Assembly (NCBI GenBank): GCA_021780075.1
Contig: JAJXZL010000005.1
Coordinates: 1 to 64,000, forward strand
DNA length: 64,000 nucleotides
Source of the DNA: Acidobacteriota bacterium
Lineage (GTDB): Bacteria > Acidobacteriota > Terriglobia > Terriglobales > Acidobacteriaceae
Direction: 5' to 3'
In this document: positions 1 to 64,000 of the stretch, in pieces
How the letters are laid out: each line of letters begins with the position of its first letter
Position numbering within the stretch: position 1 is the stretch's first letter
Notes under the pieces: model-generated
What the model was told of the DNA's origin: nothing
What the model saw: only the letters and a program-made list of their open reading frames with translations
The model's database searches: none
Position numbers and translations under genes: made by a program

Positions 1-335
1 CCGGAGATTGCGCAGGCGCCCATCGCAATCACGTACCGGGGCTCGGCCATCTGGTTGTAGAGCCGGACCACCTGGGGCGCCATCTTCTTTGTCACCGTGC
101 CGGAAATGATCATCATGTCCGCCTGACGCGGCGACGGCCGAAAGACTTCCGCCCCGAAGCGGGCGATATCGTAGCGCGCCATGGTCGTGGCAATCATCTC
201 AATGGCGCAGCACGCCAGCCCGAAGTTCATCGGCCAAACAGAACTGCGCCGGCCCCAGTTATACAGCTCCTGCAGGGTCGTGACGAAGACTCCCTGTTTG
301 CCCAGTTCGATCTTCAGTCCCTCATCCACAGCCAT
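1..335 (-). CDS. nuoB: NADH-quinone oxidoreductase subunit B (NuoB), C-terminus cut by window edge
   Basis: This is the complex I subunit that carries cluster N2, the last [4Fe-4S] centre before quinone, in the peripheral arm on the cytoplasmic face. About 111 residues are visible. They include the family signature GLACCAIEM, whose paired cysteines bind N2, and the stretch [16 protein letters not shown], typical of NuoB. The ATG at 333-335 has a GGAG five bases upstream. The 3' end runs off the left edge, so the distal cysteines are not seen. It lies 34 bases downstream of nuoA in the same direction, the usual nuoA-nuoB order, so the rest of the operon probably continues to the left. Confidence 0.95.
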
Positions 336-369
336 CGCAAACTCCTGTTTCCATCAATCACTGCCGCAG

Positions 370-741
370 TTATGCCCAGGTCAGTACGCCCTTGGCCCAT
401 GCCCAGGCCAGCCCCTCAATCAGCAGCAGCACAAACACCAGCATGGCCAGGCAGGCAGCCAGTCCAAGCCCCGTAAACGCCACTGCAAAAGGCAGCAGAA
501 ACACCGCCTCCACGTCAAAAATCAGAAAAATGATGGCATAGAGGTAGTAGGCTGAGCGGAACTGAACCCACGCGTCGCCCTTCGACTCAAGTCCACATTC
601 GTAGATAGCGTTCTTCAGAGCGTTCGGCTTGGCGGGTGAGTACACCTTCCCCCATAGCCATGCGAGCGCCAACGGAGCAAGTCCAAAGCCCAAAGCGCAC
701 ACAAAAAGAACTGCCAGAGAAAAATAAGGAGTTGAGGCCAT
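370..741 (-). CDS. nuoA: NADH-quinone oxidoreductase subunit A (NuoA)
   Basis: Small membrane subunit of complex I near the quinone-binding junction. The protein has about 123 residues and three hydrophobic helices. The conserved loop YECGLESKGDAWVQFRSAYY and the following FLIFDVEAVFLLPFA are diagnostic of NuoA/ND3. I chose the ATG at 739-741. An in-frame TTG twelve bases upstream would add four residues and lies closer to an AGAAGG, so the start is uncertain. It is the first gene of the visible nuoA-nuoB operon and is divergent from the cytochrome gene that starts near 1045. Confidence 0.93.
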   Translation of the reverse strand: MASTPYFSLAVLFVCALGFGLAPLALAWLWGKVYSPAKPNALKNAIYECGLESKGDAWVQFRSAYYLYAIIFLIFDVEAVFLLPFAVAFTGLGLAACLAMLVFVLLLIEGLAWAWAKGVLTWA

Positions 742-1044
742 GTTCGGTAACAAAAACCTTCTGAATCAACGTACCAGTTTTAGCTGGGTTTTGGCTAAGT
801 GGATGTGATCTGCAGCACACAATCTAGACCTATTTTCTTTCCTTTCATCCCACGTTGTGAACCGTTGGCTGAACGCGTACTAAAATCCATAGCCAGAACA
901 TCGACGTGCCTTTCGCCCCGTAGCCTCCAACCTTTGATGGACGACATTCTATTGCTCCCCCTGTTACCATTCTTATATTCCCGTTGCCCTTCCCCTTTCG
1001 CGGCGCCGTGGAATTGCAATTATTCGTCCGGATACCACCTGCCC
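742..1044. other. Divergent intergenic region between nuoA and the multiheme cytochrome gene
   Basis: About 300 bases separate two divergent genes and must hold both promoters. The cytochrome reading frame stays open through much of this stretch, but the translated residues resemble no protein family and precede the signal peptide, so I treat them as untranslated. I see no convincing -10/-35 pair or operator. Confidence 0.4.
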
Positions 1045-3396
1045 ATGTTGAAGACTGCGCCGCGCCGCTGGCTGTTGACCGTTTCTCTTGCCGCCGTGTC
1101 GCTGTCTGTCACTTGGGTGGTACGCGCCGCCTCTGATCCCGCCTCGGCCGCCACCACCCCAGCCACAACCTCTTCCTCACCTGCCGCCAATCAGCCCCTA
1201 GCCGACTACGGAACCCACGTCTCAATCATCGGCCCCACCACTCAGTTTCATGACTCGGTGGCCGCGCGTTACAACTACTTCGTCGGTAAGGACACACCGT
1301 TTCTTCCCTCCAACGCCACCTCGTCCAACGGACAGTTTCTCAGTCCGCGCAGCTTTTACACCGCAAAGTACTGCGGTCACTGCCACCAGGAGGCCTACCA
1401 CCAGTGGCGCCAGTCGGTGCACTCCAACGCCTTCCGTGCACCTTGGTACTTGAAAAACGTCAACATGCTCATTGACGAGAAGGGCGTGCAGTTCTCCCGC
1501 CACTGCGAGGGCTGCCACAATCCGGTAGCGCTGCTCTCCGGCGATCTCTCCCAAGGCATGCCCAAGAAGCGCCCGTTTGAGGATGAGGGCATCACCTGCT
1601 CCACCTGCCACTCGATCATCGCGGCAGACACAACCGGCACAGGCAGCTACATCATGGGCACCCCGGCCGTCCTGGTCGATGCAAACGGCACGCCCATCAC
1701 CGGCCCCGTCACTGATGCGGATATCCTGGCCCATCTCGATCGCCACTCCAAGGCCGTGATGCGCCCGCTCTACAAAACTCCCGAGTTTTGTGCCGCCTGC
1801 CACAAAGCCGCCATCCCGCGCTCCCTCGACGACTACAAATGGCTACGCGCATTCACCGTCTATGACGAGTGGCAGGGAGCCAGCTTCAGCAAGCAGTCAC
1901 CCCTCCCCTTCTACCGCAAAGACGCGGTCTCCAACTGCCAGACCTGCCACATGGTCCGCGAACCGCTGCCCGAGGGCGTTACCGAGCCCGGCGCGAAGGA
2001 TGGCCAGTTCGCAAGCCACCGCTGGCTGGGCGGCAACACCTTGAATCCTGCTTACTACAAGTTCGACGAGCAGGCTCAGAAACTCGTCGCTTTCCTCAAG
2101 AACGGCCCGGACGGCAAGGGCGTGTTGAATGTCGACATCTTCGGTCTTGAAAAGGAAAGCGCTGCTGCCACTTCCAGCGATCAGGTTCTCGTCGCGCCCC
2201 TCGGCCTCACCAGCTTTTCGCTAGCGCCGGGTGAAACACTCGTCGCCGACGTGGTCATCCAGAACAAGGGCATAGGCCACTCTCTCGTCCCCGAACAGCG
2301 CGACTTCTACGAGGCCTGGGTCGACTTCACGGTCAAAGACGCATCCGGGAAGGTGTTGGCCGAGAGCGGATTCATCGAGCCCAACGGCAACCTCGACCCC
2401 TCTGCGCACTCCTTCACTAACCGCCTTATCAACAACAAGGGCGAACTCAACGGCATCCATCAGATCTGGCACAACCGCGTGCTTGCTTACAACAACACCA
2501 TCCAGTCCGGTCGCTCGCAACTGGTTCGCTACCGCTTCCGCCTGCCCAGAAGCATTGCAGGCACTGTCTCGCTCACCGCTACTGTCAAGTACCGCCGCTT
2601 CAACCAGCAATTCGTCGACTACGCCATGGACGCAAAGCACTACCCACAGTCCATCGTCGACATGGCGTCGGAAACCAGAACTTTCAAAATTGGCGCCAAT
2701 GCGCCCGTCTCGCCAGACCCCGGCGAGAACCCGGAGTGGATGCGCTGGAACAACTACGGCATTGGGCTCCTGGATGCGCAGCAATATGAGGCAAGCGTGC
2801 ATGCGTTCGAGCGCGTCGCCGCCCTGCGCCCCGACTACGCCGATGCCTACACCAACATGGCTGTTGTCGAAATCTCATGGGAACGTTACAACGACGCCAA
2901 GCCCAACCTGGCCAAGGCGCTTGCCCTGCTGCCGGGCGATCCGCGTGCCCTCTACTATCGCGCCTTCGTCGAGCGCAACGCCGGCCAAGTCAAGGAGGCC
3001 ATCACCGACTTCCAGGCCATGCTCGCCAAATATCCCCGCTCCAAGGATGGCCTACGCGAACTGGGCTTCAGCTATTTCCAGCAGCATGACTATGCCCAGG
3101 CCCGAAGCGTCTATGAGCAATTGCAGGCTATCGATCCCGACGACCTCGCCGCGCACTACTCGCTCGCCATCATCTACCGCCGCCTGGGTGAGAAGCAGAA
3201 GGCAGCCATCGAGTCAGCCAAGTTTGCCGATCAGAAGGACGACCCCACGGCCAGCATGTACGCCCTTGAATTCCTGCGCAAACACCCTGAAGTCGCCGCC
3301 GAGAGCGTCGTTTGGCACACACACGACCTGACCGGCGATGTGATCAAACACTCCTCAAAAATCGAGTACCACTACATTCCCGGCGCCGGCCGCTAA
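1045..3396 (+). CDS. Pentaheme c-type cytochrome (c554-like) with C-terminal TPR domain
   Basis: Predicted exported electron carrier or redox enzyme of 783 residues. After a signal segment (MLKTAPRRWLLTVSLAAVS) there are five CXXCH haem c sites, at about residues 110, 154, 185, 249 and 298 (CGHCH, CEGCH, CSTCH, CAACH, CQTCH). The first sits in YCGHCHQEAYHQW, typical of the cytochrome c554/c552 group. A beta-rich middle region follows. From about residue 563 to 735 there are four to five TPR units such as YEASVHAFERVAALRPDYADAY. The start is the ATG just before the signal peptide. An upstream in-frame ATG at 799 would add 82 unlikely residues. No Shine-Dalgarno is visible. The substrate is unknown. 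Complex I genes lie next door, but no dedicated redox partner is evident. Confidence 0.85.
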   Translation: MLKTAPRRWLLTVSLAAVSLSVTWVVRAASDPASAATTPATTSSSPAANQPLADYGTHVSIIGPTTQFHDSVAARYNYFVGKDTPFLPSNATSSNGQFLSPRSFYTAKYCGHCHQEAYHQWRQSVHSNAFRAPWYLKNVNMLIDEKGVQFSRHCEGCHNPVALLSGDLSQGMPKKRPFEDEGITCSTCHSIIAADTTGTGSYIMGTPAVLVDANGTPITGPVTDADILAHLDRHSKAVMRPLYKTPEFCAACHKAAIPRSLDDYKWLRAFTVYDEWQGASFSKQSPLPFYRKDAVSNCQTCHMVREPLPEGVTEPGAKDGQFASHRWLGGNTLNPAYYKFDEQAQKLVAFLKNGPDGKGVLNVDIFGLEKESAAATSSDQVLVAPLGLTSFSLAPGETLVADVVIQNKGIGHSLVPEQRDFYEAWVDFTVKDASGKVLAESGFIEPNGNLDPSAHSFTNRLINNKGELNGIHQIWHNRVLAYNNTIQSGRSQLVRYRFRLPRSIAGTVSLTATVKYRRFNQQFVDYAMDAKHYPQSIVDMASETRTFKIGANAPVSPDPGENPEWMRWNNYGIGLLDAQQYEASVHAFERVAALRPDYADAYTNMAVVEISWERYNDAKPNLAKALALLPGDPRALYYRAFVERNAGQVKEAITDFQAMLAKYPRSKDGLRELGFSYFQQHDYAQARSVYEQLQAIDPDDLAAHYSLAIIYRRLGEKQKAAIESAKFADQKDDPTASMYALEFLRKHPEVAAESVVWHTHDLTGDVIKHSSKIEYHYIPGAGR

Positions 3397-3676
3397 CGCA
3401 ACCCTACAAATCCGAGTGCTCCCGCGTCTTGATGTTGAGAAATTGGATCGCAACGCGACCTCAAGGCCCCCTAGTCAGAACGAAGAGAGGCTTCACCGTT
3501 GCGTATAAACGCGACGCTCAGAAGGTCTTGTGTCAAGGCACAAGATTGCTCGTGTCGAAAGCGGCTTTGGTTCAGCTCGTGTTTCTTTCTCTCGCCCACC
3601 CCAAGAAAATCCCCCAGCGCGTCATGAACTTTGTATAGTGCTTGCAGTGTCTCTTCCCCGATATGAGGGCTTGTAC

Positions 3677-5749
3677 ATGGCACGATGCCTTCCCCTGACT
3701 CTCCTGTTGATCACAGTTGCCGTCTGCAGTGCCCAGCCCGCGCAGTTGCAGTCCAATGCTGCCGCCAGTGTCACCCTCGGCCAGTCCACTGTCCCACTTT
3801 ACGGCCCATGGAAGTTCACTGTAGGCGACTCGCCCATCGATCCACAGACCGGCAAGCCCCTGTGGGCAAAGCCTGCCTTTGACGACTCCGAATGGGAAAC
3901 CGTGAACCTGGCGCCGAAACGCGGCAACCGGGATCCGTACAGCGGGGACCCGAGATACGTCGTCGGCTGGACGGCGTTGGGGCATCCGGGATACTCGGGC
4001 TGGGCATGGTATCGCATCACCGTGCCCGTGGTTTTGGCGAAGGGTGCGCGGCTGGCTTTGGCCGGCCCGTTTCAGATGGATGATGGCTACCAGGTCTATG
4101 CCAACGGAAAATTGCTGGGGAGTTTTGGCAGGTTTGGAGTTACGGGGAAGCGTCCAGTTGTCTACTGGACTCATCCCGCGGCATTTGCGCTTCCACAACC
4201 CGCAATCCGCAGCTCGAACGATACGGCAACCATCCAGACACTTGCGTTCAGAGTTTGGATGGGCAATGTAGGACTTTCGCATACGCCCGATGCTGGAGGC
4301 TTCCACTACGCGCCATTGTTGGGCGAAGAAGGTGCGATCGCAGCACAAATACAAATGGAATGGGTAGAACTAGCCCAAGAAACTGCGTTACCTCCGTTGG
4401 AGGCAGTACTGCTCTTCTTGCTTTCGATCGTTGTTGGAAGTCTGATTTTGTTTGACACGTCCGACTCAGTGTACTTATGGGTAGCCGGCGTTCTCCTTTT
4501 GACCACGTTCATTGAGGTGATCTGGACGCTGGAGAATGTCACTCAGCTGATGAGCAGCAACACGTTCTTTCTTCTCGACGAGGCTATTTGCGGTCCGCTT
4601 CTGCTGGGAGGATGGTTGGTGGTGTGGATTGTCTGGTTTCGTCTGCGCCGCTCCAGGGCGTTGTATTGGACCATCGCAGCGCTAACGCTCGGCTATGCGG
4701 TCTCTTCGACGATTGGAGGAGGCTCAATTGAGGCGGCGATACCGCATGCACTCGTCACGGCGAGCCAAACCGCATCCGTGGTGTTCCGGCTGCTGTTTGG
4801 TTTGCTCCTTTTGCTCATTCTGGGCTTGGGCATAAGAAAGCATGGGAAAGAGGGTTGGTTTGTCCTGCCCGCCGTGGCGGCACTCTTGTGCACGCAGTTT
4901 ACGAGGGAGCTGATTCTTCTACACATGCCCGTGATATGGCATCCCTTCGGCCACACAATCTTTGTCGATGATGCCGCTAACATGCTCCTGGCAGCTGCGG
5001 TTTCATTGCTGCTTTTACGCCGATTGCTTCATTCGGTTCGCCGCCAGCGGCAGATGGCCCTCGACGTGAAACAAGCGCAGGAAGTGCAGCAAGTCATCCT
5101 GCCCCAGTCGCGTACGGAGCTGCCAGGGTTCACAATCGAGAGCGAATACTGTCCCGCCCGCGAAGTCGGTGGAGACTTCTTCCAGATCATTTCCCACAAA
5201 TCCGACGGCAGCCTGCTGATCGTCGCCGGTGATGTCACCGGCAAAGGACTCAAGGCCGGGATGCTGGTGGCTCTGCTCGTGGGCGCGATACGCACAGCGG
5301 CCCAATACGATCCCGACCCGCTCGTCATGCTCAAGACTCTCAATCTGCGTCTGCTCGGCCGCGGCGAAGCACAGGCCACCTGCCTTGCCCTTCGCATCGC
5401 AAGAGATGGCGCAGCAACACTGGCCAACGCCGGCCACATAGCGCCCTACCTCAATGGAGAGCCCATCGCCATGGAAGGTGCCCTGCCCCTCGGCATGATC
5501 GAAGCCGCGGAACCGTCCTTGATGCACTTCCAGCTGAAGGACGGCGACAAACTCATCCTGATGTCCGACGGCATCGCCGAAGCCACCGATGCCAATGGAA
5601 AGCTTTTCGGCTTCGACCGCGTTCACCAACTGCTCCGCACCGCAACCACCGCCGCCAGCATCGCAGCCGCCGCTCAGCGCTTCGGACAGGATGACGACAT
5701 CAGCGTCATCGCAGTCGCCCGCACCTCAGTCTTCCAAACCGCGACATGA
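3677..5749 (+). CDS. Membrane-anchored SpoIIE/RsbU-type PP2C serine phosphatase
   Basis: Likely dephosphorylates an anti-sigma-factor antagonist or similar partner in response to an extracytoplasmic signal. The 690-residue protein starts with a signal peptide (MARCLPLTLLLITVAVCS). Next is an extracytoplasmic beta-sandwich-like region of about 220 residues, recalling the sensor part of 7TM-DISM proteins or a galactose-binding fold. A block of about seven hydrophobic helices follows, up to about residue 455. The last 220 residues are a SpoIIE-type PP2C domain with the metal-binding motifs REVGGDFF, VAGDVTGKG, ANAGH, LMSDGIAEA and DDDISVIAV. The ATG at 3677 has GAGG seven bases upstream. Architecture is seen in the sequence; the partner is not encoded nearby, so the target is inference. 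Confidence 0.85.
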   Translation: MARCLPLTLLLITVAVCSAQPAQLQSNAAASVTLGQSTVPLYGPWKFTVGDSPIDPQTGKPLWAKPAFDDSEWETVNLAPKRGNRDPYSGDPRYVVGWTALGHPGYSGWAWYRITVPVVLAKGARLALAGPFQMDDGYQVYANGKLLGSFGRFGVTGKRPVVYWTHPAAFALPQPAIRSSNDTATIQTLAFRVWMGNVGLSHTPDAGGFHYAPLLGEEGAIAAQIQMEWVELAQETALPPLEAVLLFLLSIVVGSLILFDTSDSVYLWVAGVLLLTTFIEVIWTLENVTQLMSSNTFFLLDEAICGPLLLGGWLVVWIVWFRLRRSRALYWTIAALTLGYAVSSTIGGGSIEAAIPHALVTASQTASVVFRLLFGLLLLLILGLGIRKHGKEGWFVLPAVAALLCTQFTRELILLHMPVIWHPFGHTIFVDDAANMLLAAAVSLLLLRRLLHSVRRQRQMALDVKQAQEVQQVILPQSRTELPGFTIESEYCPAREVGGDFFQIISHKSDGSLLIVAGDVTGKGLKAGMLVALLVGAIRTAAQYDPDPLVMLKTLNLRLLGRGEAQATCLALRIARDGAATLANAGHIAPYLNGEPIAMEGALPLGMIEAAEPSLMHFQLKDGDKLILMSDGIAEATDANGKLFGFDRVHQLLRTATTAASIAAAAQRFGQDDDISVIAVARTSVFQTAT

Positions 5750-5894
5750 TCCAATCGGCTCACCACAAGCCCGGGCCAATTCCACTGCACTCATTTTCTT
5801 AAAAGTGTGGATGGAACTGCACACGTTCACGCAGACTGAGGCCATCCATGCACGTATATAAACAGGCGCTCTGCTCATATCGCTGCCGCAAAAT

Positions 5895-6902
5895 CTACTC
5901 CGGATCCCCCATTCCCTCCACCCTTGAGGCAACCCTGCCCGGTGTCACAATCCCATACTTCACATCCAGGAAGGCTTGCAGACCCTCCGGCAGCACGGCC
6001 GCAAATTCCTGCCACGTCAGCACTTTTAGCCGCACGCGCATCTCCGCACTCTTCACCGCAGCCATCACGCGAAACCACGCCTCCCGCAGATCCGGCCTGC
6101 GTTCGTCGTACACCACGCAAAAGCTGATTCCCTGCCCATACGCCGCCAGCACATTGCGAATCAGTTGATACCCCTGATAGCCCGGCTCGGCCGGCTCCTC
6201 CCTTCGTGCCCGCTCTACCAACTCTGCCTGGAACTTCTGCGCCGCCTCAGGATCACCACCTCCCTCCCACTCCTGCGTAAACTCCTCGGCAAACTCCGCC
6301 GCCGTCCTTCGCCGTGCCGTGCGTATTTCCATCCGGGGCAAAAGTTCGCGCTCAAACACCACATCGAAATCCCTGTACCCCTCCACCACCGCCGCCGCGC
6401 GCGTCTGAAAATCTGCTTCCGTCAGCTTGGCCTCAACCAGCAGCCCGCCCCACCGCAGATCCACCTCCGTGCGGTCAACTCGCCCGTTTGCCAGCAGCAC
6501 GCGCGCCTTCCAGCCAAACACGGGCAACGCATCATCCTCCATGCCCAGCATCTGCCGCACCGCAGGCGACTCCGCAACCCCCGGCGTGCAGAACACGTTC
6601 ATCAGCAGCGCATCGGAACTCATGGACGAATCCAGCTCCCGCCAACGCCTCTCAGCCTTAGGCAGTGACCGCAACGCCTGCGCATGAACCTTGTCAAAGC
6701 GCCGCATCCACTCCGGCCGCGCTGTAATTGCCGCATACGCCGCGTCGAAAAAATTCCCGTGCCGTCCATCCTCCGGAGCGTATACCACCACGGGAAAGCT
6801 GCCATAGCTCTCCACGTGCGCGCGCCCCCTGGCATACCGCTGGTTGCGCAGTCCCAGCTCCAGCCGCAGCCGGTTCGCATGTGTGGTTGCCTCGTTCGTC
6901 AT
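5895..6902 (-). CDS. PD-(D/E)XK nuclease-like protein (PGN_0703-type)
   Basis: A 335-residue cytoplasmic protein with no signal or membrane segment. The stretch RTEVDLRWGGLLVEAKLTE, about residues 150-170, matches the D-X(n)-E-X-K core of the PD-(D/E)XK nuclease fold. The overall length and layout recall the PGN_0703-like restriction endonuclease family (PDDEXK_13). No methyltransferase or specificity subunit is next to it, so a classical restriction-modification pair is not supported here. The ATG at 6902 gives the first conserved-looking residues (MTNEATTHANRL); a GTG at 6941 is an alternative. It converges on the phosphatase gene and is divergent from the small cytochrome gene. The family assignment rests on motif recognition alone. 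Confidence 0.6.
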   Translation of the reverse strand: MTNEATTHANRLRLELGLRNQRYARGRAHVESYGSFPVVVYAPEDGRHGNFFDAAYAAITARPEWMRRFDKVHAQALRSLPKAERRWRELDSSMSSDALLMNVFCTPGVAESPAVRQMLGMEDDALPVFGWKARVLLANGRVDRTEVDLRWGGLLVEAKLTEADFQTRAAAVVEGYRDFDVVFERELLPRMEIRTARRRTAAEFAEEFTQEWEGGGDPEAAQKFQAELVERARREEPAEPGYQGYQLIRNVLAAYGQGISFCVVYDERRPDLREAWFRVMAAVKSAEMRVRLKVLTWQEFAAVLPEGLQAFLDVKYGIVTPGRVASRVEGMGDPE

Positions 6903-6990
6903 CTTCTGCCAGATTACCCCGCAGCTATTTATGCAATCCACCGCAAGGTTGAGCTACCCCACAACCAGCAATGCGAAAATATTGACTGTG

Positions 6991-7374
6991 ATGCCATCCT
7001 CCCGACTCATCCTCCCCTTCACTGTGGCCATTTTCCTGGTCTGCATCCTTCCCTCGCCTGCACACGCCCTTTTCGGCTCTAAAAAGAAGGCAGCCGAAAA
7101 GGCAGGCGCGATCCTTTTTCGTGGCAAAGGCTGCGCTCATTGCCACGGCGTTGCCGGCGTCGGCGGCAAAAAGGCCCCCGCGCTCACCAATATCCGTAAG
7201 AACAAGGTCTGGACTCCCGCCAAGATGTCCGATCAGATCCTGAATGGCGGCCATAAGATGCCGCCCTTTTCCGACTCGCTGACTGACCAGGAAGTGATGC
7301 AAATCATCGCCTATTTGCGCGCGAAGCACAAGCCGGTTCCACCGCCCGCGCAGACGCCAGAACCCGCTCAATAG
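6991..7374 (+). CDS. Small monoheme c-type cytochrome
   Basis: Exported electron carrier of 127 residues. A signal peptide (LILPFTVAIFLVCILPSPAHA) is followed by one haem c site, CAHCH, within LFRGKGCAHCHGVAGVGG. The distal axial methionine is probably in NGGHKMPPFSD, and the fold closes with the class I C-terminal helix VMQIIAYLRAKHKP. The mature part is about 100 residues, normal for a class I cytochrome c. A proline-rich tail ends the protein. ATG at 6991 was chosen; a GTG lies one codon upstream. It stands alone, without an oxidase or dehydrogenase beside it. Confidence 0.85.
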   Translation: MPSSRLILPFTVAIFLVCILPSPAHALFGSKKKAAEKAGAILFRGKGCAHCHGVAGVGGKKAPALTNIRKNKVWTPAKMSDQILNGGHKMPPFSDSLTDQEVMQIIAYLRAKHKPVPPPAQTPEPAQ

Positions 7375-7437
7375 CGGCATGCTCCGCAACAGCGTGCGCC
7401 CGCACAATCTCAAATCGCGGACCTGCTCAAAGGCCGT

Positions 7438-8844
7438 CTACACAGTCACCGGAACATCCGCCACGCCTTCCACTCCGAAGATACGCCGATAGCGCTCGAC
7501 CTCCACGGGCGGCCCAAGGGCCTTGCGATAGTTATCTGAAAGCTTCACCGCCGGCCGGCCATCCACCGCGCTCATCTTGCACACCAGGCTCACCGGATTG
7601 AAGCTCTCGTCGCCCCGAGGATTACAGTTGCGAAAGTCGTTGGTCAGATATGTACCCCATCCCGCGCTCAGGCGGATGCGCCGCCCGGGCATCCATTTGC
7701 TCTCATCCTTGAAGTCACTCGCCCGCCTAAAATCATCCGGCTTTGCGCCGTTAAGCATCGTACCGCCAAAATACGCATGCAGCCCGAGAATGAGATCCAC
7801 GTCCAGCGCGTCGGATGCGATCAGCCGCTTCTGGCGCGGATTGCGCCCGCGTTCCTTGAGCCACTCGATGTATTCATCGCCGGCAACATAGGGGTCTTTG
7901 CTGTCGATGCGCTGGCCCGTCCAGTTCGCCACCCAGTCCGGCGCGTTGCGCAGAAACTGCGTAGTCCCATACGTATCCGGAAGCATGATGAGGAGTTCGC
8001 CCTGGTAAGTCTGCTGCCACAGGTCCAGCAGCCTGTACTGCGCCGACCTCACCTCCTCCTCGCTGTCGGCCAGCGCAGCCAGAGCCATGGGCAGTTCATG
8101 CGCATTGGTTCCGATCGCCTCAAGATCATGCTTGTATGCCAGGTAGGTGTTGGAGCTACCGGCAAAGCTCGCGCCCAGCACGTCGCTCATAGCCTTCACC
8201 ACGTACTCGTGCCACAAAAAACTATGCCTTCTGCGTGTGCCGAAGTCACTCACATTCAGTCCCGGCACGCCACGCATTCGCTCCATCTTCTCCCACAGCC
8301 GCGTCTTGGCCCGCGCATACAGAATGTCCAGTTCAAACTCGGTCAGCCGCTTCAGATTGGCGCGGGTCTTCAACTCGTCAATGGCTGAGAGCGCATAAAT
8401 CTCCCACATCGTTGTCTCGGTCCACAAGCCGTCGAAGCGCAGAGCAATCTGTCCTTCATGCGTTGAGAGCTGAAAATCCGAAAGCCGAAAGTCACGCTCC
8501 AGCCATTCAAGAAACGCCTGCTCAAAGATACCCCGGCGCCCATAGAAGGTATTGCCCGCCAGCCAGATCATCTCCGACTTGTGAAAGCGCAGCTTCCGTG
8601 TTGCTTCCAATTGCTCGCGCAGTTCATCAACGCTCACCATGTTGCCCAGCAGCACCGCCGAAGAGCGGTTGACCAGCGTAAACGTAGCGCGGGTCCTAGG
8701 GAAATGCTTCCAGATGAACTGCAACATCAGCAGCTTGTAGAAGTCCGTATCCAACAGGGAACGTGTAATCGGGTCGAGTTCCCAGTTGTGATCGTGTGCG
8801 CGCCTAGCCAGATTGATGATCACAATGTACTCAATTCTATGCAA
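7438..8844 (-). CDS. pncB: Nicotinate phosphoribosyltransferase
   Basis: Converts nicotinate, PRPP and ATP to nicotinate mononucleotide in NAD salvage (Preiss-Handler pathway), in the cytoplasm. The 468-residue protein shows the family N-terminus SLLDTDFYKLLMLQ. It also shows the DFGTRRRHSFLWHEYVV block, where PncB has its phosphorylatable histidine region, and LPDTYGTTQFL. Length is slightly above the roughly 400 residues of E. coli PncB. No ATG lies near the conserved N-terminus. The TTG at 8842-8844 or a GTG at 8821-8823 must serve, and no strong Shine-Dalgarno separates them. No other NAD genes are adjacent. Confidence 0.93.
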   Translation of the reverse strand: MHRIEYIVIINLARRAHDHNWELDPITRSLLDTDFYKLLMLQFIWKHFPRTRATFTLVNRSSAVLLGNMVSVDELREQLEATRKLRFHKSEMIWLAGNTFYGRRGIFEQAFLEWLERDFRLSDFQLSTHEGQIALRFDGLWTETTMWEIYALSAIDELKTRANLKRLTEFELDILYARAKTRLWEKMERMRGVPGLNVSDFGTRRRHSFLWHEYVVKAMSDVLGASFAGSSNTYLAYKHDLEAIGTNAHELPMALAALADSEEEVRSAQYRLLDLWQQTYQGELLIMLPDTYGTTQFLRNAPDWVANWTGQRIDSKDPYVAGDEYIEWLKERGRNPRQKRLIASDALDVDLILGLHAYFGGTMLNGAKPDDFRRASDFKDESKWMPGRRIRLSAGWGTYLTNDFRNCNPRGDESFNPVSLVCKMSAVDGRPAVKLSDNYRKALGPPVEVERYRRIFGVEGVADVPVTV

Positions 8845-9044
8845 TGAAACTGCGCTACTACCCTGCGGTGTGATTCATGCCAGCCCTCTCCTCTGCACCA
8901 GTTGCTCTCCGCAGAACCTACACGCAACCGGCCTGATAGGCACTAGCGTATCCCGCACCAGCACTCAGTATCTTCCAAGCGCTTCCGCGTAGTGGCCGTC
9001 GACGCCATTCCTATGCCCGCGCAATCCGTAACGCTGTATTTTGC

Positions 9045-9971
9045 TCATGTCTCGATGGCAGCGGCAATCCCAGCGCGCACCCCCTCCGGCAACACGGGCA
9101 TGGCGCCCGACTGCGAGGCAACCCACGCGCCCCAGCGGTTCCCTGCCTCGTTCAGCGTCTCCAGAGTTGCTCCACGCAACAGATAATGAGTGAGGGCTGC
9201 CGTAAACGCATCGCCCGCGCCTATCGTATCGGCCACTTTTGCCGGAAAGCCAGGATGCGCGTGCCACTCGTCGCGCGTGACCAGGAGGCTGCCATGGCCA
9301 CCGCGTGTCACAGCCACCATCTGCAGCATCGGAAACTCCGCCAAAAGACGATCCGCGCCCAAGCGCAGCGTAGCCGGCTCAAGGTCCTTCTCGGCAGGTA
9401 AACCCAACAGCGTCATGACCTGCGCCACCTCGGCATCGTTCATCTTCATCACCGTGGCTAGCTCCAGCGATTCCTGCACCACTTCGCTGGAGTAAAACGG
9501 CGCGCGCAGATTCACGTCAAATACGCGTACGCATGACGATGAGGTCTGCGCTGCCAACGTCTGAATAGTCTGCCGCGACTCAGGGCTGCGCTGCGCCAGT
9601 GAGCCAAAGCATATGGCATCCGCACGCTGGGCCAGCTGCACCCACTCATTGGAAAGTTCCATGAAATCCCAAGCTACCGGCTGATGGATGATGTACTCCT
9701 GCTGCCCATCTTTCAACGCCACCGTCACGCGTCCCGTCTCATGCGTCCGATCTACCTGCAGATGACTCGCGTCGGTCGGCAGCGGGTCGAGAAGGTCCAC
9801 GGCCCGGCGGCCCGGGTCGTCACGGCCAATACGGCTCAAAATCGCCGCATGATTGCCCAGCCGGCCCGCCATCACTGTGAAGTTTGCCGGAGCGCCGCCC
9901 AACCGCAACCCCTCCGGCAAAACATCCCACAATAATTCACCAACGCCCAGGATCAGATGCTGCTCTTTCAA
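9045..9971 (-). CDS. PfkB-family carbohydrate kinase (fructokinase-like)
   Basis: Phosphorylates a sugar with ATP. The 308-residue protein opens with GVGELLWDVLPEGLRLGGAPANF, the N-terminal ribokinase/fructokinase signature. It ends with DTIGAGDAFTAAL, which holds the catalytic aspartate and the anion hole of the PfkB family. LRLGGAPANF is typical of fructokinases, but the substrate cannot be fixed from sequence alone. Translation appears to begin at TTG 9969-9971, with GGAG eight bases upstream. It stands alone between pncB and a methyltransferase gene. Confidence 0.87.
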   Translation of the reverse strand: MKEQHLILGVGELLWDVLPEGLRLGGAPANFTVMAGRLGNHAAILSRIGRDDPGRRAVDLLDPLPTDASHLQVDRTHETGRVTVALKDGQQEYIIHQPVAWDFMELSNEWVQLAQRADAICFGSLAQRSPESRQTIQTLAAQTSSSCVRVFDVNLRAPFYSSEVVQESLELATVMKMNDAEVAQVMTLLGLPAEKDLEPATLRLGADRLLAEFPMLQMVAVTRGGHGSLLVTRDEWHAHPGFPAKVADTIGAGDAFTAALTHYLLRGATLETLNEAGNRWGAWVASQSGAMPVLPEGVRAGIAAAIET

Positions 9972-10186
9972 AGTTGAACTCCAATGGTTTTGCTGCTAGG
10001 GTCATGAACAATACACTCACTCATTCGCCTTGGCGCACGCATGCCCTAACCGGCCCCCAGAACAGCTTTCTCTCCGCAGGTCCGATTCGTCAACAACTCT
10101 CTCCCTGGCAACCCTTTCTCGGATACCATGCTGTTCCGTGTTCGCCCGTTTTCCGTCCTCTGATCCCTACCATCCGTTCCATGCCT

Positions 10187-10963
10187 TCACCCCACCCACC
10201 GCCAGATCGAGCAGTCCTCATAATTGGCTGAGGCATACTCCCCGTCAGGCTGGTTGGCCAGAATTGCATGGTCGGCAATCGCATCCGCGCGCGACCGCCG
10301 GACTTGCCCAAGATACAGCCGAACAAAGCCCGTCTGCCTCTCCAACACGCCATCCTGCTCATGATTGACATACAGCAGATCCAGTTGACCCGGCCGTCCC
10401 GCAAAACTCTCGGCTATCCGCGCCAGCAGCCGCCGCATCACCGTCGCGCCAAATGGGTTAAAGAGAAATATGAGGCATGGTCCCCCCGGCAGCTTGAACT
10501 CAGTTGCATCGCCACACACCATGCGCATCCTAGTCTTTGCGCGCCCCGCCGCACGCCACGCCGTCAGGTTGCGGCGCGCTATCCTCGCCAATGTGGGATT
10601 CAGCTCTACCCCAACCACTTCGCGAAACGACATCTCCGCGGACATCAGGACCGCCCGGCCCATGCCAGCCCCCATGTCCACAAATGTGAAGGCTTCCACG
10701 GGCACCGCGAGCCCGCTCCGCCGCCATCGACGCACCAGCGACTGAAACACCGAGGGGGCAACGCCGTAATACGCCGTCACGTGCCGGTCATGTCGGTGCC
10801 CACTCTTCAGGTGTCGTCCCGCAATCAGCCCACTCGTCCGCACCCCGTTCTTAACGTCGAACGGGTGTCGAGTGAATCCATCGCCAACCGCCAGCCCAGG
10901 CAAGAGCCGCTGCTTCTTTCCGCCCTTGATGGCAGCACTTTCACTGCGATCCGCTATACCCAT
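10187..10963 (-). CDS. Class I SAM-dependent methyltransferase
   Basis: A cytoplasmic methyltransferase of about 258 residues. Motif I is FVDMGAGMGRAVLMSAEM, followed by the acidic end of strand 2 in VVGVELNPTLARIARRNL. A motif IV-like LIFLFNPFGA sits where the catalytic loop is expected. The substrate is unknown and the neighbours give no clue. The reading frame is open upstream to 11095. I chose the ATG at 10963 because the upstream residues are cysteine-rich and unlike the family; the start remains uncertain and no good Shine-Dalgarno is visible. Confidence 0.75.
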   Translation of the reverse strand: MGIADRSESAAIKGGKKQRLLPGLAVGDGFTRHPFDVKNGVRTSGLIAGRHLKSGHRHDRHVTAYYGVAPSVFQSLVRRWRRSGLAVPVEAFTFVDMGAGMGRAVLMSAEMSFREVVGVELNPTLARIARRNLTAWRAAGRAKTRMRMVCGDATEFKLPGGPCLIFLFNPFGATVMRRLLARIAESFAGRPGQLDLLYVNHEQDGVLERQTGFVRLYLGQVRRSRADAIADHAILANQPDGEYASANYEDCSIWRWVG

Positions 10964-11255
10964 TTTCACGTTTGAACCATAGCACACCACACGCTGCAAG
11001 ACGCCGCCAACCTGGTAATCAATATTTCGACAATTGACTTCTCCCAACTCAGGCAGGTGCCAGAGCGGGCAGGAAAAACACATGCCTGCCGCCATTTCAC
11101 CCGTGACGGTGGCACGTTTCTCCAGCAGGATGGAGACACGCTGGCAGCGTCAGTGCCCCCCCAAAAAGCTCGACGGGGATGGAATCTCCACCCCCGTCGT
11201 CGCGTCATACTCGCTGCAGCGCGGCTCATGTGACTCTATTGGCGGGCTGCTCTAT

Positions 11256-11684
11256 TTAACGTCCTCTCAGCAGGCCGCCCGCAAATGCCCGGGCGTATTC
11301 CCTGCCTTCTCCGCCTCCCAGTCCCTGCCGCAGCGCGTTATTGATGCGCCGTTGGAACGGATCGGAAGAAATTTCCGCGGCCTGGGGAGCGGGGTATGAA
11401 ATTGGCTCCTCCATCTTATGCATCAACGCAACTGGGATACTTACGACCTCCTGACCAGAGCCGGGAGGAGGATCCACAGTCGGCGGAGTCACATCAGGGA
11501 AAGTTACCACCGCGGATGGGTCGACTGCGCTAGCTGGCGCATTTGTTCCGAGAAGCGGCTTGAGAACTTCCACAACTTTCTCGACCCGTTCCTTCTGAAT
11601 ACGCAGCTGCTCATACTTATTGATGATGTCGCTCAGTTCTGAGATTGCCTCGTCGTATGCAACACGATATACGTCTTGTCTCAT
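11256..11684 (-). CDS. Tandem paralog 1: small coiled-coil protein of unknown function
   Basis: I do not recognise this 142-residue protein. It shares an N-terminal helix pattern with the two genes just to the right: Y-R-x-A-Y-x-E-A, then about 20 residues, then E-Q-L-R and K-x-x-x-E-x, ending in L-K-P-L-x-G. The heptad spacing suggests a coiled coil over about residues 5-45. A proline-rich linker of about 60 residues follows. The conserved C-terminal block SSDPFQRRINNALRQ continues to GREYARAFAGGLLRGR. The ATG at 11682-11684 is preceded by GGAGTG. There is no signal peptide or membrane segment, so it is probably cytoplasmic. It is the 3'-most gene of the three and lies 550 bases from its nearest paralog. 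Confidence 0.65.
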   Translation of the reverse strand: MRQDVYRVAYDEAISELSDIINKYEQLRIQKERVEKVVEVLKPLLGTNAPASAVDPSAVVTFPDVTPPTVDPPPGSGQEVVSIPVALMHKMEEPISYPAPQAAEISSDPFQRRINNALRQGLGGGEGREYARAFAGGLLRGR

Positions 11685-12234
11685 ACTCACTCCAGGGGAG
11701 TAGGCTAGCACGGATACTGCAAAAGTAATCCAACAAAGCAACCGTGGAGTTAATTACCAAGGTACCGGTACGCTTTCGCTACTTCGGTGCTGCCTCCCCA
11801 CATGGCGCTCCTCAACCGGCGCAGGAACTCAAAGTGGCCTGGCTGTAGCACGCGATGGAAGGCTTCCAAGAAGCATTGTGGCGGCCTAATGGGCACTCGA
11901 AGAAGTGAGCAGGTGTGGAACATGACTCGTGTCAAGGAATTGATTCCGAGTTGGTCGCGCTGCCGCGGACTCAAATCTGATCACAGCCTGCTGCGGGCGA
12001 ATTTTGCGATGCCGACTGAAGTACGTCTCCGGGTCTGGAGCCGGCAGTCTATAGAAATGGAGCCATTGTCGTGAAGTTCACGCACGACCGCCTGGGAGGT
12101 CAGCGCGCCCCAAGATGAGCGGATTCAACCAGCGCTGCCGCAGTACGCACGCGCAATGTGCCCGGAGGTCGCTGCGTTCTCAGAATGAGACAGTGGTTCA
12201 CCTGGCGATGCCACATCCCAGTCTCCTGTCGCCG
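11685..12234. other. 550-base gap between paralogs 1 and 2, no gene recognised
   Basis: Short open frames on both strands look like chance ORFs and match neither the paralog N-terminal helix nor its C-terminal block. The gap could hold the decayed remains of another family copy, but I see no sequence that proves it. Confidence 0.4.
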
Positions 12235-12693
12235 TTACAATCCTGCGCCGAATCCGTGGCAGTATTCCCTAATCCCTCTGAATGAGGAGCGATGCTTCAA
12301 AGCACTGTCTATCCGCCGCTGAATCGGGTCAGAGGACACTTCCTCGTCCTCTCGAACCACCCCAGGCTCCAGTTCCTCGAACTGTTGCAGAAGATCGAGC
12401 GTCAGGGCAACAGCCGGCTGAGCCGGTTCAGATGGAGGCTCCTCCAGTTGAATCCGTTCAACTGGCGCCTCCACAATCTGTTGAACAATTTGCTGAACCT
12501 GTGCAAGTGCGGGGTCTTCGGCACATTGCTCCGTAGCGGTGCTCTGCGCTTCAAATCCCGCAAGCGGCCTGAGCGCCTCCACGGCTCTTTCTAATTGACC
12601 TTTTCGCAGGCTGAGTTGGTTGAACTCTTTGAGAATTACTCTGAATTCCGAGTTCGCCGCCTCGTATGCAATACGATAAGCACTGAGTTCCAT
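12235..12693 (-). CDS. Tandem paralog 2: small coiled-coil protein of unknown function
   Basis: A 152-residue member of the same family. The N-terminus MELSAYRIAYEAANSEF, then LKEFNQLSLRKGQLERAVEA and LRPLAG, aligns with paralogs 1 and 3. The middle is acidic and rich in glutamine and proline (QIVQQIVEAPVERIQLEE). The end, SSDPIQRRIDSALKHR then GIREYCHGFGAGL, matches the C-terminal block of paralog 1. Conservation at both ends around a divergent, low-complexity linker suggests two functional modules joined by a flexible spacer. The ATG at 12691-12693 is preceded by GGAGAA. Function is unknown. Confidence 0.65.
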   Translation of the reverse strand: MELSAYRIAYEAANSEFRVILKEFNQLSLRKGQLERAVEALRPLAGFEAQSTATEQCAEDPALAQVQQIVQQIVEAPVERIQLEEPPSEPAQPAVALTLDLLQQFEELEPGVVREDEEVSSDPIQRRIDSALKHRSSFRGIREYCHGFGAGL

Positions 12694-12893
12694 GGGTTCT
12701 CCACGCGAGCAGTCCAAATCCTGATCGCACTTACTTGGAGCGTATGGCGCTGTACCCGGAAGGAACAGGACAATTTCCCGAGCCCTGCTCGATCGCCACA
12801 CGCAAACACCTGCTCCGTGTGACTCTAGCGACTAGAGCTCGAACAAATTGGCTCCCTGCGCCACGCGGGCATCCCGACACTTTAAACAGACAT

Positions 12894-13115
12894 TTAGTAA
12901 GCGTAAGGTGACGCGCCAACAAGCTGTGTATTCGATGCACCCGAGGCCTTTTGATCCAAGCCTGCCTGTACATCTACGCCGGCTAGCGGCCTGAGAGCGT
13001 CGAGAGCTCTTTCGATGCCTTCTTTTCTAAGGCGCAGTTGTTCAAACTCTGTGAGGATTTCTGTGAGTTCCGTGTTCGCCTCATTGTATGCGTAGCGATA
13101 AACTTCTTGTTTCAT
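12894..13115 (-). CDS. Tandem paralog 3: short member lacking the C-terminal module
   Basis: Only 73 residues. The N-terminal helix is the best preserved of the three: MKQEVYRYAYNEANTEL, then TEFEQLRLRKEGIERALDA and LRPLAG. After this the protein ends within about 25 unrelated residues and has no SSDP-QRRI block. GGAGG stands about four bases before the ATG at 13113-13115, the strongest Shine-Dalgarno of the set, so it is likely translated. It may be a truncated duplicate, or a functional short form that could interact with the full-length paralogs through the coiled coil. Confidence 0.6.
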   Translation of the reverse strand: MKQEVYRYAYNEANTELTEILTEFEQLRLRKEGIERALDALRPLAGVDVQAGLDQKASGASNTQLVGASPYAY

Positions 13116-13264
13116 TATTCCTCCAGGCGCGTAGTCTAGCATGATGCAAAATCGTACATGACATTTCTTTTCTGCAACTTTCCTGCTATTACCCTTAGAA
13201 CCGCATATCTTCCGCGTCTCATGATGTTGCAAGCCTCGATATCTTCGCGCGCAACATCTTCCAG

Positions 13265-14692
13265 CTATTTCATCGCGCGCTTCGGTCCACCTGCCGGTAA
13301 CTCCGCAGCCACCGGCTCCACGCGGATCTTGCTGATGCGCCGGCCTTCCACCTCCACAACCGTCAGCCTGCGGCCTGCGTAGTCAATGGTTTCGCCCTCT
13401 TGAGGAATATGCCCGAGGCGCATCAGCACGAAGCCGGCCAGCGTTTCCACGCCGCCCTCGCGGGGAAGATTCCATTGCATCTGCGTCTCCAGATCGCGCA
13501 GGTTAACGCCCCCGTCCATCAGCAGCGCTCCCGATGCGGTGGTCAGCACGGGCCGCGCCGGGTCATCGAACTCGTCTTCCAGTTCACCTGTCAACTGCTC
13601 AATCGCATCCTCTGCGGTGACCAGCCCGACTGTCGAGCCATACTCATCCACAACGATGGCCATGTGGCGGCGACGCTGCTGAAATTCACGGATAAGGTCG
13701 AGAACCGTCTTGGTCTCAGGAACGACGAGTATGTTGCGCATCACCTGGCTCAGCCGCAGTTCAACAAAAGGGATCAGGCTGCCTACCCGTTCGCTGGGAA
13801 GAAGGCGAGGCGAAGTCGCCCCCGGCTGCGTCTTGGGCCGGAAGAACATTAGCCGCGCCAGGTCCTTGGAATAGACCACGCCCACAATGTGCTCCGGCCC
13901 GCGGCTCTCATCATAGACCGGTACGCGCGAATGCTTGCGCTCGATCACTTCGGCGCTGGCTTCTTCAATCGGCATATTCGAAGGCAGCGAGAAAATCTTC
14001 TGGCGCGGCGTCATAATCTCGCGAATCGGCACATCGTCCAGTTCCAGCGCCCGGTGCACGACCGTCTCCTGAAACTTGGGCAACACGCCCATGCGGCGGG
14101 CTGCCGTCGCAATCAGCTTCAATTCCTCCGGCGAGTGAACCGCCGCACGGTCTGTCATGGGTATATCAAAGCCCTGCAGTAGCAGCGCGGCTGAGTGCCG
14201 CAGAAGACGTACCGCCGGACGGGTCAACGCCATGAATAGCAGCATGGGCGGGGCCACAGCCACTGCCAGCGCCTCTGCCCGGCGCAGCGCCAGCGACTTG
14301 GGCACCAGTTCGCCCACCACCACTTCCATATATGTGATAAAGGCGAAGCCCAGAACCACCGCTGCCAGGTGCGCATAGAAGTGGCCGTGCGGTATCCCGC
14401 TCATCCATTGCAGGAAAATCCCCGCGGCCAGTGGTTCACCAATCCAGCCCAGAGCCAACGAGCAGAGCGTCACGCCCAGTTGCACAGCAGGTAAAAAATC
14501 GTCCAGTTCCAACAGCAGGCGGAGTACGGCGCGCGCACCCGGAACGCCGGCTGTCACCATCTGTTCGATCCGCGTGTCGCGGACGCTCACCAGCGCAAAC
14601 TCGGCGGCCACAAAAAAAGCGTTGGCCAGAATCAGCATGACCACGACGACAAATTGCAGCAGCGACAGACCGTACATCTCGCCTGTGAGCAT
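13265..14692 (-). CDS. CNNM/HlyC-CorC family membrane protein (DUF21, CBS pair, CorC_HlyC)
   Basis: A membrane protein of 475 residues, related to Mg2+/Co2+ efflux proteins of the CNNM/CorC group and often labelled hemolysin. The order of domains is complete. A DUF21 domain with about four helices comes first (LLQFVVVVMLILANAFFVAAEFALVSVR). Two CBS motifs lie around residues 215-350 (IREIMTPRQKIFSLP and MAIVVDEYGSTVGLVTAEDA). The C-terminal CorC_HlyC domain ends with GRRLTVVEVEGRRISKIRVEPV. The ATG at 14690-14692 opens the frame. An ATG five codons in is an alternative. The transported ion is not proven for most members. Confidence 0.9.
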   Translation of the reverse strand: MLTGEMYGLSLLQFVVVVMLILANAFFVAAEFALVSVRDTRIEQMVTAGVPGARAVLRLLLELDDFLPAVQLGVTLCSLALGWIGEPLAAGIFLQWMSGIPHGHFYAHLAAVVLGFAFITYMEVVVGELVPKSLALRRAEALAVAVAPPMLLFMALTRPAVRLLRHSAALLLQGFDIPMTDRAAVHSPEELKLIATAARRMGVLPKFQETVVHRALELDDVPIREIMTPRQKIFSLPSNMPIEEASAEVIERKHSRVPVYDESRGPEHIVGVVYSKDLARLMFFRPKTQPGATSPRLLPSERVGSLIPFVELRLSQVMRNILVVPETKTVLDLIREFQQRRRHMAIVVDEYGSTVGLVTAEDAIEQLTGELEDEFDDPARPVLTTASGALLMDGGVNLRDLETQMQWNLPREGGVETLAGFVLMRLGHIPQEGETIDYAGRRLTVVEVEGRRISKIRVEPVAAELPAGGPKRAMK

Positions 14693-14995
14693 AGCATTGA
14701 GAGGGGCCGCGCACGCAGCTCACGCTTTCTCGCCATCGTCTTAAGGACAGCCTCGTGCAAACAAACGGCTGCCGGACCAGCCAATCCGTGGGAACCATTT
14801 TGCCCGTTATTGCGTATCGAATTGCAGCAATGAACTGACGTTGTCCCGGACTGGCCCTCACTACCGGAGTGACTGCAGTGCACTGCCTTTATCTGACTCA
14901 TGAATGCATTCCATCGCCATGAGCCGGCTTGATTTATTCATTCATCTTCATTCGTTCGGGAGCTGCGGCTCTCCACGCGTTCTGGGAGGCTTGAA
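14693..14995. other. Divergent intergenic region between CNNM gene and RND adaptor gene
   Basis: About 300 bases with no reading frame that resembles a protein family. It should hold divergent promoters. The only clear signal is the Shine-Dalgarno GGGAGG at its right end, which serves the GTG-started adaptor gene. Confidence 0.4.
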
Positions 14996-16201
14996 GTGGC
15001 TGCGTCGCGCAAGAGCAAACGGTTCTGGATATGGCTGGGCATCGCCGCACTGCTTGTGGTGGTGGTACTGGGAGTCATGGCAGCACACTTGGTGAAGGGC
15101 TCGCAAATCGATCCCAACAGGCTGGCCAAGGTACAGCGCGGCGATGTGGCTCGCTCGGTGGTAGCCACTGGGAAAATCCAACCGATCACCAAGGTCGAGG
15201 TCAAATCCAAGGCCTCCGGCATCGTGGAAAAGCTTTATGTGGACATCAATAATCCCGTCCACAAGGGCCAGCAGCTGGCACAGCTCGATCAGCAGGAGAT
15301 CTTAGCCCAAGTGGACGCGCAGCGCGCGCAACTTGCCGCTGCCGAGGCCAATGTTGCCACCTTTCAGGCAAACATCGGGCAGGACAAAGTGAACGCCGCC
15401 GCGCCTGACCTGCCCATGTACAAGAGCACGCTGGACCGCAACCTGCAAATGGCCAAACAAGGCATTGTGAGCCAGCAAGCGCTGGATAACGCCAACCGCG
15501 ACTACCTGGCCGCACTGAACAAGCGCGATGCAGCCCGCGCGCAGATCGGCGTGGATACCGCAAGACTGAAGCAGGCACGCGCCGAGGTCATGCAGAACCA
15601 GGCCAGTCTCAAGCAGCTTGAAGAGCAACTCAGTTACACAACAATCGTTGCGCCGATGGACGGCGTGATCCTGTCGCGCGATGTGGAAATCGGCGACGCA
15701 GTCAGCTCTATCCTGGTGCTGGGCTCCACCGCCACGCTCATCATGACAGAGGGCGATACCACTCAGGTCTATGTGCAGGGCAAGGTGGACGAAGCCGACA
15801 TCGCGCACGTCTACATGGGCCAGCTAGCGCGCATCAAGGTGGAGAGCTTTCGCGATCGCGTCTTCAGTGGCAAGGTAACCAAGATTGCACCGCTGGGCGT
15901 GGAAAAAGACAACGTAACAACATTTGAGGTGCGCGTCTCCATCGACAATCCCGGCGGCGCGCTCAAAGCCAACATGACTGCCAATGCGGAAATTCTGCTC
16001 AACGAGCACAAGGGTGTGCTCACCGTGCCGGAAAATGCCGTGAGCTACGACAGCCAGAAGAACGCATTCGTCGATGTGCCCGACAAGACCCAGAAGAACG
16101 GCATGCGCAAGGTCCCCATCAAGGTCGGCCTCTCAAACGGCTCTGTGACTGAAATCGCGAGCGGCCTCAAAGAGGGCGATCAGGTCGTTCTGCAGCAATA
16201 G
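14996..16201 (+). CDS. Periplasmic adaptor (membrane fusion protein), HlyD/MacA-like
   Basis: An adaptor that would link an inner-membrane efflux pump to an outer-membrane channel. The 401-residue protein has one N-terminal membrane helix (FWIWLGIAALLVVVVLGVMA). A split lipoyl domain follows (VEVKSKASGIVEKLYVDIN and later TIVAPMDGVILSRDVEIGD) around a long alpha-helical hairpin. Beta-barrel and membrane-proximal regions reach the C-terminus (VVLQQ). The start is GTG 14996-14998, with GGAGG seven bases upstream, a strong site. The cognate ABC or RND permease is not adjacent, which is unusual because adaptor and pump are normally co-transcribed. Confidence 0.88.
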   Translation: MAASRKSKRFWIWLGIAALLVVVVLGVMAAHLVKGSQIDPNRLAKVQRGDVARSVVATGKIQPITKVEVKSKASGIVEKLYVDINNPVHKGQQLAQLDQQEILAQVDAQRAQLAAAEANVATFQANIGQDKVNAAAPDLPMYKSTLDRNLQMAKQGIVSQQALDNANRDYLAALNKRDAARAQIGVDTARLKQARAEVMQNQASLKQLEEQLSYTTIVAPMDGVILSRDVEIGDAVSSILVLGSTATLIMTEGDTTQVYVQGKVDEADIAHVYMGQLARIKVESFRDRVFSGKVTKIAPLGVEKDNVTTFEVRVSIDNPGGALKANMTANAEILLNEHKGVLTVPENAVSYDSQKNAFVDVPDKTQKNGMRKVPIKVGLSNGSVTEIASGLKEGDQVVLQQ

Positions 16202-16513
16202 CCAGCGATCACAACCGACTAAGTGGGCTGCCAGTTGTGAACGTTATATCGAGTTTGACGTGTTCACCCGCGCACAGCATTGTTCGATAGCGAACACCAC
16301 ATACGCGGTGAAAATCACAGCAGTCAGCGCGGAATGAGCCATTCATTGAGGTTTTGGCATCCTCGACTTTGGCAATGCGAATGCTCCCTGATCGCACGTG
16401 GAGCATGGTGCTTCAAATCGAATCATCGTGGTGGATTAGGCGCGGAAAGGCCGCCGCAGCCCCCGGAAAACTGGCCACAGATTACACACAACTGCTTTGC
16501 AATGAGGAACATA
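16202..16513 (+). other. Intergenic region upstream of the DUF4097 gene, with a short palindrome
   Basis: About 310 bases. The reading frame of the next gene stays open through it but encodes no family-like residues before the signal peptide. It contains the palindrome TGTTCG-N4-CGAACA at 16281-16296, a possible repressor operator. No clear promoter hexamers were found. Confidence 0.35.
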
Positions 16514-17344
16514 ATGAGACATCTCTGGATAGCAGCAACGGTTCTGGCAATGGCAGCGATTCCCGCACTGGCCGCCGAGGCCACATTTGAGCGCACCCTT
16601 TTAGTCAACGGACGCGTGGACCTATCGGTTTCCACCGGCTCCGGCAACGTCCACCTCACCCATGGCGCGGGCAACCAGGTGCATATCTTCGGTCGCGTCA
16701 AATCCGGCTGGGGGGGCAGCGATGCCCGCGTGCATGAGATCGCTGCCAATCCGCCCATCGAGCAGACTGGCAACATCATCCGTATCGGCGGGCACCACGA
16801 GAACTTGCACAACATCAACATCGACTATGAAATTCAAGCCCCCGCCGACGCTTTTCTCGATGCTAGCTCCGGCTCCGGGGACATCACGGACGACGGTATC
16901 GGCGATAACGCCAAACTCTCTACCGGCTCCGGCAACATTCATGCTACCGGCCTGCAAGGCGGTTTCACGGCGACCACAGGCTCCGGCGACATCTACGCCG
17001 AGCAGACCGCAACGGGCGATGTGAAGGCAAGAACAGGCTCAGGCAACATCGAGTTGCGCAACCTGAACGGCAGCCTGCGCGCCGACACTGGCTCGGGCGA
17101 TATCAAGGTCACCGGAGCGCCCTCCAATCCTTGGCGTCTTCAAACCGGTTCAGGCAACATCGAGTTCTGGCCCGGCAAAACAGGGTTCACCCTCGACGCA
17201 TCTACCGGCTCAGGCAGCGTGCACACTGACCGCGAAATGCTCACGCAGGGCACGTCCGATCGCCACCACGTCGTCGGCAAAATCAGCGGTGGTGGACCCA
17301 CAGTACGCATTGAAACCGGCTCGGGCGACATCCGCGTCCACTGA
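16514..17344 (+). CDS. Exported DUF4097-family beta-strand repeat protein
   Basis: A predicted secreted or periplasmic protein of 276 residues. After the signal peptide (MRHLWIAATVLAMAAIPALA) the chain is a repetitive beta structure in which a (T/S/D)-G-S-G-(N/D)-I motif returns about nine times, for example STGSGNVHL, STGSGNIHATG, TTGSGDIYAEQ, RTGSGNIELRN, DTGSGDIKVTG and ETGSGDIRVH. This is the hallmark of DUF4097/DUF2807-type parallel beta-helix proteins, sometimes described as putative auto-transporter adhesin heads. The ATG at 16514 has GAGGA about five bases upstream, so it is preferred over an ATG four codons earlier. Function is unknown. Confidence 0.82.
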   Translation: MRHLWIAATVLAMAAIPALAAEATFERTLLVNGRVDLSVSTGSGNVHLTHGAGNQVHIFGRVKSGWGGSDARVHEIAANPPIEQTGNIIRIGGHHENLHNINIDYEIQAPADAFLDASSGSGDITDDGIGDNAKLSTGSGNIHATGLQGGFTATTGSGDIYAEQTATGDVKARTGSGNIELRNLNGSLRADTGSGDIKVTGAPSNPWRLQTGSGNIEFWPGKTGFTLDASTGSGSVHTDREMLTQGTSDRHHVVGKISGGGPTVRIETGSGDIRVH

Positions 17345-17469
17345 TTTTCCCGCTCTTCGCGCCCTTCAGCCGATCTACAAGTTCGTTCCTCAGGCGAGGT
17401 CCATTGCTCCGGGTCTCGCCTGCCTTTTTCCGTCTTTGATTCCTTTTCTCTGCGCAGCCCGCCGTGCGC

Positions 17470-18213
17470 TCAGCGCAGGAAGTAATACGGATCGGGATAC
17501 TTCACCGAGTACTCCGCTGCTGGTTTGCCACGTAGGTCGCTCCACTGGTCGCCGACATTGAGTACAATTCGGTAGCCCTCGGCCGCAATCGCCGCCCGCT
17601 CGACAGATTTGTAAGCCAGCGCAGTCCATGTTGCCTGCGCCGGCGCGCGCAGAATCAACTGTTGCCAGCCGTCGAAACCCTGGCCCCGCAGATTTTGCTC
17701 CGTGGCGCCTCGCTGTGCTTCAGCCCGACCGGTGAGGAAGAAAATACGCACGCCCAGCCGCTGCGCTTCGTTGTACAAGCGCAGCGTTCCGGGAATCGCC
17801 GGCGCAGCTGCCGAGTCTACCCACGCGCCAAAGGCCTTGCTGTCATACGCAAAGCCGGCCTTCACCATCTCCTCGTAGTTCGACAGCGTGGTCTCGTCGA
17901 TGTCCAACACCAGCGCCAGTTTCTCCTTCGGCTGGCGATGCGCGGCGCGCCAGCGCAGAAAGGCAACCGCGCGATCGGCCTGTTGATTCAGATCCCTGGC
18001 GTAGCATCCGCACTTGCAAGTGCAGTCGTGATAATGCTTCAGTTCATCCTTGAGCGTGTCTAGGTTGGCGATGCGCTCGCCGGGAGCCAGCGCGGCCACG
18101 CGCGCGGCTGTCTGCTGTGCGTTCAGCGACACTGGCACAAGACCAACTCCGGCGGAAATTGCCAGAACTGCCAAAAGCTCCTTCAATGGGAAGAGTTCCT
18201 TTCGCGCAGTCAT
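17470..18213 (-). CDS. HAD-superfamily acid phosphatase (class B / lipoprotein e(P4)-like)
   Basis: A predicted exported phosphomonoesterase of 247 residues. A hydrophobic signal (ELLAVLAISAGVGLVPVSLNA) precedes the enzyme. The HAD motifs are LVLDIDETTLSNYEEM (motif I, DxDxT), FFLTGRAE (motif II) and VGDQWSDLRG (motif IV). LDIDETTLSN is characteristic of the acid phosphatase B/plant VSP group rather than cytoplasmic HADs. A cysteine cluster (CTCKCGCY, about residues 62-69) is unusual and could bind metal. The ATG at 18211-18213 was chosen because the signal peptide starts there. It is divergent from gph with a gap of about 90 bases. Confidence 0.82.
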   Translation of the reverse strand: MTARKELFPLKELLAVLAISAGVGLVPVSLNAQQTAARVAALAPGERIANLDTLKDELKHYHDCTCKCGCYARDLNQQADRAVAFLRWRAAHRQPKEKLALVLDIDETTLSNYEEMVKAGFAYDSKAFGAWVDSAAAPAIPGTLRLYNEAQRLGVRIFFLTGRAEAQRGATEQNLRGQGFDGWQQLILRAPAQATWTALAYKSVERAAIAAEGYRIVLNVGDQWSDLRGKPAAEYSVKYPDPYYFLR

Positions 18214-18289
18214 GAGAGACTCGACAGCGACCCAAGGATCCATCATCGCATTGGCGGCCTGCGTCACAGAACAGCCCTTCGTCTCCCGT

Positions 18290-18301
18290 TACACTGGAAG
18301 C
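18290..18301 (+). promoter_or_regulatory. TACACT -10-like box six bases before gph ATG
   Basis: TACACT at 18290-18295 is followed by six bases and then ATG. No Shine-Dalgarno is present. A transcript started at the usual distance would begin at or next to the ATG, so gph may be leaderless. No good -35 hexamer is seen. Confidence 0.4.
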
Positions 18302-19036
18302 ATGATCCGCGTTCTTCGTCCCCTTCCCATCGAATCTTTGAAGCTGCTGGTTTTTGACCTGGACGGTACGTTGATCGACTCCGCACAGGACCTGTGCAAC
18401 AGCGTGAACGCCACGCTCAACCACTTCGGCCGCGATCCGCTGCCGGACACGCAGATCGCCACGTACATCGGCAACGGCGCCATGATGCTGGTGCGCCGGG
18501 CCCTCGCTACCGGCGATGAGGCAGACGCCGATGAGCCTCTTCTCGCCCAAGCCTTCACGTTTTTCCTTAACTACTACCACGAGCACAAACTGGACTACAC
18601 CTACGCCTACGACGGCGTTCTGGAGGCGCTGGCCGCATTGCGCACACTGCACAACGAGCCCGGCGCGCCTCAACGTGGCATGGCCGTGCTGACCAACAAA
18701 CCCGTCCGCCCGGCCCGCGCCATCTGCGAGGCTCTAGGCCTCGCTCCTTACTTCCTCAACATATACGGCGGCAATAGCTTCACCACCAAAAAGCCCGACC
18801 CAGAAGGCCTGAATGCATTGATGTTTGAAGCTGGGGCCCGGCCCGATGAGACCGTGATGATCGGCGACAGCGAGGTGGATATACAAACCGCGCGCAACGC
18901 CGGTGCCTGGGCCATCGGATGCACTTTCGGTCTTGCGCCGGGAAGCCTCGATGCCATTCCGCCCGATGTGCTCGTCGACTCACCCGCCGACTGGACGGAA
19001 GCACTGAGTCCCGCAAAGGTGGGCTTGCGGCAGTAG
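18302..19036 (+). CDS. gph: Phosphoglycolate phosphatase-like HAD hydrolase
   Basis: Removes phosphate from 2-phosphoglycolate or a related metabolite in the cytoplasm. The 244-residue protein has motif I in LVFDLDGTLIDSAQDL, motif II in MAVLTNKP, the lysine of motif III in FTTKKPDPEGL and motif IV in VMIGDSEVDIQTARNAGAW, all in the order and spacing of Gph. The alpha-helical cap lies between motifs I and II. The ATG at 18302 was chosen because motif I follows directly. The larger open frame starting at 18050 is antisense to the acid phosphatase gene and is not coding there. A TACACT box lies six bases before the ATG. Confidence 0.87.
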   Translation: MIRVLRPLPIESLKLLVFDLDGTLIDSAQDLCNSVNATLNHFGRDPLPDTQIATYIGNGAMMLVRRALATGDEADADEPLLAQAFTFFLNYYHEHKLDYTYAYDGVLEALAALRTLHNEPGAPQRGMAVLTNKPVRPARAICEALGLAPYFLNIYGGNSFTTKKPDPEGLNALMFEAGARPDETVMIGDSEVDIQTARNAGAWAIGCTFGLAPGSLDAIPPDVLVDSPADWTEALSPAKVGLRQ

Positions 19037-19151
19037 TTCTCCACAACCTGCACTCGGCCACATGCGTGCACTGAAGAACAACACCGGCAACGTCCAGCCC
19101 CGGTCTGCGGAACTTTTCTCTGGGTTCACTCGTAGAGCCAGGAGAGACGCC

Positions 19152-19706
19152 ATGAACATTCACCGTATTTTCGCTGCTAGCCTCCTCCTCGTCGCTCTCG
19201 CATTTGTGCCAGCCTCAGCCCGCGCCAGCCGCGATGCCGTTCAGTTTGGAAGCAACATCAGCGTACCGCGCGACTCATCGGTACGCGACGCAGTGTGCTT
19301 CTTTTGCAGTGTCCTCGTCGATGGTACGGTGGAGGGCGACACCGTCGTCTTCTTCGGCAATGTGCGCATTGCCGGACAGGCCAGGCACGACGTCGTCAAC
19401 TTCTTCGGCAGCGTGCGCGGCGAGGACAACGCCACCATCGGCCACGATCTTGTGAATTTCTTCGGCGTGATTCGACTGGGAGACAACGCCTCAGTCGGCC
19501 GGGACATGGTCGCCCTGTTCGGAGTTGCCCATATATCCGATTCCGCGACCATCCGCGGCGATCGTGTCGTGCAGCCCTGGTGGATCTTCTGGGTTCCGCT
19601 CATGGGCATAGGCCTGGTCGTCGTACTCCTGGTGCGCGAAATTCGAGCCCGTCGCCGGTGCTTCATGTTCAGCGGCTATCCATTCCCGCCTCCGCCCGTC
19701 CCTTAG
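19152..19706 (+). CDS. Exported beta-helix-like protein with C-terminal membrane anchor
   Basis: A hypothetical protein of 184 residues. A signal peptide (HRIFAASLLLVALAFVPASARA) is followed by repeats of about 20-25 residues built around VVFFGNVRI, VVNFFGSVRG, LVNFFGVIRLG and MVALFGVAHI. This resembles bactofilin or polymer-forming repeat surfaces. A membrane helix (WWIFWVPLMGIGLVVVLLV) and a short basic, proline-rich tail close the protein. The ATG at 19152 is preceded by GGAGA at a good distance. The regular repeat suggests a stacked beta-helix on the outside of the membrane. Function is unknown. Confidence 0.7.
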   Translation: MNIHRIFAASLLLVALAFVPASARASRDAVQFGSNISVPRDSSVRDAVCFFCSVLVDGTVEGDTVVFFGNVRIAGQARHDVVNFFGSVRGEDNATIGHDLVNFFGVIRLGDNASVGRDMVALFGVAHISDSATIRGDRVVQPWWIFWVPLMGIGLVVVLLVREIRARRRCFMFSGYPFPPPPVP

Positions 19707-19712
19707 CCGCTG

Positions 19713-19724
19713 TACGCTAGGGCA
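19713..19724 (+). promoter_or_regulatory. TACGCT -10-like box six bases before the TIGR01777 gene
   Basis: TACGCT at 19713-19718, then six bases, then ATG. No ribosome binding site of normal strength precedes the ATG. The geometry is the same as at gph, uvrB and nuoI in this window. The box itself is only a partial match to TATAAT. Confidence 0.3.
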
Positions 19725-20711
19725 ATGGGTACATACTCAGCAGCCGTTCTGCGCCCGCTGCGCATCGTCCTTCCCGGCGGTAGCGGTCAGGTGGGCCGCA
19801 TGCTGGCACGCCATCTGCAGCAGAGCGGCCACCACGTCACCATCCTCACCCGCGGGCCTTACACAGCGCCTTGGCAAACCGTGCATTGGGACGGCGAGCA
19901 CATCGGCCCCTGGACTGAGCATCTTGAAGGCGCTGACGTCTGCATCAACCTTTCAGGTCGCAGTGTCAACTGCCGCTACACCGCGGCCAACCGCCAGGCC
20001 ATTTACCAATCCCGCATCCACACAACACGCCTGCTCAATCACGTCATAGCAGGTCTAGCCGAGCCGCCGCGCGTCTGGCTCAACGCGTCTACTGCCACCA
20101 TCTATCGCCACGCGCTCGACCGCCCAATGGATGAAGCCACCGGCGAACTCGGCGGCAACGAACCCTGCGCGCCTGATGCGTGGAATTTTTCCATCCGCGT
20201 GGCAAAAGATTGGGAGGCGGCATTCTTTCAAACATCCACCCCGCGCACGCGCAAAGTGGCCTTGCGTTCTGCCATCATCTTCAGTCCCACGCCGGGCGGC
20301 GCATTTGCATGGCTGTCGAATCTGGCCCGCATCGGACTTGGCGGCACGCAAGGCAATGGCCGCCAGTTCGTCTCATGGATGCACGAGGCCGACTTTGCCC
20401 GCGCCGTCGAATTCCTCATCGCCCGCGAAGACATCGCAGGACCAATCAACCTCGCGGCGCCCAATCCCCTGCCTAATCGCGAGTTCATGGCCGCGCTGCG
20501 CGACGCCTGGGACATGCCCAACGGCCTTCCCGCACCCGCACTTATCGTCGAACTCGCAGCCTTCCTGCTGCGCACCGAGTCTGAGTTGGTCCTCAAAAGC
20601 CGCCGCGTCGTTCCCGGGCGTCTTCTTGACGCGGGCTTTCAATTCACGTTCCCCGAATGGCCCAATGCCGCCCAGGATCTCGTCCGCCAGTGGCGTCACA
20701 GAGACGACTGA
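19725..20711 (+). CDS. TIGR01777-family NAD(P)-binding epimerase-like protein (SDR39U1/YfcH type)
   Basis: A cytoplasmic extended short-chain dehydrogenase of 328 residues. The N-terminal nucleotide-binding loop is VLPGGSGQVGRMLARHL. Family-specific features are DVCINLSGRSVNCRYTAANR, the residue run WLNASTATIYRH, and the C-terminal DUF1731-like end (VVPGRLLDAGFQFTFPEW). Length is close to the usual 300 residues. The reaction is not established for this family. The gene begins 18 bases after the beta-helix-like gene and converges with the hypothetical gene at 20720. Confidence 0.88.
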   Translation: MGTYSAAVLRPLRIVLPGGSGQVGRMLARHLQQSGHHVTILTRGPYTAPWQTVHWDGEHIGPWTEHLEGADVCINLSGRSVNCRYTAANRQAIYQSRIHTTRLLNHVIAGLAEPPRVWLNASTATIYRHALDRPMDEATGELGGNEPCAPDAWNFSIRVAKDWEAAFFQTSTPRTRKVALRSAIIFSPTPGGAFAWLSNLARIGLGGTQGNGRQFVSWMHEADFARAVEFLIAREDIAGPINLAAPNPLPNREFMAALRDAWDMPNGLPAPALIVELAAFLLRTESELVLKSRRVVPGRLLDAGFQFTFPEWPNAAQDLVRQWRHRDD

Positions 20712-20719
20712 ATCACGCG

Positions 20720-21178
20720 CTACTGCACCGGTGTAATGTCGGTCACCGGCAAATCCCAGTGCGCCGCCAGAATCTCGAACCGTCGCTGCTCCTCTTTCTG
20801 ATAGGTCTTCTGGTCCGGCCACAGCTCCTTGATGAAAGCTTCCTCATCCGGGTTCGCGGTCGTGGCCACGGTCGAGTTCTTGTAGCGGATTGCCACGCGA
20901 TAGTCCCAGCGGCCATCCTCCGTCGTGTGATATGCCGGCGACTCAATCTTTACTGAGAGCATCCGCCCCGTGCTCACGATCCTTTTCAGCAGCGGATAGT
21001 GGTTCTTGAGAAAAAGATCCAGAAACTCCTGCTGATGACCCCACTGCACCTTGTAGTAGTACTCGACGGTATAAGGCTGGTTCGCCCCGCCCTGCGACGG
21101 TGCGCCCTGAGCCAGAAGCGGCGCCGCAAAGCTGCAAGCAAATGCCGCCACAAGAATCGCCAGAAGAATCCTGCGCAT
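20720..21178 (-). CDS. Small exported protein of unknown function
   Basis: A 152-residue protein with a clear signal peptide (MRRILLAILVAAFACSFAAPLLA). The mature part holds YTVEYYYKVQWGHQQEFLDLF, recalling ferredoxin-like or dimeric alpha-beta barrel folds that often begin with a strand plus W-G-H-x-x-E-F. I assign no function. The ATG at 21176-21178 is preceded by AAGGAGG five bases upstream, a near-perfect site. The two genes that end or begin nearby are on the opposite strand, so it is transcribed alone. Confidence 0.7.
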   Translation of the reverse strand: MRRILLAILVAAFACSFAAPLLAQGAPSQGGANQPYTVEYYYKVQWGHQQEFLDLFLKNHYPLLKRIVSTGRMLSVKIESPAYHTTEDGRWDYRVAIRYKNSTVATTANPDEEAFIKELWPDQKTYQKEEQRRFEILAAHWDLPVTDITPVQ

Positions 21179-21304
21179 AGTGCCTCCTTGATTCATGAAT
21201 GAGCGCCATTGTAGCGCGTTGCAGCTTTCCGCACGGCCCATCCGAATTCTCTGCACCTTCCCAATGCGCACATGAATCCAACCCATCACAGGAGAACTTC
21301 CCCA

Positions 21305-22048
21305 ATGGCACAGAAAATTGCATTCATCACCGGCGGAAACCGCGGACTTGGATTCCAGACTGCCCTCGACCTCAAGGATGCAGGCGTCAAGGTCGTCATC
21401 GGTTCACGCGACCTCGCCGAGGGCGAGAAGGCCGTGGCAAAACTGCGCGCCGGTGGCGTAGACGCCGACGTGCTCCCGTTTGACGTCACCAAACCGGCCG
21501 ACTGGCAGTCCGCTTACGACTACTTCAGCGCCCGCTACGGACGCCTCGACATCCTTGTCAACAATGCCGGAATCGCCGCCGGCTCGTTCCCCGTCGAAGG
21601 ACCGGACCATTCCGCTTCTGAGGTTCCCCTAGACCTTCTGCGCAAGGTCTTCGAAACCAACTTCTTCGCCCAGGTGGCGCTCACCGCCGCACTCCTGCCG
21701 CTGCTCAGGAAGAGCCCTGCGGGCCGCATCGTCAACCTCTCCAGCATCCTCGGCTCGCTCTCCCTGCATGCTGACCCCAAATCGCCCATCTACAACGCGA
21801 AGTCCTTCGCCTACGACGCCTCAAAGACCGCCCTCAACGCCTTCACTGTCCACCTCGCCCACGAGCTGCGCAACACCAGCATCAAGGTCAACTCCGCGCA
21901 TCCCGGCTGGGTCAAGACGGATATGGGCGGCAAGGACGCTCCCATGGAACTCAGCGAAGGCGGCAAGACCAGTGCCGAGCTCGCCATGCTCCCCGACGAC
22001 GGCCCCACCGGTGGATTCTTCCATATGGACAAACCATTGCCCTGGTAA
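21305..22048 (+). CDS. Short-chain dehydrogenase/reductase (classical SDR)
   Basis: An NAD(P)-dependent oxidoreductase of 247 residues. The cofactor loop is ITGGNRGLGFQTA, the structural motif is ILVNNAGIAAG, and the catalytic tetrad shows as serine in IVNLSSILGS and YxxxK in AYDASKTAL. It ends normally. The substrate cannot be read from the sequence, although the same layout is common in carbonyl reductases. The ATG at 21305 (MAQKIAFITGG) has AGGAGAA about nine bases upstream. An in-frame ATG eleven codons earlier is less likely. Confidence 0.88.
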   Translation: MAQKIAFITGGNRGLGFQTALDLKDAGVKVVIGSRDLAEGEKAVAKLRAGGVDADVLPFDVTKPADWQSAYDYFSARYGRLDILVNNAGIAAGSFPVEGPDHSASEVPLDLLRKVFETNFFAQVALTAALLPLLRKSPAGRIVNLSSILGSLSLHADPKSPIYNAKSFAYDASKTALNAFTVHLAHELRNTSIKVNSAHPGWVKTDMGGKDAPMELSEGGKTSAELAMLPDDGPTGGFFHMDKPLPW

Positions 22049-22251
22049 GCAACGCGCTTTGCAGAGCAGCATCTCACTCACAAGGATGACAGTTCGCAGA
22101 GTACGTACTTCGGCTCACTCAAGCAGCACAGCACAGGCAAGGCCAGCGCGGCATGTTTGTCCATTCCGGAATCTGACATACCGCTCCTTTCCCGTCTGCC
22201 GTCGCTGAGCGTTACAATGCGAGCGCATCGATCTTTGCCAAGGAGGGCTTC

Positions 22252-23826
22252 ATGCAAAAGCGCTGGGTCCAGGTCACACTCGCAGTTGCCGCGCTACTCG
22301 TCATCGCCATCGTGCTGGTTCCTTTCTTAGTCAATGCCGACACCTTCCGGCCCATGCTGCAGAACCAACTCTCCGCTGCGCTCGGCCGCAGAATCACACT
22401 CGGCCACATCAGCTTCTCTCTCCTCTCTGGCAGCCTCGTGGCAGAAGACATCGTCATCGCGGACGATCCTGCCTTCAGCTCGGCGCCGTTTCTGCAAGCC
22501 AGGACTCTGCGCATTGGCATCGATGTCGCCCCATTCCTCTTCCATCGCCAGCTGAACGTCAGGAACCTCATCATCGAGTCCCCATCCATTCAACTCATCC
22601 ACGCGCAAGACGGCAGATGGAACTTTTCCAGCATCGGTGGAACCGCCCAAACCTCGCAGAAGCAACCGGGTGCCATCCCCGACTTCACCGTTGGAGAACT
22701 CAAAATCAGCAACGGCAGTGCCACAGTTTCTTCCATGCCTTCAACAGGCAAGACCCTGGCCTACACGGCCGTTAACCTGGACCTCCATCAGTTCGCCTTC
22801 AACAAGTCGTTTCCATTCCAGCTTTCGGCCAGCCTGCCCGGCGCAGGATCGTTCCAGCTCAGTGGCACTGGCGGGCCAATCGCGCAGCAGGATGCTTCCG
22901 ACACGCCCTTCCGCGCCACTCTGCAACTCAAGCACTTTGACCCCGTGGCCGTCGGTGTCGTGGATCGCGACAAGGGTATCTCCATGGTGACTGACATCGA
23001 TGCGCAGCTTGCCTCTGACGGCGCCACCCTCACCAGCAGCGGAAAGATCCAGGCTTCGAATCTCCAGTTAGCGCGTACCGGCTCACCCGCTCCGCGCCCG
23101 GTCGATATTGACTACTCGATCTCCAATAATCTCGATACGCGCACTGGTCAGGTCTCCGACATCTCCATTCACACCGGCAACGTAGCTGCGCATGTCAATG
23201 GAAGCTATCAACTCACGCCTCAGGCCGTCGTGCTCAACCTGCGCCTCGCCGCGCCCAATCTCCCCATCGATCAACTGGAACAGTTGCTTCCCGCTTTCGG
23301 AGTGACTCTACCCAGCGGTTCTGACCTGCGCGGCGGCAGCCTCACCGCCAATCTCGCCATCACCGGTCCGGCAACAGCCACTACCATCACAGGGCCCGTC
23401 GAAATCGATAACACGCAGCTTGCAGGGTTCGACCTCGGCTCCAAAATCCAAGGCATGAATCCCTTTGGCGGAACAGGTGGCGGAACTGCAATCCAAACGC
23501 TTCGCGCCAACGTGAACTCCTCCCCACAGTCCACTCAGCTCACCAACATTTACGGCAATTTGCCCCAGATCGGTTCTGCTACTGGCAATGGCACCGTCTA
23601 TCCCAACGGCTCTCTCGACTTCCACCTCGTTGCGATGTTCAGCGCCACTTCGGGAGTAGGTGCGATTGCGGGCACCGCGGTGAATGCGGTTAGCAGCCTG
23701 CTGGGTGGCTTCCTCCATCCCAACGCCAAACCCAGCGCCAGCAAAAACACAGGCATCCCGCTCACCATCACAGGAACCACGAAGAATCCGTCCATCCACG
23801 CGGACCTCGGCGCCATGCTCAGGTAA
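22252..23826 (+). CDS. AsmA-family protein
   Basis: A 524-residue envelope protein. One N-terminal membrane helix (VTLAVAALLVIAIVLVPFLV) is followed by the AsmA/VPS13-like beta-rich chain. The AsmA start is clear: ALGRRITLGHISFSLLSGSL, VRNLIIESPSIQLI and GRWNFSSIG. The C-terminal half repeats the domain (AAPNLPIDQLEQLLPAFGV). Family members bridge the inner and outer membrane and are linked to lipid transport or outer membrane assembly. The ATG has AAGGAGG upstream. A TACAAT box lies about 30 bases before it. No lipid genes are adjacent. Confidence 0.88.
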   Translation: MQKRWVQVTLAVAALLVIAIVLVPFLVNADTFRPMLQNQLSAALGRRITLGHISFSLLSGSLVAEDIVIADDPAFSSAPFLQARTLRIGIDVAPFLFHRQLNVRNLIIESPSIQLIHAQDGRWNFSSIGGTAQTSQKQPGAIPDFTVGELKISNGSATVSSMPSTGKTLAYTAVNLDLHQFAFNKSFPFQLSASLPGAGSFQLSGTGGPIAQQDASDTPFRATLQLKHFDPVAVGVVDRDKGISMVTDIDAQLASDGATLTSSGKIQASNLQLARTGSPAPRPVDIDYSISNNLDTRTGQVSDISIHTGNVAAHVNGSYQLTPQAVVLNLRLAAPNLPIDQLEQLLPAFGVTLPSGSDLRGGSLTANLAITGPATATTITGPVEIDNTQLAGFDLGSKIQGMNPFGGTGGGTAIQTLRANVNSSPQSTQLTNIYGNLPQIGSATGNGTVYPNGSLDFHLVAMFSATSGVGAIAGTAVNAVSSLLGGFLHPNAKPSASKNTGIPLTITGTTKNPSIHADLGAMLR

Positions 23827-23844
23827 CCGCTGGCTAAAAGCAAC

Positions 23845-23885
23845 AAGGCCCTGATTCGTGTAACGCAACGTGGAGTCAGGGCCTT
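23845..23885 (+). terminator. Inverted repeat after asmA, candidate terminator
   Basis: AAGGCCCTGA at 23845-23854 pairs perfectly with TCAGGGCCTT at 23876-23885 around a 21-base loop that can fold further. It lies about 20 bases after the AsmA stop codon. It lacks a U-run on the + strand, so Rho-independent termination is possible rather than certain. Confidence 0.5.
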
Positions 23886-24010
23886 AACCTGAGCATTTTC
23901 TATGTCAAAATGCTCGCAGGGAGCCCACATCCCATTTCCAGGTATCAGTCGCCAGCACAACATCAATCCATTTTAGACTCCAGTTTCGCCTCTTATTCGC
24001 CAATCTCGGC

Positions 24011-24022
24011 TATAATCGCCCC
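24011..24022 (+). promoter_or_regulatory. TATAAT box six bases before the uvrB ATG
   Basis: A perfect TATAAT at 24011-24016 is separated from the ATG at 24023 by six bases. Transcription from it would start at the A of the ATG, and no Shine-Dalgarno exists, so uvrB is probably leaderless. The -35 region is weak. No LexA-like palindrome is visible next to it. Confidence 0.55.
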
Positions 24023-26011
<1,989 letters not shown>

Positions 26012-26014
<3 letters not shown>

Positions 26015-26264
26015 GGCCTGTTCACACCACGCGGGCGGTGGTGACGGAAGCCAATTTTTCTCGTATCGAGGAGCAACGCATACCGGGCGTCTGCCATCTT
26101 CGATTCCGGCCACACTTCGTTCTCGCCCTTGACGGTGAACCTGCAACAGCCCGCGGACTCGGCCTCATCTCCCACCGCACGGACAAAGACCCGTCCGCAG
26201 GGGCTTCGGTCAGGCTGGATTTTCGCGCGAATGCCATCCACCTGGGTAGTGTGAACAGGCCCTA
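26012..26264. repeat. 253-bp MITE-like element with terminal inverted repeats, between convergent genes
   Basis: The left end starts TAGGGCCTGTTCACAC at 26012 and the right end, read from the other strand, starts with the same 16 bases at 26264. The next 11 positions still match with four differences. The element begins and ends with TA, consistent with insertion of a Tc1/IS630-type miniature element at a TA target. The TAG of each end is the stop codon of uvrB (left) and of the E1 gene (right). A diverged second copy of the right half lies at 50095-50293. It carries no plausible gene. Confidence 0.75.
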
Positions 26265-28463
26265 ATACGCGCGCAGATCCAGAATCGCCTTCACAATGGC
26301 CTCCGGTTGCGGCAGAATGGCATCCTCAAGGACCGGCTGGTAAGCCACAAAGGTATCCATAGCACCGACCCGGCGCACAGGCGCGTCCAGTTCCTCGAAG
26401 AGCTCATCCGCAATGCGCGCGGCGATCTCTGCGCCGTAGCCCCAGCTAAGCATGTCTTCGTGGGCCACGATCACGCGGCTGGTCTTGCGCACCGATGTGG
26501 CGATGGCCTCCCAGTCATAGGGGTTGAGCGTCCGCAGGTCCAGCACCTCAACATCGATGCCGTGCTCACGCTGCGACTTCTCAGCTGCTTGTAAGGCGCG
26601 CGGCACCACCGCGCCATACGTCACCAACGTAATGTGCTGGCCGGGCCGCACAATCTTTGCCTTGCCGAAGGGAATCGCGAAATCCGGCCCCGGATAAGGC
26701 GCGCGCCCGTAGGTTTCGCGGTACAGGCGCTTGTGTTCCAGGAACAGTACCGGGTCGTCGCACCGGATAGCCGTACGCAGCAGGCCATTGGCATCGAGTG
26801 CATTGGACGGAAACACCACGCGTAGCCCTGGAATGTGGGTAAAGATGCTTTCACCCGACTGCGAGTGATAGATAGAGCCACCGGTTAGATAACCGCCTAT
26901 GGGCACGCGGATGACAGCAGGCGTTGCCCATGCGCCATTCGAGCGCCAGCGCATCAGCGCCAGTTCATTGCGAATCTGGTGCATGGCCGGCCAAATGTAA
27001 TCAAAGAACTGAATCTCGACAACCGGCTTCATGCCGCGCGTCGCGTAGCCCACCGCACGACCCACGATGTTGGCCTCGGCAAGCTGCGCGTTGAAGACGC
27101 GCTCTGAGCCAAACTCGGTCTGCAGACCGGCGGTCAGCTTGAAGACACCGCCTTTGCCCTTGACCTCAGACAGCACAGCCTCTCGGCTGGCGTCAGCCAC
27201 ATCCTCACCGTAGACAACGATCCGCGGGTCGCGGCGCATCTCGTCGTGCAAACAAGCGTTGATCAGATCCGCCATGGTGCGCGGCGCGCTACCCTTGGCG
27301 CTGGCTGACTTGCCCGGTCCGGCGCCCGCCGCCTGCACATCTTCGCTGGCAAAAGCGCCACTGGCTGGATCCAGATCCTCGGAATAGACATGCTTCCTGA
27401 TGCTCGACACCTCAGGCAGCGGCGCATTCAGGGCACGCTCGGCGGCCTCAGCGGCCTCTCGGTCTGCAGCATGCTCCAGCGCGGTGATTTCGTCGGCGCT
27501 CAGGATGCCCTCGCGCAGCAGGCGCATCTGCATCCGGGTGAGCGGATCTCGCATGGCGTCTGCTTCGCGCTCTGCAGCCGAGCGATACAACTTGTCGTCA
27601 TCAGAGAGCGAGTGGGAGTAGGGCCGGATGACATGGCCATGCACAAACGCCGGGCCATGGCCCGCACGGCAGTGCTCTGCCGCTGCCTGGAAGGAGCGCA
27701 GACAGACCTCGGGATCGGTGCCGTCGATTTCGGCAAAATAAAAATTGGGAAAGTTTGCCACCAGCTTTGAAATGTTGCCGCCGGGAGTGTTCACCTCCAC
27801 CGGCACACTGATGGCATACCCGTTGTCTTCCACGCAGAAAATGACGGGCAGTTTCTTATTCGACGCGGTGGCAAGCGCTTCCCAAAACTCGCCCTGCGAA
27901 GTAGAACCCTCGCCCAGCGAAGTGAAGGCCACTTCATCGCCGTGGAATTCAACGTCATGAAAGGCGCGGTAATCTCCCTCGGCCTTGGCTGCCGCCTCGG
28001 GATGATGGCTGAAGTAGCGCCCGGCCTCCGCGCAGCCCACGGCATGCAACACCTGCGTGGTGGTCGAGGACGACGTACTGACGATGTGCAGCGCGCGGCT
28101 GCTCCAGTGGGTTGGCATTTGGCGGCCGCCGCTGGCCGGATCAGTGGCTGCGCCAACCGCCTGCAGGAACATGTCAGTGGGCGTCACGCCAAGCGCCAGG
28201 CACAATCCCCGGTCGCGATAATACGGAAAGAACCAGTCGTAGCCCGGCCGCAGCGCCAGTGCCGCGCCCACCTGCAGCGCCTCGTGACCGGCGCCGGAAA
28301 TCTGGAAAAAGATTTTCTGCTGCCGCTTCAGAAGAATCTCGCGGTCGTCCACGCAGCGGGAGAGATACATCAGCCGGTAGATTTCAATCAGTTGCTGAGG
28401 AGCCAGCCCGCCGGGGGCGGCTGACGTCTCAGGCGCGCGAGCACTGGTAAGCGCAGGTCCCAT
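26262..28463 (-). CDS. Thiamine-dependent 2-oxoacid dehydrogenase E1, fused alpha and beta subunits
   Basis: E1 component of a pyruvate, 2-oxoisovalerate or acetoin dehydrogenase complex. The 733-residue chain holds the alpha domain first ([19 protein letters not shown], then the ThDP-binding [21 protein letters not shown]). A linker of about 50 residues rich in Ala/Gly/Ser follows. The beta domain comes last ([50 protein letters not shown]). Alpha and beta are separate genes in most bacteria. The ATG at 28461-28463 lies after GGAGTGAAGGAA. No E2 or E3 gene is in the window, so the oxoacid is not determined. The stop codon lies in the right terminal repeat of the MITE-like element. Confidence 0.9.
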
Positions 28464-28618
28464 TTCCTTCACTCCCAAAATCCGGTTCTCCTAGCCAAAC
28501 CATCCATGATTGTAGCAACCAGTCCAAGGCCAGTGAATGTCCTTCTTTGGGTCCTCCTCCAGGTCCTTCCGAAAATCAATTTACTGACCGGTCTACCCTG
28601 CGGCCGGGGTCTGAGGTG

Positions 28619-28984
28619 TCAAACCTCCAGGTCGCCCTCATAACTGCAGCCGCTCGTGCAGGTTTCATGCACTACGATCCGGCTTAGTGCGGGGAGCGCC
28701 GGACGCAGCTTCTTCCAGAGCCAGCGAGCGAGGTTTTCGCTGGTCGGATTCTCCAGCCCCTCCACCTCATTCAGGCAGTGATGGTCAATCTGATCCTCAA
28801 TCGCGAGAAAAGCCCCGCGAATATCTGCGAAGTCAACAACCCAGCCGAGCTGTGGATCGACCGGCCCGCTCACATGCACGCAGATGCGGAAGCTGTGCCC
28901 GTGCATCCGCCTGCACTTATGTCCTTCGGGAACATTGGGCAGCCAGTGCGCCGCCTCGATCGTGAATTCCTTGAAAATTTCCAT
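28619..28984 (-). CDS. queD: 6-carboxy-5,6,7,8-tetrahydropterin synthase (QueD)
   Basis: Second step of preQ0/queuosine synthesis: converts dihydroneopterin triphosphate to 6-carboxytetrahydropterin. The 121-residue protein has the zinc-binding histidines in IEAAHWLPNVPEGHKCRRMHGHSF and the conserved DFADIRG and ENPTSENLARWLW. The cysteine in EGHKCRRMHGH fits the QueD catalytic site. It starts nine bases after the end of queE, with AAGGAA upstream, so it is translated from the queC-queE-queD operon. Confidence 0.95.
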   Translation of the reverse strand: MEIFKEFTIEAAHWLPNVPEGHKCRRMHGHSFRICVHVSGPVDPQLGWVVDFADIRGAFLAIEDQIDHHCLNEVEGLENPTSENLARWLWKKLRPALPALSRIVVHETCTSGCSYEGDLEV

Positions 28985-28993
28985 GAACTTTCC

Positions 28994-29632
28994 TTACGGA
29001 ATACCAAGTAACTTGTGGGTTTGCAGGCTTAACCGCCACAGAGGATGCTCGAGGCAAAACTCAACGGCGCTCTTTGTATTCACGGCAACACTGGGCCCAT
29101 CCATCGGCTGCAGGAAGAAGTGCCGGAACGGAAGTATCTCGAAATCCATGGGGTCCATTCCCGCCTGAGGATAGATCAGCTTCAGTTCGTCCCCATTTCG
29201 CTGGACCAGCTCTGTACCGGACTTGGGGCTCACACAGAGCCAGTCCACCCCTGCCGGCGCAGCCACTGTCCCGTTGGTCTCCACGGCAATTTCAAATCCT
29301 AGCGCATGCAGCGCATCAATCAAGTTCGCATCCAGTTGCAGCAGCGGCTCCCCGCCCGTGCATACCACGAATCGCCTGCCCATCTGTTTGTCTTTGGGCC
29401 ATGCGCGTTCGACGGCGCTCGCCAGCGCTTCGGCTGACTCGAACTTTCCACCTCCAGGCCCATCGACTCCCACAAAATCCGTATCGCAAAACTGACATTG
29501 CGCCGCCGGCCGGTCCGCCTCGCGTCCCGTCCAGAGATTGCAGCCCGCGAACCGGCAGAAAACGGCAGCGCGGCCCGCTTGCGCGCCTTCGCCCTGCAGG
29601 GTATAAAAGATTTCCTTGACGGCGTAGCTCAT
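28994..29632 (-). CDS. queE: 7-carboxy-7-deazaguanine synthase (QueE)
   Basis: Radical SAM enzyme that turns 6-carboxytetrahydropterin into 7-carboxy-7-deazaguanine. The 212-residue protein contains [23 protein letters not shown], where the usual CX3C-X2-C cluster loop is expanded to C-X14-C-X2-C as in the insert-containing QueE types. It also holds [12 protein letters not shown] and [10 protein letters not shown], which bind SAM. The ATG at 29630-29632 overlaps the TGA of queC (ATGA), so the two genes are translationally coupled. An upstream in-frame start at 29734 would lie inside queC and is rejected. Confidence 0.95.
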
Positions 29633-30348
29633 CTCGAGGCCCGCTCCCCCGCTTCGCGAGACCGCAATGGATCCTCGATGCCATTCTCCTGGAATCCCTT
29701 CTGCCGCAGCAGACACGAGTCGCATTGCCCGCAAGGCGCGCCATCAGCCGCCGGATCATAGCAACTGCTGGTAAGGCCGTAGTCCACGCCCAGCCTCACG
29801 CCCTCGCGAATAATCTCCGCCTTTGAGAGTGCGATCAGCGGGGTGTGAATCTTGAGCCGCTGAAGCCCCTCCACGCCGGCCTTGGTTGCTAGGTTCGCCA
29901 TCTTCTCAAACGCCTCTATGAACTCCGGACGGCAGTCTGGATATCCGCTGTAGTCCAGCGCATTCACGCCAATGAAGATGTCGCTCGAACCCAGCACTTC
30001 AGCCCAGGCCAACGCGAACGATAGAAAGATTGTGTTGCGCGCTGGAACGTACGTGATCGGAATGCCGTGCGCCATTTCGTCAAGCGCGCGTCCCTTGGGA
30101 ACATCAATGTCGTCTGTGAGCGCGGAGCCTCCAAATATCCGCAAATCGATGGTCGCGATGCGATGGCTCGCCACACCGATGGACTGGGCAACACGGCGGG
30201 CAGCCTCCAGTTCCCAGCTGTGGCGCTGGCCATAGGAGAAGGAAAGCGCGCTGACCTCGAACCCCTGGCTCCGGGCAATCGCCAGCACTGTGGCTGAATC
30301 GAGACCGCCGCTCAACAGTACGACCGCCCGCTTGGGCTGGTTTTCCAT
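29629..30348 (-). CDS. queC: 7-cyano-7-deazaguanine synthase (QueC)
   Basis: Converts 7-carboxy-7-deazaguanine to preQ0 with ATP and ammonia. The 239-residue protein opens with the PP-loop [18 protein letters not shown]. It continues with [14 protein letters not shown] and THC-like [17 protein letters not shown], and ends with the zinc-binding set [17 protein letters not shown]. The ATG at 30346-30348 was chosen. An upstream ATG at 30411 would add a run of basic residues and is less likely. It is the first gene of queC-queE-queD. QueF and GTP cyclohydrolase I are not in the window. Confidence 0.95.
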
Positions 30349-30522
30349 CTTCTGCTTTCCTCGCCTACGGCGCTTCCGTCCAAGCCGTTTTCGATTCAGT
30401 AATTTGGCCAATCGGCCGCCGGTGATGCGCGCCAGCCCTCATCTCCCTCGGGCAGAAGCACCCTCTTCAATTATCGTAGAACATTACGCGACGCCATCCG
30501 AACCATAGTGCGCCCGATTCGG

Positions 30523-30535
30523 TACCATAAGACCT
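30523..30535 (+). promoter_or_regulatory. TACCAT box seven bases before a HAD gene
   Basis: TACCAT at 30523-30528 stands seven bases before the ATG at 30536. No Shine-Dalgarno is present. The geometry matches other possible leaderless starts in this window, but the hexamer is a poor TATAAT match. Confidence 0.25.
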
Positions 30536-31240
30536 ATGCCGCAGATTGCTCCAGGTCAGGCACTGCTCATCGACGCTGACGATACACTGTGGGAAAACAA
30601 CGTCTACTTTGAGCGCGCTATCGCTGCCTTCATCAGCTATCTCAACCACCACGAATACACGCACGCTGAAATTCGACATGCCCTCAACACCATCGAGCAT
30701 GAAACCATCCTCGCCCATGGCTACGGCCTCAAGAGCTTTACCCGCTCGCTGATCACCTGCTTTGAGAGCCTCAGCCCTTTGCCTGTGACGGAAGAAGATC
30801 GCCAGCGCATCGTAGGATTTGCCCAGACCATCGCCGAGCACGAGATTGAGCTGCTGCCTGCCGTAAATGAGACGCTTGCCGAACTCGCCACGCGCCACCG
30901 GCTCATCCTGATGACAAAGGGCAACCACACCGAGCAGGCCGAAAAGCTTTCCCGCTCCGGCCTTGCACCGCATTTCTCCGCAGTGGAGATCGTGGCCGAG
31001 AAAGACCCGTCCACTTATCGCAATGTAATCGACCGCCACGAACTCGGACTGCGCACAAGCTGGATGATCGGCAACAGCCCCCGGAGCGACATTAATCCCG
31101 CCCTCGCCGCAGGACTCCACGCCGTCTTCCTCTTCCACAAGGACACCTGGGCGCTGGAGCACGCTGAGATCGCCGCTGCACCCGAAGGCCAGCAGCTATT
31201 TGAACTCGACACCTTCGCAAAGCTCACCGAGATTTTCTAG
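30536..31240 (+). CDS. HAD-superfamily hydrolase with DADDTL motif
   Basis: A cytoplasmic phosphatase-like protein of 234 residues. Motif I is LLIDADDTLWENN, where the second residue after the nucleophile is the usual acid (DxD). LILMTKGNHTEQAEKL supplies motif II, VVAEKDPSTYRNV-like residues supply motif III, and SWMIGNSPRSDINPALAAGL supplies motif IV. D-A-D-D-T-L-W is a known subgroup of YjjG-type HADs. The substrate is unknown. The gene is divergent from queC. Its TAG stop is the first trinucleotide of the IS630-derived element that follows. Confidence 0.8.
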   Translation: MPQIAPGQALLIDADDTLWENNVYFERAIAAFISYLNHHEYTHAEIRHALNTIEHETILAHGYGLKSFTRSLITCFESLSPLPVTEEDRQRIVGFAQTIAEHEIELLPAVNETLAELATRHRLILMTKGNHTEQAEKLSRSGLAPHFSAVEIVAEKDPSTYRNVIDRHELGLRTSWMIGNSPRSDINPALAAGLHAVFLFHKDTWALEHAEIAAAPEGQQLFELDTFAKLTEIF

Positions 31241-31655
31241 CGTCCTGCGCCCCTAAATTGCCGACAAAAGCGGGTGACGGAATCGAGGATCTGGTCTGCG
31301 GTTTTGTGCCCGATGAAGGGCTTTGGAGCGCAAGTGCGGTGTTCGATGAAGTCGCTAATTGCTGTTTTCCGTTCTTTGGTCGAGCAGAGAACGCCGCGCC
31401 GGCGAGTCATCCACAAACCTGCGCCATCCTTTGCTGAACGTTTGGATGCACGCATGAGTCTCCGCGGCGATGGCGGCAGCGGTCAGCCCCTTGAAGGCGC
31501 GTGCATCGAAAGGGCTTGGGCGGTCATCCTTCTCCGCGTCCATCCTGCAAGGTTGTGCGCTGCTCCTGGCTCAGTTCCAACAGCGGCAATCCGCGCCCTC
31601 GTCGCACACCTCGCTCCTGTCATGCCAGGGAGCCTCTTGTCACTATTTGTTTAGT
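31238..31655 (-). mobile_element. IS630-family remnant with internal deletion, copy A
   Basis: On the minus strand the DNA encodes fragments of an IS630 transposase. The start is ELSQEQRTTLQ and the HTH GLTAAAIAAETHACIQTFSK followed by WRRFVDD. Then, in another frame, comes the transposase C-terminus KERKTAISDFIEH and KPFIGHKTADQILDSVTRFC. The DDE catalytic middle, about 200 residues, is missing. The element is therefore non-functional on its own. It shares the same join, and both flanks, with copy B at 50292-50720. End points are approximate and rest on the alignment of the two copies. Confidence 0.75.
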
Positions 31656-32149
31656 TCATTACTGAATCAGGATGTTGGTTGCGATCATCGAAAATAAGTA
31701 TCCGTACTATCTATTTGCCAAATCGATAGTACGGTGCCACCCACGCCTCCAGCTCGGCCTGCGGCATCACAGCGTTAATCTAATCAAGGAACTGCTCCCG
31801 CCGTGCTTCTTCGAATACCACTAAAACTCCGTCGGTTGCGCCAAGGTCAACTGCTCCATCCGTGATCCGTCTCTTCTCCGCACTACCCGCGTTCCTTGTG
31901 GATCGAAGAGAATTTCAGAGGCTCCATCGATGCCTGTCCGGCATTCATATCCCGTCCATTTCCTGACATCATGACTCCGTAGTTCCCTATCCATCAGAAA
32001 ATCGGCAGAGACGACAAAACACTCACGTCTGACGGCAGCCCAGCGCCCAACATCTCTGCTGTCCTTTAACCGTACAGCGTTCAAGGCCAGCGCTAGCGAT
32101 CCGATAGGAACATACGAGGTGAAAAGTGCTCCTCGTTAAAGGTGGCCTC
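31656..32149. other. Gene-poor stretch with a long palindrome, upstream of GH39-like gene
   Basis: No confident gene. A 33-base near-perfect palindrome lies at 31702-31734 (outer arms CCGTACTATC and GATAGTACGG, inner arms ATTTG and CAAAT). A short minus-strand frame at 31821-32084 starts with TTG, has no ribosome site, and is not supported. The right end contains AAAGGTGG, which serves the ATG at 32150. Confidence 0.4.
31702..31734. repeat. 33-bp near-perfect palindrome
   Basis: Ten-base outer arms pair perfectly. A one-base mismatch follows, then five-base inner arms around a one-base loop. It could be an operator, a terminator for the mobile remnant to its left, or a recombination site. 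There is no U-run, and no gene ends just before it. Confidence 0.5.
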
Positions 32150-33586
32150 ATGATGCGACTCCGATCAGGCTCTATTGCATCCTGGACGCTCCCTCTCTCA
32201 GCAGTCTTTGTCATCGTCGTGGCGCTGGTTGGATGCAGCGCGCAGTTCTCTAATGCATTTCAAGGAATAAGCGCCAACACGTGTTCTGCACCCTTTCCAT
32301 ATCTCGGCAGTCCACTCGCAGCCACTCTTACCCCTCCCATATCTTCGGCAAACATCTCAAGTAATTACTTCGGAATGACGATCCACAGTCTGGCACCAAA
32401 TTCCTCTACCAGCAGCACCGGAGGACTCACGCCATTTCCTCCATTCCATTTCTCTACTTTTCGTCTGTGGGATGTTGCTGCCTGGAGAATTCTGGAGCCC
32501 TCAAAAGGTGTGTTCGACTGGACCAAGATGGATGGGACAATTGCCATTGCTCGCAAGAACGGCGTGCGAGATTTCATTTTTACCTTCGGGAATATTCCCG
32601 TGTGGGCATCAACAAATCCTGCGGATCCCTGCGGCAACATAGGTTGGGGGCCCGGAACCTGTGATCCTCCAGACATGGCTGCCTTTGATGACTTCACCGC
32701 CCGCATGGTTCAGCGCTACTGCGGCACGGTGAAATACTACGAGCCATGGAACGAACCAAATAGTAAACAATTCTGGGGCGGCACAAATGCGCAACTCCTG
32801 GAAGTCACAAAACATCTGTATCAGATCGCAAAGGATCCGGCAAATTGCGGCTGCGTAGACGGAGTCTGCTCTCCGAATGGCGGTACGAACCCAAATCAGG
32901 TCATGCTGCCGCCAATTACCGACCCAGGAGCCGCAAGCGTAGCCTGGCTCGACTCATATTTAGCTGCTGCTGGCCCTCAATACCCTTACGCGGACATTGC
33001 CTCTTTCCACGGCTACGGTGCTACCAATCCTGAAGACATCGTTGCAGGAGTGCAACTTCTAAAGTTGACCCTCGCGAAATATGGCCTGGCCGATCGGCAA
33101 CTGTGGAACACAGAAGCAAGTTGGGGACCAGAGACGTCGGAGCTTGGTGAGCAGCAGGCATCCTGGTTGATGCTCTACCATATTGCGCTAGTAGCATCTG
33201 GAGTTTCGCGATTTATCTGGTATGCCTACGATAACTGCACGTGGGGAACCCTTTGGCTGGGATCATCATGCCGCAGCTCTCAAGGAGCACCAAACTCGAC
33301 AACAATTCCCGGCGCGGCCTACGGTGTGATTGAAAGCTGGCTCACTGGAGCAAGTCTGGATCATTGCGACCACTATCAAAACAATCTCTGGGCATGCGAG
33401 TTGCATCGCGCTGGGGGCTTTGTGGGGTGGATGCTTTGGAGCGCCAGCGGAACAAGCATCTCGGTCCCAATCCCTGATACCATGGGCCTGACCGTATATC
33501 GCGACTGGCAGAACAATGTAAATGCTTTGCCTGCGCAAATCATAGTGAGCCAAATGCCAGTGCTCCTTGAAACCCATGACATCTGA
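32150..33586 (+). CDS. Secreted lipoprotein glycoside hydrolase, clan GH-A (GH39-like)
   Basis: A 478-residue predicted lipoprotein. The N-terminus (SAVFVIVVALVGCSAQ) has a lipobox cysteine. The TIM-barrel enzyme shows the acid/base glutamate in YYEPWNEPNSKQFW (about residue 202) and the nucleophile glutamate in LWNTEASWGPE (about residue 322). This is the NEP and E-at-strand-7 pair of clan GH-A. The N-terminal FRLWDVAAWRILEPSKGVFDW resembles GH39 and related glycan-processing families found in exopolysaccharide loci. The exact substrate is not known. The ATG at 32150 follows AAAGGTGG. It precedes two lipoproteins and the exopolysaccharide cluster. Confidence 0.72.
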   Translation: MMRLRSGSIASWTLPLSAVFVIVVALVGCSAQFSNAFQGISANTCSAPFPYLGSPLAATLTPPISSANISSNYFGMTIHSLAPNSSTSSTGGLTPFPPFHFSTFRLWDVAAWRILEPSKGVFDWTKMDGTIAIARKNGVRDFIFTFGNIPVWASTNPADPCGNIGWGPGTCDPPDMAAFDDFTARMVQRYCGTVKYYEPWNEPNSKQFWGGTNAQLLEVTKHLYQIAKDPANCGCVDGVCSPNGGTNPNQVMLPPITDPGAASVAWLDSYLAAAGPQYPYADIASFHGYGATNPEDIVAGVQLLKLTLAKYGLADRQLWNTEASWGPETSELGEQQASWLMLYHIALVASGVSRFIWYAYDNCTWGTLWLGSSCRSSQGAPNSTTIPGAAYGVIESWLTGASLDHCDHYQNNLWACELHRAGGFVGWMLWSASGTSISVPIPDTMGLTVYRDWQNNVNALPAQIIVSQMPVLLETHDI

Positions 33587-34038
33587 TCTCGCCACCAGGC
33601 GCCGACGGACAGCAAAATGGTGGGCCTTTGACATCTCATCTCAATGGTAGAGAAGCAGCGGCGATCCACCGATCGTGATTTTATTTCCAATAACTTTTCT
33701 CTTCGCGTTTGACTGATCTTGCCCAACCGAACTACCACACGGGCAGCACCAAAGGATCGATCATTTGGATGGAGTACTGAGCAATCGAATCATGTGTGTC
33801 CTAATGCTTTGACGATTCGTCCAATTTTTGGACGAAAATGCATACTTGCAGTGAGATTCATAACTCTATAGTTCGTGTAATTGCAACAGCTTAACTCCCA
33901 TCACAGAAATGGCCAGTTACTTGCACGCACATGATGACGTGGGTTCATTCCACCTAGCCATGCAAGCAGGCGATGAGACGATTCGAATCATGGCCACTGC
34001 AGGTCTCGATGATGGATGCCCCTAAGGGGGAAGAAATC
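33587..34038 (+). other. Intergenic region upstream of the IPT-repeat lipoprotein
   Basis: About 450 bases with no gene. It contains a perfect nine-base inverted repeat with a three-base loop at 33816-33836 (TTCGTCCAA / TTGGACGAA). It also holds an 11-base string GATGGAGTACT at 33768-33778 that recurs at 41540-41550. A promoter for the lipoprotein gene is expected here but not clearly identified. Confidence 0.45.
33816..33836 (+). promoter_or_regulatory. Perfect 9-bp inverted repeat, possible operator
   Basis: TTCGTCCAA and TTGGACGAA flank TTT, about 200 bases upstream of the IPT lipoprotein start. Too short to be a strong terminator, but its perfect symmetry fits a dimeric regulator site. 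Confidence 0.35.
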
Positions 34039-37000
34039 ATGTACAAGCGTGCCAAGCTCTTTGCCATTGTGGCTGCGGCTACTTTCTTCTCGCTCTTCCT
34101 GGGATGCGGAAGTAGCCCGCACACGTATACGCTCAGCACCCTGACTCCGTCAGAGATCGTGGCAGGGGCTGGCGACTTCACCTTGACGCTCGATGGAGCA
34201 AACTTCAACGCCAACACCAAAGTATTGTTTGCCGGTACCACGCTAACTCCCAACTACATTGCGCCGGCCCAGTTGCGCGTTACAATTCGCGCCAGTGTGG
34301 TCAACACGGCAGGCATTGTTGATGTAGCAGTTACAGGCAGCACTACGTCAAAGACCCTGCCTTTCACCATCAAAAATCCCCTGCCCATTATTTCCGCGCT
34401 CTCGCAGCAGAATACACTTCTGAACAGTGCGTCGCTTTCACTTGACATAGTAGGATCAAACTTTGTTTCGACCAGCACTGTGAAGCTGGGAGATAATTCC
34501 CTCACCCCTACATCGGTGACACCAACACAAGTAACCGTTACGGTTCCTGACATTCTGCTGACGATCGCTCAGGAGCTACCGATCACAGTGGTCAACCCGT
34601 CGCCAGGTGGAGGCGCATCAAGCGCGCTGACTTTCGCCGTGCTCAATCCAGTTCCTGTCGTTTCGGCACTCTCGCTCGAAAACGCACTCGTGGACAGCCC
34701 AGACTTCACACTGACCCTGACCGGAACAGGTTTTATTGCCGGCATGACGGTCAGCTTTGGTTCTACGCCGCTGGTTACGACTGTGATCAGCCCGACAGTG
34801 GCGTCTGTCCTTGTGCCTAAGACTGCACTGGGCAAGAGCGCCATTCTGGACATAACAGCGTCAAACAGTGGTCCGGGGGGGGGCACCTCGAACGCACTAA
34901 AATTCACGGTCAACAATCCCATCCCCACGATCACCTCGCTCTCAGTGGCGAAGACGCTTGCGGGCAGTGCGGAAATGACGCTGGATATCGCCGGAACAGG
35001 ATTCGTTCCAGATGTGACGGTTCATTTCGGGCCCGTTACTCTGACTCCAACATCCGTCAGCTCGACTCAGATCTCTATCCTCATTCCTAAAGAGTTGTTG
35101 GCAAAGGGTGGTGTCCATTCCGTAACTGCATCAAATCTCTCTCCCGGTGGCGGCGCCTCGAACTCGCTCGATTTTACGGTCGAAAACCCGGTGCCAACAC
35201 TTACCTCCATATCACTGAGCAACATAGTTGCAGGCAGTGGCGACTTCGTCCTAGCACTCACGGGCACACAATTCGTCGAGTCTTCGAGTGTGGTTTTAGG
35301 CAGCACATCGCTCACGCCCGCTGTATCTTCTTCGACGGAAATGAGTGTCAGTGTACCAGCCTCGGCGGTGCTTGATGGCGGAGTATATCGAGTGTCGGTG
35401 ACGAACCACGGACCGGGTGGAGGAACCTCAGGCTCGATCGACCTCACGGTCAACAATCCAGCCCCGACACTTACGGCACTCTCCCAGCAGACAATATTGC
35501 TTGGTAGCCCAGCATTCACACTGGAACTTACGGGAACCGGCTTTGTGCATCAAAGTTCCATACTCTTTGGAAGTACAGCGCTGGCTCCCACGCTCTTTAC
35601 GCCTACGCAACTCAGTGTCCTAGTGCCAGAAACAGCGTTCACCAAGGCTGGACGGCTTGATGTGAGCGTCGTCAACCCAACGCCTGGCGGTGGAACTTCA
35701 GAAACCATGCGTTTCATCGTGGAAAACCCGGTTCCTGAAGTAACAACTGTTTCGCCCACCAGCATAACGACCAGCACGACGGACAGGAACATCACCCTGG
35801 TCGGCAAAGGCTTTGCAGAAGATGCAACAGTCACGCTGGGTATGGAGCCTATCACCGTTCTTTCGACCACGTGGACGGGGATCAACATCGCTATACCTTC
35901 CAATCTGCTCACGACTCCCGGGACCCTCACTTTGAACGTAACGAACCCGGAGCCAGGAGGTGGCGCGTCCAACGTGGTTACACTCACCGTGCATGGCCAA
36001 GCTCCCACGAACTGGCGCACAGTCGTCAACAACAAAATGACGGTGCCTAACAGTACTCAAGTGTTCAACAGCTACAACCAGCCATCCGTCAACAGGCGCG
36101 GTGTGGTTGTCTTCAAAGGTCAAGGTAAAAGTACTACAGGTGACTCAAGCACGGGGGAAAAAGGCACGTCTGTCGGCATCTACGTTCGCGATATGTCTGC
36201 CGGAGAAGCGGCGCCCCTGATGACGGTTGCGAAGAAAGGCATGGAAGTGCCGCAGCCCAACAACACATCCTACAATGGGGCACTTTCAACTTTCATCCAG
36301 TTCCCATCATTCCCGCGCATTGCAATGGATTCGGATACCATTGCCGTCCGAGGCCAGTCTCAACCTGTCTGGACCTATACCCTTCCTGACGGGACCGAAA
36401 CCCGACTTGGCAGTGCCGGAGTTTATACCAATCCGACTGGATCACTTGTTACAGGTGCGGCCTTATTGGGTATCGTATCCGGCTTTGCATTCTTCGAGGT
36501 ACCCGGTGCGCCTGCAGGAACTCGTTTCGACCAGTTCCCCGGGTCACCTGCCGTGGACGGTAACTCTACGATCCTCTTCAAGGGCAATTACACCATTAAC
36601 GATGCCGGCAAAACGGGCGTCTACTTCCGCGACATCCTGAGCGGCGAGGGTAAATCACCAGTACAGTTGATCGCCAACAGCGAAACGGTCATTCCTGGCC
36701 AGCCTGAAGGCGGCACTACAGTCTTTGGTTCCACTGCACCGCCCAGCGCCGCCCAGGGAAAAGTAGTATTTGTGGGCCTGGACAATGAAGATGCGCCCAC
36801 CATGGGCGGTATTTATGCAGCTCCAATCGCGCCCGCGCCGACACTTGAAACTATCGTCAGTATCGGTGCTCAGGTACCCGGAGAAGCTGATGGTGTCGTC
36901 TTCAATCGCATGGGAGAAGGTCTTGGGTTTGACGGGCGCTATACCGCTTTCTGGGCGGCCTGGGGCTCCGAAACACGCACTCGACTGCTCATTTGCGGCG

Positions 37001-37608
37001 TAGATGGCAACAAGGAAATGCTCGCCAGTTGCAAGGAGATGTTCCCCAACGGCTACGAAGCGGAGATCCCCGTTCATCAAGGAATCTTTGTCTACGACAT
37101 GGTGACGACAACGCTCATTCCGATCGCCAAGACAGACAGCGGCGAGTTCACTGACTTCATGTATTGGGTCTTCTCGGGTCGCCCTCCAAATGTAGGCGGA
37201 GGATCGAATGAAATGGGCGGATCTAAAGAAGGTGGTGTAGGTGAAGACGTTGTACCTGAACCGCCACGCTGGCGCTCATCTTCATTCATCAGTGTATCCG
37301 GCCGTCCGGTCGATACCTTTGACGTTGCCTTCAAAGCCATGACAGGCACAGTTGACGGAGTCTACCTTGCGGAAGGTGGCTACGTTGCAGAAACGCCGGT
37401 GGTAAAGCCGATTCAAACTGTAATCGACACAACATTCCCCGGCCCGAACATCGACCCTGAAGCTCCGGCTGGATCCACCATCGCTACGGTAGGCATAGAA
37501 CGCGACGGCTTGCGCAGCGATTTACTTGTTGTCACATCGAGCATGCTCGACACAATAACTACGGAAGGCAACGCCGGAATTTACATAACCCCGGTGATGC
37601 CACAATGA
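34039..37608 (+). CDS. Large lipoprotein with seven IPT/TIG-like repeats
   Basis: A 1189-residue cell-surface lipoprotein. The signal (FAIVAAATFFSLFLGCGSS) has a lipobox cysteine. Seven Ig-like repeats of about 90 residues run from about base 34110 to 35990. Each opens with N-P-x-P and ends near P-x-P-G-G-G-x-S, for example NPVPVVSALS, NPIPTITSLS, NPVPTLTSIS and NPAPTLTALS. The C-terminal 500 residues are a different, beta-rich region with recurring GIYVRDMSAGE, GVYFRDILSGE and GIFVYDMVTT, a propeller-like layout. The ATG at 34039 follows GGGGGAAG. It is probably an adhesin or matrix protein. Confidence 0.75.
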   Translation: MYKRAKLFAIVAAATFFSLFLGCGSSPHTYTLSTLTPSEIVAGAGDFTLTLDGANFNANTKVLFAGTTLTPNYIAPAQLRVTIRASVVNTAGIVDVAVTGSTTSKTLPFTIKNPLPIISALSQQNTLLNSASLSLDIVGSNFVSTSTVKLGDNSLTPTSVTPTQVTVTVPDILLTIAQELPITVVNPSPGGGASSALTFAVLNPVPVVSALSLENALVDSPDFTLTLTGTGFIAGMTVSFGSTPLVTTVISPTVASVLVPKTALGKSAILDITASNSGPGGGTSNALKFTVNNPIPTITSLSVAKTLAGSAEMTLDIAGTGFVPDVTVHFGPVTLTPTSVSSTQISILIPKELLAKGGVHSVTASNLSPGGGASNSLDFTVENPVPTLTSISLSNIVAGSGDFVLALTGTQFVESSSVVLGSTSLTPAVSSSTEMSVSVPASAVLDGGVYRVSVTNHGPGGGTSGSIDLTVNNPAPTLTALSQQTILLGSPAFTLELTGTGFVHQSSILFGSTALAPTLFTPTQLSVLVPETAFTKAGRLDVSVVNPTPGGGTSETMRFIVENPVPEVTTVSPTSITTSTTDRNITLVGKGFAEDATVTLGMEPITVLSTTWTGINIAIPSNLLTTPGTLTLNVTNPEPGGGASNVVTLTVHGQAPTNWRTVVNNKMTVPNSTQVFNSYNQPSVNRRGVVVFKGQGKSTTGDSSTGEKGTSVGIYVRDMSAGEAAPLMTVAKKGMEVPQPNNTSYNGALSTFIQFPSFPRIAMDSDTIAVRGQSQPVWTYTLPDGTETRLGSAGVYTNPTGSLVTGAALLGIVSGFAFFEVPGAPAGTRFDQFPGSPAVDGNSTILFKGNYTINDAGKTGVYFRDILSGEGKSPVQLIANSETVIPGQPEGGTTVFGSTAPPSAAQGKVVFVGLDNEDAPTMGGIYAAPIAPAPTLETIVSIGAQVPGEADGVVFNRMGEGLGFDGRYTAFWAAWGSETRTRLLICGVDGNKEMLASCKEMFPNGYEAEIPVHQGIFVYDMVTTTLIPIAKTDSGEFTDFMYWVFSGRPPNVGGGSNEMGGSKEGGVGEDVVPEPPRWRSSSFISVSGRPVDTFDVAFKAMTGTVDGVYLAEGGYVAETPVVKPIQTVIDTTFPGPNIDPEAPAGSTIATVGIERDGLRSDLLVVTSSMLDTITTEGNAGIYITPVMPQ

Positions 37609-37712
37609 CGCTGGGGGAGCAATCCCCCGCGCGCCATGTTGCTTCTGGCTGCAAAATCGTCCATTTAGCGAGCCAGATCAATACGATTTTCGCAAGCGGA
37701 AAGGAGTTACAA

Positions 37713-39164
37713 ATGAAAGCCCGAACTTCATACTTTGATTTCTTCAGTCCCCGATCATTCCGAGGGCTCACAATGATGATAGGTGCAACCCTGCTCGCAC
37801 TGCTGACGGGTTGCGGGGGTGATAGTTCCAAGACACCCACGCCGACCCCGAGCAGTACAGCCGTTCAAGTCAACATAGGTGATGCGCCTGCAGATTGGCT
37901 GCTTGCCTTCTCCATGAATGTCTCGTCCATGTCGCTCCAGACCGCTGGCGGCGGAAATGTCGCTATCACAAATTCTGCGACTCCCGTTGAGATGATCCAT
38001 CGCCTCGGCACCATGGAACCGGTTGCGCTAGTCAATGCCGTCCAGGGAACTTACACAGGAGCAACAATGGTCATTGCATCCTGCAACTTTTCCTATATTA
38101 ATCCGAACACCGGAGAACAGGTGCAGAAGAAAATCAGTGGACCGTTCAATGTATCCATCCCCTTCAGTTCCAGTACGAACTTAAGTAACACACCACTCGC
38201 ATTCAATTTCGATCTTGATCTGGAGCACTCACTCACCACGGACGAATCTGGCGCATTCCAGTTCACCCCCCAATTCCACACATCGGTCGGCGCGCTGAAC
38301 AGCACAGGTAATGGCGTCAACGCACGGTACGGCGGCATGTACCAGTTGATGGGCGTTGTAAATGGAATCTCAGCAAGTTCCTTCAATGTCAAAGCGCACC
38401 AGGCTGCACATACCTTCACGTTTCAGATCAGCAATGAAACACAGTTTCAGGGAAGAATTACCGAAATGTCTCAGCTCGGTAATGGTATGGGTGTTATGGT
38501 CACTGCGACTCTGCGGGCCGATGGATCATTCCTGGCCAAACAGGTTAGAGCGACCATGGGACCAACTGGCGCAATGGGAGGCGGGATTGTCACTTCCGTC
38601 GTGCCCCCTACCGGACAACCGGCAACTGAGTTCACCATTGTTATGCAGAACGGAGCGGGCGCCAGTGTGTTGACTGACTACCTCTCCATGCCGATCACTG
38701 TCACAATCCAAGACAGCACGACATTTGAAATCGACACCGACCGAGTCAGTCTCAACGGACTGCCATTCACGCCGGTGTTCGATCGAAGCAACATAAACAT
38801 TGGTCAAAGCGTAATACCCTTCAGTGAGAGCGGAATTGTTGCAAGCAGCACTTGCGACGCCAGCAGTACCAGTTGCGGAACAATCGAGGCCTCAACTGTC
38901 CGTCTGCGGGAGCAAGGCTTCCGTGGAACGGCTACTGTGGACATCACGCCTGGAAATGCGACGACCTTTACATTGACCCTCATGCCTGATTGCGCATTCA
39001 CGAAGCTAACTGGCGCGACCGAGATTCAGGTCATTCAGCAGGCAACGTCGCTTGTCGAACAACAGACGGCTATTTCTGCTGGCACGACTTTGCGCGTGCA
39101 TGGTTTGCTTTTCAACAATGGCGGACAATGGATACTGATTGCTTCCACCATTTCTTCAAGCTAA
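37713..39164 (+). CDS. DUF4382/DUF5666-type lipoprotein
   Basis: A 483-residue surface lipoprotein. The lipobox is in ATLLALLTGCGGDSSK. The N-terminal DUF4382-like domain is seen in VQVNIGDAPADWLLAFSMNV and TYTGATMVIASCNFSY. DUF5666-like segments follow (FTFQISNETQFQGRITEM, GMGVMVTATLRADGSFLAKQ). The ATG at 37713 follows AAAGGAG. It lies 105 bases after the IPT lipoprotein and is probably co-transcribed. It ends before a strong hairpin at 39253. Both lipoproteins are of the type often seen in acidobacterial and planctomycete surface layers. Function is unknown. Confidence 0.78.
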   Translation: MKARTSYFDFFSPRSFRGLTMMIGATLLALLTGCGGDSSKTPTPTPSSTAVQVNIGDAPADWLLAFSMNVSSMSLQTAGGGNVAITNSATPVEMIHRLGTMEPVALVNAVQGTYTGATMVIASCNFSYINPNTGEQVQKKISGPFNVSIPFSSSTNLSNTPLAFNFDLDLEHSLTTDESGAFQFTPQFHTSVGALNSTGNGVNARYGGMYQLMGVVNGISASSFNVKAHQAAHTFTFQISNETQFQGRITEMSQLGNGMGVMVTATLRADGSFLAKQVRATMGPTGAMGGGIVTSVVPPTGQPATEFTIVMQNGAGASVLTDYLSMPITVTIQDSTTFEIDTDRVSLNGLPFTPVFDRSNINIGQSVIPFSESGIVASSTCDASSTSCGTIEASTVRLREQGFRGTATVDITPGNATTFTLTLMPDCAFTKLTGATEIQVIQQATSLVEQQTAISAGTTLRVHGLLFNNGGQWILIASTISSS

Positions 39165-39491
39165 AGGCTGCTTGAAGACCGCTTCGTTCCCGGCCCCGCT
39201 TTCTGGGTACGTCGCGTGCACTTCAGGCGAGCTAGCCAGCACGTCTGGCAGGCACGGACTTCTCTCAGCCCTGAGAGAAGTCCGTGTCTTATTCACTCAA
39301 CTTCTGACTTGAGCGGCCTGCATTCTGCCTGGATGCGTAGAATTCATATATCTCTCCTCATCATGCTTTGCTATACTTACGTTGCTTTTTAGGCTGAGCG
39401 CGTGCGCCGGTTTTCTGCGTCTGAGTGGAGTCCTTGTGTGCGGGAATTCCTCGCATGAGCACATGGCTGATTCGAACTAGAGGTTCATTGA
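39165..39491 (+). other. Intergenic stretch before the exopolysaccharide cluster
   Basis: About 330 bases. It contains the hairpin at 39253-39286 and then AT-rich DNA leading to the first glycosyltransferase. An upstream frame continues to the TTG at 39492 but has no family-like sequence before it. Confidence 0.35.
39253..39286 (+). terminator. Strong hairpin after the lipoprotein pair
   Basis: CACGGACTTCTCTCA at 39253-39267 is followed by GCCC and the perfect 15-base complement at 39272-39286, then TCTTATT. The stem is long and stable, and it lies about 90 bases after the stop of the DUF4382 gene. It is a good candidate terminator that separates the lipoprotein genes from the exopolysaccharide cluster. 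Confidence 0.75.
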
Positions 39492-40421
39492 TTGAACACC
39501 GCGGCGAGCCCTTCAGCACCAGCTCCCCTCCTCGAGCAGAAGAGCCCACAACAAACCGTTACCGTCGTCATCTGCACCCGCAACCGGCCTGACGATTTGC
39601 GGAAATGTCTCGAGGCAATCTCCCAATCGCAGCCCGCTCCCTATGAAGTTGTTGTGGTTGATAACACCGCGGGCGACAACGAGACGAAACGCATAACGCG
39701 AGAGTCCGGCGCGCGCTACGTGGTTGAGCCAACCCCGGGTCTCAGCCGCGCGCGCAATCGAGGATTAGCCGAGAGTAACTCGGAAATTGTTGCGTATCTA
39801 GATGATGACGCTATTCCCACGTCGCACTGGCTTGAACCTCTCGTTGAACCATTCGCGGATCCCAGCGTCGCAGCGGTCACAGGCGAGACCGTTCCTTCGG
39901 AGTCTGACGCCACCCGGAGAAGCCTAGAACCGCCTCGTCGCCTCTGCAATCAGGATCAGTACTGGTTTGAAATTGCGGCTTTTGGCGGTCTTGGGATCGG
40001 CGCCAACATGGCGCTGCGCAAGTCTGCATGCACAGGCTGGAAGGTCTTCAATGAGCGACTCGGGCGAGGCGCGCCATTCCGGATTGGCGAGGAGAGCCAC
40101 GCCTTCACTTCCCTGATCGCTCGCGGCTACAGCGTTGTCCACGCCCCTGCGGCGACCGTCATCCACCCGTTCAAGCAGATAAATGTCGCACAAGAGGCCA
40201 AGAGTTCCATCGCCTATTGGCTATTGCTTTTTTCTGAGTTCTCCGACAACCGTCTCGACCTAATCCGATTTCTCGTCAAGCGCCTGCAACGGAAGCGACT
40301 GCCTTGGCCACGCATTCCCCAGGAGGCTGGCGAAATCATCAACAGCGGATGGCGCATTCATCTGCAAGCGGTACTGGCCGGCGTTTTACTTTTTCTTCGC
40401 AACCCAAGGCCTCGCGACTGA
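39492..40421 (+). CDS. Family 2 glycosyltransferase (exopolysaccharide cluster, first gene)
   Basis: Predicted cytoplasmic GT-A sugar transferase of 309 residues. It opens with TVTVVICTRNRPDDLRKCLEA, followed by VVVVDNTAGDN and the DXD-like catalytic VAYLDDDAIPTSHWLE. A membrane-proximal C-terminal part contains AVLAGVLLFL. The start is TTG 39492-39494, with AGAGG upstream; no ATG lies near the conserved N-terminus. It is followed by a minus-strand GT2 gene, so the cluster is not a single transcript. Confidence 0.85.
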   Translation: MNTAASPSAPAPLLEQKSPQQTVTVVICTRNRPDDLRKCLEAISQSQPAPYEVVVVDNTAGDNETKRITRESGARYVVEPTPGLSRARNRGLAESNSEIVAYLDDDAIPTSHWLEPLVEPFADPSVAAVTGETVPSESDATRRSLEPPRRLCNQDQYWFEIAAFGGLGIGANMALRKSACTGWKVFNERLGRGAPFRIGEESHAFTSLIARGYSVVHAPAATVIHPFKQINVAQEAKSSIAYWLLLFSEFSDNRLDLIRFLVKRLQRKRLPWPRIPQEAGEIINSGWRIHLQAVLAGVLLFLRNPRPRD

Positions 40422-40445
40422 TGCGCTATGTTCTGCAGGTCGGAC

Positions 40446-41426
40446 CTACATTTGCTTAACCTTCCCTTGCTCGGGCGCTGAACAAGCCATGCCAAGCGCT
40501 ATCACCTTGTGCAGCCAATGTATCCATCGTCGCATCTGTAGCGCGCGTACGCCCGCATTGCGCAGCATAGGGACGCTGAGAAATTGCTCGCCCAGATCGC
40601 ACACCGGCTCAAGAAAACAATCCGCGATGGCCGGAGACAGCGCGGCAATCCTGCGCACCTTCCGCTTCCAGAGTGGCTCCGTTGCGTACCGGCTCCACTG
40701 CCCCTGCATCGGAGTTTCAGGATGCTTGCGTGCAAACATCACATCCGCCGTGGCAAACGCCTCTGCATCCTGAACCAAATCGTCGATGTTCTTGTTGTAA
40801 CAGTGATACGCCACTGCGCTGTTTATGTACCACGCGTGCAACCCAGCATTACAAAGACGCGCGCCCAATTCCAGGTCCTCGCGCATTCTGAACGTCTCGT
40901 CAAACCCACCTGCCTCGATCAGTGATGCGCGTGACAGCGATGTGTTGCTGAAAACACACTCAATCTGTTGCCACGCCTTTCTGCCGGACTGGTTCTGACG
41001 CAGATGAAATGCTCCAATTTCGCGATTGAAGCACTCGGCGGCCAGGCTGGGTGGACTGTCGGCGCTTAAAAAGATAACTCCGAATGCCACGAGTTGGCAT
41101 GTCGTCTCGTGCGCCGCGACATGCGCGGCCACGAGCCCCTGATCGCACATCATGTCGTCATCTAGAAAGAGTACAAGACCTGCATCCGCCTCGCGAAATC
41201 CCGTATTTCTCGCACCAGCCAGTCCCCGGTTCTCCTGCTCAATCACGCGAAACCGGCATGCGGGTTTCAAAGTGCGAAGCATAGCTGCCGTGCCATCCGT
41301 TGAGCCGTCAACCACTACGATGACCTCATATTTGTCAGCAGGAAACGTCTGAGCAAAGAGCGTCTCGAGAGTGCGCCTAACCATCTCCCGCCGATTAAAC
41401 GTAGGAATCACGATCGAAATGTCCAT
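40446..41426 (-). CDS. Family 2 glycosyltransferase
   Basis: A 326-residue GT-A transferase. The N-terminal block is MDISIVIPTFNRREMVRRTL and VIVVVDGSTDGTAAM. The catalytic DxD is LVLFLDDDMMCDQG, and the later acidic ED is in RMREDLELGARL. The ATG at 41424-41426 follows AAGGAAC. It lies on the strand opposite to its neighbours in the same cluster, so it needs its own promoter in the 41427-41631 gap. Confidence 0.87.
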   Translation of the reverse strand: MDISIVIPTFNRREMVRRTLETLFAQTFPADKYEVIVVVDGSTDGTAAMLRTLKPACRFRVIEQENRGLAGARNTGFREADAGLVLFLDDDMMCDQGLVAAHVAAHETTCQLVAFGVIFLSADSPPSLAAECFNREIGAFHLRQNQSGRKAWQQIECVFSNTSLSRASLIEAGGFDETFRMREDLELGARLCNAGLHAWYINSAVAYHCYNKNIDDLVQDAEAFATADVMFARKHPETPMQGQWSRYATEPLWKRKVRRIAALSPAIADCFLEPVCDLGEQFLSVPMLRNAGVRALQMRRWIHWLHKVIALGMACSAPEQGKVKQM

Positions 41427-41631
41427 CCGTTCCTTCCGGTCTGGCAGAATTCACTTCCTGCGCTCATCATTCTATCTCCTCAAAAGTATCCGTCGCGCAC
41501 ACTAGTCGGGATGGTAGTATCGTGATAATCCATCCCCTCGATGGAGTACTAAATCAGAGCATGTTTCGTCTGCATTTCGCCCCTTGAAGTCCGTTCTCCT
41601 CACGAGGGATGTTTTGATCTGGTTAAAATAC

Positions 41632-42369
41632 ATGATTCCCAAGCCATTGCGCTCCATCCTTCGGCGTCAGCGCCAGGCAGCAGAGCGGCGCATGCTGGCT
41701 CTTGACCGCGTAACTGACTGGTCGGTCCTGCGCAGGCTGCGTCCATATCGTTCAGAGTTTGGCGGGCGGCGCGGCAAGTATATTGATCGGTTCTACATCG
41801 AGGCATTTCTCGAGACGTGTCAGGCATCAATCCGCGGCCACGTCGCTGAAATACAGAGCGATGAATACACAAGATTATTCGGCAAGGGCCGTGTGACACA
41901 TTCCGATATTATCGACTTGAATGAGGGCAATGAGAAGCGCACTATCACAGTTGATCTTGCTCAATCTCGCTCTGTTCCTGAGAATGCCTTCGACTGTATT
42001 CTCTGCACGCAGACTCTGTTTTTGATTCGCGACTACGCATCGGCGCTGCGGTCCCTTTACACAATGTTGAAGCCCGCCGGAGTTTTGCTTGTCACGGTGC
42101 CGGGCATAAGCCCCGTTGTCCGCGGCGGCCTTATTGCAGGCGAGGGCGCCGATTGGTGGCGCTTCACAGCACGCTCTGCGCAGCACGTTTTTTCACAAGT
42201 CTTTGGCGATGCCAACGTGTACGTCCAAACGTATGGGAACGTGTTGACGGCAACAGCCTTTCTGCACGGTCTCGTTCAGGAGGAGTTGACCCGGCAAGAA
42301 GTCGAATTTTATGACCCTGACTATGAAGTAGTCATTGGAGTTAAAGCAACGAAGTACGTCGCACTCTAA
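41632..42369 (+). CDS. Class I SAM-dependent methyltransferase (exopolysaccharide cluster)
   Basis: A predicted methyltransferase of about 245 residues. The family region is recognised by the LDLAQSRSVPENAFDCILCTQTLF-like segment (strand 4 and the following loop), then LRSLYTMLKPAGVLLVTVPG. A SAM-binding glycine motif is weak. This form resembles methyltransferases in surface glycan loci that modify sugars. I chose ATG 41632; the frame opens earlier at TTG 41584, and neither has a clear Shine-Dalgarno. It is followed six bases later by a GT2 gene. Confidence 0.7.
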   Translation: MIPKPLRSILRRQRQAAERRMLALDRVTDWSVLRRLRPYRSEFGGRRGKYIDRFYIEAFLETCQASIRGHVAEIQSDEYTRLFGKGRVTHSDIIDLNEGNEKRTITVDLAQSRSVPENAFDCILCTQTLFLIRDYASALRSLYTMLKPAGVLLVTVPGISPVVRGGLIAGEGADWWRFTARSAQHVFSQVFGDANVYVQTYGNVLTATAFLHGLVQEELTRQEVEFYDPDYEVVIGVKATKYVAL

Positions 42370-42375
42370 GCTGCC

Positions 42376-43302
42376 ATGGGCGAAATCAAACAACTTGTCT
42401 CCATATCCATTCCGTTCTACAACAGCGGACTCTTTCTGGCTGAAGCGATTGAAAGCGTCCTTGCTCAAACCCATTCGAATTGGGAATTGTTCCTCGTCGA
42501 CGATGGATCCGCCGATAACAGCACAGAACTCGCCCGCAATTACGCGGCGCAATCTGGCGGGCAAATACATTATCTGGAACACCCCGGACATCGCAACTGC
42601 GGTGTGAACTCCGCGCGCAATCTCGGAGCCCGCTCCAGTCATGGTGAGTATCTGGCCTTTCTTGATTCTGACGACGTCTGGTTTCCCCAGAAACTAGAAC
42701 AGCAGGTTGCATTGATGGATGCGTATCCTCAGTCAGGTCTGATTTATGGACCCAGTGAATATTGGTACGATTGGGACATTGACGGGGGGACACAAGAGCC
42801 AAACCATATTCCGCTCCTGGCCCCCGGAGGAATAATGTACTCACCGCCAACGCTTCTCACTGCCAGTTATCCTATCGGAAACTTCGGAGCGCCCTGCCCG
42901 TCAAGCTTTCTGGTGCGACGAGATGCTTTCGATTGTGTTGGCGGATTCGAAGAATGCTTTAACACCCAGACTTATCAGCTATATGAGGACATGGCATTCC
43001 TCGCAAAAATCTATCTTGCTGTTCCCGTGTATGTCAGTGGCCTCTGCCTGGACCGATACCGTTGTCATCCCCTTTCCATGTGGCACCGAGCAAAGGGCAC
43101 GAACGTCGAGGAGTCTGCACGAAAGTTTTATTTTCGCTGGCTGAAGCAGCACCTGCGAAGTCACGATATTGCAGATCCGGACATATGGAGAGCGGTTCGA
43201 AGGAAAACATGGGTATACAATTTGCCGCTACCACCCTCTTTGACGAGATTTCTAAGACGCATTGCAAACAGAATGGCCAACGCCACCTCCCACGTTCAAT
43301 AG
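42376..43302 (+). CDS. Family 2 glycosyltransferase
   Basis: A 308-residue GT-A transferase. LVSISIPFYNSGLFLAEAI, ELFLVDDGSADNST and the DxD in YLAFLDSDDVWFPQKLEQ are typical of GT2. It also has the acceptor-side TQTYQLYEDMAFLAKIY (ED motif). It begins six bases after the methyltransferase gene and is probably in one transcript with it. It is followed by the flippase gene after about 50 bases. Confidence 0.88.
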   Translation: MGEIKQLVSISIPFYNSGLFLAEAIESVLAQTHSNWELFLVDDGSADNSTELARNYAAQSGGQIHYLEHPGHRNCGVNSARNLGARSSHGEYLAFLDSDDVWFPQKLEQQVALMDAYPQSGLIYGPSEYWYDWDIDGGTQEPNHIPLLAPGGIMYSPPTLLTASYPIGNFGAPCPSSFLVRRDAFDCVGGFEECFNTQTYQLYEDMAFLAKIYLAVPVYVSGLCLDRYRCHPLSMWHRAKGTNVEESARKFYFRWLKQHLRSHDIADPDIWRAVRRKTWVYNLPLPPSLTRFLRRIANRMANATSHVQ

Positions 43303-43353
43303 CCCAGCTTGAATTGTGCAGATTTCCCTTCTCCTAAACAATGAACTCCTATT

Positions 43354-44883
43354 ATGCGTAATTTCGTTAAAGCGATCGTTGGTGTAAGAGATATCCATCG
43401 GATTGCTGCGCGAAATATCGCTTGGAACTACATCGGATATATATATCAGATAGGAATTAATTTAGCTTTTACGGCCTATATCGTTAGACGACTGTCCGTC
43501 GCAGAATACGGCCTGTTTTTATTCATCACATCTCTTTCCGCCACTCTGTACTTCCTGGATCTCGGACTTTCGGGCATCTTGGTTAAGGCATATGTTGAAA
43601 TGACGTTGGATTCTGATCGCGGCCTACTCGGCGAATTGATCAGCACGGTTTTCCTCGCACTGGTGGCGCTGGGAGCAGTAGGCGTACTCTCCTCTATCAT
43701 ACTCGCAGCTATTCTTCCTGGCCCATTCAATATTCCTTCTGCTTACGCACACGAGTCTTCAGTCATATGCGTGCTTGCGGCATTCGTCGTCCAGATCAAC
43801 TTGCCTGGCATTTCTCTGGAACTTGCCTATCAAGCCTCACATCGCTTCGACCGAATCACTCAAATACGCGTTTTGACTTCAACGATACAAATAGTGCTTT
43901 CTGTTGCAGCCGTCGTGACGAGGCACGGCATTGTGGCGCTCGCAGTCGTTCAACTTCTTTCTTCCGCACTACGGCTATTCCTTCTTGCAGCCGGTCTTCC
44001 GGCTAGTGTACCGAACGCACACCTTAGCCTCAGGCGATTTAATCGAGATCTTCTTATGTCTCTTGTCCGTCTCAGCAAGTGGGCATTCCTCAACAATCTG
44101 GCTACGTCGTTATTTGAATTGCTGGCATGGACGCTTCTCGGATCGCTCAGCTCGATGAAAGAAGCGGCTATATATGGCCTGGCGATTAAGTTATCCGATC
44201 ATCTATGGAATATGATCGACAAGGGCGCTAACATCGCTTTGCCTCTTCTATCAATATCATGCGCAGAGGGTGACCTCGAAGGCATTCAACGGATATATCT
44301 TAAGACCCAACAACTTCTTTTCGGTGCAGTTCTCCCCTTCGTTGTATTGGGAATCTTTGTTGCGAAGCCTTTAATAGATATTTGGGCGGGCAGCCAATAC
44401 ACAAGTGCAGCGCTCGTGATGCAGTATCTGCTTCTTGGTGTTATCTCACATGCCGCAGGATATTCCGCTAATCAGCTTTTATATGCAAGTGGTCAAGTCA
44501 CGAAAGCTACTAAGATCGCACTCTGGGAATACATTCTGAGCATCGCATGTTCTTTGCCTCTGATCGCACGGTACGGAGCCAGCGGCCTCGCAGCCGGGAT
44601 AGCGATCTCACAGTTGTGCATAAACTTCGGTTGGCTCACATGGGCAGCCTGCGAGTTTTCCCGCACATCTCTGCTGGCTATGGTGAAGTTTGTAATGGGC
44701 GGTTTGAGTTGGCCGCTTGTTGTTCTGGCTGCAGAATTGCTTATCATTTCGAGCATTTCTTCGCACCTGTCTCCTCCCGCGGTCGTGATAGCCGCTTTGC
44801 TCAGTGGTTGCATATACTTGGGCGTTTGGAGTATTCGTATGGCGCTTTCCTTATATCGGAGTCAATCGGAGATTGTCGCTTGA
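43354..44883 (+). CDS. Polysaccharide flippase, Wzx/MATE-like oligosaccharide exporter
   Basis: An integral membrane protein of 509 residues with about 12 to 14 hydrophobic segments. The first (AWNYIGYIYQIGINLAFTAYIVRRLSVAEYGLFLF) and the SGLAAGIAISQLCINFGWL region match the oligosaccharide flippase family. It would flip lipid-linked sugar units across the inner membrane. Its base composition is AT-richer than its neighbours, a common trait of transferred surface-glycan genes. The stop TGA overlaps the TTG of the next gene (TTGA). Confidence 0.85.
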   Translation: MRNFVKAIVGVRDIHRIAARNIAWNYIGYIYQIGINLAFTAYIVRRLSVAEYGLFLFITSLSATLYFLDLGLSGILVKAYVEMTLDSDRGLLGELISTVFLALVALGAVGVLSSIILAAILPGPFNIPSAYAHESSVICVLAAFVVQINLPGISLELAYQASHRFDRITQIRVLTSTIQIVLSVAAVVTRHGIVALAVVQLLSSALRLFLLAAGLPASVPNAHLSLRRFNRDLLMSLVRLSKWAFLNNLATSLFELLAWTLLGSLSSMKEAAIYGLAIKLSDHLWNMIDKGANIALPLLSISCAEGDLEGIQRIYLKTQQLLFGAVLPFVVLGIFVAKPLIDIWAGSQYTSAALVMQYLLLGVISHAAGYSANQLLYASGQVTKATKIALWEYILSIACSLPLIARYGASGLAAGIAISQLCINFGWLTWAACEFSRTSLLAMVKFVMGGLSWPLVVLAAELLIISSISSHLSPPAVVIAALLSGCIYLGVWSIRMALSLYRSQSEIVA

Positions 44884-46745
44884 AAGCGGAAGAGACCAAT
44901 CAGTCGGCAACAAGTTTGCGTTGCACCGTGGTAGTGACAACCTGGCAGAGACCAGATGCACTCAGACATACTCTCGAATCGATAATGCGACAGTCCTACC
45001 TGAACCTAGAGACAATCGTTGTTTGTGACGGAGAAGACAGTGATACGCGAGCGCTCTCGCGCAACTTTGAGGGATCGCATCTTATCAAGTGGGTATTTCA
45101 TCCGAACAATCGCGGTTTGGCAGCAGCCCGCAACACGGGAGCACGCGTGGCAACCGGAGATGTCGTCCTGTTTATGGATGACGATATTGTGGCAGATCAG
45201 GAACTCGTCAGTATGCACATGCAACAGCACTTGTCTGCAGGCGCCCGCCGCCGACTCGTTGTATGTGGCCGCATTACCGAGAATCCCGAAAGATTGCTCA
45301 CTTCCTATCTAGACCGATGCCTGCGAGATGCCACCGACAGAATATTCGCTGAGTCTACAAGTGCGCTCCTGGCGCCGGGTGACGAATCTATTGGAGATGA
45401 CGTTGAGAGAGGTTTGTGGTGCGGCCTGAATTGCTCAGTCCGCCGTACTTATTTCTTGAAAGAGGGCGGTTTCAACGAATATTTCCGCGCATCGGACGAA
45501 GAGATGGAACTGGGACTGCGGTTGCATTTGGCAGGTTTTGAGTTCGTCTTCGAACCTCGCGCTCAACTGATACATATGAACACCAAGGACTCGGCGACCT
45601 ATTACCGCAGTTCTTGGAGTCATACAGGAGCTCTCGATGTTTATCGCGTCTTCACACTCAAGCAGAAGAATGCACAGACTCAGCGCCTTGTTTCAATGTT
45701 CCACGGCTACATGATGAACCGGTGGGCAACAAGAGCAGCGTGGCACCTTGCAGGCCCGCTACGTTCTTTGTCGAGGCCGCTCAGGAATGCTGCAAACCGA
45801 ACGCAGTGGCATTTTCTTGTCGGCGCATGGAGCAGAATGACACAAGCGGCGGAGTACTGGAGCAGCGTCAAAGCCGCTTACTGCACCCTGCCGCGCCTGA
45901 AGCACGTGGCTGGACATTCAAAATGCGCAGTCATGCTGCACAGCGTCTCTGCCCCTCGGTCAGATGATGAAAGGAGCTATTACATATCGCCGCGCAGGTT
46001 CCATCGGTTGATGCGGTATTTTCGCGCTGCCGGATACAAGACCGCAACTTTGGAGCAGTGGCTCAAGGATGATCTTTCAGAAAAACATGTTCTCCTCACA
46101 TTTGATGACGGATATGACGATCTCTATGAGGCATTATTGCCTCTTGTCATCGAGCATGGCTACACGCCAGTCATCTATCTTGTGGTCGATCACATCGGCG
46201 CATCCAACATGTGGGATCAGAAGACCGGGCTCCGCGCGCGCAATCTGCTTACACTGGCACAGATTCGCGAGATGCAAAAGTACGGCGTTGAGTTTGGCTC
46301 GCATACCCTGACTCATCCATGGCTTCCCAGCGTTTCCGATGCACAGTTGCACAGCGAGATCCACGACTCGAAGCACCGACTTGAAGACCTCCTCGGAGTT
46401 GAGATTGCCTCATTCGCATATCCGTTTGGCGGCGTGGACCGGCGCGTGCGCTCTGCGGTGGCTGGCGCAGGTTACAAACTTGCGTTCACCGTAAGGCCGG
46501 GGCAGAATTGGTGGAATGATCCACTCTGCCAGCGGCGCGCGGAGGTAAATGATCGCACCACTTCACTGAACTTCGCCTGCAAGCTGCGAAGTGGGCGCAG
46601 CTGTACTGAGACTATCTCAGCGCGATTGAGGAACATGGAAGAGGAATTCCCCACCAAACTCCTACGCGACATGGCCCGTGGTGTGCGAAAAATTGGCCAT
46701 GGACTCCTTCACTTGCATACGCCTAATGCAAGGAACAATCCGTAG
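44880..46745 (+). CDS. Bifunctional fusion: GT2 glycosyltransferase and NodB-type polysaccharide deacetylase
   Basis: A 621-residue fusion. The N-terminal half is a GT2: CTVVVTTWQRPDALRHTLES, DxD in VVLFMDDDIVADQEL and ED in YFRASDEEMELGLRL. The C-terminal half, from about residue 350, is a CE4 deacetylase. VLLTFDDGYDDLYEALL holds the metal/base aspartates, FGSHTLTHPWLP holds the two histidines of the H-x3-H type site, and FAYPFGGVDRRV is the next motif. The TTG start at 44880 overlaps the flippase stop by four bases and follows CGGAG. The frame upstream to 44547 lies inside the flippase and is not used. Confidence 0.82.
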   Translation: MKAEETNQSATSLRCTVVVTTWQRPDALRHTLESIMRQSYLNLETIVVCDGEDSDTRALSRNFEGSHLIKWVFHPNNRGLAAARNTGARVATGDVVLFMDDDIVADQELVSMHMQQHLSAGARRRLVVCGRITENPERLLTSYLDRCLRDATDRIFAESTSALLAPGDESIGDDVERGLWCGLNCSVRRTYFLKEGGFNEYFRASDEEMELGLRLHLAGFEFVFEPRAQLIHMNTKDSATYYRSSWSHTGALDVYRVFTLKQKNAQTQRLVSMFHGYMMNRWATRAAWHLAGPLRSLSRPLRNAANRTQWHFLVGAWSRMTQAAEYWSSVKAAYCTLPRLKHVAGHSKCAVMLHSVSAPRSDDERSYYISPRRFHRLMRYFRAAGYKTATLEQWLKDDLSEKHVLLTFDDGYDDLYEALLPLVIEHGYTPVIYLVVDHIGASNMWDQKTGLRARNLLTLAQIREMQKYGVEFGSHTLTHPWLPSVSDAQLHSEIHDSKHRLEDLLGVEIASFAYPFGGVDRRVRSAVAGAGYKLAFTVRPGQNWWNDPLCQRRAEVNDRTTSLNFACKLRSGRSCTETISARLRNMEEEFPTKLLRDMARGVRKIGHGLLHLHTPNARNNP

Positions 46746-46925
46746 CCGTAGGCTACAACCTACTCGAGATTGTGAGCCGTACCGGAGTATTTATTGGTAA
46801 AGGCAGAACACTCTGGCGATCTTCAATTGACGACTGAGGGACGAGATGCCCGTTGAGATGCCGTCTTGCCAAAACAGCAACTCAACGGTTCGTTTTCCGA
46901 TTCTAAATACACTACTTATGAGGAG

Positions 46926-49742
46926 TTATCGTCGGAGCTTGCTGAGCCTGTTGATCACCGCCTTCAGCTCATCAAGCTTCTGTCCCGCAGCGCCCATTTT
47001 GCCCTCCGCCGTCAACCGCTGGTAGTCGGCAAAGTCTTGCGCAGCATCGGCAATCAGTCCATTGAGATCCGTCGCAGGTGCATTCGCTGGCCCGGGCCCA
47101 GCTGCGGCAGCAGCTGGCGGCGCCCCTATGGAGGTCAGCGAAGATGTCCCGCCACCAAAGAGGGCGTTCAGCGCCGCCTCGAAGGTTGGCCCGTACGCGA
47201 GTTTGTCCTGTAGCGCTAGCACAACCAGCCGCAATTCTGGCATGGGGCTGCGCTCTGCCTGGAGGTAAATGGGCTCCGCATAGAGCAACGCGCTACCCGA
47301 GGGGATGACCAGCAGGCTTCCACGCCGCACATGCGAACCTTGCTGATTCCACAGTGTCAATTGTCCTGAAAGCTGAGCGTTCTGATCGATGCGGGCCTCA
47401 ATCTGCAACGGCCCGTCCACCAGCCTGGTCTTTGGAAAGTTGTAGACCACCGCTTTGCCGTAGTTCGCACCGTCGCTGCGTCCGGCAATCCAGCCAATCA
47501 GATTGTTACGGTTCGCCGGCGTGAAGGGAAGAATTTCAACGAACTCCTCGCTGGGTTCTCCGGGCAATTTCATCAGCACGAAATTCGGCTGCATGGCTTG
47601 GGTGGTTTGCTCTCCACCTTGGGCCATCCCAATCTCCGTGGCGACCGTCCACAGATCCTCGCGGTTGTAGAACACGTCCGGATCAACCATGTGATACAGC
47701 CCGTACACCGCTGCCTGCACCTTGAGCAATGACTCAGGGTAGCGCACATGTTTGCGCAGATCGGCCGGCATCGCGGCGGCATCCTTGAACAGACTGGGGA
47801 AGAGGCAGCGGTATGCCGCCAGGATTGGATCCTTGGGGTCGAATGCGTAAAACGTCGTGGTGCCATCGTAGGCGTCAATCACCACCTTGACGCTATTGCG
47901 CATGTAGTTGATGGAGTTGTTGTTCAGGCCGTAGTGGGTGGAATACGGATAGTAGTCTGACGTTGTGAAGGCATCCATCATCCACAATAGGCGGCCATTC
48001 TCACCGAGCACGATGTAGGGATCATGCTCAAACGTGAGGAAGGGCGCCAAGGTCGTCACGCGGTCGCGCACGTTGCGCCGCATGAGCAAGCGACTTTCCG
48101 AGTTCACGTCATCGCTGAAGGGCAACTTCGCCAGATCGCCGCGGTCGAACGCCAGGAGGACTCGGCGCAGGAAACCACCCAGAGCAATGCCTCCATTGCC
48201 CTGATACGAGGTCAGGTTGTTTGTGTCTCCCTGCGGGTAGTTGAATTCCTGCTGCCGCGTCTTCACATACACATCGGTTTCGGTGAGCTCGCCGAAATAG
48301 ATCTCGGGACGCGTTACGCTGAGGCCAGGCACCGTACTCTGCACAGGCATGTTGCTCAGCATCAGCATGGGCAATCCCTCGGGCGTAAACCCATTCACGG
48401 GGTTCATGGTAATGCCGTAACCATGGGTGTATATCAGCCTCTCGTTAATCCAATTGCGGCTGCTTTCAGGAAGCTTGTCGACGTTCAGTTCTCGTACGGC
48501 GAGCATCATCTCTCGCGTGGTCCCATTGATCTCGTAGCGATCGATGTCGATGTCAGGGAAGTCGTAATAGGTACGGATCTCCTGAATCTGACGCAATGTG
48601 TCCTGCAGCGCTTGCCAGTCCCACAGTCGGATGTTTTGGAGAGTTACCTGATTATTAGGTGCATCGACTGCTGCGACAGTTGTCTCTGCGGGAAACTCGC
48701 GCTGTACGAATCGGTTCAGGCCAAAAGCCTGCCGTGTCGCCTCGATGTTATAGGCGATATAAGGTCGCTCGCGGACCAGTTCATTAGGCTTCACCAGAAA
48801 GCTGCTCACGTACCAACCGACCAAACCGACGGCGGCATAACAGACCACAGCCGGAACGATGGCTGCGATAAGCCAGCGACCGCGCGGCGCCCACACAGCG
48901 CTGAAAGCAGCGATCAAGGCCCCCAAGACAAGAGCTGCACAGACTACCAACATGCCGGTGAGCGTCACATGTGCATCGGTGTAAGTAACACCATCGAAGA
49001 TGGTGTGATGCTCGTACAATTGCGCGAATCGGCCAAGATATGTTTGCAGGGCAACGACGAGCAGCAGGAATGCAACCGTGATGGATGCGCCACGCCAGGA
49101 CGATGGGATGTAGTTGAAACGACGCTCGCCAAGTGCGTGCAATCCACTCGAAATCAGGATGAACAATCCGGCCAGCAAGCAGACGATAACCGCCAAGGTG
49201 AGCAGCCAGCCTGCTATGAGATTCCATGCGGGTAGAATGAAGAGAAAGAAGTTGAGCGGCTTGCCGAAGATCGGATCAGCTGTTGTACCCGCGGCGTGCG
49301 GAGCAAACCAGAACAGCGCAAGCGTCGTCCAGTTCGCCGTCATCGCACCGCCGGTGCCAAAAGCAACCAACAATGAAATGCCCATGGCGATGATACGCAG
49401 GACTGGATTGACTGAAAGATTAAGCTCCCGCCCACCAATGAAGATCGTATGATTTACCGGCAAATCGTCCAGATGTGCACGACTGAGAAGAGAAAACGCT
49501 CCGTAAACGATAATGAACGTAGCTGCTGCAAACGCGGCGAAGATACCCCACTGCAGAACTAACGTGCGGAGGAACACGTCCCCATATCCGAGCGACCGGA
49601 ACCAGAGCAAATCAACCCAATAGGACAACGCGGCCCGGCTTCCGAAGAAGATGACAGCAATGACCGCAAGCAGAAAGAGCCACATGTGATTGCGACGCCG
49701 CGGCAGCTGTGCTGTCTTAGGCCAATCGATCGACTCGGACAT
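46926..49742 (-). CDS. UPF0182-family membrane protein
   Basis: A 938-residue membrane protein of the UPF0182 (COG1615) family. The N-terminal 320 residues contain seven or so hydrophobic segments (LFLLAVIAVIFFGSRAALSYWVDLLWFRSLGYGDVF). A large soluble domain follows with EINGTTREMMLAVRELNVDKL, the signature GYGITMNPVNGFTPEGLP and YGLYHMVDPDVFYNREDLW. It ends in a disordered Ala/Pro/Gly linker and a coiled helix (LQKLDELKAVINRLSKL-like). The ATG at 49740-49742 follows GAGGTGAAGG. Function is unknown despite broad conservation. Confidence 0.95.
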   Translation of the reverse strand: MSESIDWPKTAQLPRRRNHMWLFLLAVIAVIFFGSRAALSYWVDLLWFRSLGYGDVFLRTLVLQWGIFAAFAAATFIIVYGAFSLLSRAHLDDLPVNHTIFIGGRELNLSVNPVLRIIAMGISLLVAFGTGGAMTANWTTLALFWFAPHAAGTTADPIFGKPLNFFLFILPAWNLIAGWLLTLAVIVCLLAGLFILISSGLHALGERRFNYIPSSWRGASITVAFLLLVVALQTYLGRFAQLYEHHTIFDGVTYTDAHVTLTGMLVVCAALVLGALIAAFSAVWAPRGRWLIAAIVPAVVCYAAVGLVGWYVSSFLVKPNELVRERPYIAYNIEATRQAFGLNRFVQREFPAETTVAAVDAPNNQVTLQNIRLWDWQALQDTLRQIQEIRTYYDFPDIDIDRYEINGTTREMMLAVRELNVDKLPESSRNWINERLIYTHGYGITMNPVNGFTPEGLPMLMLSNMPVQSTVPGLSVTRPEIYFGELTETDVYVKTRQQEFNYPQGDTNNLTSYQGNGGIALGGFLRRVLLAFDRGDLAKLPFSDDVNSESRLLMRRNVRDRVTTLAPFLTFEHDPYIVLGENGRLLWMMDAFTTSDYYPYSTHYGLNNNSINYMRNSVKVVIDAYDGTTTFYAFDPKDPILAAYRCLFPSLFKDAAAMPADLRKHVRYPESLLKVQAAVYGLYHMVDPDVFYNREDLWTVATEIGMAQGGEQTTQAMQPNFVLMKLPGEPSEEFVEILPFTPANRNNLIGWIAGRSDGANYGKAVVYNFPKTRLVDGPLQIEARIDQNAQLSGQLTLWNQQGSHVRRGSLLVIPSGSALLYAEPIYLQAERSPMPELRLVVLALQDKLAYGPTFEAALNALFGGGTSSLTSIGAPPAAAAAGPGPANAPATDLNGLIADAAQDFADYQRLTAEGKMGAAGQKLDELKAVINRLSKLRR

Positions 49743-50094
49743 CCTTCACCTCATTTTTGGCGTTTTATGGTCGGATTTCCAGAGCTTCTTGGGTGCCCGA
49801 AGTGTGCAAGTGCATGCGCGTCCCGAAACCAATCTCCACAATCTCGCCACCTATACTCTAGTCCTCTTCAGCGGACAGCAGTAGGACAACCACGTGCGAG
49901 CTTCATATTCACCGTTTCGAGTGAGCACGGGTCGGATTGCAGCCGAACCCTCTTCAAGGAATCATAGAGGCTGTCAACTCTCAACTTCAAAACGGAGAAG
50001 CTTTTGGGCTTTGATCACGCTCTATTATCCTCATGCGAGTGTTTGATGCCAGCGAGATGCATTCACTGGTAAGCGCGAAGAGATGAGGAAAATT

Positions 50095-50293
50095 GGGGCC
50101 GTACCTTCCGGTCACGGCGAAAATCCGGCCATACTTCGTTCACGCCCTTGCCCCTCGACGGTGGACCCGTCACAGCCCGCAGGCTCGGCCTCGTCTCCCA
50201 ACCCACGGACGAAGACGCATCCGCGGGAGGGCAGGGTCGAGGCCGGATTTCCGCGCGTAACGTCATTCACGCGGGTAGTGTGAACAGGCTTTA
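50095..50293. repeat. Second, diverged copy of the MITE-like element
   Basis: The right end, read from the other strand, starts TAAAGCCTGTTCACACTACC, matching the TAGGGCCTGTTCACACTACC end of the 26-kb element with two differences near the tip. The inner 150 bases also align by eye (for example CCGTGGGTTGGGAGACGAGG against CCGTGCGGTGGGAGATGAGG). The left terminal repeat is not recognisable. It abuts copy B of the IS630 remnant. Confidence 0.6.
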
Positions 50294-50720
50294 GCGTCTC
50301 GCGTACTTAATCTGTCTGCAAAGGCGGGTGACGGAGTCGAGAATCTGATCTGCGGTTTCGTGCCCGATGAAGGGCTTTGCAGCGCGAGTGCGGTGTTCGA
50401 TGAAGTCGCTGATTGCTGTTTTCCGTTCTTTGGTTGAGCGGTGAACGTCGCGCCAACGTGTCATCCACAAACCTGCGCCATCCTTTGCTGACGGTTTGGA
50501 TGCACGCATGAGTCTCCGCGGCGATGGCTGTAGCGGTCAGCCCCTTGAAGGCGTACGATGAGCCGTGCATCGAAAGGGCTTGGACAGTCGTCCTTCTCCG
50601 CGTCCATCCCGCAAGGTTGTGCGCTGCTCCTGGCTCAGTTCCATCAGCGGCAATCCGCGCCCTCGTCGCACCACCTCGCTACTGTCATGCCAGCGAGCCT
50701 CTTGTCACCTTTTGTTTAGT
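50292..50720 (-). mobile_element. IS630-family remnant with internal deletion, copy B
   Basis: Minus strand encodes GLTATAIAAETHACIQTVSK and then WRRFVDD (HTH of IS630), joined out of frame to the C-terminus HRSTKERKTAISDFIEH and KPFIGHETADQILDSVTRLC. The transposase core with the DDE residues is missing. It matches copy A over its whole length, from the starting TAGCGTC to TTTGTTTAGTT at the other end, including the same internal join. Confidence 0.75.
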
Positions 50721-51062
50721 TGACTGCAGACTCAGGACGCTAGCGAGAGCCCGTTGAAACTACTTACTGAGTTGCAATGTGGTTCGTAGTATGTGCGGTG
50801 CCCATCTCACGCATGGGAAAAGAGGAGCAGAATCTCCGTCTCCGGAACCAAACCGGGAAACCTTCATAGTTGCCGAGAGATCGGTATCCGTGCAAGGCTT
50901 TGTCTAGGAGAAACACGCGGCCTTCATCGCCGATCATGCGTTTCCGTAGGGTTGAGAGCTTGCAAAACTCCATTCAAGCCTCCGTTTCGGGATATTCGAT
51001 AACATCAATCCTGAGTGAGAAGCTGCACCAAAATCTCTGAATTGCTGAAGTGGAGTGAGAGG

Positions 51063-52823
51063 ATGAGCATGGGAAACAGGAATAGGCGAGAATTCCTCCT
51101 AGGAGCGGGTGTCACCTTAACCAATATAGCTTTCGGTCCACGCCTGTTTGCGAAAACTCGTGTGGTCAACCCGGATTTTGTGGCGCCCCAAAACGAATCA
51201 ACCCAGACAATAGTGCCATTGCCAGGAACTGTTGAGCCAGTTACGGAGAAAGCCGCGGTCCGAAGAGCAATGCGCGGCCTTATGGTGGACGCCGGTCGTG
51301 TACCAGAGCCGATGGATTACTATAGGCGGGTTATAGAGTTCTGCACAGAATGGGAATTCAATACACTCCACTTCCGACTGGCAGACGATCAGGGAAGCGC
51401 TTTGCGCTTCGATTCTGTTCCTGGTCTTGTGAACCATAAGAATGCATTTACACCAGAGCAATTGAAAGGCCTGGCCGAGTTTGCACAAAGCCACGGTATC
51501 GATTTAATCCCTGAACTGGAATCGTTTGGGCACACGGGATATATTACACGCTCTCCCACATATGCTCACTTGCTAGACCGCGAAACACAAGGTTCATCCG
51601 AATTCACGGGCATCATTCCAGTAAATCCCGAGACTCTGCATTTATTCGATAAGTTATATCGAGAGGTCGCCGCGATTTTCCCTTCGCACTATCTTCATGG
51701 CGGATGCGACGAGGTGAACTGGGGAGGTTCCGACATGTCCCGCGCAGCGCTTCGGACGAAAACTCGGGCTCAAATATGGGCGGAGTATCTCAATTCACTC
51801 AATCAAATGTCTGAGAGCTTGGGGAAACAATTTATCGTCTGGGGCGATTTTGTACTTCACAAAGAGCCGGAGATCCTTGGCAGTTTAAACAAAAATATCA
51901 TCATTATGGATTGGAACTACTGGGACAGCAACACCACCCGGATTCAAGGGGCGCTGGAGAAGGTCCGTGCCAATGGTTCTCGTGGAATTGGTGCACCTGG
52001 CTTGATTAACTACAAATGGGGTCCTCGGGTTGGTACCGAACAATTGCGGAATATCGATGCCTTTGCTGATTCCTACCTCGGGGCAAGCGACCCTGGTTCC
52101 TTGGGCGTCATTCTTACAAACTGGGTGCCAAGCCGCTACATTCAGAATTCGATCTGGGATGGATTTGCATATGCCGCCGTCGCGTTCAATGAAGGAACGG
52201 AAACGGCGCGGACCTCGGGATTCCGCCGCTTCGTGGAAAAGCACTATCGCACGAGCTGGAACGAGGTTTGGAGTGAGACATTCCAGCTGATTTATGACGC
52301 CGCGCCCAGAGTTAAAGAACGCGGGGAAGTGTCGTCCGTAGGTCTCCGGTTAATAACTCCCTGGAGTAATGACGAACAACTCGCAGCCCTGCTAAGAAAT
52401 AGATCCTCTTACCCGAACCCCTTTACGCGGCTGCGCGGCCTGCTCGTTCAGTTAGAACCGATGGTGCTGAGGAATCTCTCCGATTTTCAATCCCTTGCAC
52501 TCTGCATCGAGTATTTGGAGAAACTGTTTTGGCGTGAATCTGTTGTCATAGAACAAGCAGCAAAAAAGCCTGTAGAGAAAGAAACCACGGCCCTATTGAT
52601 TCAAGGGATTGCCAAACGTGATGAGGCACTAGCGCAGGCGTTGTCCACGGATTGGGACAAAGGGCGCTTTCCGAATTCCGAAGCAAAGCTGGAGCCTCTC
52701 TTTGGCCTCGAGCCGAAAGATCAGTTACTTTTCCAGTGGAAGCAAGCGGCGAACTATTCAGCTTCTCTAGCTAGACATCCAGTGCGCTTCCATCAACTGC
52801 TCACAACAGCGAAACCGGGGTGA
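51063..52823 (+). CDS. Tat-exported GH20 beta-N-acetylhexosaminidase
   Basis: Removes terminal N-acetylglucosamine from chito-oligosaccharides or other glycans outside the cytoplasm. The 586-residue protein begins with a twin-arginine signal (NRNRREFLLGAGVTLTNIAF). The TIM barrel shows FNTLHFRLADDQGSALRF and LIPELESFGHTGY. The catalytic pair lies in HYLHGGCDEVNWGG: aspartate at about residue 216 stabilises the oxazoline, and glutamate 217 is the acid. The ATG at 51063 follows GGAGTGAGAGG. It is upstream of nagB-like and nagA, in one direction. The C-terminal 150 residues are helical and of unknown role. Confidence 0.85.
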   Translation: MSMGNRNRREFLLGAGVTLTNIAFGPRLFAKTRVVNPDFVAPQNESTQTIVPLPGTVEPVTEKAAVRRAMRGLMVDAGRVPEPMDYYRRVIEFCTEWEFNTLHFRLADDQGSALRFDSVPGLVNHKNAFTPEQLKGLAEFAQSHGIDLIPELESFGHTGYITRSPTYAHLLDRETQGSSEFTGIIPVNPETLHLFDKLYREVAAIFPSHYLHGGCDEVNWGGSDMSRAALRTKTRAQIWAEYLNSLNQMSESLGKQFIVWGDFVLHKEPEILGSLNKNIIIMDWNYWDSNTTRIQGALEKVRANGSRGIGAPGLINYKWGPRVGTEQLRNIDAFADSYLGASDPGSLGVILTNWVPSRYIQNSIWDGFAYAAVAFNEGTETARTSGFRRFVEKHYRTSWNEVWSETFQLIYDAAPRVKERGEVSSVGLRLITPWSNDEQLAALLRNRSSYPNPFTRLRGLLVQLEPMVLRNLSDFQSLALCIEYLEKLFWRESVVIEQAAKKPVEKETTALLIQGIAKRDEALAQALSTDWDKGRFPNSEAKLEPLFGLEPKDQLLFQWKQAANYSASLARHPVRFHQLLTTAKPG

Positions 52824-52925
52824 GGGCTGAGAGCCTGTGATGCAAATGTTCACATTTCTCTTCGTCTATTTTGGGTTCTGGCCGCATGCCCGGGCCCAAC
52901 ATCGCGCAACCTTCTAAGGATTAAT

Positions 52926-53702
52926 ATGCCGACTATGGATCAAGCATCGCCCACGGGGTTTGTCATTCACATAGCAAAATCCCGTAGCGCAATGGCAGCG
53001 CATGCGGCTGAGGATATATCGCGCGAAATTCGCAGTTGTCTTGAGAAGCAGCCCGGCGTGCGCATGGTCTTCGCCGCCGCACCCAGCCAGAGCGAGATGC
53101 TCGCCGCGCTCTGCGAACAGAAGTGCATTGATTGGTCGCGCGTCACCGCCTTCCACATGGACGAGTACCTCGACGTGCCCGTGGACGCGCCGCAACGCTT
53201 TGGACTCTGGCTGCGCCGAGCCATCTTCGATCGGCTTCCCTTCGCTGCCGTGCACCTGATCGAGCCCGGCGACAATCCCGCGAAGACCGCCTCCCATTAT
53301 GCGGCAAAGCTCAACGCCGCACCTGTCGATATTGTCTGTTGCGGCATCGGTGTCAATGGCCATCTTGCCTTTAACGATCCTCCTGCCGACTTCGAAGATC
53401 CGCTCACTATCAAGGTCGTCGATCTCGATTTGCAGTGCCGCAAGCAGCAGGTGGATGACCAATGTTTTGCCGCGCTAAGTGACGTGCCCACTCGCGCGCT
53501 CACCATTACCGTACCTGGGCTCCTCGCCGCACACGCAATCTTTTGCACTGTGCCTGGCTCCATGAAGAAAGAAGCCGTCCGCCGCACACTTTTGGAGCCC
53601 ATCAATCCAATGTGCCCTGCTACTGCACTGCGCACGCATCCTCATTGCAGTATGTATCTCGACCCTGACTCAGCCAGTGATATCCGTTTGGATAATCACT
53701 GA
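52926..53702 (+). CDS. NagB-like glucosamine-6-phosphate deaminase/isomerase
   Basis: Would convert glucosamine-6-phosphate to fructose-6-phosphate and ammonia. The 258-residue protein has VTAFHMDEYLDV, the conserved aspartate loop, and GIGVNGHLAFNDPPADFED. In E. coli NagB the second loop reads N-D-G-H-I-A-F-N-E-P. Here the active-site Asp141 position is Asn and the Glu148 position is Asp, while His143 is kept. This is the variant subgroup often seen in acidobacteria and planctomycetes, so the reaction is likely but not proven. The ATG follows AAGGATTAAT. It is followed by nagA. Confidence 0.78.
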   Translation: MPTMDQASPTGFVIHIAKSRSAMAAHAAEDISREIRSCLEKQPGVRMVFAAAPSQSEMLAALCEQKCIDWSRVTAFHMDEYLDVPVDAPQRFGLWLRRAIFDRLPFAAVHLIEPGDNPAKTASHYAAKLNAAPVDIVCCGIGVNGHLAFNDPPADFEDPLTIKVVDLDLQCRKQQVDDQCFAALSDVPTRALTITVPGLLAAHAIFCTVPGSMKKEAVRRTLLEPINPMCPATALRTHPHCSMYLDPDSASDIRLDNH

Positions 53703-53785
53703 TCTGATGTTTGAAGGCTTTATCGCTGGAAACTGAAGCTGAAACAACACATTCGCATCGGAGAGTGCCGGTAGGCGTCCTGCAT

Positions 53786-54949
53786 ATGCCAAATACTAGC
53801 GATAGATCGTTGACCGGCCTCGACCCAAGCACAGGGAAATCGATCATCGTTCATTATGCCAATGGCCGCATCACTGCAATCACCGCGGGCGCGCCTGGAG
53901 AGACTGCATGGCTTGCTCCCGGCCTGATCGATCTGCAGGTGAATGGCTATCGCGGCAACGACATGAATGCTGACGATCTAACCATCGATGCTGTCCAAAA
54001 TCTTGCGCGCCGCATGCTTGCCACTGGCGTCACCACGTTTCTGCCAACGCTCATTACCGCCCCTGAACAGAAGATCATCCACAACTTGCGCATCATCTCT
54101 GCGGCCTGCCACGCGGATCCGCTTGTCGCGCACATGATCCCCTGCGTGCACGTCGAAGGCCCGCACATTGCGCCCGAGGACGGTCCACGTGGCGCACATC
54201 CCCGCGAGCATGTTCGCCCCCCAGACATCGCTGAATTTATGCGCTGGCAAGCGGCCTCTGACGATCTAGTCGGCATGGTCACACTGTCGCCGCACTATGC
54301 CTTAGCGCCCGAGTATATCCGTGTGCTGTCGGCACGCAGCATTCATATCTCGCTAGGTCACACAAGCGCCACTGAGGATCAGATACACTCAGCCGCTGCT
54401 GCCGGCGCCCGCCTCTGCACCCATCTCGGCAACGGCGTTGCCAAACTGCTTCCACGCCACCCGAATCTGATCTGGGCACAGTTGGCGAACGATCGCCTTT
54501 CCGCAACCTTCATCGCCGACGGCTATCATCTACCGGCCGACACGCTCACCGCGATGCTGCGCGCCAAGACAGTACCGCGTTCCATTCTGATCTCGGATCT
54601 GGTGACGCTCGCAGGGCTTGCCCCCGGCGAATATGTGACACCAGTTGGCGGCAGAGTCGATCTTCACCAGGATGGCCGCCTCAATGTCGCCGGCAGCGAC
54701 TATCTTGCCGGCGCAACCGCTACGCTGAAAAGCGCCATCGCATACATAGCCGCCAACACTGGCTTCAGCCTCGGCGACGCCATGCGGATGGCAACGGCCA
54801 ACCCCGGTAGTTTTGTGGGAAACCGCGGTGTATTGCGCGTGGGCGCGTCCGCAGATCTCATACGTTTCCGCTGGGAGCAAGGTTTCTCCACGCTCGTCAT
54901 CGAAGAAGCTGTCGTACAGGGCAAGAGCTGGCAATCAGAGGTTTGGTGA
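53786..54949 (+). CDS. nagA: N-acetylglucosamine-6-phosphate deacetylase (NagA)
   Basis: Removes acetate from GlcNAc-6-phosphate, feeding NagB. The 387-residue amidohydrolase shows APGLIDLQVNGYRGNDM. The metal ligands are in CVHVEGPHIAPEDGPRGAH (glutamate), ISLGHTSATEDQ (histidine) and LCTHLGNGVAKLL (histidine). The catalytic aspartate is in ILISDLVTLAGLAPGEY, where most NagA read T-D-x-M-x-x-x-G. The ATG at 53786 is preferred. An in-frame TTG at 53711, right after nagB, would add 25 residues. It is part of the GH20-nagB-nagA block. Confidence 0.9.
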   Translation: MPNTSDRSLTGLDPSTGKSIIVHYANGRITAITAGAPGETAWLAPGLIDLQVNGYRGNDMNADDLTIDAVQNLARRMLATGVTTFLPTLITAPEQKIIHNLRIISAACHADPLVAHMIPCVHVEGPHIAPEDGPRGAHPREHVRPPDIAEFMRWQAASDDLVGMVTLSPHYALAPEYIRVLSARSIHISLGHTSATEDQIHSAAAAGARLCTHLGNGVAKLLPRHPNLIWAQLANDRLSATFIADGYHLPADTLTAMLRAKTVPRSILISDLVTLAGLAPGEYVTPVGGRVDLHQDGRLNVAGSDYLAGATATLKSAIAYIAANTGFSLGDAMRMATANPGSFVGNRGVLRVGASADLIRFRWEQGFSTLVIEEAVVQGKSWQSEVW

Positions 54950-55214
54950 TGGAGATGGGTTTGGCTTTGACATGCCGCCCAAGTATAGCCCGCATTGCCA
55001 TTCCCTAGATTTTGGCCGCTCGCTAATAAATTGGGATATACCCCTGTTTCCTTGTATGTTGTGGCATAGCGTTATCCGCACGACCATGACCTGTATACGT
55101 AGGACGGCCGCGACGAAAACAGGCAGCACAAGGCGCGTTCCTAAGTGCAGTAGGGCTTGGAAGTCGCTTAGTTCAGTGAATTGTGGATCGGATTGTGGAT
55201 TGTCACTGTTCGGA

Positions 55215-55244
55215 CCATTCATTCTTTAAGTCTTTTGTAATGAA

Positions 55245-55247
<3 letters not shown>
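55215..55247 (-). terminator. Inverted repeat that overlaps the CCA end of tRNA-Asp
   Basis: CCATTCATT at 55215-55223 pairs with AATGAATGG at 55239-55247. The last three bases of the pair are the CCA end of the tRNA gene. The nine-base stem has a 15-base loop and could mark the 3' end of the precursor. No U-run follows on the tRNA strand, so a terminator role is uncertain. Confidence 0.4.
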
Positions 55248-55322
<75 letters not shown>

Positions 55323-55583
55323 GGTGCTACCTGGTCTGCAAAAGATGATTTCACGGAAGAAATCAGATCCCTGTTTCGTTCCGCCGGTTTACAACTCCCG
55401 GTCGCATCGGACCCGGGCGGGAACGGTGCGCTTTTGCTTCTGCAACAAGATTAAGTGTATCAGAAACTCCGGCCCTTGGGGAGCAAACCCAGCTTCACAT
55501 GGGCTGCGCCGGAGAGGCTGCGCGCACTGACTGACGTACCCAACTGGGTGCCGGCAACAGCGGCCAGGCCGAGAGGATTGCAC

Positions 55584-56699
55584 TTAGTTCGTGTACACCC
55601 GCACGTAGTCCACCAACATCTCCGCGGGAAACGGAGTAGAAGCGTTTGGCGCGCCGGGCCAATCACCGCCGATGGCCAGATTGAGGAGAATATAGTTGCT
55701 CTGCCCCGCGTCAAAAGGCCACACCGCACCCGATAGACTCTTCATGTTCGACGTCGTGTAAGTCACGTATGGATGAGTGGGGTCATCGACGTAATACGCC
55801 ACCTTGCCTTTGGACCAGATCATGCCATAGGTGTGCCAATCAGCTGCGGTATGACCGCTGGGGAAGTTAAAGACCGTGCCCAGCCCCCTGTTGCCGGTAA
55901 AGCCAATTCCATGGATAGATCCTTCATTCCAGTCGGGCGTCCTGGCTGCATTCACTCGCTCCAGCACATCCTGTTCGCCGCAGGCCGGCCAGTCGACAGT
56001 GTCGATGTTGTTGCCCATCAGCCAGCCCGCAGGCCATAAGCCCTGCGCCTCCGGCACACGCGCGCGCATCTCAAAACGGCCATACTGAAAGCTGAACAGA
56101 CCCTGAGTCTTAAGGCGTGCTGAGGTGTAAGTACCGCTCGCCGTACGTTGAGCCACGATATGTAGAGAACCGTCCGTACCCACATAGGAGTTGGGACTGG
56201 CCGTTGAGCAAGACGCGGCATTCGAACCCCACGCGCAGTAATTTTCCAGCTCATTATTTCCGAAGGCGCTATTGCCCGTGTCGTATGTCCACACCTGCGG
56301 ATTCGGTTGGGCGTTGGTGCCAGTTGGGTTGTTGAACTCGTCGCTCCACACCAGCGTGCCCGATGGAATATTGAGCTCAATTCTCTTTCCGGCAAAGCTG
56401 CTCGCCCTGTTGGAGGCAGAGACGACGATGGCCTTGACAGTGATGTTCGATACAACAAGAAATGGCGCATGGTAGATTTGCGACGATGTGCCGGGCACGC
56501 TGCCATCCACCGAGTAGTAAATGGTGCCACCTTTCAAGCTGGTGGCTATGCTTACGATCACCGCGCCATTCTGGGCCGGGGCAGTGGAGATGGCAGGTGC
56601 GGGCACTTGCGAAACAGATGCAGCATTCGTAGCGGCAAAACCAACGCAGCCACATCCGCAAAGCAAGGCACTCGACAAAACGACCGCTGCAATCTTCAC
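55584..56699 (-). CDS. GH16 beta-glucanase (laminarinase-like) with chitobiase-type domain
   Basis: A secreted 371-residue enzyme that would cleave beta-1,3- or mixed-linkage glucans. The signal/lipobox-like start is MKIAAVVLSSALLCGCGC. Residues ~40-105 form a chitobiase C-terminal (CHB_HEX-type) domain (GGTIYYSVDGSVPG, SNITVKAIVVS). The GH16 catalytic domain follows with LVWSDEFNNPTGTN and the active site in WPACGEQDVLERV, where E-x-D-x-x-E gives nucleophile and acid/base. It ends in DYVRVYTN. The GTG at 56697-56699 with GGAG upstream is preferred over a TTG four codons earlier. Confidence 0.88.
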   Translation of the reverse strand: MKIAAVVLSSALLCGCGCVGFAATNAASVSQVPAPAISTAPAQNGAVIVSIATSLKGGTIYYSVDGSVPGTSSQIYHAPFLVVSNITVKAIVVSASNRASSFAGKRIELNIPSGTLVWSDEFNNPTGTNAQPNPQVWTYDTGNSAFGNNELENYCAWGSNAASCSTASPNSYVGTDGSLHIVAQRTASGTYTSARLKTQGLFSFQYGRFEMRARVPEAQGLWPAGWLMGNNIDTVDWPACGEQDVLERVNAARTPDWNEGSIHGIGFTGNRGLGTVFNFPSGHTAADWHTYGMIWSKGKVAYYVDDPTHPYVTYTTSNMKSLSGAVWPFDAGQSNYILLNLAIGGDWPGAPNASTPFPAEMLVDYVRVYTN

Positions 56700-56861
56700 C
56701 GTACTCTCCAAACAAACACGACAAATTTATGCCGAACAGCAGCCTGCTCAACGAGCTGTCCCCCATCTAAGCACCCTGCATTTGACGTAGTCAGACCGCA
56801 TAAATGACTGCATGAAGATGGAGGGAGCGGAGAGTGGTCCAGTGCAACAAACTGGATAGGC

Positions 56862-58076
56862 TCAGCGCGTTCGGAGGGATTGGGAAAGGGGCCGGTCAGA
56901 ATCGTTTCGTGACACGGCTTTGCTATCTTGCTGGTCTGCATCGATGGCCTCCGCGGCAATCAACAAATCCAGAACCGCACTCTGACGGGATGCATCAGCA
57001 AGATCAAACGGGCCCGCCCACCAGAAGCCAAAGTGGTTCGATTTGTCTCTATCGTTGTTCCATACACTGCGGGCATTGGCCCGGATAAAAGTCTCAAAGC
57101 GGCGATCGGGAGATACGCTATTCAGGATCATCAGATTGCGAACCAAAATCCCTTTGAACTGCGGAACATCCCCGCCCGAATGAGCTTCGCTTGTCTCGCG
57201 CAGAATGCCATTATGATCAGTGAGATGCTCGATGGCGGAAAGCGCGATGGATGCGGCAAGCTTTTCCAGTCCCGGGTCTGGAGAAGCTTTGTCGAGTTCC
57301 GCCAAGCCCCCCAGGATTACACCCTGATTGTAGGACCATGTATTTCCCCCGTTATTCCTGCAATGAGAGCGAACTGACAAATCCAAGCCGTCATTGACCA
57401 GATTGCTGCCGTTGATCATGCCAGAACTGAGAAACCAAGCCCATTCTTTGTGAGCCCATGCGAGGTCATCGCGGCGCTTCGCAGCATCGGGATTCCGGTT
57501 GGCAAGTGAAGCGGCCACAGCAAGAAAAAGCTCATTTTCGATTGCATTCTTCTCTTTCTTCTTTTTGCTCCACCAGACTCCGCCTCCACAGGTACTCGCA
57601 TCCCACCCCACCTGCATGTCGGAAAAGATCGAATCAGCCATGCGAAGATAGGCAGGATCGCGCGTAAGGTCGTACACGTCGATCCATGCCAGGGCCCACC
57701 AGCCTTCATCGTCATAATAGTTGTTGAGGAATCCAGGAGATCCATCGGGAGAGGCCTGAGCAGCATGAAGAGTATTCGCAAAGAGCGGCAGATATTGCAT
57801 GGAATGGTTAACGCGACTGAAATTTGCAAGGGCAGTAATCGCATTTGCGGAGTTCCACCATCCGGTCGTCCGATACAGCCCGCTGCTGGGCACATACCAC
57901 GACTGGAGAGCGTTGAGTGCCGCCTGGGCCCGCGCGCGATCAGAAGAACTTGAGGCGACATCGCTCTTGGCTGGCGTGGTAAACGCAAGGGTGGACGAGG
58001 TGCCTCCCAGGAGAACGAAGAGGAGTATCAGCCACGCAACTCTCCGAGAGCGCAGGTCCACAGTTGCTAAACGCAT
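56862..58076 (-). CDS. GH76 alpha-1,6-mannanase-like glycoside hydrolase
   Basis: A secreted 404-residue enzyme likely to act on alpha-1,6-mannan chains, as in fungal cell walls. A signal peptide (VAWLILLFVLLGGTSSTLAF) leads to an (alpha/alpha)6 barrel. The consecutive catalytic aspartates are in FLNNYYDDEGWWALAWIDVYD, and CGGGVWWSKKKKEKNAIENELFL is the other GH76 block. TWSYNQGVILGGLAEL is also typical. The ATG at 58074-58076 was chosen because the signal peptide begins there. It lies about 160 bases upstream of the GH16 gene in the same direction and could share a transcript. Confidence 0.87.
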   Translation of the reverse strand: MRLATVDLRSRRVAWLILLFVLLGGTSSTLAFTTPAKSDVASSSSDRARAQAALNALQSWYVPSSGLYRTTGWWNSANAITALANFSRVNHSMQYLPLFANTLHAAQASPDGSPGFLNNYYDDEGWWALAWIDVYDLTRDPAYLRMADSIFSDMQVGWDASTCGGGVWWSKKKKEKNAIENELFLAVAASLANRNPDAAKRRDDLAWAHKEWAWFLSSGMINGSNLVNDGLDLSVRSHCRNNGGNTWSYNQGVILGGLAELDKASPDPGLEKLAASIALSAIEHLTDHNGILRETSEAHSGGDVPQFKGILVRNLMILNSVSPDRRFETFIRANARSVWNNDRDKSNHFGFWWAGPFDLADASRQSAVLDLLIAAEAIDADQQDSKAVSRNDSDRPLSQSLRTR

Positions 58077-58183
58077 CGCTGCCGGATGGATGGATAACCC
58101 GGATTGGCAAAACGCCGGAAGCGCATCTCTCATGGCAAATTTGTCGAAAGGCCTGTGACATCCCAAGAGGGATGCCTGTCGCT

Positions 58184-58654
58184 CTACCTGGCCGCCGTCA
58201 ATGTTGCGACCGGTACCAGCATGTCTTCCTTGCGCATGACCAGGTTTGTGGCATTCATTGTGGCGAGCTCAAAGCCGTGCCCGTGCGTGATGGCGTCAGT
58301 GGGGCAGGCTTCAACACAGTAGCCGCAGAAGATACAGCGGTTGTAGTCGATGTTATAGACCTTAGCGTAGCGCTCAGAGGAGGAAATGCGGTTCTCCTCG
58401 GCGTTTTCTGCAGCCTCAATGTAGATGCAGTTCGACGGGCAGGCGGCTGCGCACAGAAAACAGGCTACACACTTTTCCAAGCCATTCTCGTCGCGTTGCA
58501 GTTCGTGCGCGCCGCGGAAGCGCTGCTGAAATATCGCCCCGCGCATGGGACCAGGCCCATCGGGGTAGTTCTCCACCTGCGTGGGTTCAAAAATCTCCCT
58601 GAAGGTGATGCTCATGCCTTTGGCAATGGCGGCGATGTTGCCCACAATCGACAT
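58184..58654 (-). CDS. nuoI: NADH-quinone oxidoreductase subunit I (NuoI), detached from the main nuo genes
   Basis: Carries two [4Fe-4S] clusters (N6a, N6b) in the complex I peripheral arm. The two cluster motifs are CVACFLCAAACPSNC and CIFCGYCVEACPTDA, a complete 8Fe ferredoxin-type set. The 156-residue size is normal. I chose the ATG at 58652-58654 (MSIVGNIAAIAKG) because a TATACT box lies six bases before it. An ATG at 58681 would add nine residues and bury that box in coding sequence. No other nuo gene is adjacent, although nuoA/nuoB are at the left end. Confidence 0.92.
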   Translation of the reverse strand: MSIVGNIAAIAKGMSITFREIFEPTQVENYPDGPGPMRGAIFQQRFRGAHELQRDENGLEKCVACFLCAAACPSNCIYIEAAENAEENRISSSERYAKVYNIDYNRCIFCGYCVEACPTDAITHGHGFELATMNATNLVMRKEDMLVPVATLTAAR

Positions 58655-58666
58655 GAGTTCAGTATA
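58655..58666 (-). promoter_or_regulatory. TATACT box six bases before the nuoI ATG
   Basis: On the minus strand TATACT (58661-58666) is followed by six bases and ATG at 58654. A transcript from it would start at the ATG, so nuoI may be leaderless. The position favours the downstream start codon. The -35 region is weak. Confidence 0.4.
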
Positions 58667-58774
58667 CGACGAATTTTTCATGGATTTACCGTGCGCAGGC
58701 GGCGTCAGGATCAGGACCGGGCACTGGATTCATCGCCAGCCACTAATATCTCGGGCTACCTGCCGCCTGCCTGC

Positions 58775-59677
58775 TCAACGCCTTGAGCCCGGCGGCCTGG
58801 ACTGGCCGCGGTTATCAGCCGGCGGAGTTGTCACTGGCCTGCGTTCGACCCGTGGCTTCACGAGTTCCTGACACAGCGGCGTATCCTGCCCAAGCGCGAG
58901 GCCTCGCAAGGCGTCCTGCGCACTGCAGAGGCGCAGCTTCATTGCATTCGTTTGCTTTTCATTCACCGGTTGGATCCTGTCTAGTCCGGTCCAGGGATCC
59001 AAATCGTATTGGTAAATATAGTCTTCCGCGGGCTTCAGTTTGCCGTAGTCGATATGGTTCCATGTGGCCACGAATTCACGTCCGTTGTCATCGGCCAGTA
59101 CGGCAAAAACCTGCGCCCACATGACTCCCGCGGGCGGGTTCGCGCTCCTGACTGCAATGCCCTGCCCACCACTCAGCCAGCGTGGCGTCCAGGCATGCTG
59201 CGTAACGTCGTAATGAAAGGAGGTGAAGTAGGTGGTTACCGCGCACTCGGCGCAGTTGTCGTAGAGAATCCCCGGCTCCTGTGGAGCGCTTGCTGCAAAG
59301 CGAAGCCAGCCAGACCAGCGCAGATTCACCCCCTTCAGCAGCGCCGTCACTGCGTGGTTGGTAAGCGAAACACTCCACACCGCAAAGGTGTCTGCATTCG
59401 CCGGAGCCTGCGGAGTGGCGCGAAGCGTGGTCACCACCAGCGCCGCGTCATACTCCACGCCGATCTCGCGTATGGCAGTCCATTTTTCGGCTTCCAGCGA
59501 GCGCGTGACCCACACCACCACATCCTGGTCCGTGGGCGAGTGAAAGTCGATCCAGCGAAAGGCACCCGGTGCCTGCTGCGCGCGCAGGGGAGATGCCGCC
59601 GCCAGCAGGAATACAACAATGCCCATGATGAGAACTCGATGAAAGCCACTCATGGTCTCAGGTATATCAGAAGGCAT
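58775..59677 (-). CDS. Exported protein of unknown function downstream of ubiD
   Basis: A hypothetical protein of about 300 residues with an N-terminal signal (VLIMGIVVFLLAAASPLRA). The mature part is beta-rich and tryptophan-rich (WIDFHSPTDQDVVVWVTRSL, NLRWSGWLRFAASAPQEPG). A CAEC pair (YDNCAECAVTTYFTSF) could bind metal or form a disulfide. The tail is basic and proline-rich. The start is uncertain: ATGs exist at 59680, 59677 and 59653. It begins about 10 bases after the UbiD stop in the same direction and is probably co-transcribed. Confidence 0.65.
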   Translation of the reverse strand: MPSDIPETMSGFHRVLIMGIVVFLLAAASPLRAQQAPGAFRWIDFHSPTDQDVVVWVTRSLEAEKWTAIREIGVEYDAALVVTTLRATPQAPANADTFAVWSVSLTNHAVTALLKGVNLRWSGWLRFAASAPQEPGILYDNCAECAVTTYFTSFHYDVTQHAWTPRWLSGGQGIAVRSANPPAGVMWAQVFAVLADDNGREFVATWNHIDYGKLKPAEDYIYQYDLDPWTGLDRIQPVNEKQTNAMKLRLCSAQDALRGLALGQDTPLCQELVKPRVERRPVTTPPADNRGQSRPPGSRR

Positions 59678-59688
59678 CATGCGCACTT

Positions 59689-61368
59689 TCACAGTCCCAG
59701 CTTCGCCCACATGGCATCTACTCGGGCTTTGGTCGCGCGATCCATTTCGATCATCGCGGGCCAGGGGCGGTTAAAGCCTTCAGCCTTCCACTTGCGCGTT
59801 GCATCGATCCCCATTTTTGATCCATAGTTGGGAAGCCGCGACGCGTGATCGAGCGAGTCTACAGGCCCCAGTGTGAACTGTATGTCGCGTTGCGGATCAA
59901 TGTTATTTGTCACGCGCAGCACCACTTCTCCCACGTTCTGCACGTCGCAGTCTTCGTCCACCACCACGATACACTTGGTAAACATTGCCTGCCCCAGCGA
60001 CCAGACGGCGTTCATCACCTTGCGCGCCTGGCCGGGATAGCTCTTGCGAATCGACACAATCATCAGGTTGTGGAACACACCCTCGACCGGCAGATGAATG
60101 TCCACTAGTTCCGGAATCTGCATTTTCATCGCCGGAAGAAAGATGCGCTCGACGGCCTTGCCCATCCACGCATCTTCCATGGGCGGTTTGCCCACGATGG
60201 TAGCGGCGTAGATGGGGTCTTTGCGATGCGTGATGCAGGTGAGGTGGAAGACCGGGTACTCGTCGGTCATCGTGTAGAAGCCGGTGTGGTCGCCGAACGG
60301 GCCCTCAGTGCGCAGCTCGCCCAATTCCACATAGCCTTCCAGGACGATTTCTGCGTGTGCGGGCACTTCAAGATCGACAGTTTCGCATTTGACGATTTCG
60401 ACCGGCTTGCCACGCAGGAAGCCGGCAATCATGAACTCCTCGACCTCCGGCGGCGCCGGAACAATGGCGGAGAAGGTCGTTGCCGGATCGGTGCCGATGG
60501 CCACGGCGACCTCAAGCCGCGAGCCTTTGAGTTTGCCGAGCGTCACCTGCGGCAGGCCGCCAATGGGGCCATCGGGAATGGCAACCGCGCCGCCCGCCGA
60601 CTCCGCCATTGCCGCCACTCGAGCTGTTCCTGGGCTGAAGGTTGCATCGCCTTCGGCCGTGGCCGCTGCGGCAATCCGCATGGCTTCGCGATAGTGCTCT
60701 GCCGCAACCTTTTGCCGCTGCCAGTGCATGCCCGTGGTCTGGCCGTCGAAGACCTGCATGCGATACATGCCGATGTTGCGTTTGCCGGTGCGCGGGTTTC
60801 GCGTATGCACGCAGGGCAGCGTAATGAAGGAACCGCCATCGTGCGGCCAACACTTGAGAATAGGAAATGCGCGCAGGTCAAAATTGTCGCGGAGGAGAAC
60901 CTCCTTGCAGGGCGCATCTTTGGCGCTTACCGTTTTTGGAAATGCGCTGGTGAGCGCGCCAAGTTGCGGCAGCATCTTCAGCTTGTCAAACAGGCCCTCG
61001 GGGGCCTTGAGGTTCATCAGGCCCTGGATGCGCTCAGCGATTTCGTCCAGCCGGTCCACGCCGAGAGCCATGGCCATGCGGCGCTCGTTTCCAAACTGGT
61101 TGATGAAGACCTTGTGGCCGGGATGCCCTTTCACGTTCTCAAACAATAGCGCCGGTCCGCCGGGGGCGTACTTCCCTTTTGTCTCGACGCTTTTGTCCGC
61201 GCCAATCTTCGACACTCGGTCGGTGATTTCCGTAATCTCCAACTCCGGCGAAACCTCTTCGCGGATGTGCTTAAGTTCGCCCTGCTTTTCCAGTGCCTTG
61301 ATCCAGTCGCGCAAATCGTCGTAAGCCAAGGAAGTATGCTCCGTGCGGTGGTCACCGTCCTTCCTCAT
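59689..61368 (-). CDS. UbiD-family decarboxylase
   Basis: A prenylated-FMN-dependent (de)carboxylase of 559 residues, related to 4-hydroxy-3-polyprenylbenzoate decarboxylase. Recognisable blocks are LRDWIKALEKQGELKHIREE at the start, then FPILKCWPHDGGSFITLPCV, NIGMYRMQVFDGQTTGMHW and EFMIAGFLRGKPVEIV. DLEVPAHAEIVLEGY and EGPFGDHTGFY follow; the last holds conserved acidic residues near the flavin. It is longer than E. coli UbiD (about 497). The ATG at 61366-61368 follows AAAGGA. No UbiX flavin prenyltransferase lies in the window. Confidence 0.92.
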   Translation of the reverse strand: MRKDGDHRTEHTSLAYDDLRDWIKALEKQGELKHIREEVSPELEITEITDRVSKIGADKSVETKGKYAPGGPALLFENVKGHPGHKVFINQFGNERRMAMALGVDRLDEIAERIQGLMNLKAPEGLFDKLKMLPQLGALTSAFPKTVSAKDAPCKEVLLRDNFDLRAFPILKCWPHDGGSFITLPCVHTRNPRTGKRNIGMYRMQVFDGQTTGMHWQRQKVAAEHYREAMRIAAAATAEGDATFSPGTARVAAMAESAGGAVAIPDGPIGGLPQVTLGKLKGSRLEVAVAIGTDPATTFSAIVPAPPEVEEFMIAGFLRGKPVEIVKCETVDLEVPAHAEIVLEGYVELGELRTEGPFGDHTGFYTMTDEYPVFHLTCITHRKDPIYAATIVGKPPMEDAWMGKAVERIFLPAMKMQIPELVDIHLPVEGVFHNLMIVSIRKSYPGQARKVMNAVWSLGQAMFTKCIVVVDEDCDVQNVGEVVLRVTNNIDPQRDIQFTLGPVDSLDHASRLPNYGSKMGIDATRKWKAEGFNRPWPAMIEMDRATKARVDAMWAKLGL

Positions 61369-61482
61369 ACTAAGTCCTTTGGCTACGATGAGGGGTATCA
61401 CGGTCGATGCCGCACCCGCTTCGGACGCAGATTTGCCTGGATGATTTGAACGTGAAAGATTGTGGGTGAGACCTGCGGCCGA

Positions 61483-62439
61483 TTACTCAGCCGATGGCAT
61501 CACTGGTTCGACTGCGTCCAGCGGGTAGCCGAGGCGTTTCCACTCGTCAAAGCCTCCACGCAGCGGGCGCACGCGCTCAATGCCCAACTTGTGGAGCGTC
61601 ATGGCGGTCTTGGCTGCTGTCGCCTCGCTGGGGCACGTGCAGTAGAGGACCACGTCGCGGTCGCGAGGAATCTCGTGACTGTGCGCGGCCAGCGCTTCCG
61701 GGGTGAAGTGGCGCGCGCCGGGCAGCGTGAACGGATCGGGTAGCAGTTCCAGCGGGTGCCGCAGATCCACGATGTAGACATCCTCGCCCGCATCGAGTTG
61801 CTGTTTCAGTTCCTCCGGTTCCAGGCGCGCATCCACCAGTTTCTTCAGGAAGCTCTGACGGCGATAAAGGCGGGCGAGGAAGAAGCCGGCAATGCCTAGG
61901 GCCAGCAGCACGCCCGAGAACTGGCCGGCCCAGTCCAGCAGGCTGGGATCGCGCTTGAGCGCATCGCCAAACAGCCTGCCCCCAGCGAGCATGCCACCCA
62001 CCCACAGCAGCGAGCCAATTCCGTCGAACAACAGGAACGGCCCGAAGGCCATGCCGTTCTCGCCCGCAACCGGAGGGGCCAGCGTGGCCAGTCCGGGCAC
62101 GAATTTGGCAATCATGAGGGTCACGGCGCGACGGCGGCCAAAGGAGTTCTGCGTGGTGCGCACGCAACTGGAGGGCTCCAGTGAGAGCTTGCACAGGATG
62201 CGCAGCATGTGATGGCCATACTTGCGCCCGATAAAGAACCAGACGCTGTCAGCCACCAGCGACGCGACCAGCCCAGCCACGAGCGCGAGGGCCATGCTGA
62301 TCTCGTGCTCGGCTGAGAGCGCTCCAGCTGCCAGAAGAACCGGCGCGGCTGGCAGCGGGATCCCAAGCTGCTCCACCAGAACCCAGGCGAACAAGAGCAG
62401 GTAGCCGTAAACCATCAGAATATGTGTGGGCAAAGCCAT
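61483..62439 (-). CDS. DedA-family membrane protein fused to a rhodanese domain
   Basis: A 318-residue fusion. The DedA (SNARE-associated) N-terminal part has the family motifs LGIPLPAAPVLLAAGALS and FGRRRAVTLMIAKFVPGLATLAPPVAGENGM, followed by a hydrophobic segment (GVLLALGIAGFFLARLY). From about residue 205 a rhodanese domain starts: DVYIVDLRHPLELLP, then VVLYCTCPSEATAAKTAMTL with the cysteine in the active-site loop position, and RPLRGGFDEWKRLGYP. DedA proteins act in membrane lipid homeostasis. The fused rhodanese suggests a cytoplasmic sulfur- or redox-linked activity. Both domains look complete. Confidence 0.88.
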   Translation of the reverse strand: MALPTHILMVYGYLLLFAWVLVEQLGIPLPAAPVLLAAGALSAEHEISMALALVAGLVASLVADSVWFFIGRKYGHHMLRILCKLSLEPSSCVRTTQNSFGRRRAVTLMIAKFVPGLATLAPPVAGENGMAFGPFLLFDGIGSLLWVGGMLAGGRLFGDALKRDPSLLDWAGQFSGVLLALGIAGFFLARLYRRQSFLKKLVDARLEPEELKQQLDAGEDVYIVDLRHPLELLPDPFTLPGARHFTPEALAAHSHEIPRDRDVVLYCTCPSEATAAKTAMTLHKLGIERVRPLRGGFDEWKRLGYPLDAVEPVMPSAE

Positions 62440-62611
62440 AAATGATACGTCCGTTCGCGCGCGATCTCGATTGAGCCGCCGGGCAGGCTGGCAAGCGGGT
62501 GCAGGCAGGCGGCTCGGGGGGTCTTACAGTATCGGATGATCCAGCGGCGTTTTCGTCGCAGACAATGAGGGATGTCGCTGTCGCTTCTCCCAAAATTGGG
62601 AATTCTTGACG

Positions 62612-63694
62612 CTACTTTTTTGCCGCAGCTGGCATACGCGCACCCGAAAAAATCTTCACGATATCTTTGGCAAGGCCGCCGGAGGCGATGGTGCCATCGA
62701 AGGCCGTAACCTTGCCCGAACCGAGGACGATCGAGGTTTTCTTGTCCGAAATAACGAAAGTGTGGACGTAGGTGAACAGGGGGCGGTCGATCTCGATAAA
62801 TAGATCAGCAACACGCGGGTCCTGCACGATGGTAAGCCCCAATTTGTCCCAGTCCTTCTGTTTTGCAAGAGCGCGATCGAGAGTATCGACGGTCAGAAAC
62901 GCAGTCTTGGAGCGAATGTAGATGGTTTTCGCGTTCTTGAGGAGCTGTTTGGGGTCGGTACCGGCAATGGCGGCACTCGATTGCGGAACCTCCGCGGCTT
63001 GCTGAGCGGGCATCCGGAGAGCGGCACCTGAGCCAAGAGCCACGCGTGGGCCCAAGTCGGGCAGACCAAGAACATTTTCAATGGGTACAGCAAATGCTGC
63101 AGTGCCCTTGCCACCGGTGATAATCCCGATTAAGGCACCATTGCGATCAACCAGGGCACCGCCACTGGCACCTGGCGCAACTGGCGCAGTAAATTGCAGC
63201 AGACGGAAGCCCGAGCCAGCACCAGGGACTTCGTCCGCAGGGCGGATAGCGGAAAGGATACCTTCCGTGGCTGACCAGGAGAAGCCATTCGCGTTGGTGA
63301 CGGCGTAAACAGGATCGCCCTGAGACAGTGTCTCTGTGTTTCCCGGGGAAAGCGCAGGAAGCGCGCCAGCGGTTATCTTGAGCGCAGCAACATCCCGGCG
63401 TTCATCAGCGCCGAGCAGCTCCACGCGGTCGAAGACGTCTCCGTTGGCCATGCGGACCTGAACTTCGGCCGCGCCTTTGATGGCGTGGAGCGCCGTGAGG
63501 ATGACGCCATCTTTCGAGACGATCACTCCGGTCGCAATAGAGTTCAGGCGACCAGTTCCCTCACCGGAGAGAATCATGACGGAAGCAGCTTTGGTGTGCT
63601 TGAAGATCGCCGTCGCATCGAGCGTGGGTGGGGCTTGCTGAGCAACCAAGAGAAGTGGGAGTGAGGCAAAGGCAGCAACGATGAAGGATTTCAT
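62612..63694 (-). CDS. Trypsin-like (S1C/HtrA-type) serine protease
   Basis: A predicted exported protease of 360 residues. A signal peptide (MKSFIVAAFASLPLLLVA) precedes the catalytic domain. The histidine is in VILTALHAIKGA, the aspartate in ERRDVAALKI and the serine in VAPGASGGALVDRNG. No PDZ domain follows, which sets it apart from classical DegP. The last 100 residues are another alpha/beta domain (TIVQDPRVADLFIEID). The ATG at 63692-63694 follows a TATAAT box by 12 bases, a short leader. Confidence 0.82.
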   Translation of the reverse strand: MKSFIVAAFASLPLLLVAQQAPPTLDATAIFKHTKAASVMILSGEGTGRLNSIATGVIVSKDGVILTALHAIKGAAEVQVRMANGDVFDRVELLGADERRDVAALKITAGALPALSPGNTETLSQGDPVYAVTNANGFSWSATEGILSAIRPADEVPGAGSGFRLLQFTAPVAPGASGGALVDRNGALIGIITGGKGTAAFAVPIENVLGLPDLGPRVALGSGAALRMPAQQAAEVPQSSAAIAGTDPKQLLKNAKTIYIRSKTAFLTVDTLDRALAKQKDWDKLGLTIVQDPRVADLFIEIDRPLFTYVHTFVISDKKTSIVLGSGKVTAFDGTIASGGLAKDIVKIFSGARMPAAAKK

Positions 63695-63706
63695 AAGTTG
63701 CTGGGG

Positions 63707-63715
63707 ATTATAGCA
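63707..63715 (-). promoter_or_regulatory. Extended -10 (TGCTATAAT) upstream of the protease gene
   Basis: On the minus strand TGC-TATAAT occupies 63715 to 63707. Transcription would start about six bases before the ATG, giving a very short leader. The -35 is weak, as usual for extended -10 promoters. Confidence 0.5.
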
Positions 63716-63813
63716 ATCGTAAGGTGTTCGCGGGCAATCAGGAATTCGCAGTGCAGAAGGAGCAAAAGGCCACCCGAAAGCGGCCTCTGGAGGAATCTCC
63801 TGCAAGCTTGAAC

Positions 63814-64000
63814 CTACCGAACGCCGGCCTCGGACGCCACCGGCGCAGTAGCTGCCTGGGCTTGCTCAGAACCTTTGCCTGCAAAGTAATTGCGGTCCCA
63901 AAGGTTCTTGTAGAACTCGCCGGTCAGCTCAGCGGCGCGTGGGCCAAAGGTGGGCCGGCCGCCCTCAAGAAAGAAGACCGTCACAAGGTTGCCCTGCGGC
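63814..64000 (-). CDS. C-terminus of a penicillin-binding-protein-like transpeptidase (cut at window edge)
   Basis: About 62 residues before the stop TAG at 63814-63816. NLVTVFFLEGGRPTFGPRAA then ELTGEFYKNLW resembles the last strand and helix of PBP2/FtsI transpeptidase domains (V-x-x-E-x-G with A-A-P-I-x-R-x-I). The active-site motifs lie outside the window, so the identification is tentative. It is followed by the protease gene in the same direction. Confidence 0.45.
   Translation of the reverse strand, partial: PQGNLVTVFFLEGGRPTFGPRAAELTGEFYKNLWDRNYFAGKGSEQAQAATAPVASEAGVR

Follow-up and report, generated by a model that had tools for sequence, protein, structure and literature searches.

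The analysed window, a stretch of 64,000 nucleotides from an acidobacterial genome assembly, contains three open reading frames on the minus strand, all with ATG starts, whose products share a predicted N-terminal helix of 45 residues. A preliminary description had placed three paralogous minus-strand genes at 11256–13115; this range is exact, and the frames are open and match one another at E-values down to 2.6e-14. The genes, two of their Shine-Dalgarno sequences and the candidate promoter features discussed below are:

12894–13115, minus strand: gene A, short member (73 aa), N-terminal helix module with a short end, P-x-Y-x-Y
13121–13127, minus strand: Shine-Dalgarno sequence CCTGGAG of gene A
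13133–13141, minus strand: extended -10-like sequence TGCTAGACT, upstream of gene A
13167–13181, minus strand: AAAGTTGCAGAAAAG, upstream of gene A, second element type, read from the sequence
12235–12693, minus strand: gene B, long member (152 aa), helix module, Ala/Pro/Glu-rich linker and SSDPIQRRI tail
11256–11684, minus strand: gene C, long member (142 aa), predicted helix at residues 3–45, disordered linker, predicted helix at 109–122 (SSDPFQRRI tail)
11690–11696, minus strand: Shine-Dalgarno sequence CCTGGAG of gene C
11702–11710, minus strand: extended -10-like sequence TGCTAGCCT, upstream of gene C
11722–11729, minus strand: ATTACTTT, upstream of gene C, family-enriched element

Sequence conservation among the three genes

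Fifteen positions between residues 6 and 46 are invariant across the three proteins (Y6, R7, A9, Y10, A13, E16, I20, Q26, L27, K31, E35, L41, P43, L44 and G46), which bears out the common N-terminal block that had been described. Among these three, a second block near the C-terminus, SSDP-(F/I)-QRRI, is found in genes B and C only, again as described, and a GGAG-type Shine-Dalgarno sequence precedes each of the three genes, as had also been claimed. A search of the window's genome (3.88 Mb, 99.54% complete) with the 152 aa protein of gene B returned the other two proteins at E 2.6e-14 and 1.4e-10, and on these values the likeness among the window copies is beyond chance; the same query found a fourth copy on a separate contig (E 4.5e-5), and a profile search added a fifth. 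The interval between genes B and C (11742–12234) contains approximately 490–550 bases without a family reading frame and exceeds that between genes A and B.

The preliminary description had recognised no named family, and our searches of Pfam, NCBIfam, PHROGs, PADLOC and the PDB sequences likewise gave no credible match. The three window proteins on their own gave no E-value under 0.03 in Pfam, NCBIfam or PHROGs. The best values among 44 members of the family were E 2.9e-4 in Pfam (two members, kinetochore model) and 6.7e-4 in NCBIfam (one member), and these, like the best PDB match (E 0.014, a myosin), were read as coiled-coil background; the best PADLOC value (E 0.0023, one member, cyclase model) was attributed to chance or the same background, and no PADLOC model of anti-phage defence was accepted among the 44. 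At the Rfam gathering score the window contains only a tRNA. Among the literature matches listed, titles and the opening parts of abstracts hold nothing on the family.

Distribution and copy number

A profile of 44 rows (threshold E <= 0.001) matched 20 of the 80 genomes of the genus, and 14 of the 42 that are of good quality, the window's three genes being included. Three of those 20 genomes (G487, G519 and G522) carry a single copy each, with weaker scores. Beyond the genus the profile matched five of 150 genomes sampled from the bacterial family, namely the window's own, one more of the genus and three weak cases in other genera, and in a sample of 297 genomes from the phylum it matched only the window's own. 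The first three-row alignment, run against named genomes, found five loci, all of them in acidobacterial metagenome assemblies, and plasmids and phages searched with the 142 aa protein gave no match. One further match, in G088, was taken as chance on account of its internal stops.

In total 83 rows were collected; removal of a duplicate row of G012 and an outlier in G091 left 81 genes of the genus, on which gene counts and tail typing are based. They number from one to nine per genome, occur both as an array and as singletons, and begin with ATG in 79 cases. For upstream counts, element spacing and hydrophobicity period we used 77 rows, that is, the 83 less one joined G012 duplicate, two each from the near-copy genomes G505 and G513, and one from G091. 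The preliminary description had proposed searching acidobacterial genomes for tandem arrays, and had held that an absence of homologs, or homologs frameshifted throughout, would speak against it; the search found matches in 20 of 80 genomes of the genus, with arrays of up to four copies and open homologs under purifying selection. Judged from sequence, these genes constitute a real and undescribed protein family that appears lineage-restricted, known from these searches in one branch of soil acidobacteria.

Purifying selection

Rates of substitution were compared by the rough method of Nei and Gojobori in 29 pairs of orthologs or likely orthologs. Whole-gene dN/dS was 0.03–0.36 in 27 pairs, all well below 1, while the other two were saturated; these ratios are to be read with the proviso that dS exceeds 1 in many pairs and is under 0.25 in four. 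In comparisons with the genome G034 the ratios were 0.18 for gene A, 0.27 for gene B and 0.20 for gene C. The N-terminal part is not always more constrained than the rest, and in one pair it reached 1.54, on a dS of only 0.03. The family genes are under purifying selection, in agreement with the earlier suggestion of selection rather than random reading frames.

Genomic context and inheritance

We compared 11 array stretches (the window, L045–L052, L066 and L068), eight of which hold a gene of the same cluster, represented in the window by a CNNM/CorC_HlyC protein (Pfam E 6.9e-45). This gene adjoins a family gene directly in six stretches, is separated from it by one other called reading frame in L049, and in L051 stands some 4.6 kb off. 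It is absent from the fetched stretches L050 and L052 and from L068, where the contig ends; these three have their opposite flank (clusters c4, c8 and c7) in common with L048, L049 or L051, and the site therefore looks the same. The number of copies at the array site ranges from one (L046 and L047) to four (L048), and G486 has four copies in a row. In G012 two tandem copies are fused in one open frame of 216 aa (L049:6387–7034, minus strand).

Several singletons also keep their position across genomes; in both the window's genome and G034, for instance, a lysine-decarboxylase-type gene and a tetrapyrrole-methylase gene flank one of them. The places of array and singletons are thus kept, a pattern more in keeping with vertical inheritance and duplication than with a mobile element. 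The tree, which has few columns and leaves many forks open, joins gene A (100/98) and gene B (100/99) to their respective counterparts in G034 and places gene C beside its own with weaker support and four singletons nested in; most of the tripling therefore seems to predate the divergence of the two genomes. Among the neighbours, most of them clustered and eight of them named, no partner gene is common to the different kinds of site. Hence, of the undescribed coiled-coil 'system' that had been proposed, the undescribed family stands, with a conserved end predicted to be helical, while no recurring partner accompanies it.

Predicted protein structure and tail types

A monomer of the 142 aa protein of gene C was modelled with AlphaFold from 11 sequences. 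The model has a helix at residues 3–45, with ten-residue mean pLDDT of 87–97 as far as residue 40 and 67 over residues 41–50, then a middle stretch mostly below 50, and then a helix at 109–122; overall the mean pLDDT is 65.5 and the pTM 0.28, and being a monomer the model is silent on oligomers. Hydrophobicity along the N-terminal columns of the 77 rows peaks at a period of 3.5, the value seen in coiled coils. In long members the linker consists of 18% Ala, 15% Pro and 14% Glu. The predicted anatomy is thus one of helix, linker and helix.

Under a loose rule the tails of the 81 genes comprise 43 that are DPxxRR-like, six TVxTR, five with a W-x-x-R end, four with a Y-x-Y end, four that are His-rich and 19 others outside all types, some of which resemble DPxxRR-like variants. 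The types recur across genomes. The short copy had been described as retaining only the N-terminal module; the module is indeed kept, but gene A also has a conserved end of its own, P-x-Y-x-Y, which occurs in four genomes: the window's, G034 (in the ortholog of gene A), and G028 and G486, where it is carried by short array copies whose orthology to gene A is not settled by the tree. This retention indicates that the short copy is a paralog conserved as such and not a truncated one. The His-rich end, which might bind metal, belongs to singletons (L133:5222–5431, L134:5275–5514, L132:4873–5094 and L135:4918–5130).

Upstream regions

A motif search of 49 upstream regions returned AAAGTAAT, on either strand, with a score of 60.6 against 14.7–23.3 for four base-shuffled control sets run with fewer restarts. 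With 297 upstream regions as controls, taken from the same stretches but belonging to other genes, AAAGTAA/TTACTTT was found in 20 of 77 family upstream regions and two controls (Fisher p 3.5e-13, to be taken as a guide only, this being the best of many 7-mers and the rows being related), RTTACYTT in 22 of 77 and three controls, and GTTGYAG, a second element type, in 17 of 77 and nine controls. A -10-like sequence, TGnTAnn(C/A)(T/A), was recognised in 37 of the 77. In 13 of these 37 the element stands 53–55 nt upstream of the -10-like site in one orientation, against a mean of 1.07 per 3-nt window, a comparison in which position matrix and spacing window were picked on the same data and the rows are related. 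Seven genomes and about eight paralog groups are represented among the 13 well-spaced promoters, none of which is in the window's genome.

In the window, ATTACTTT lies about 19 nt from the -10-like sequence of gene C, closer than in the 13 well-spaced members, gene A has the second element type, and gene B has neither type clearly. Counted over the whole window, neither pattern stands out in frequency (gene C element pattern, four occurrences against 2.14 expected; -10 pattern, five against 4.54).

With the aim of finding co-regulated genes, 11 genomes were scanned using reversed patterns as controls. ATTACYTTNGGGT gave eight matches against two for its control: four at family promoters, three overlapping a long open frame (one near its start) and one (L155) outside the listed frames. 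RRGTTGYAGAARNAA gave 12 against six and is thus little better than its control; three of its matches are at family promoters, six inside long frames and three unflagged (L143, L145 and L147), the first of which reads by eye as the interior of a dehydrogenase gene. No convincing non-family promoter with the element emerged from these 11 genomes, and we claim no further gene for the regulon. The dispersed copies, the recurring tail types, including one for the short copy, and the upstream element enriched in the family all go beyond the preliminary description.

A probable sister family and a protein with a similar helix

Matches beginning at the helix were also found in four genomes (G091, G206, G525 and G529) of another genus, g49, of the same bacterial family. 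The helix of this putative sister family aligns with that of the window family from residue 1 and without gaps to residue 34 (hhalign probability 91%, E 8.9e-7), and the two have an acidic, proline-containing linker and tandem copies in common; they differ in the tail, which is SLRxxGWP in the sister family and DPxQRRI in the window family. Kinship is likely on this alignment, bearing in mind that the sister family was found via the window family's own profile and that coils resemble each other. Tandem, overlapping sister-family genes with the recurring SLRxxGWP tail are seen in G091 (L138:4225–5186, minus strand) and also in L160 and L163, and the weak profile match in G091 is one of a tandem pair. 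Elsewhere in G091 a single frame of 289 aa combines the helix with a GGDEF (diguanylate cyclase) domain (L164:1501–2367, plus strand; Pfam E 6.2e-46); a search with A5 was blurred by its GGDEF domain, so that 23 of 100 genomes matched but only four with matches beginning at the helix.

A further acidobacterial protein, in G166 (L073:1123–1665, minus strand), has an N-terminal helix in a similar register to that of the window family (profile E 8.0e-5). It differs in its large C-terminal part, which is winged-helix-like by eye and has no Pfam match, and proteins of this type were not found in five family-carrying genomes.

Discussion

The reading that we tentatively prefer, while holding it somewhat more doubtful than probable, is that the family comprises co-regulated, oligomerising adaptors that present different short tails. 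The N-terminal helix (approximately residues 3–45) would most likely form homo- or hetero-oligomeric coiled coils, as its heptad period suggests, and a dimerising role would fit the fusion of GGDEF to the helix in the sister family. The disordered Ala/Pro/Glu-rich linker would then present a short C-terminal segment whose type varies with the paralog, be it a DPxQRRI amphipathic helix, a Y-x-Y end, TVxTR, a His-rich segment or a W-x-x-R end. In such an arrangement, presumably cytosolic, the helix would gather the copies and the tails would bind or position different partners. Many members are probably switched together by one DNA-binding regulator, because their upstream regions are similar and contain the TTACTTT element. 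Our reserve reflects the absence of all 13 well-spaced promoters from the window's genome; we also count against the adaptor reading the lack of a partner gene recurring across kinds of site, the pTM of 0.28, the 19 untyped tails among 81, the mere 37 of 77 upstream regions with a recognisable -10, and gene B, which has no clear element. A more elaborate version seems unlikely to us: a tail-swapping network of up to nine paralogs per cell, built on one assembly helix under a dedicated regulator, in which the tail set of each hetero-oligomer would pick the partners and the short copy would tune the mixture, with parallel versions in other acidobacterial genera, one of them using a diguanylate cyclase.

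Several other explanations need to be weighed against these data. The combination of helix, linker and tail with a short paralog, together with the Arg-rich tails of genes B and C, recalls H-NS, whose truncated paralogs antagonise it via mixed oligomers, and by analogy the family could be nucleoid or nucleic-acid-binding proteins with an oligomerisation helix and a basic tail for DNA or RNA, the short copy being the antagonist; this is improbable, in that no H-NS family matched among 44 members and other tails are His-rich, hydrophobic or very short. A long amphipathic helix followed by a short amphipathic tail helix might equally coat a membrane or granule surface through its N-terminal or tail helix, in a layout likened to that of phasins or PspA, but this too we consider improbable: Pfam scans of the 44 members returned no such family, and a period of 3.5 speaks for a coiled coil more than for a helix lying on a surface.

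That one conserved N-terminal module precedes several different tails might also suggest an export or loading signal carrying the tails as cargo, which is very unlikely given that genes for secretion or cargo loading do not recur next to the copies and that neither WXG100 nor any other signal family matched. The same features, multi-copy genes with a conserved start and variable end, are reminiscent of modified-peptide precursors with a leader and a variable core, an origin that is most improbable: tails are conserved within ortholog groups, Cys occurs in only 14 of 77 members, and no modifying enzyme recurs beside the copies, eight neighbours having been named and most only clustered. Short genes lacking a database family could in principle be chance reading frames or decaying sequence, yet 81 genes are open, 79 of them with an ATG start, and their positions are conserved; purifying selection contradicts this explanation, which is scarcely credible.

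What we have is a selected, multi-copy family with an enriched upstream element, absent from all libraries searched. Orphan families are common, but few have a shared cis-element through which the regulator and the condition of expression could be sought. If the adaptor reading holds, the family would be a compact bacterial case of one assembly helix with interchangeable tails. Two known systems invite comparison. H-NS and its truncated paralogs have an oligomerising N-terminus, a linker, a tail and short paralogs, a layout like that proposed here for the window family, which has no sequence match to H-NS in Pfam (E <= 0.01, 44 members). The PopZ-type polar hub is a small protein with helical ends and a disordered, Pro-rich and acidic linker; at the same threshold and among the same members there is no Pfam match to PopZ, its conserved module is at the other end, and the window family is multi-copy. 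We file this undescribed family with the lineage-restricted, expanded, small helical proteins.
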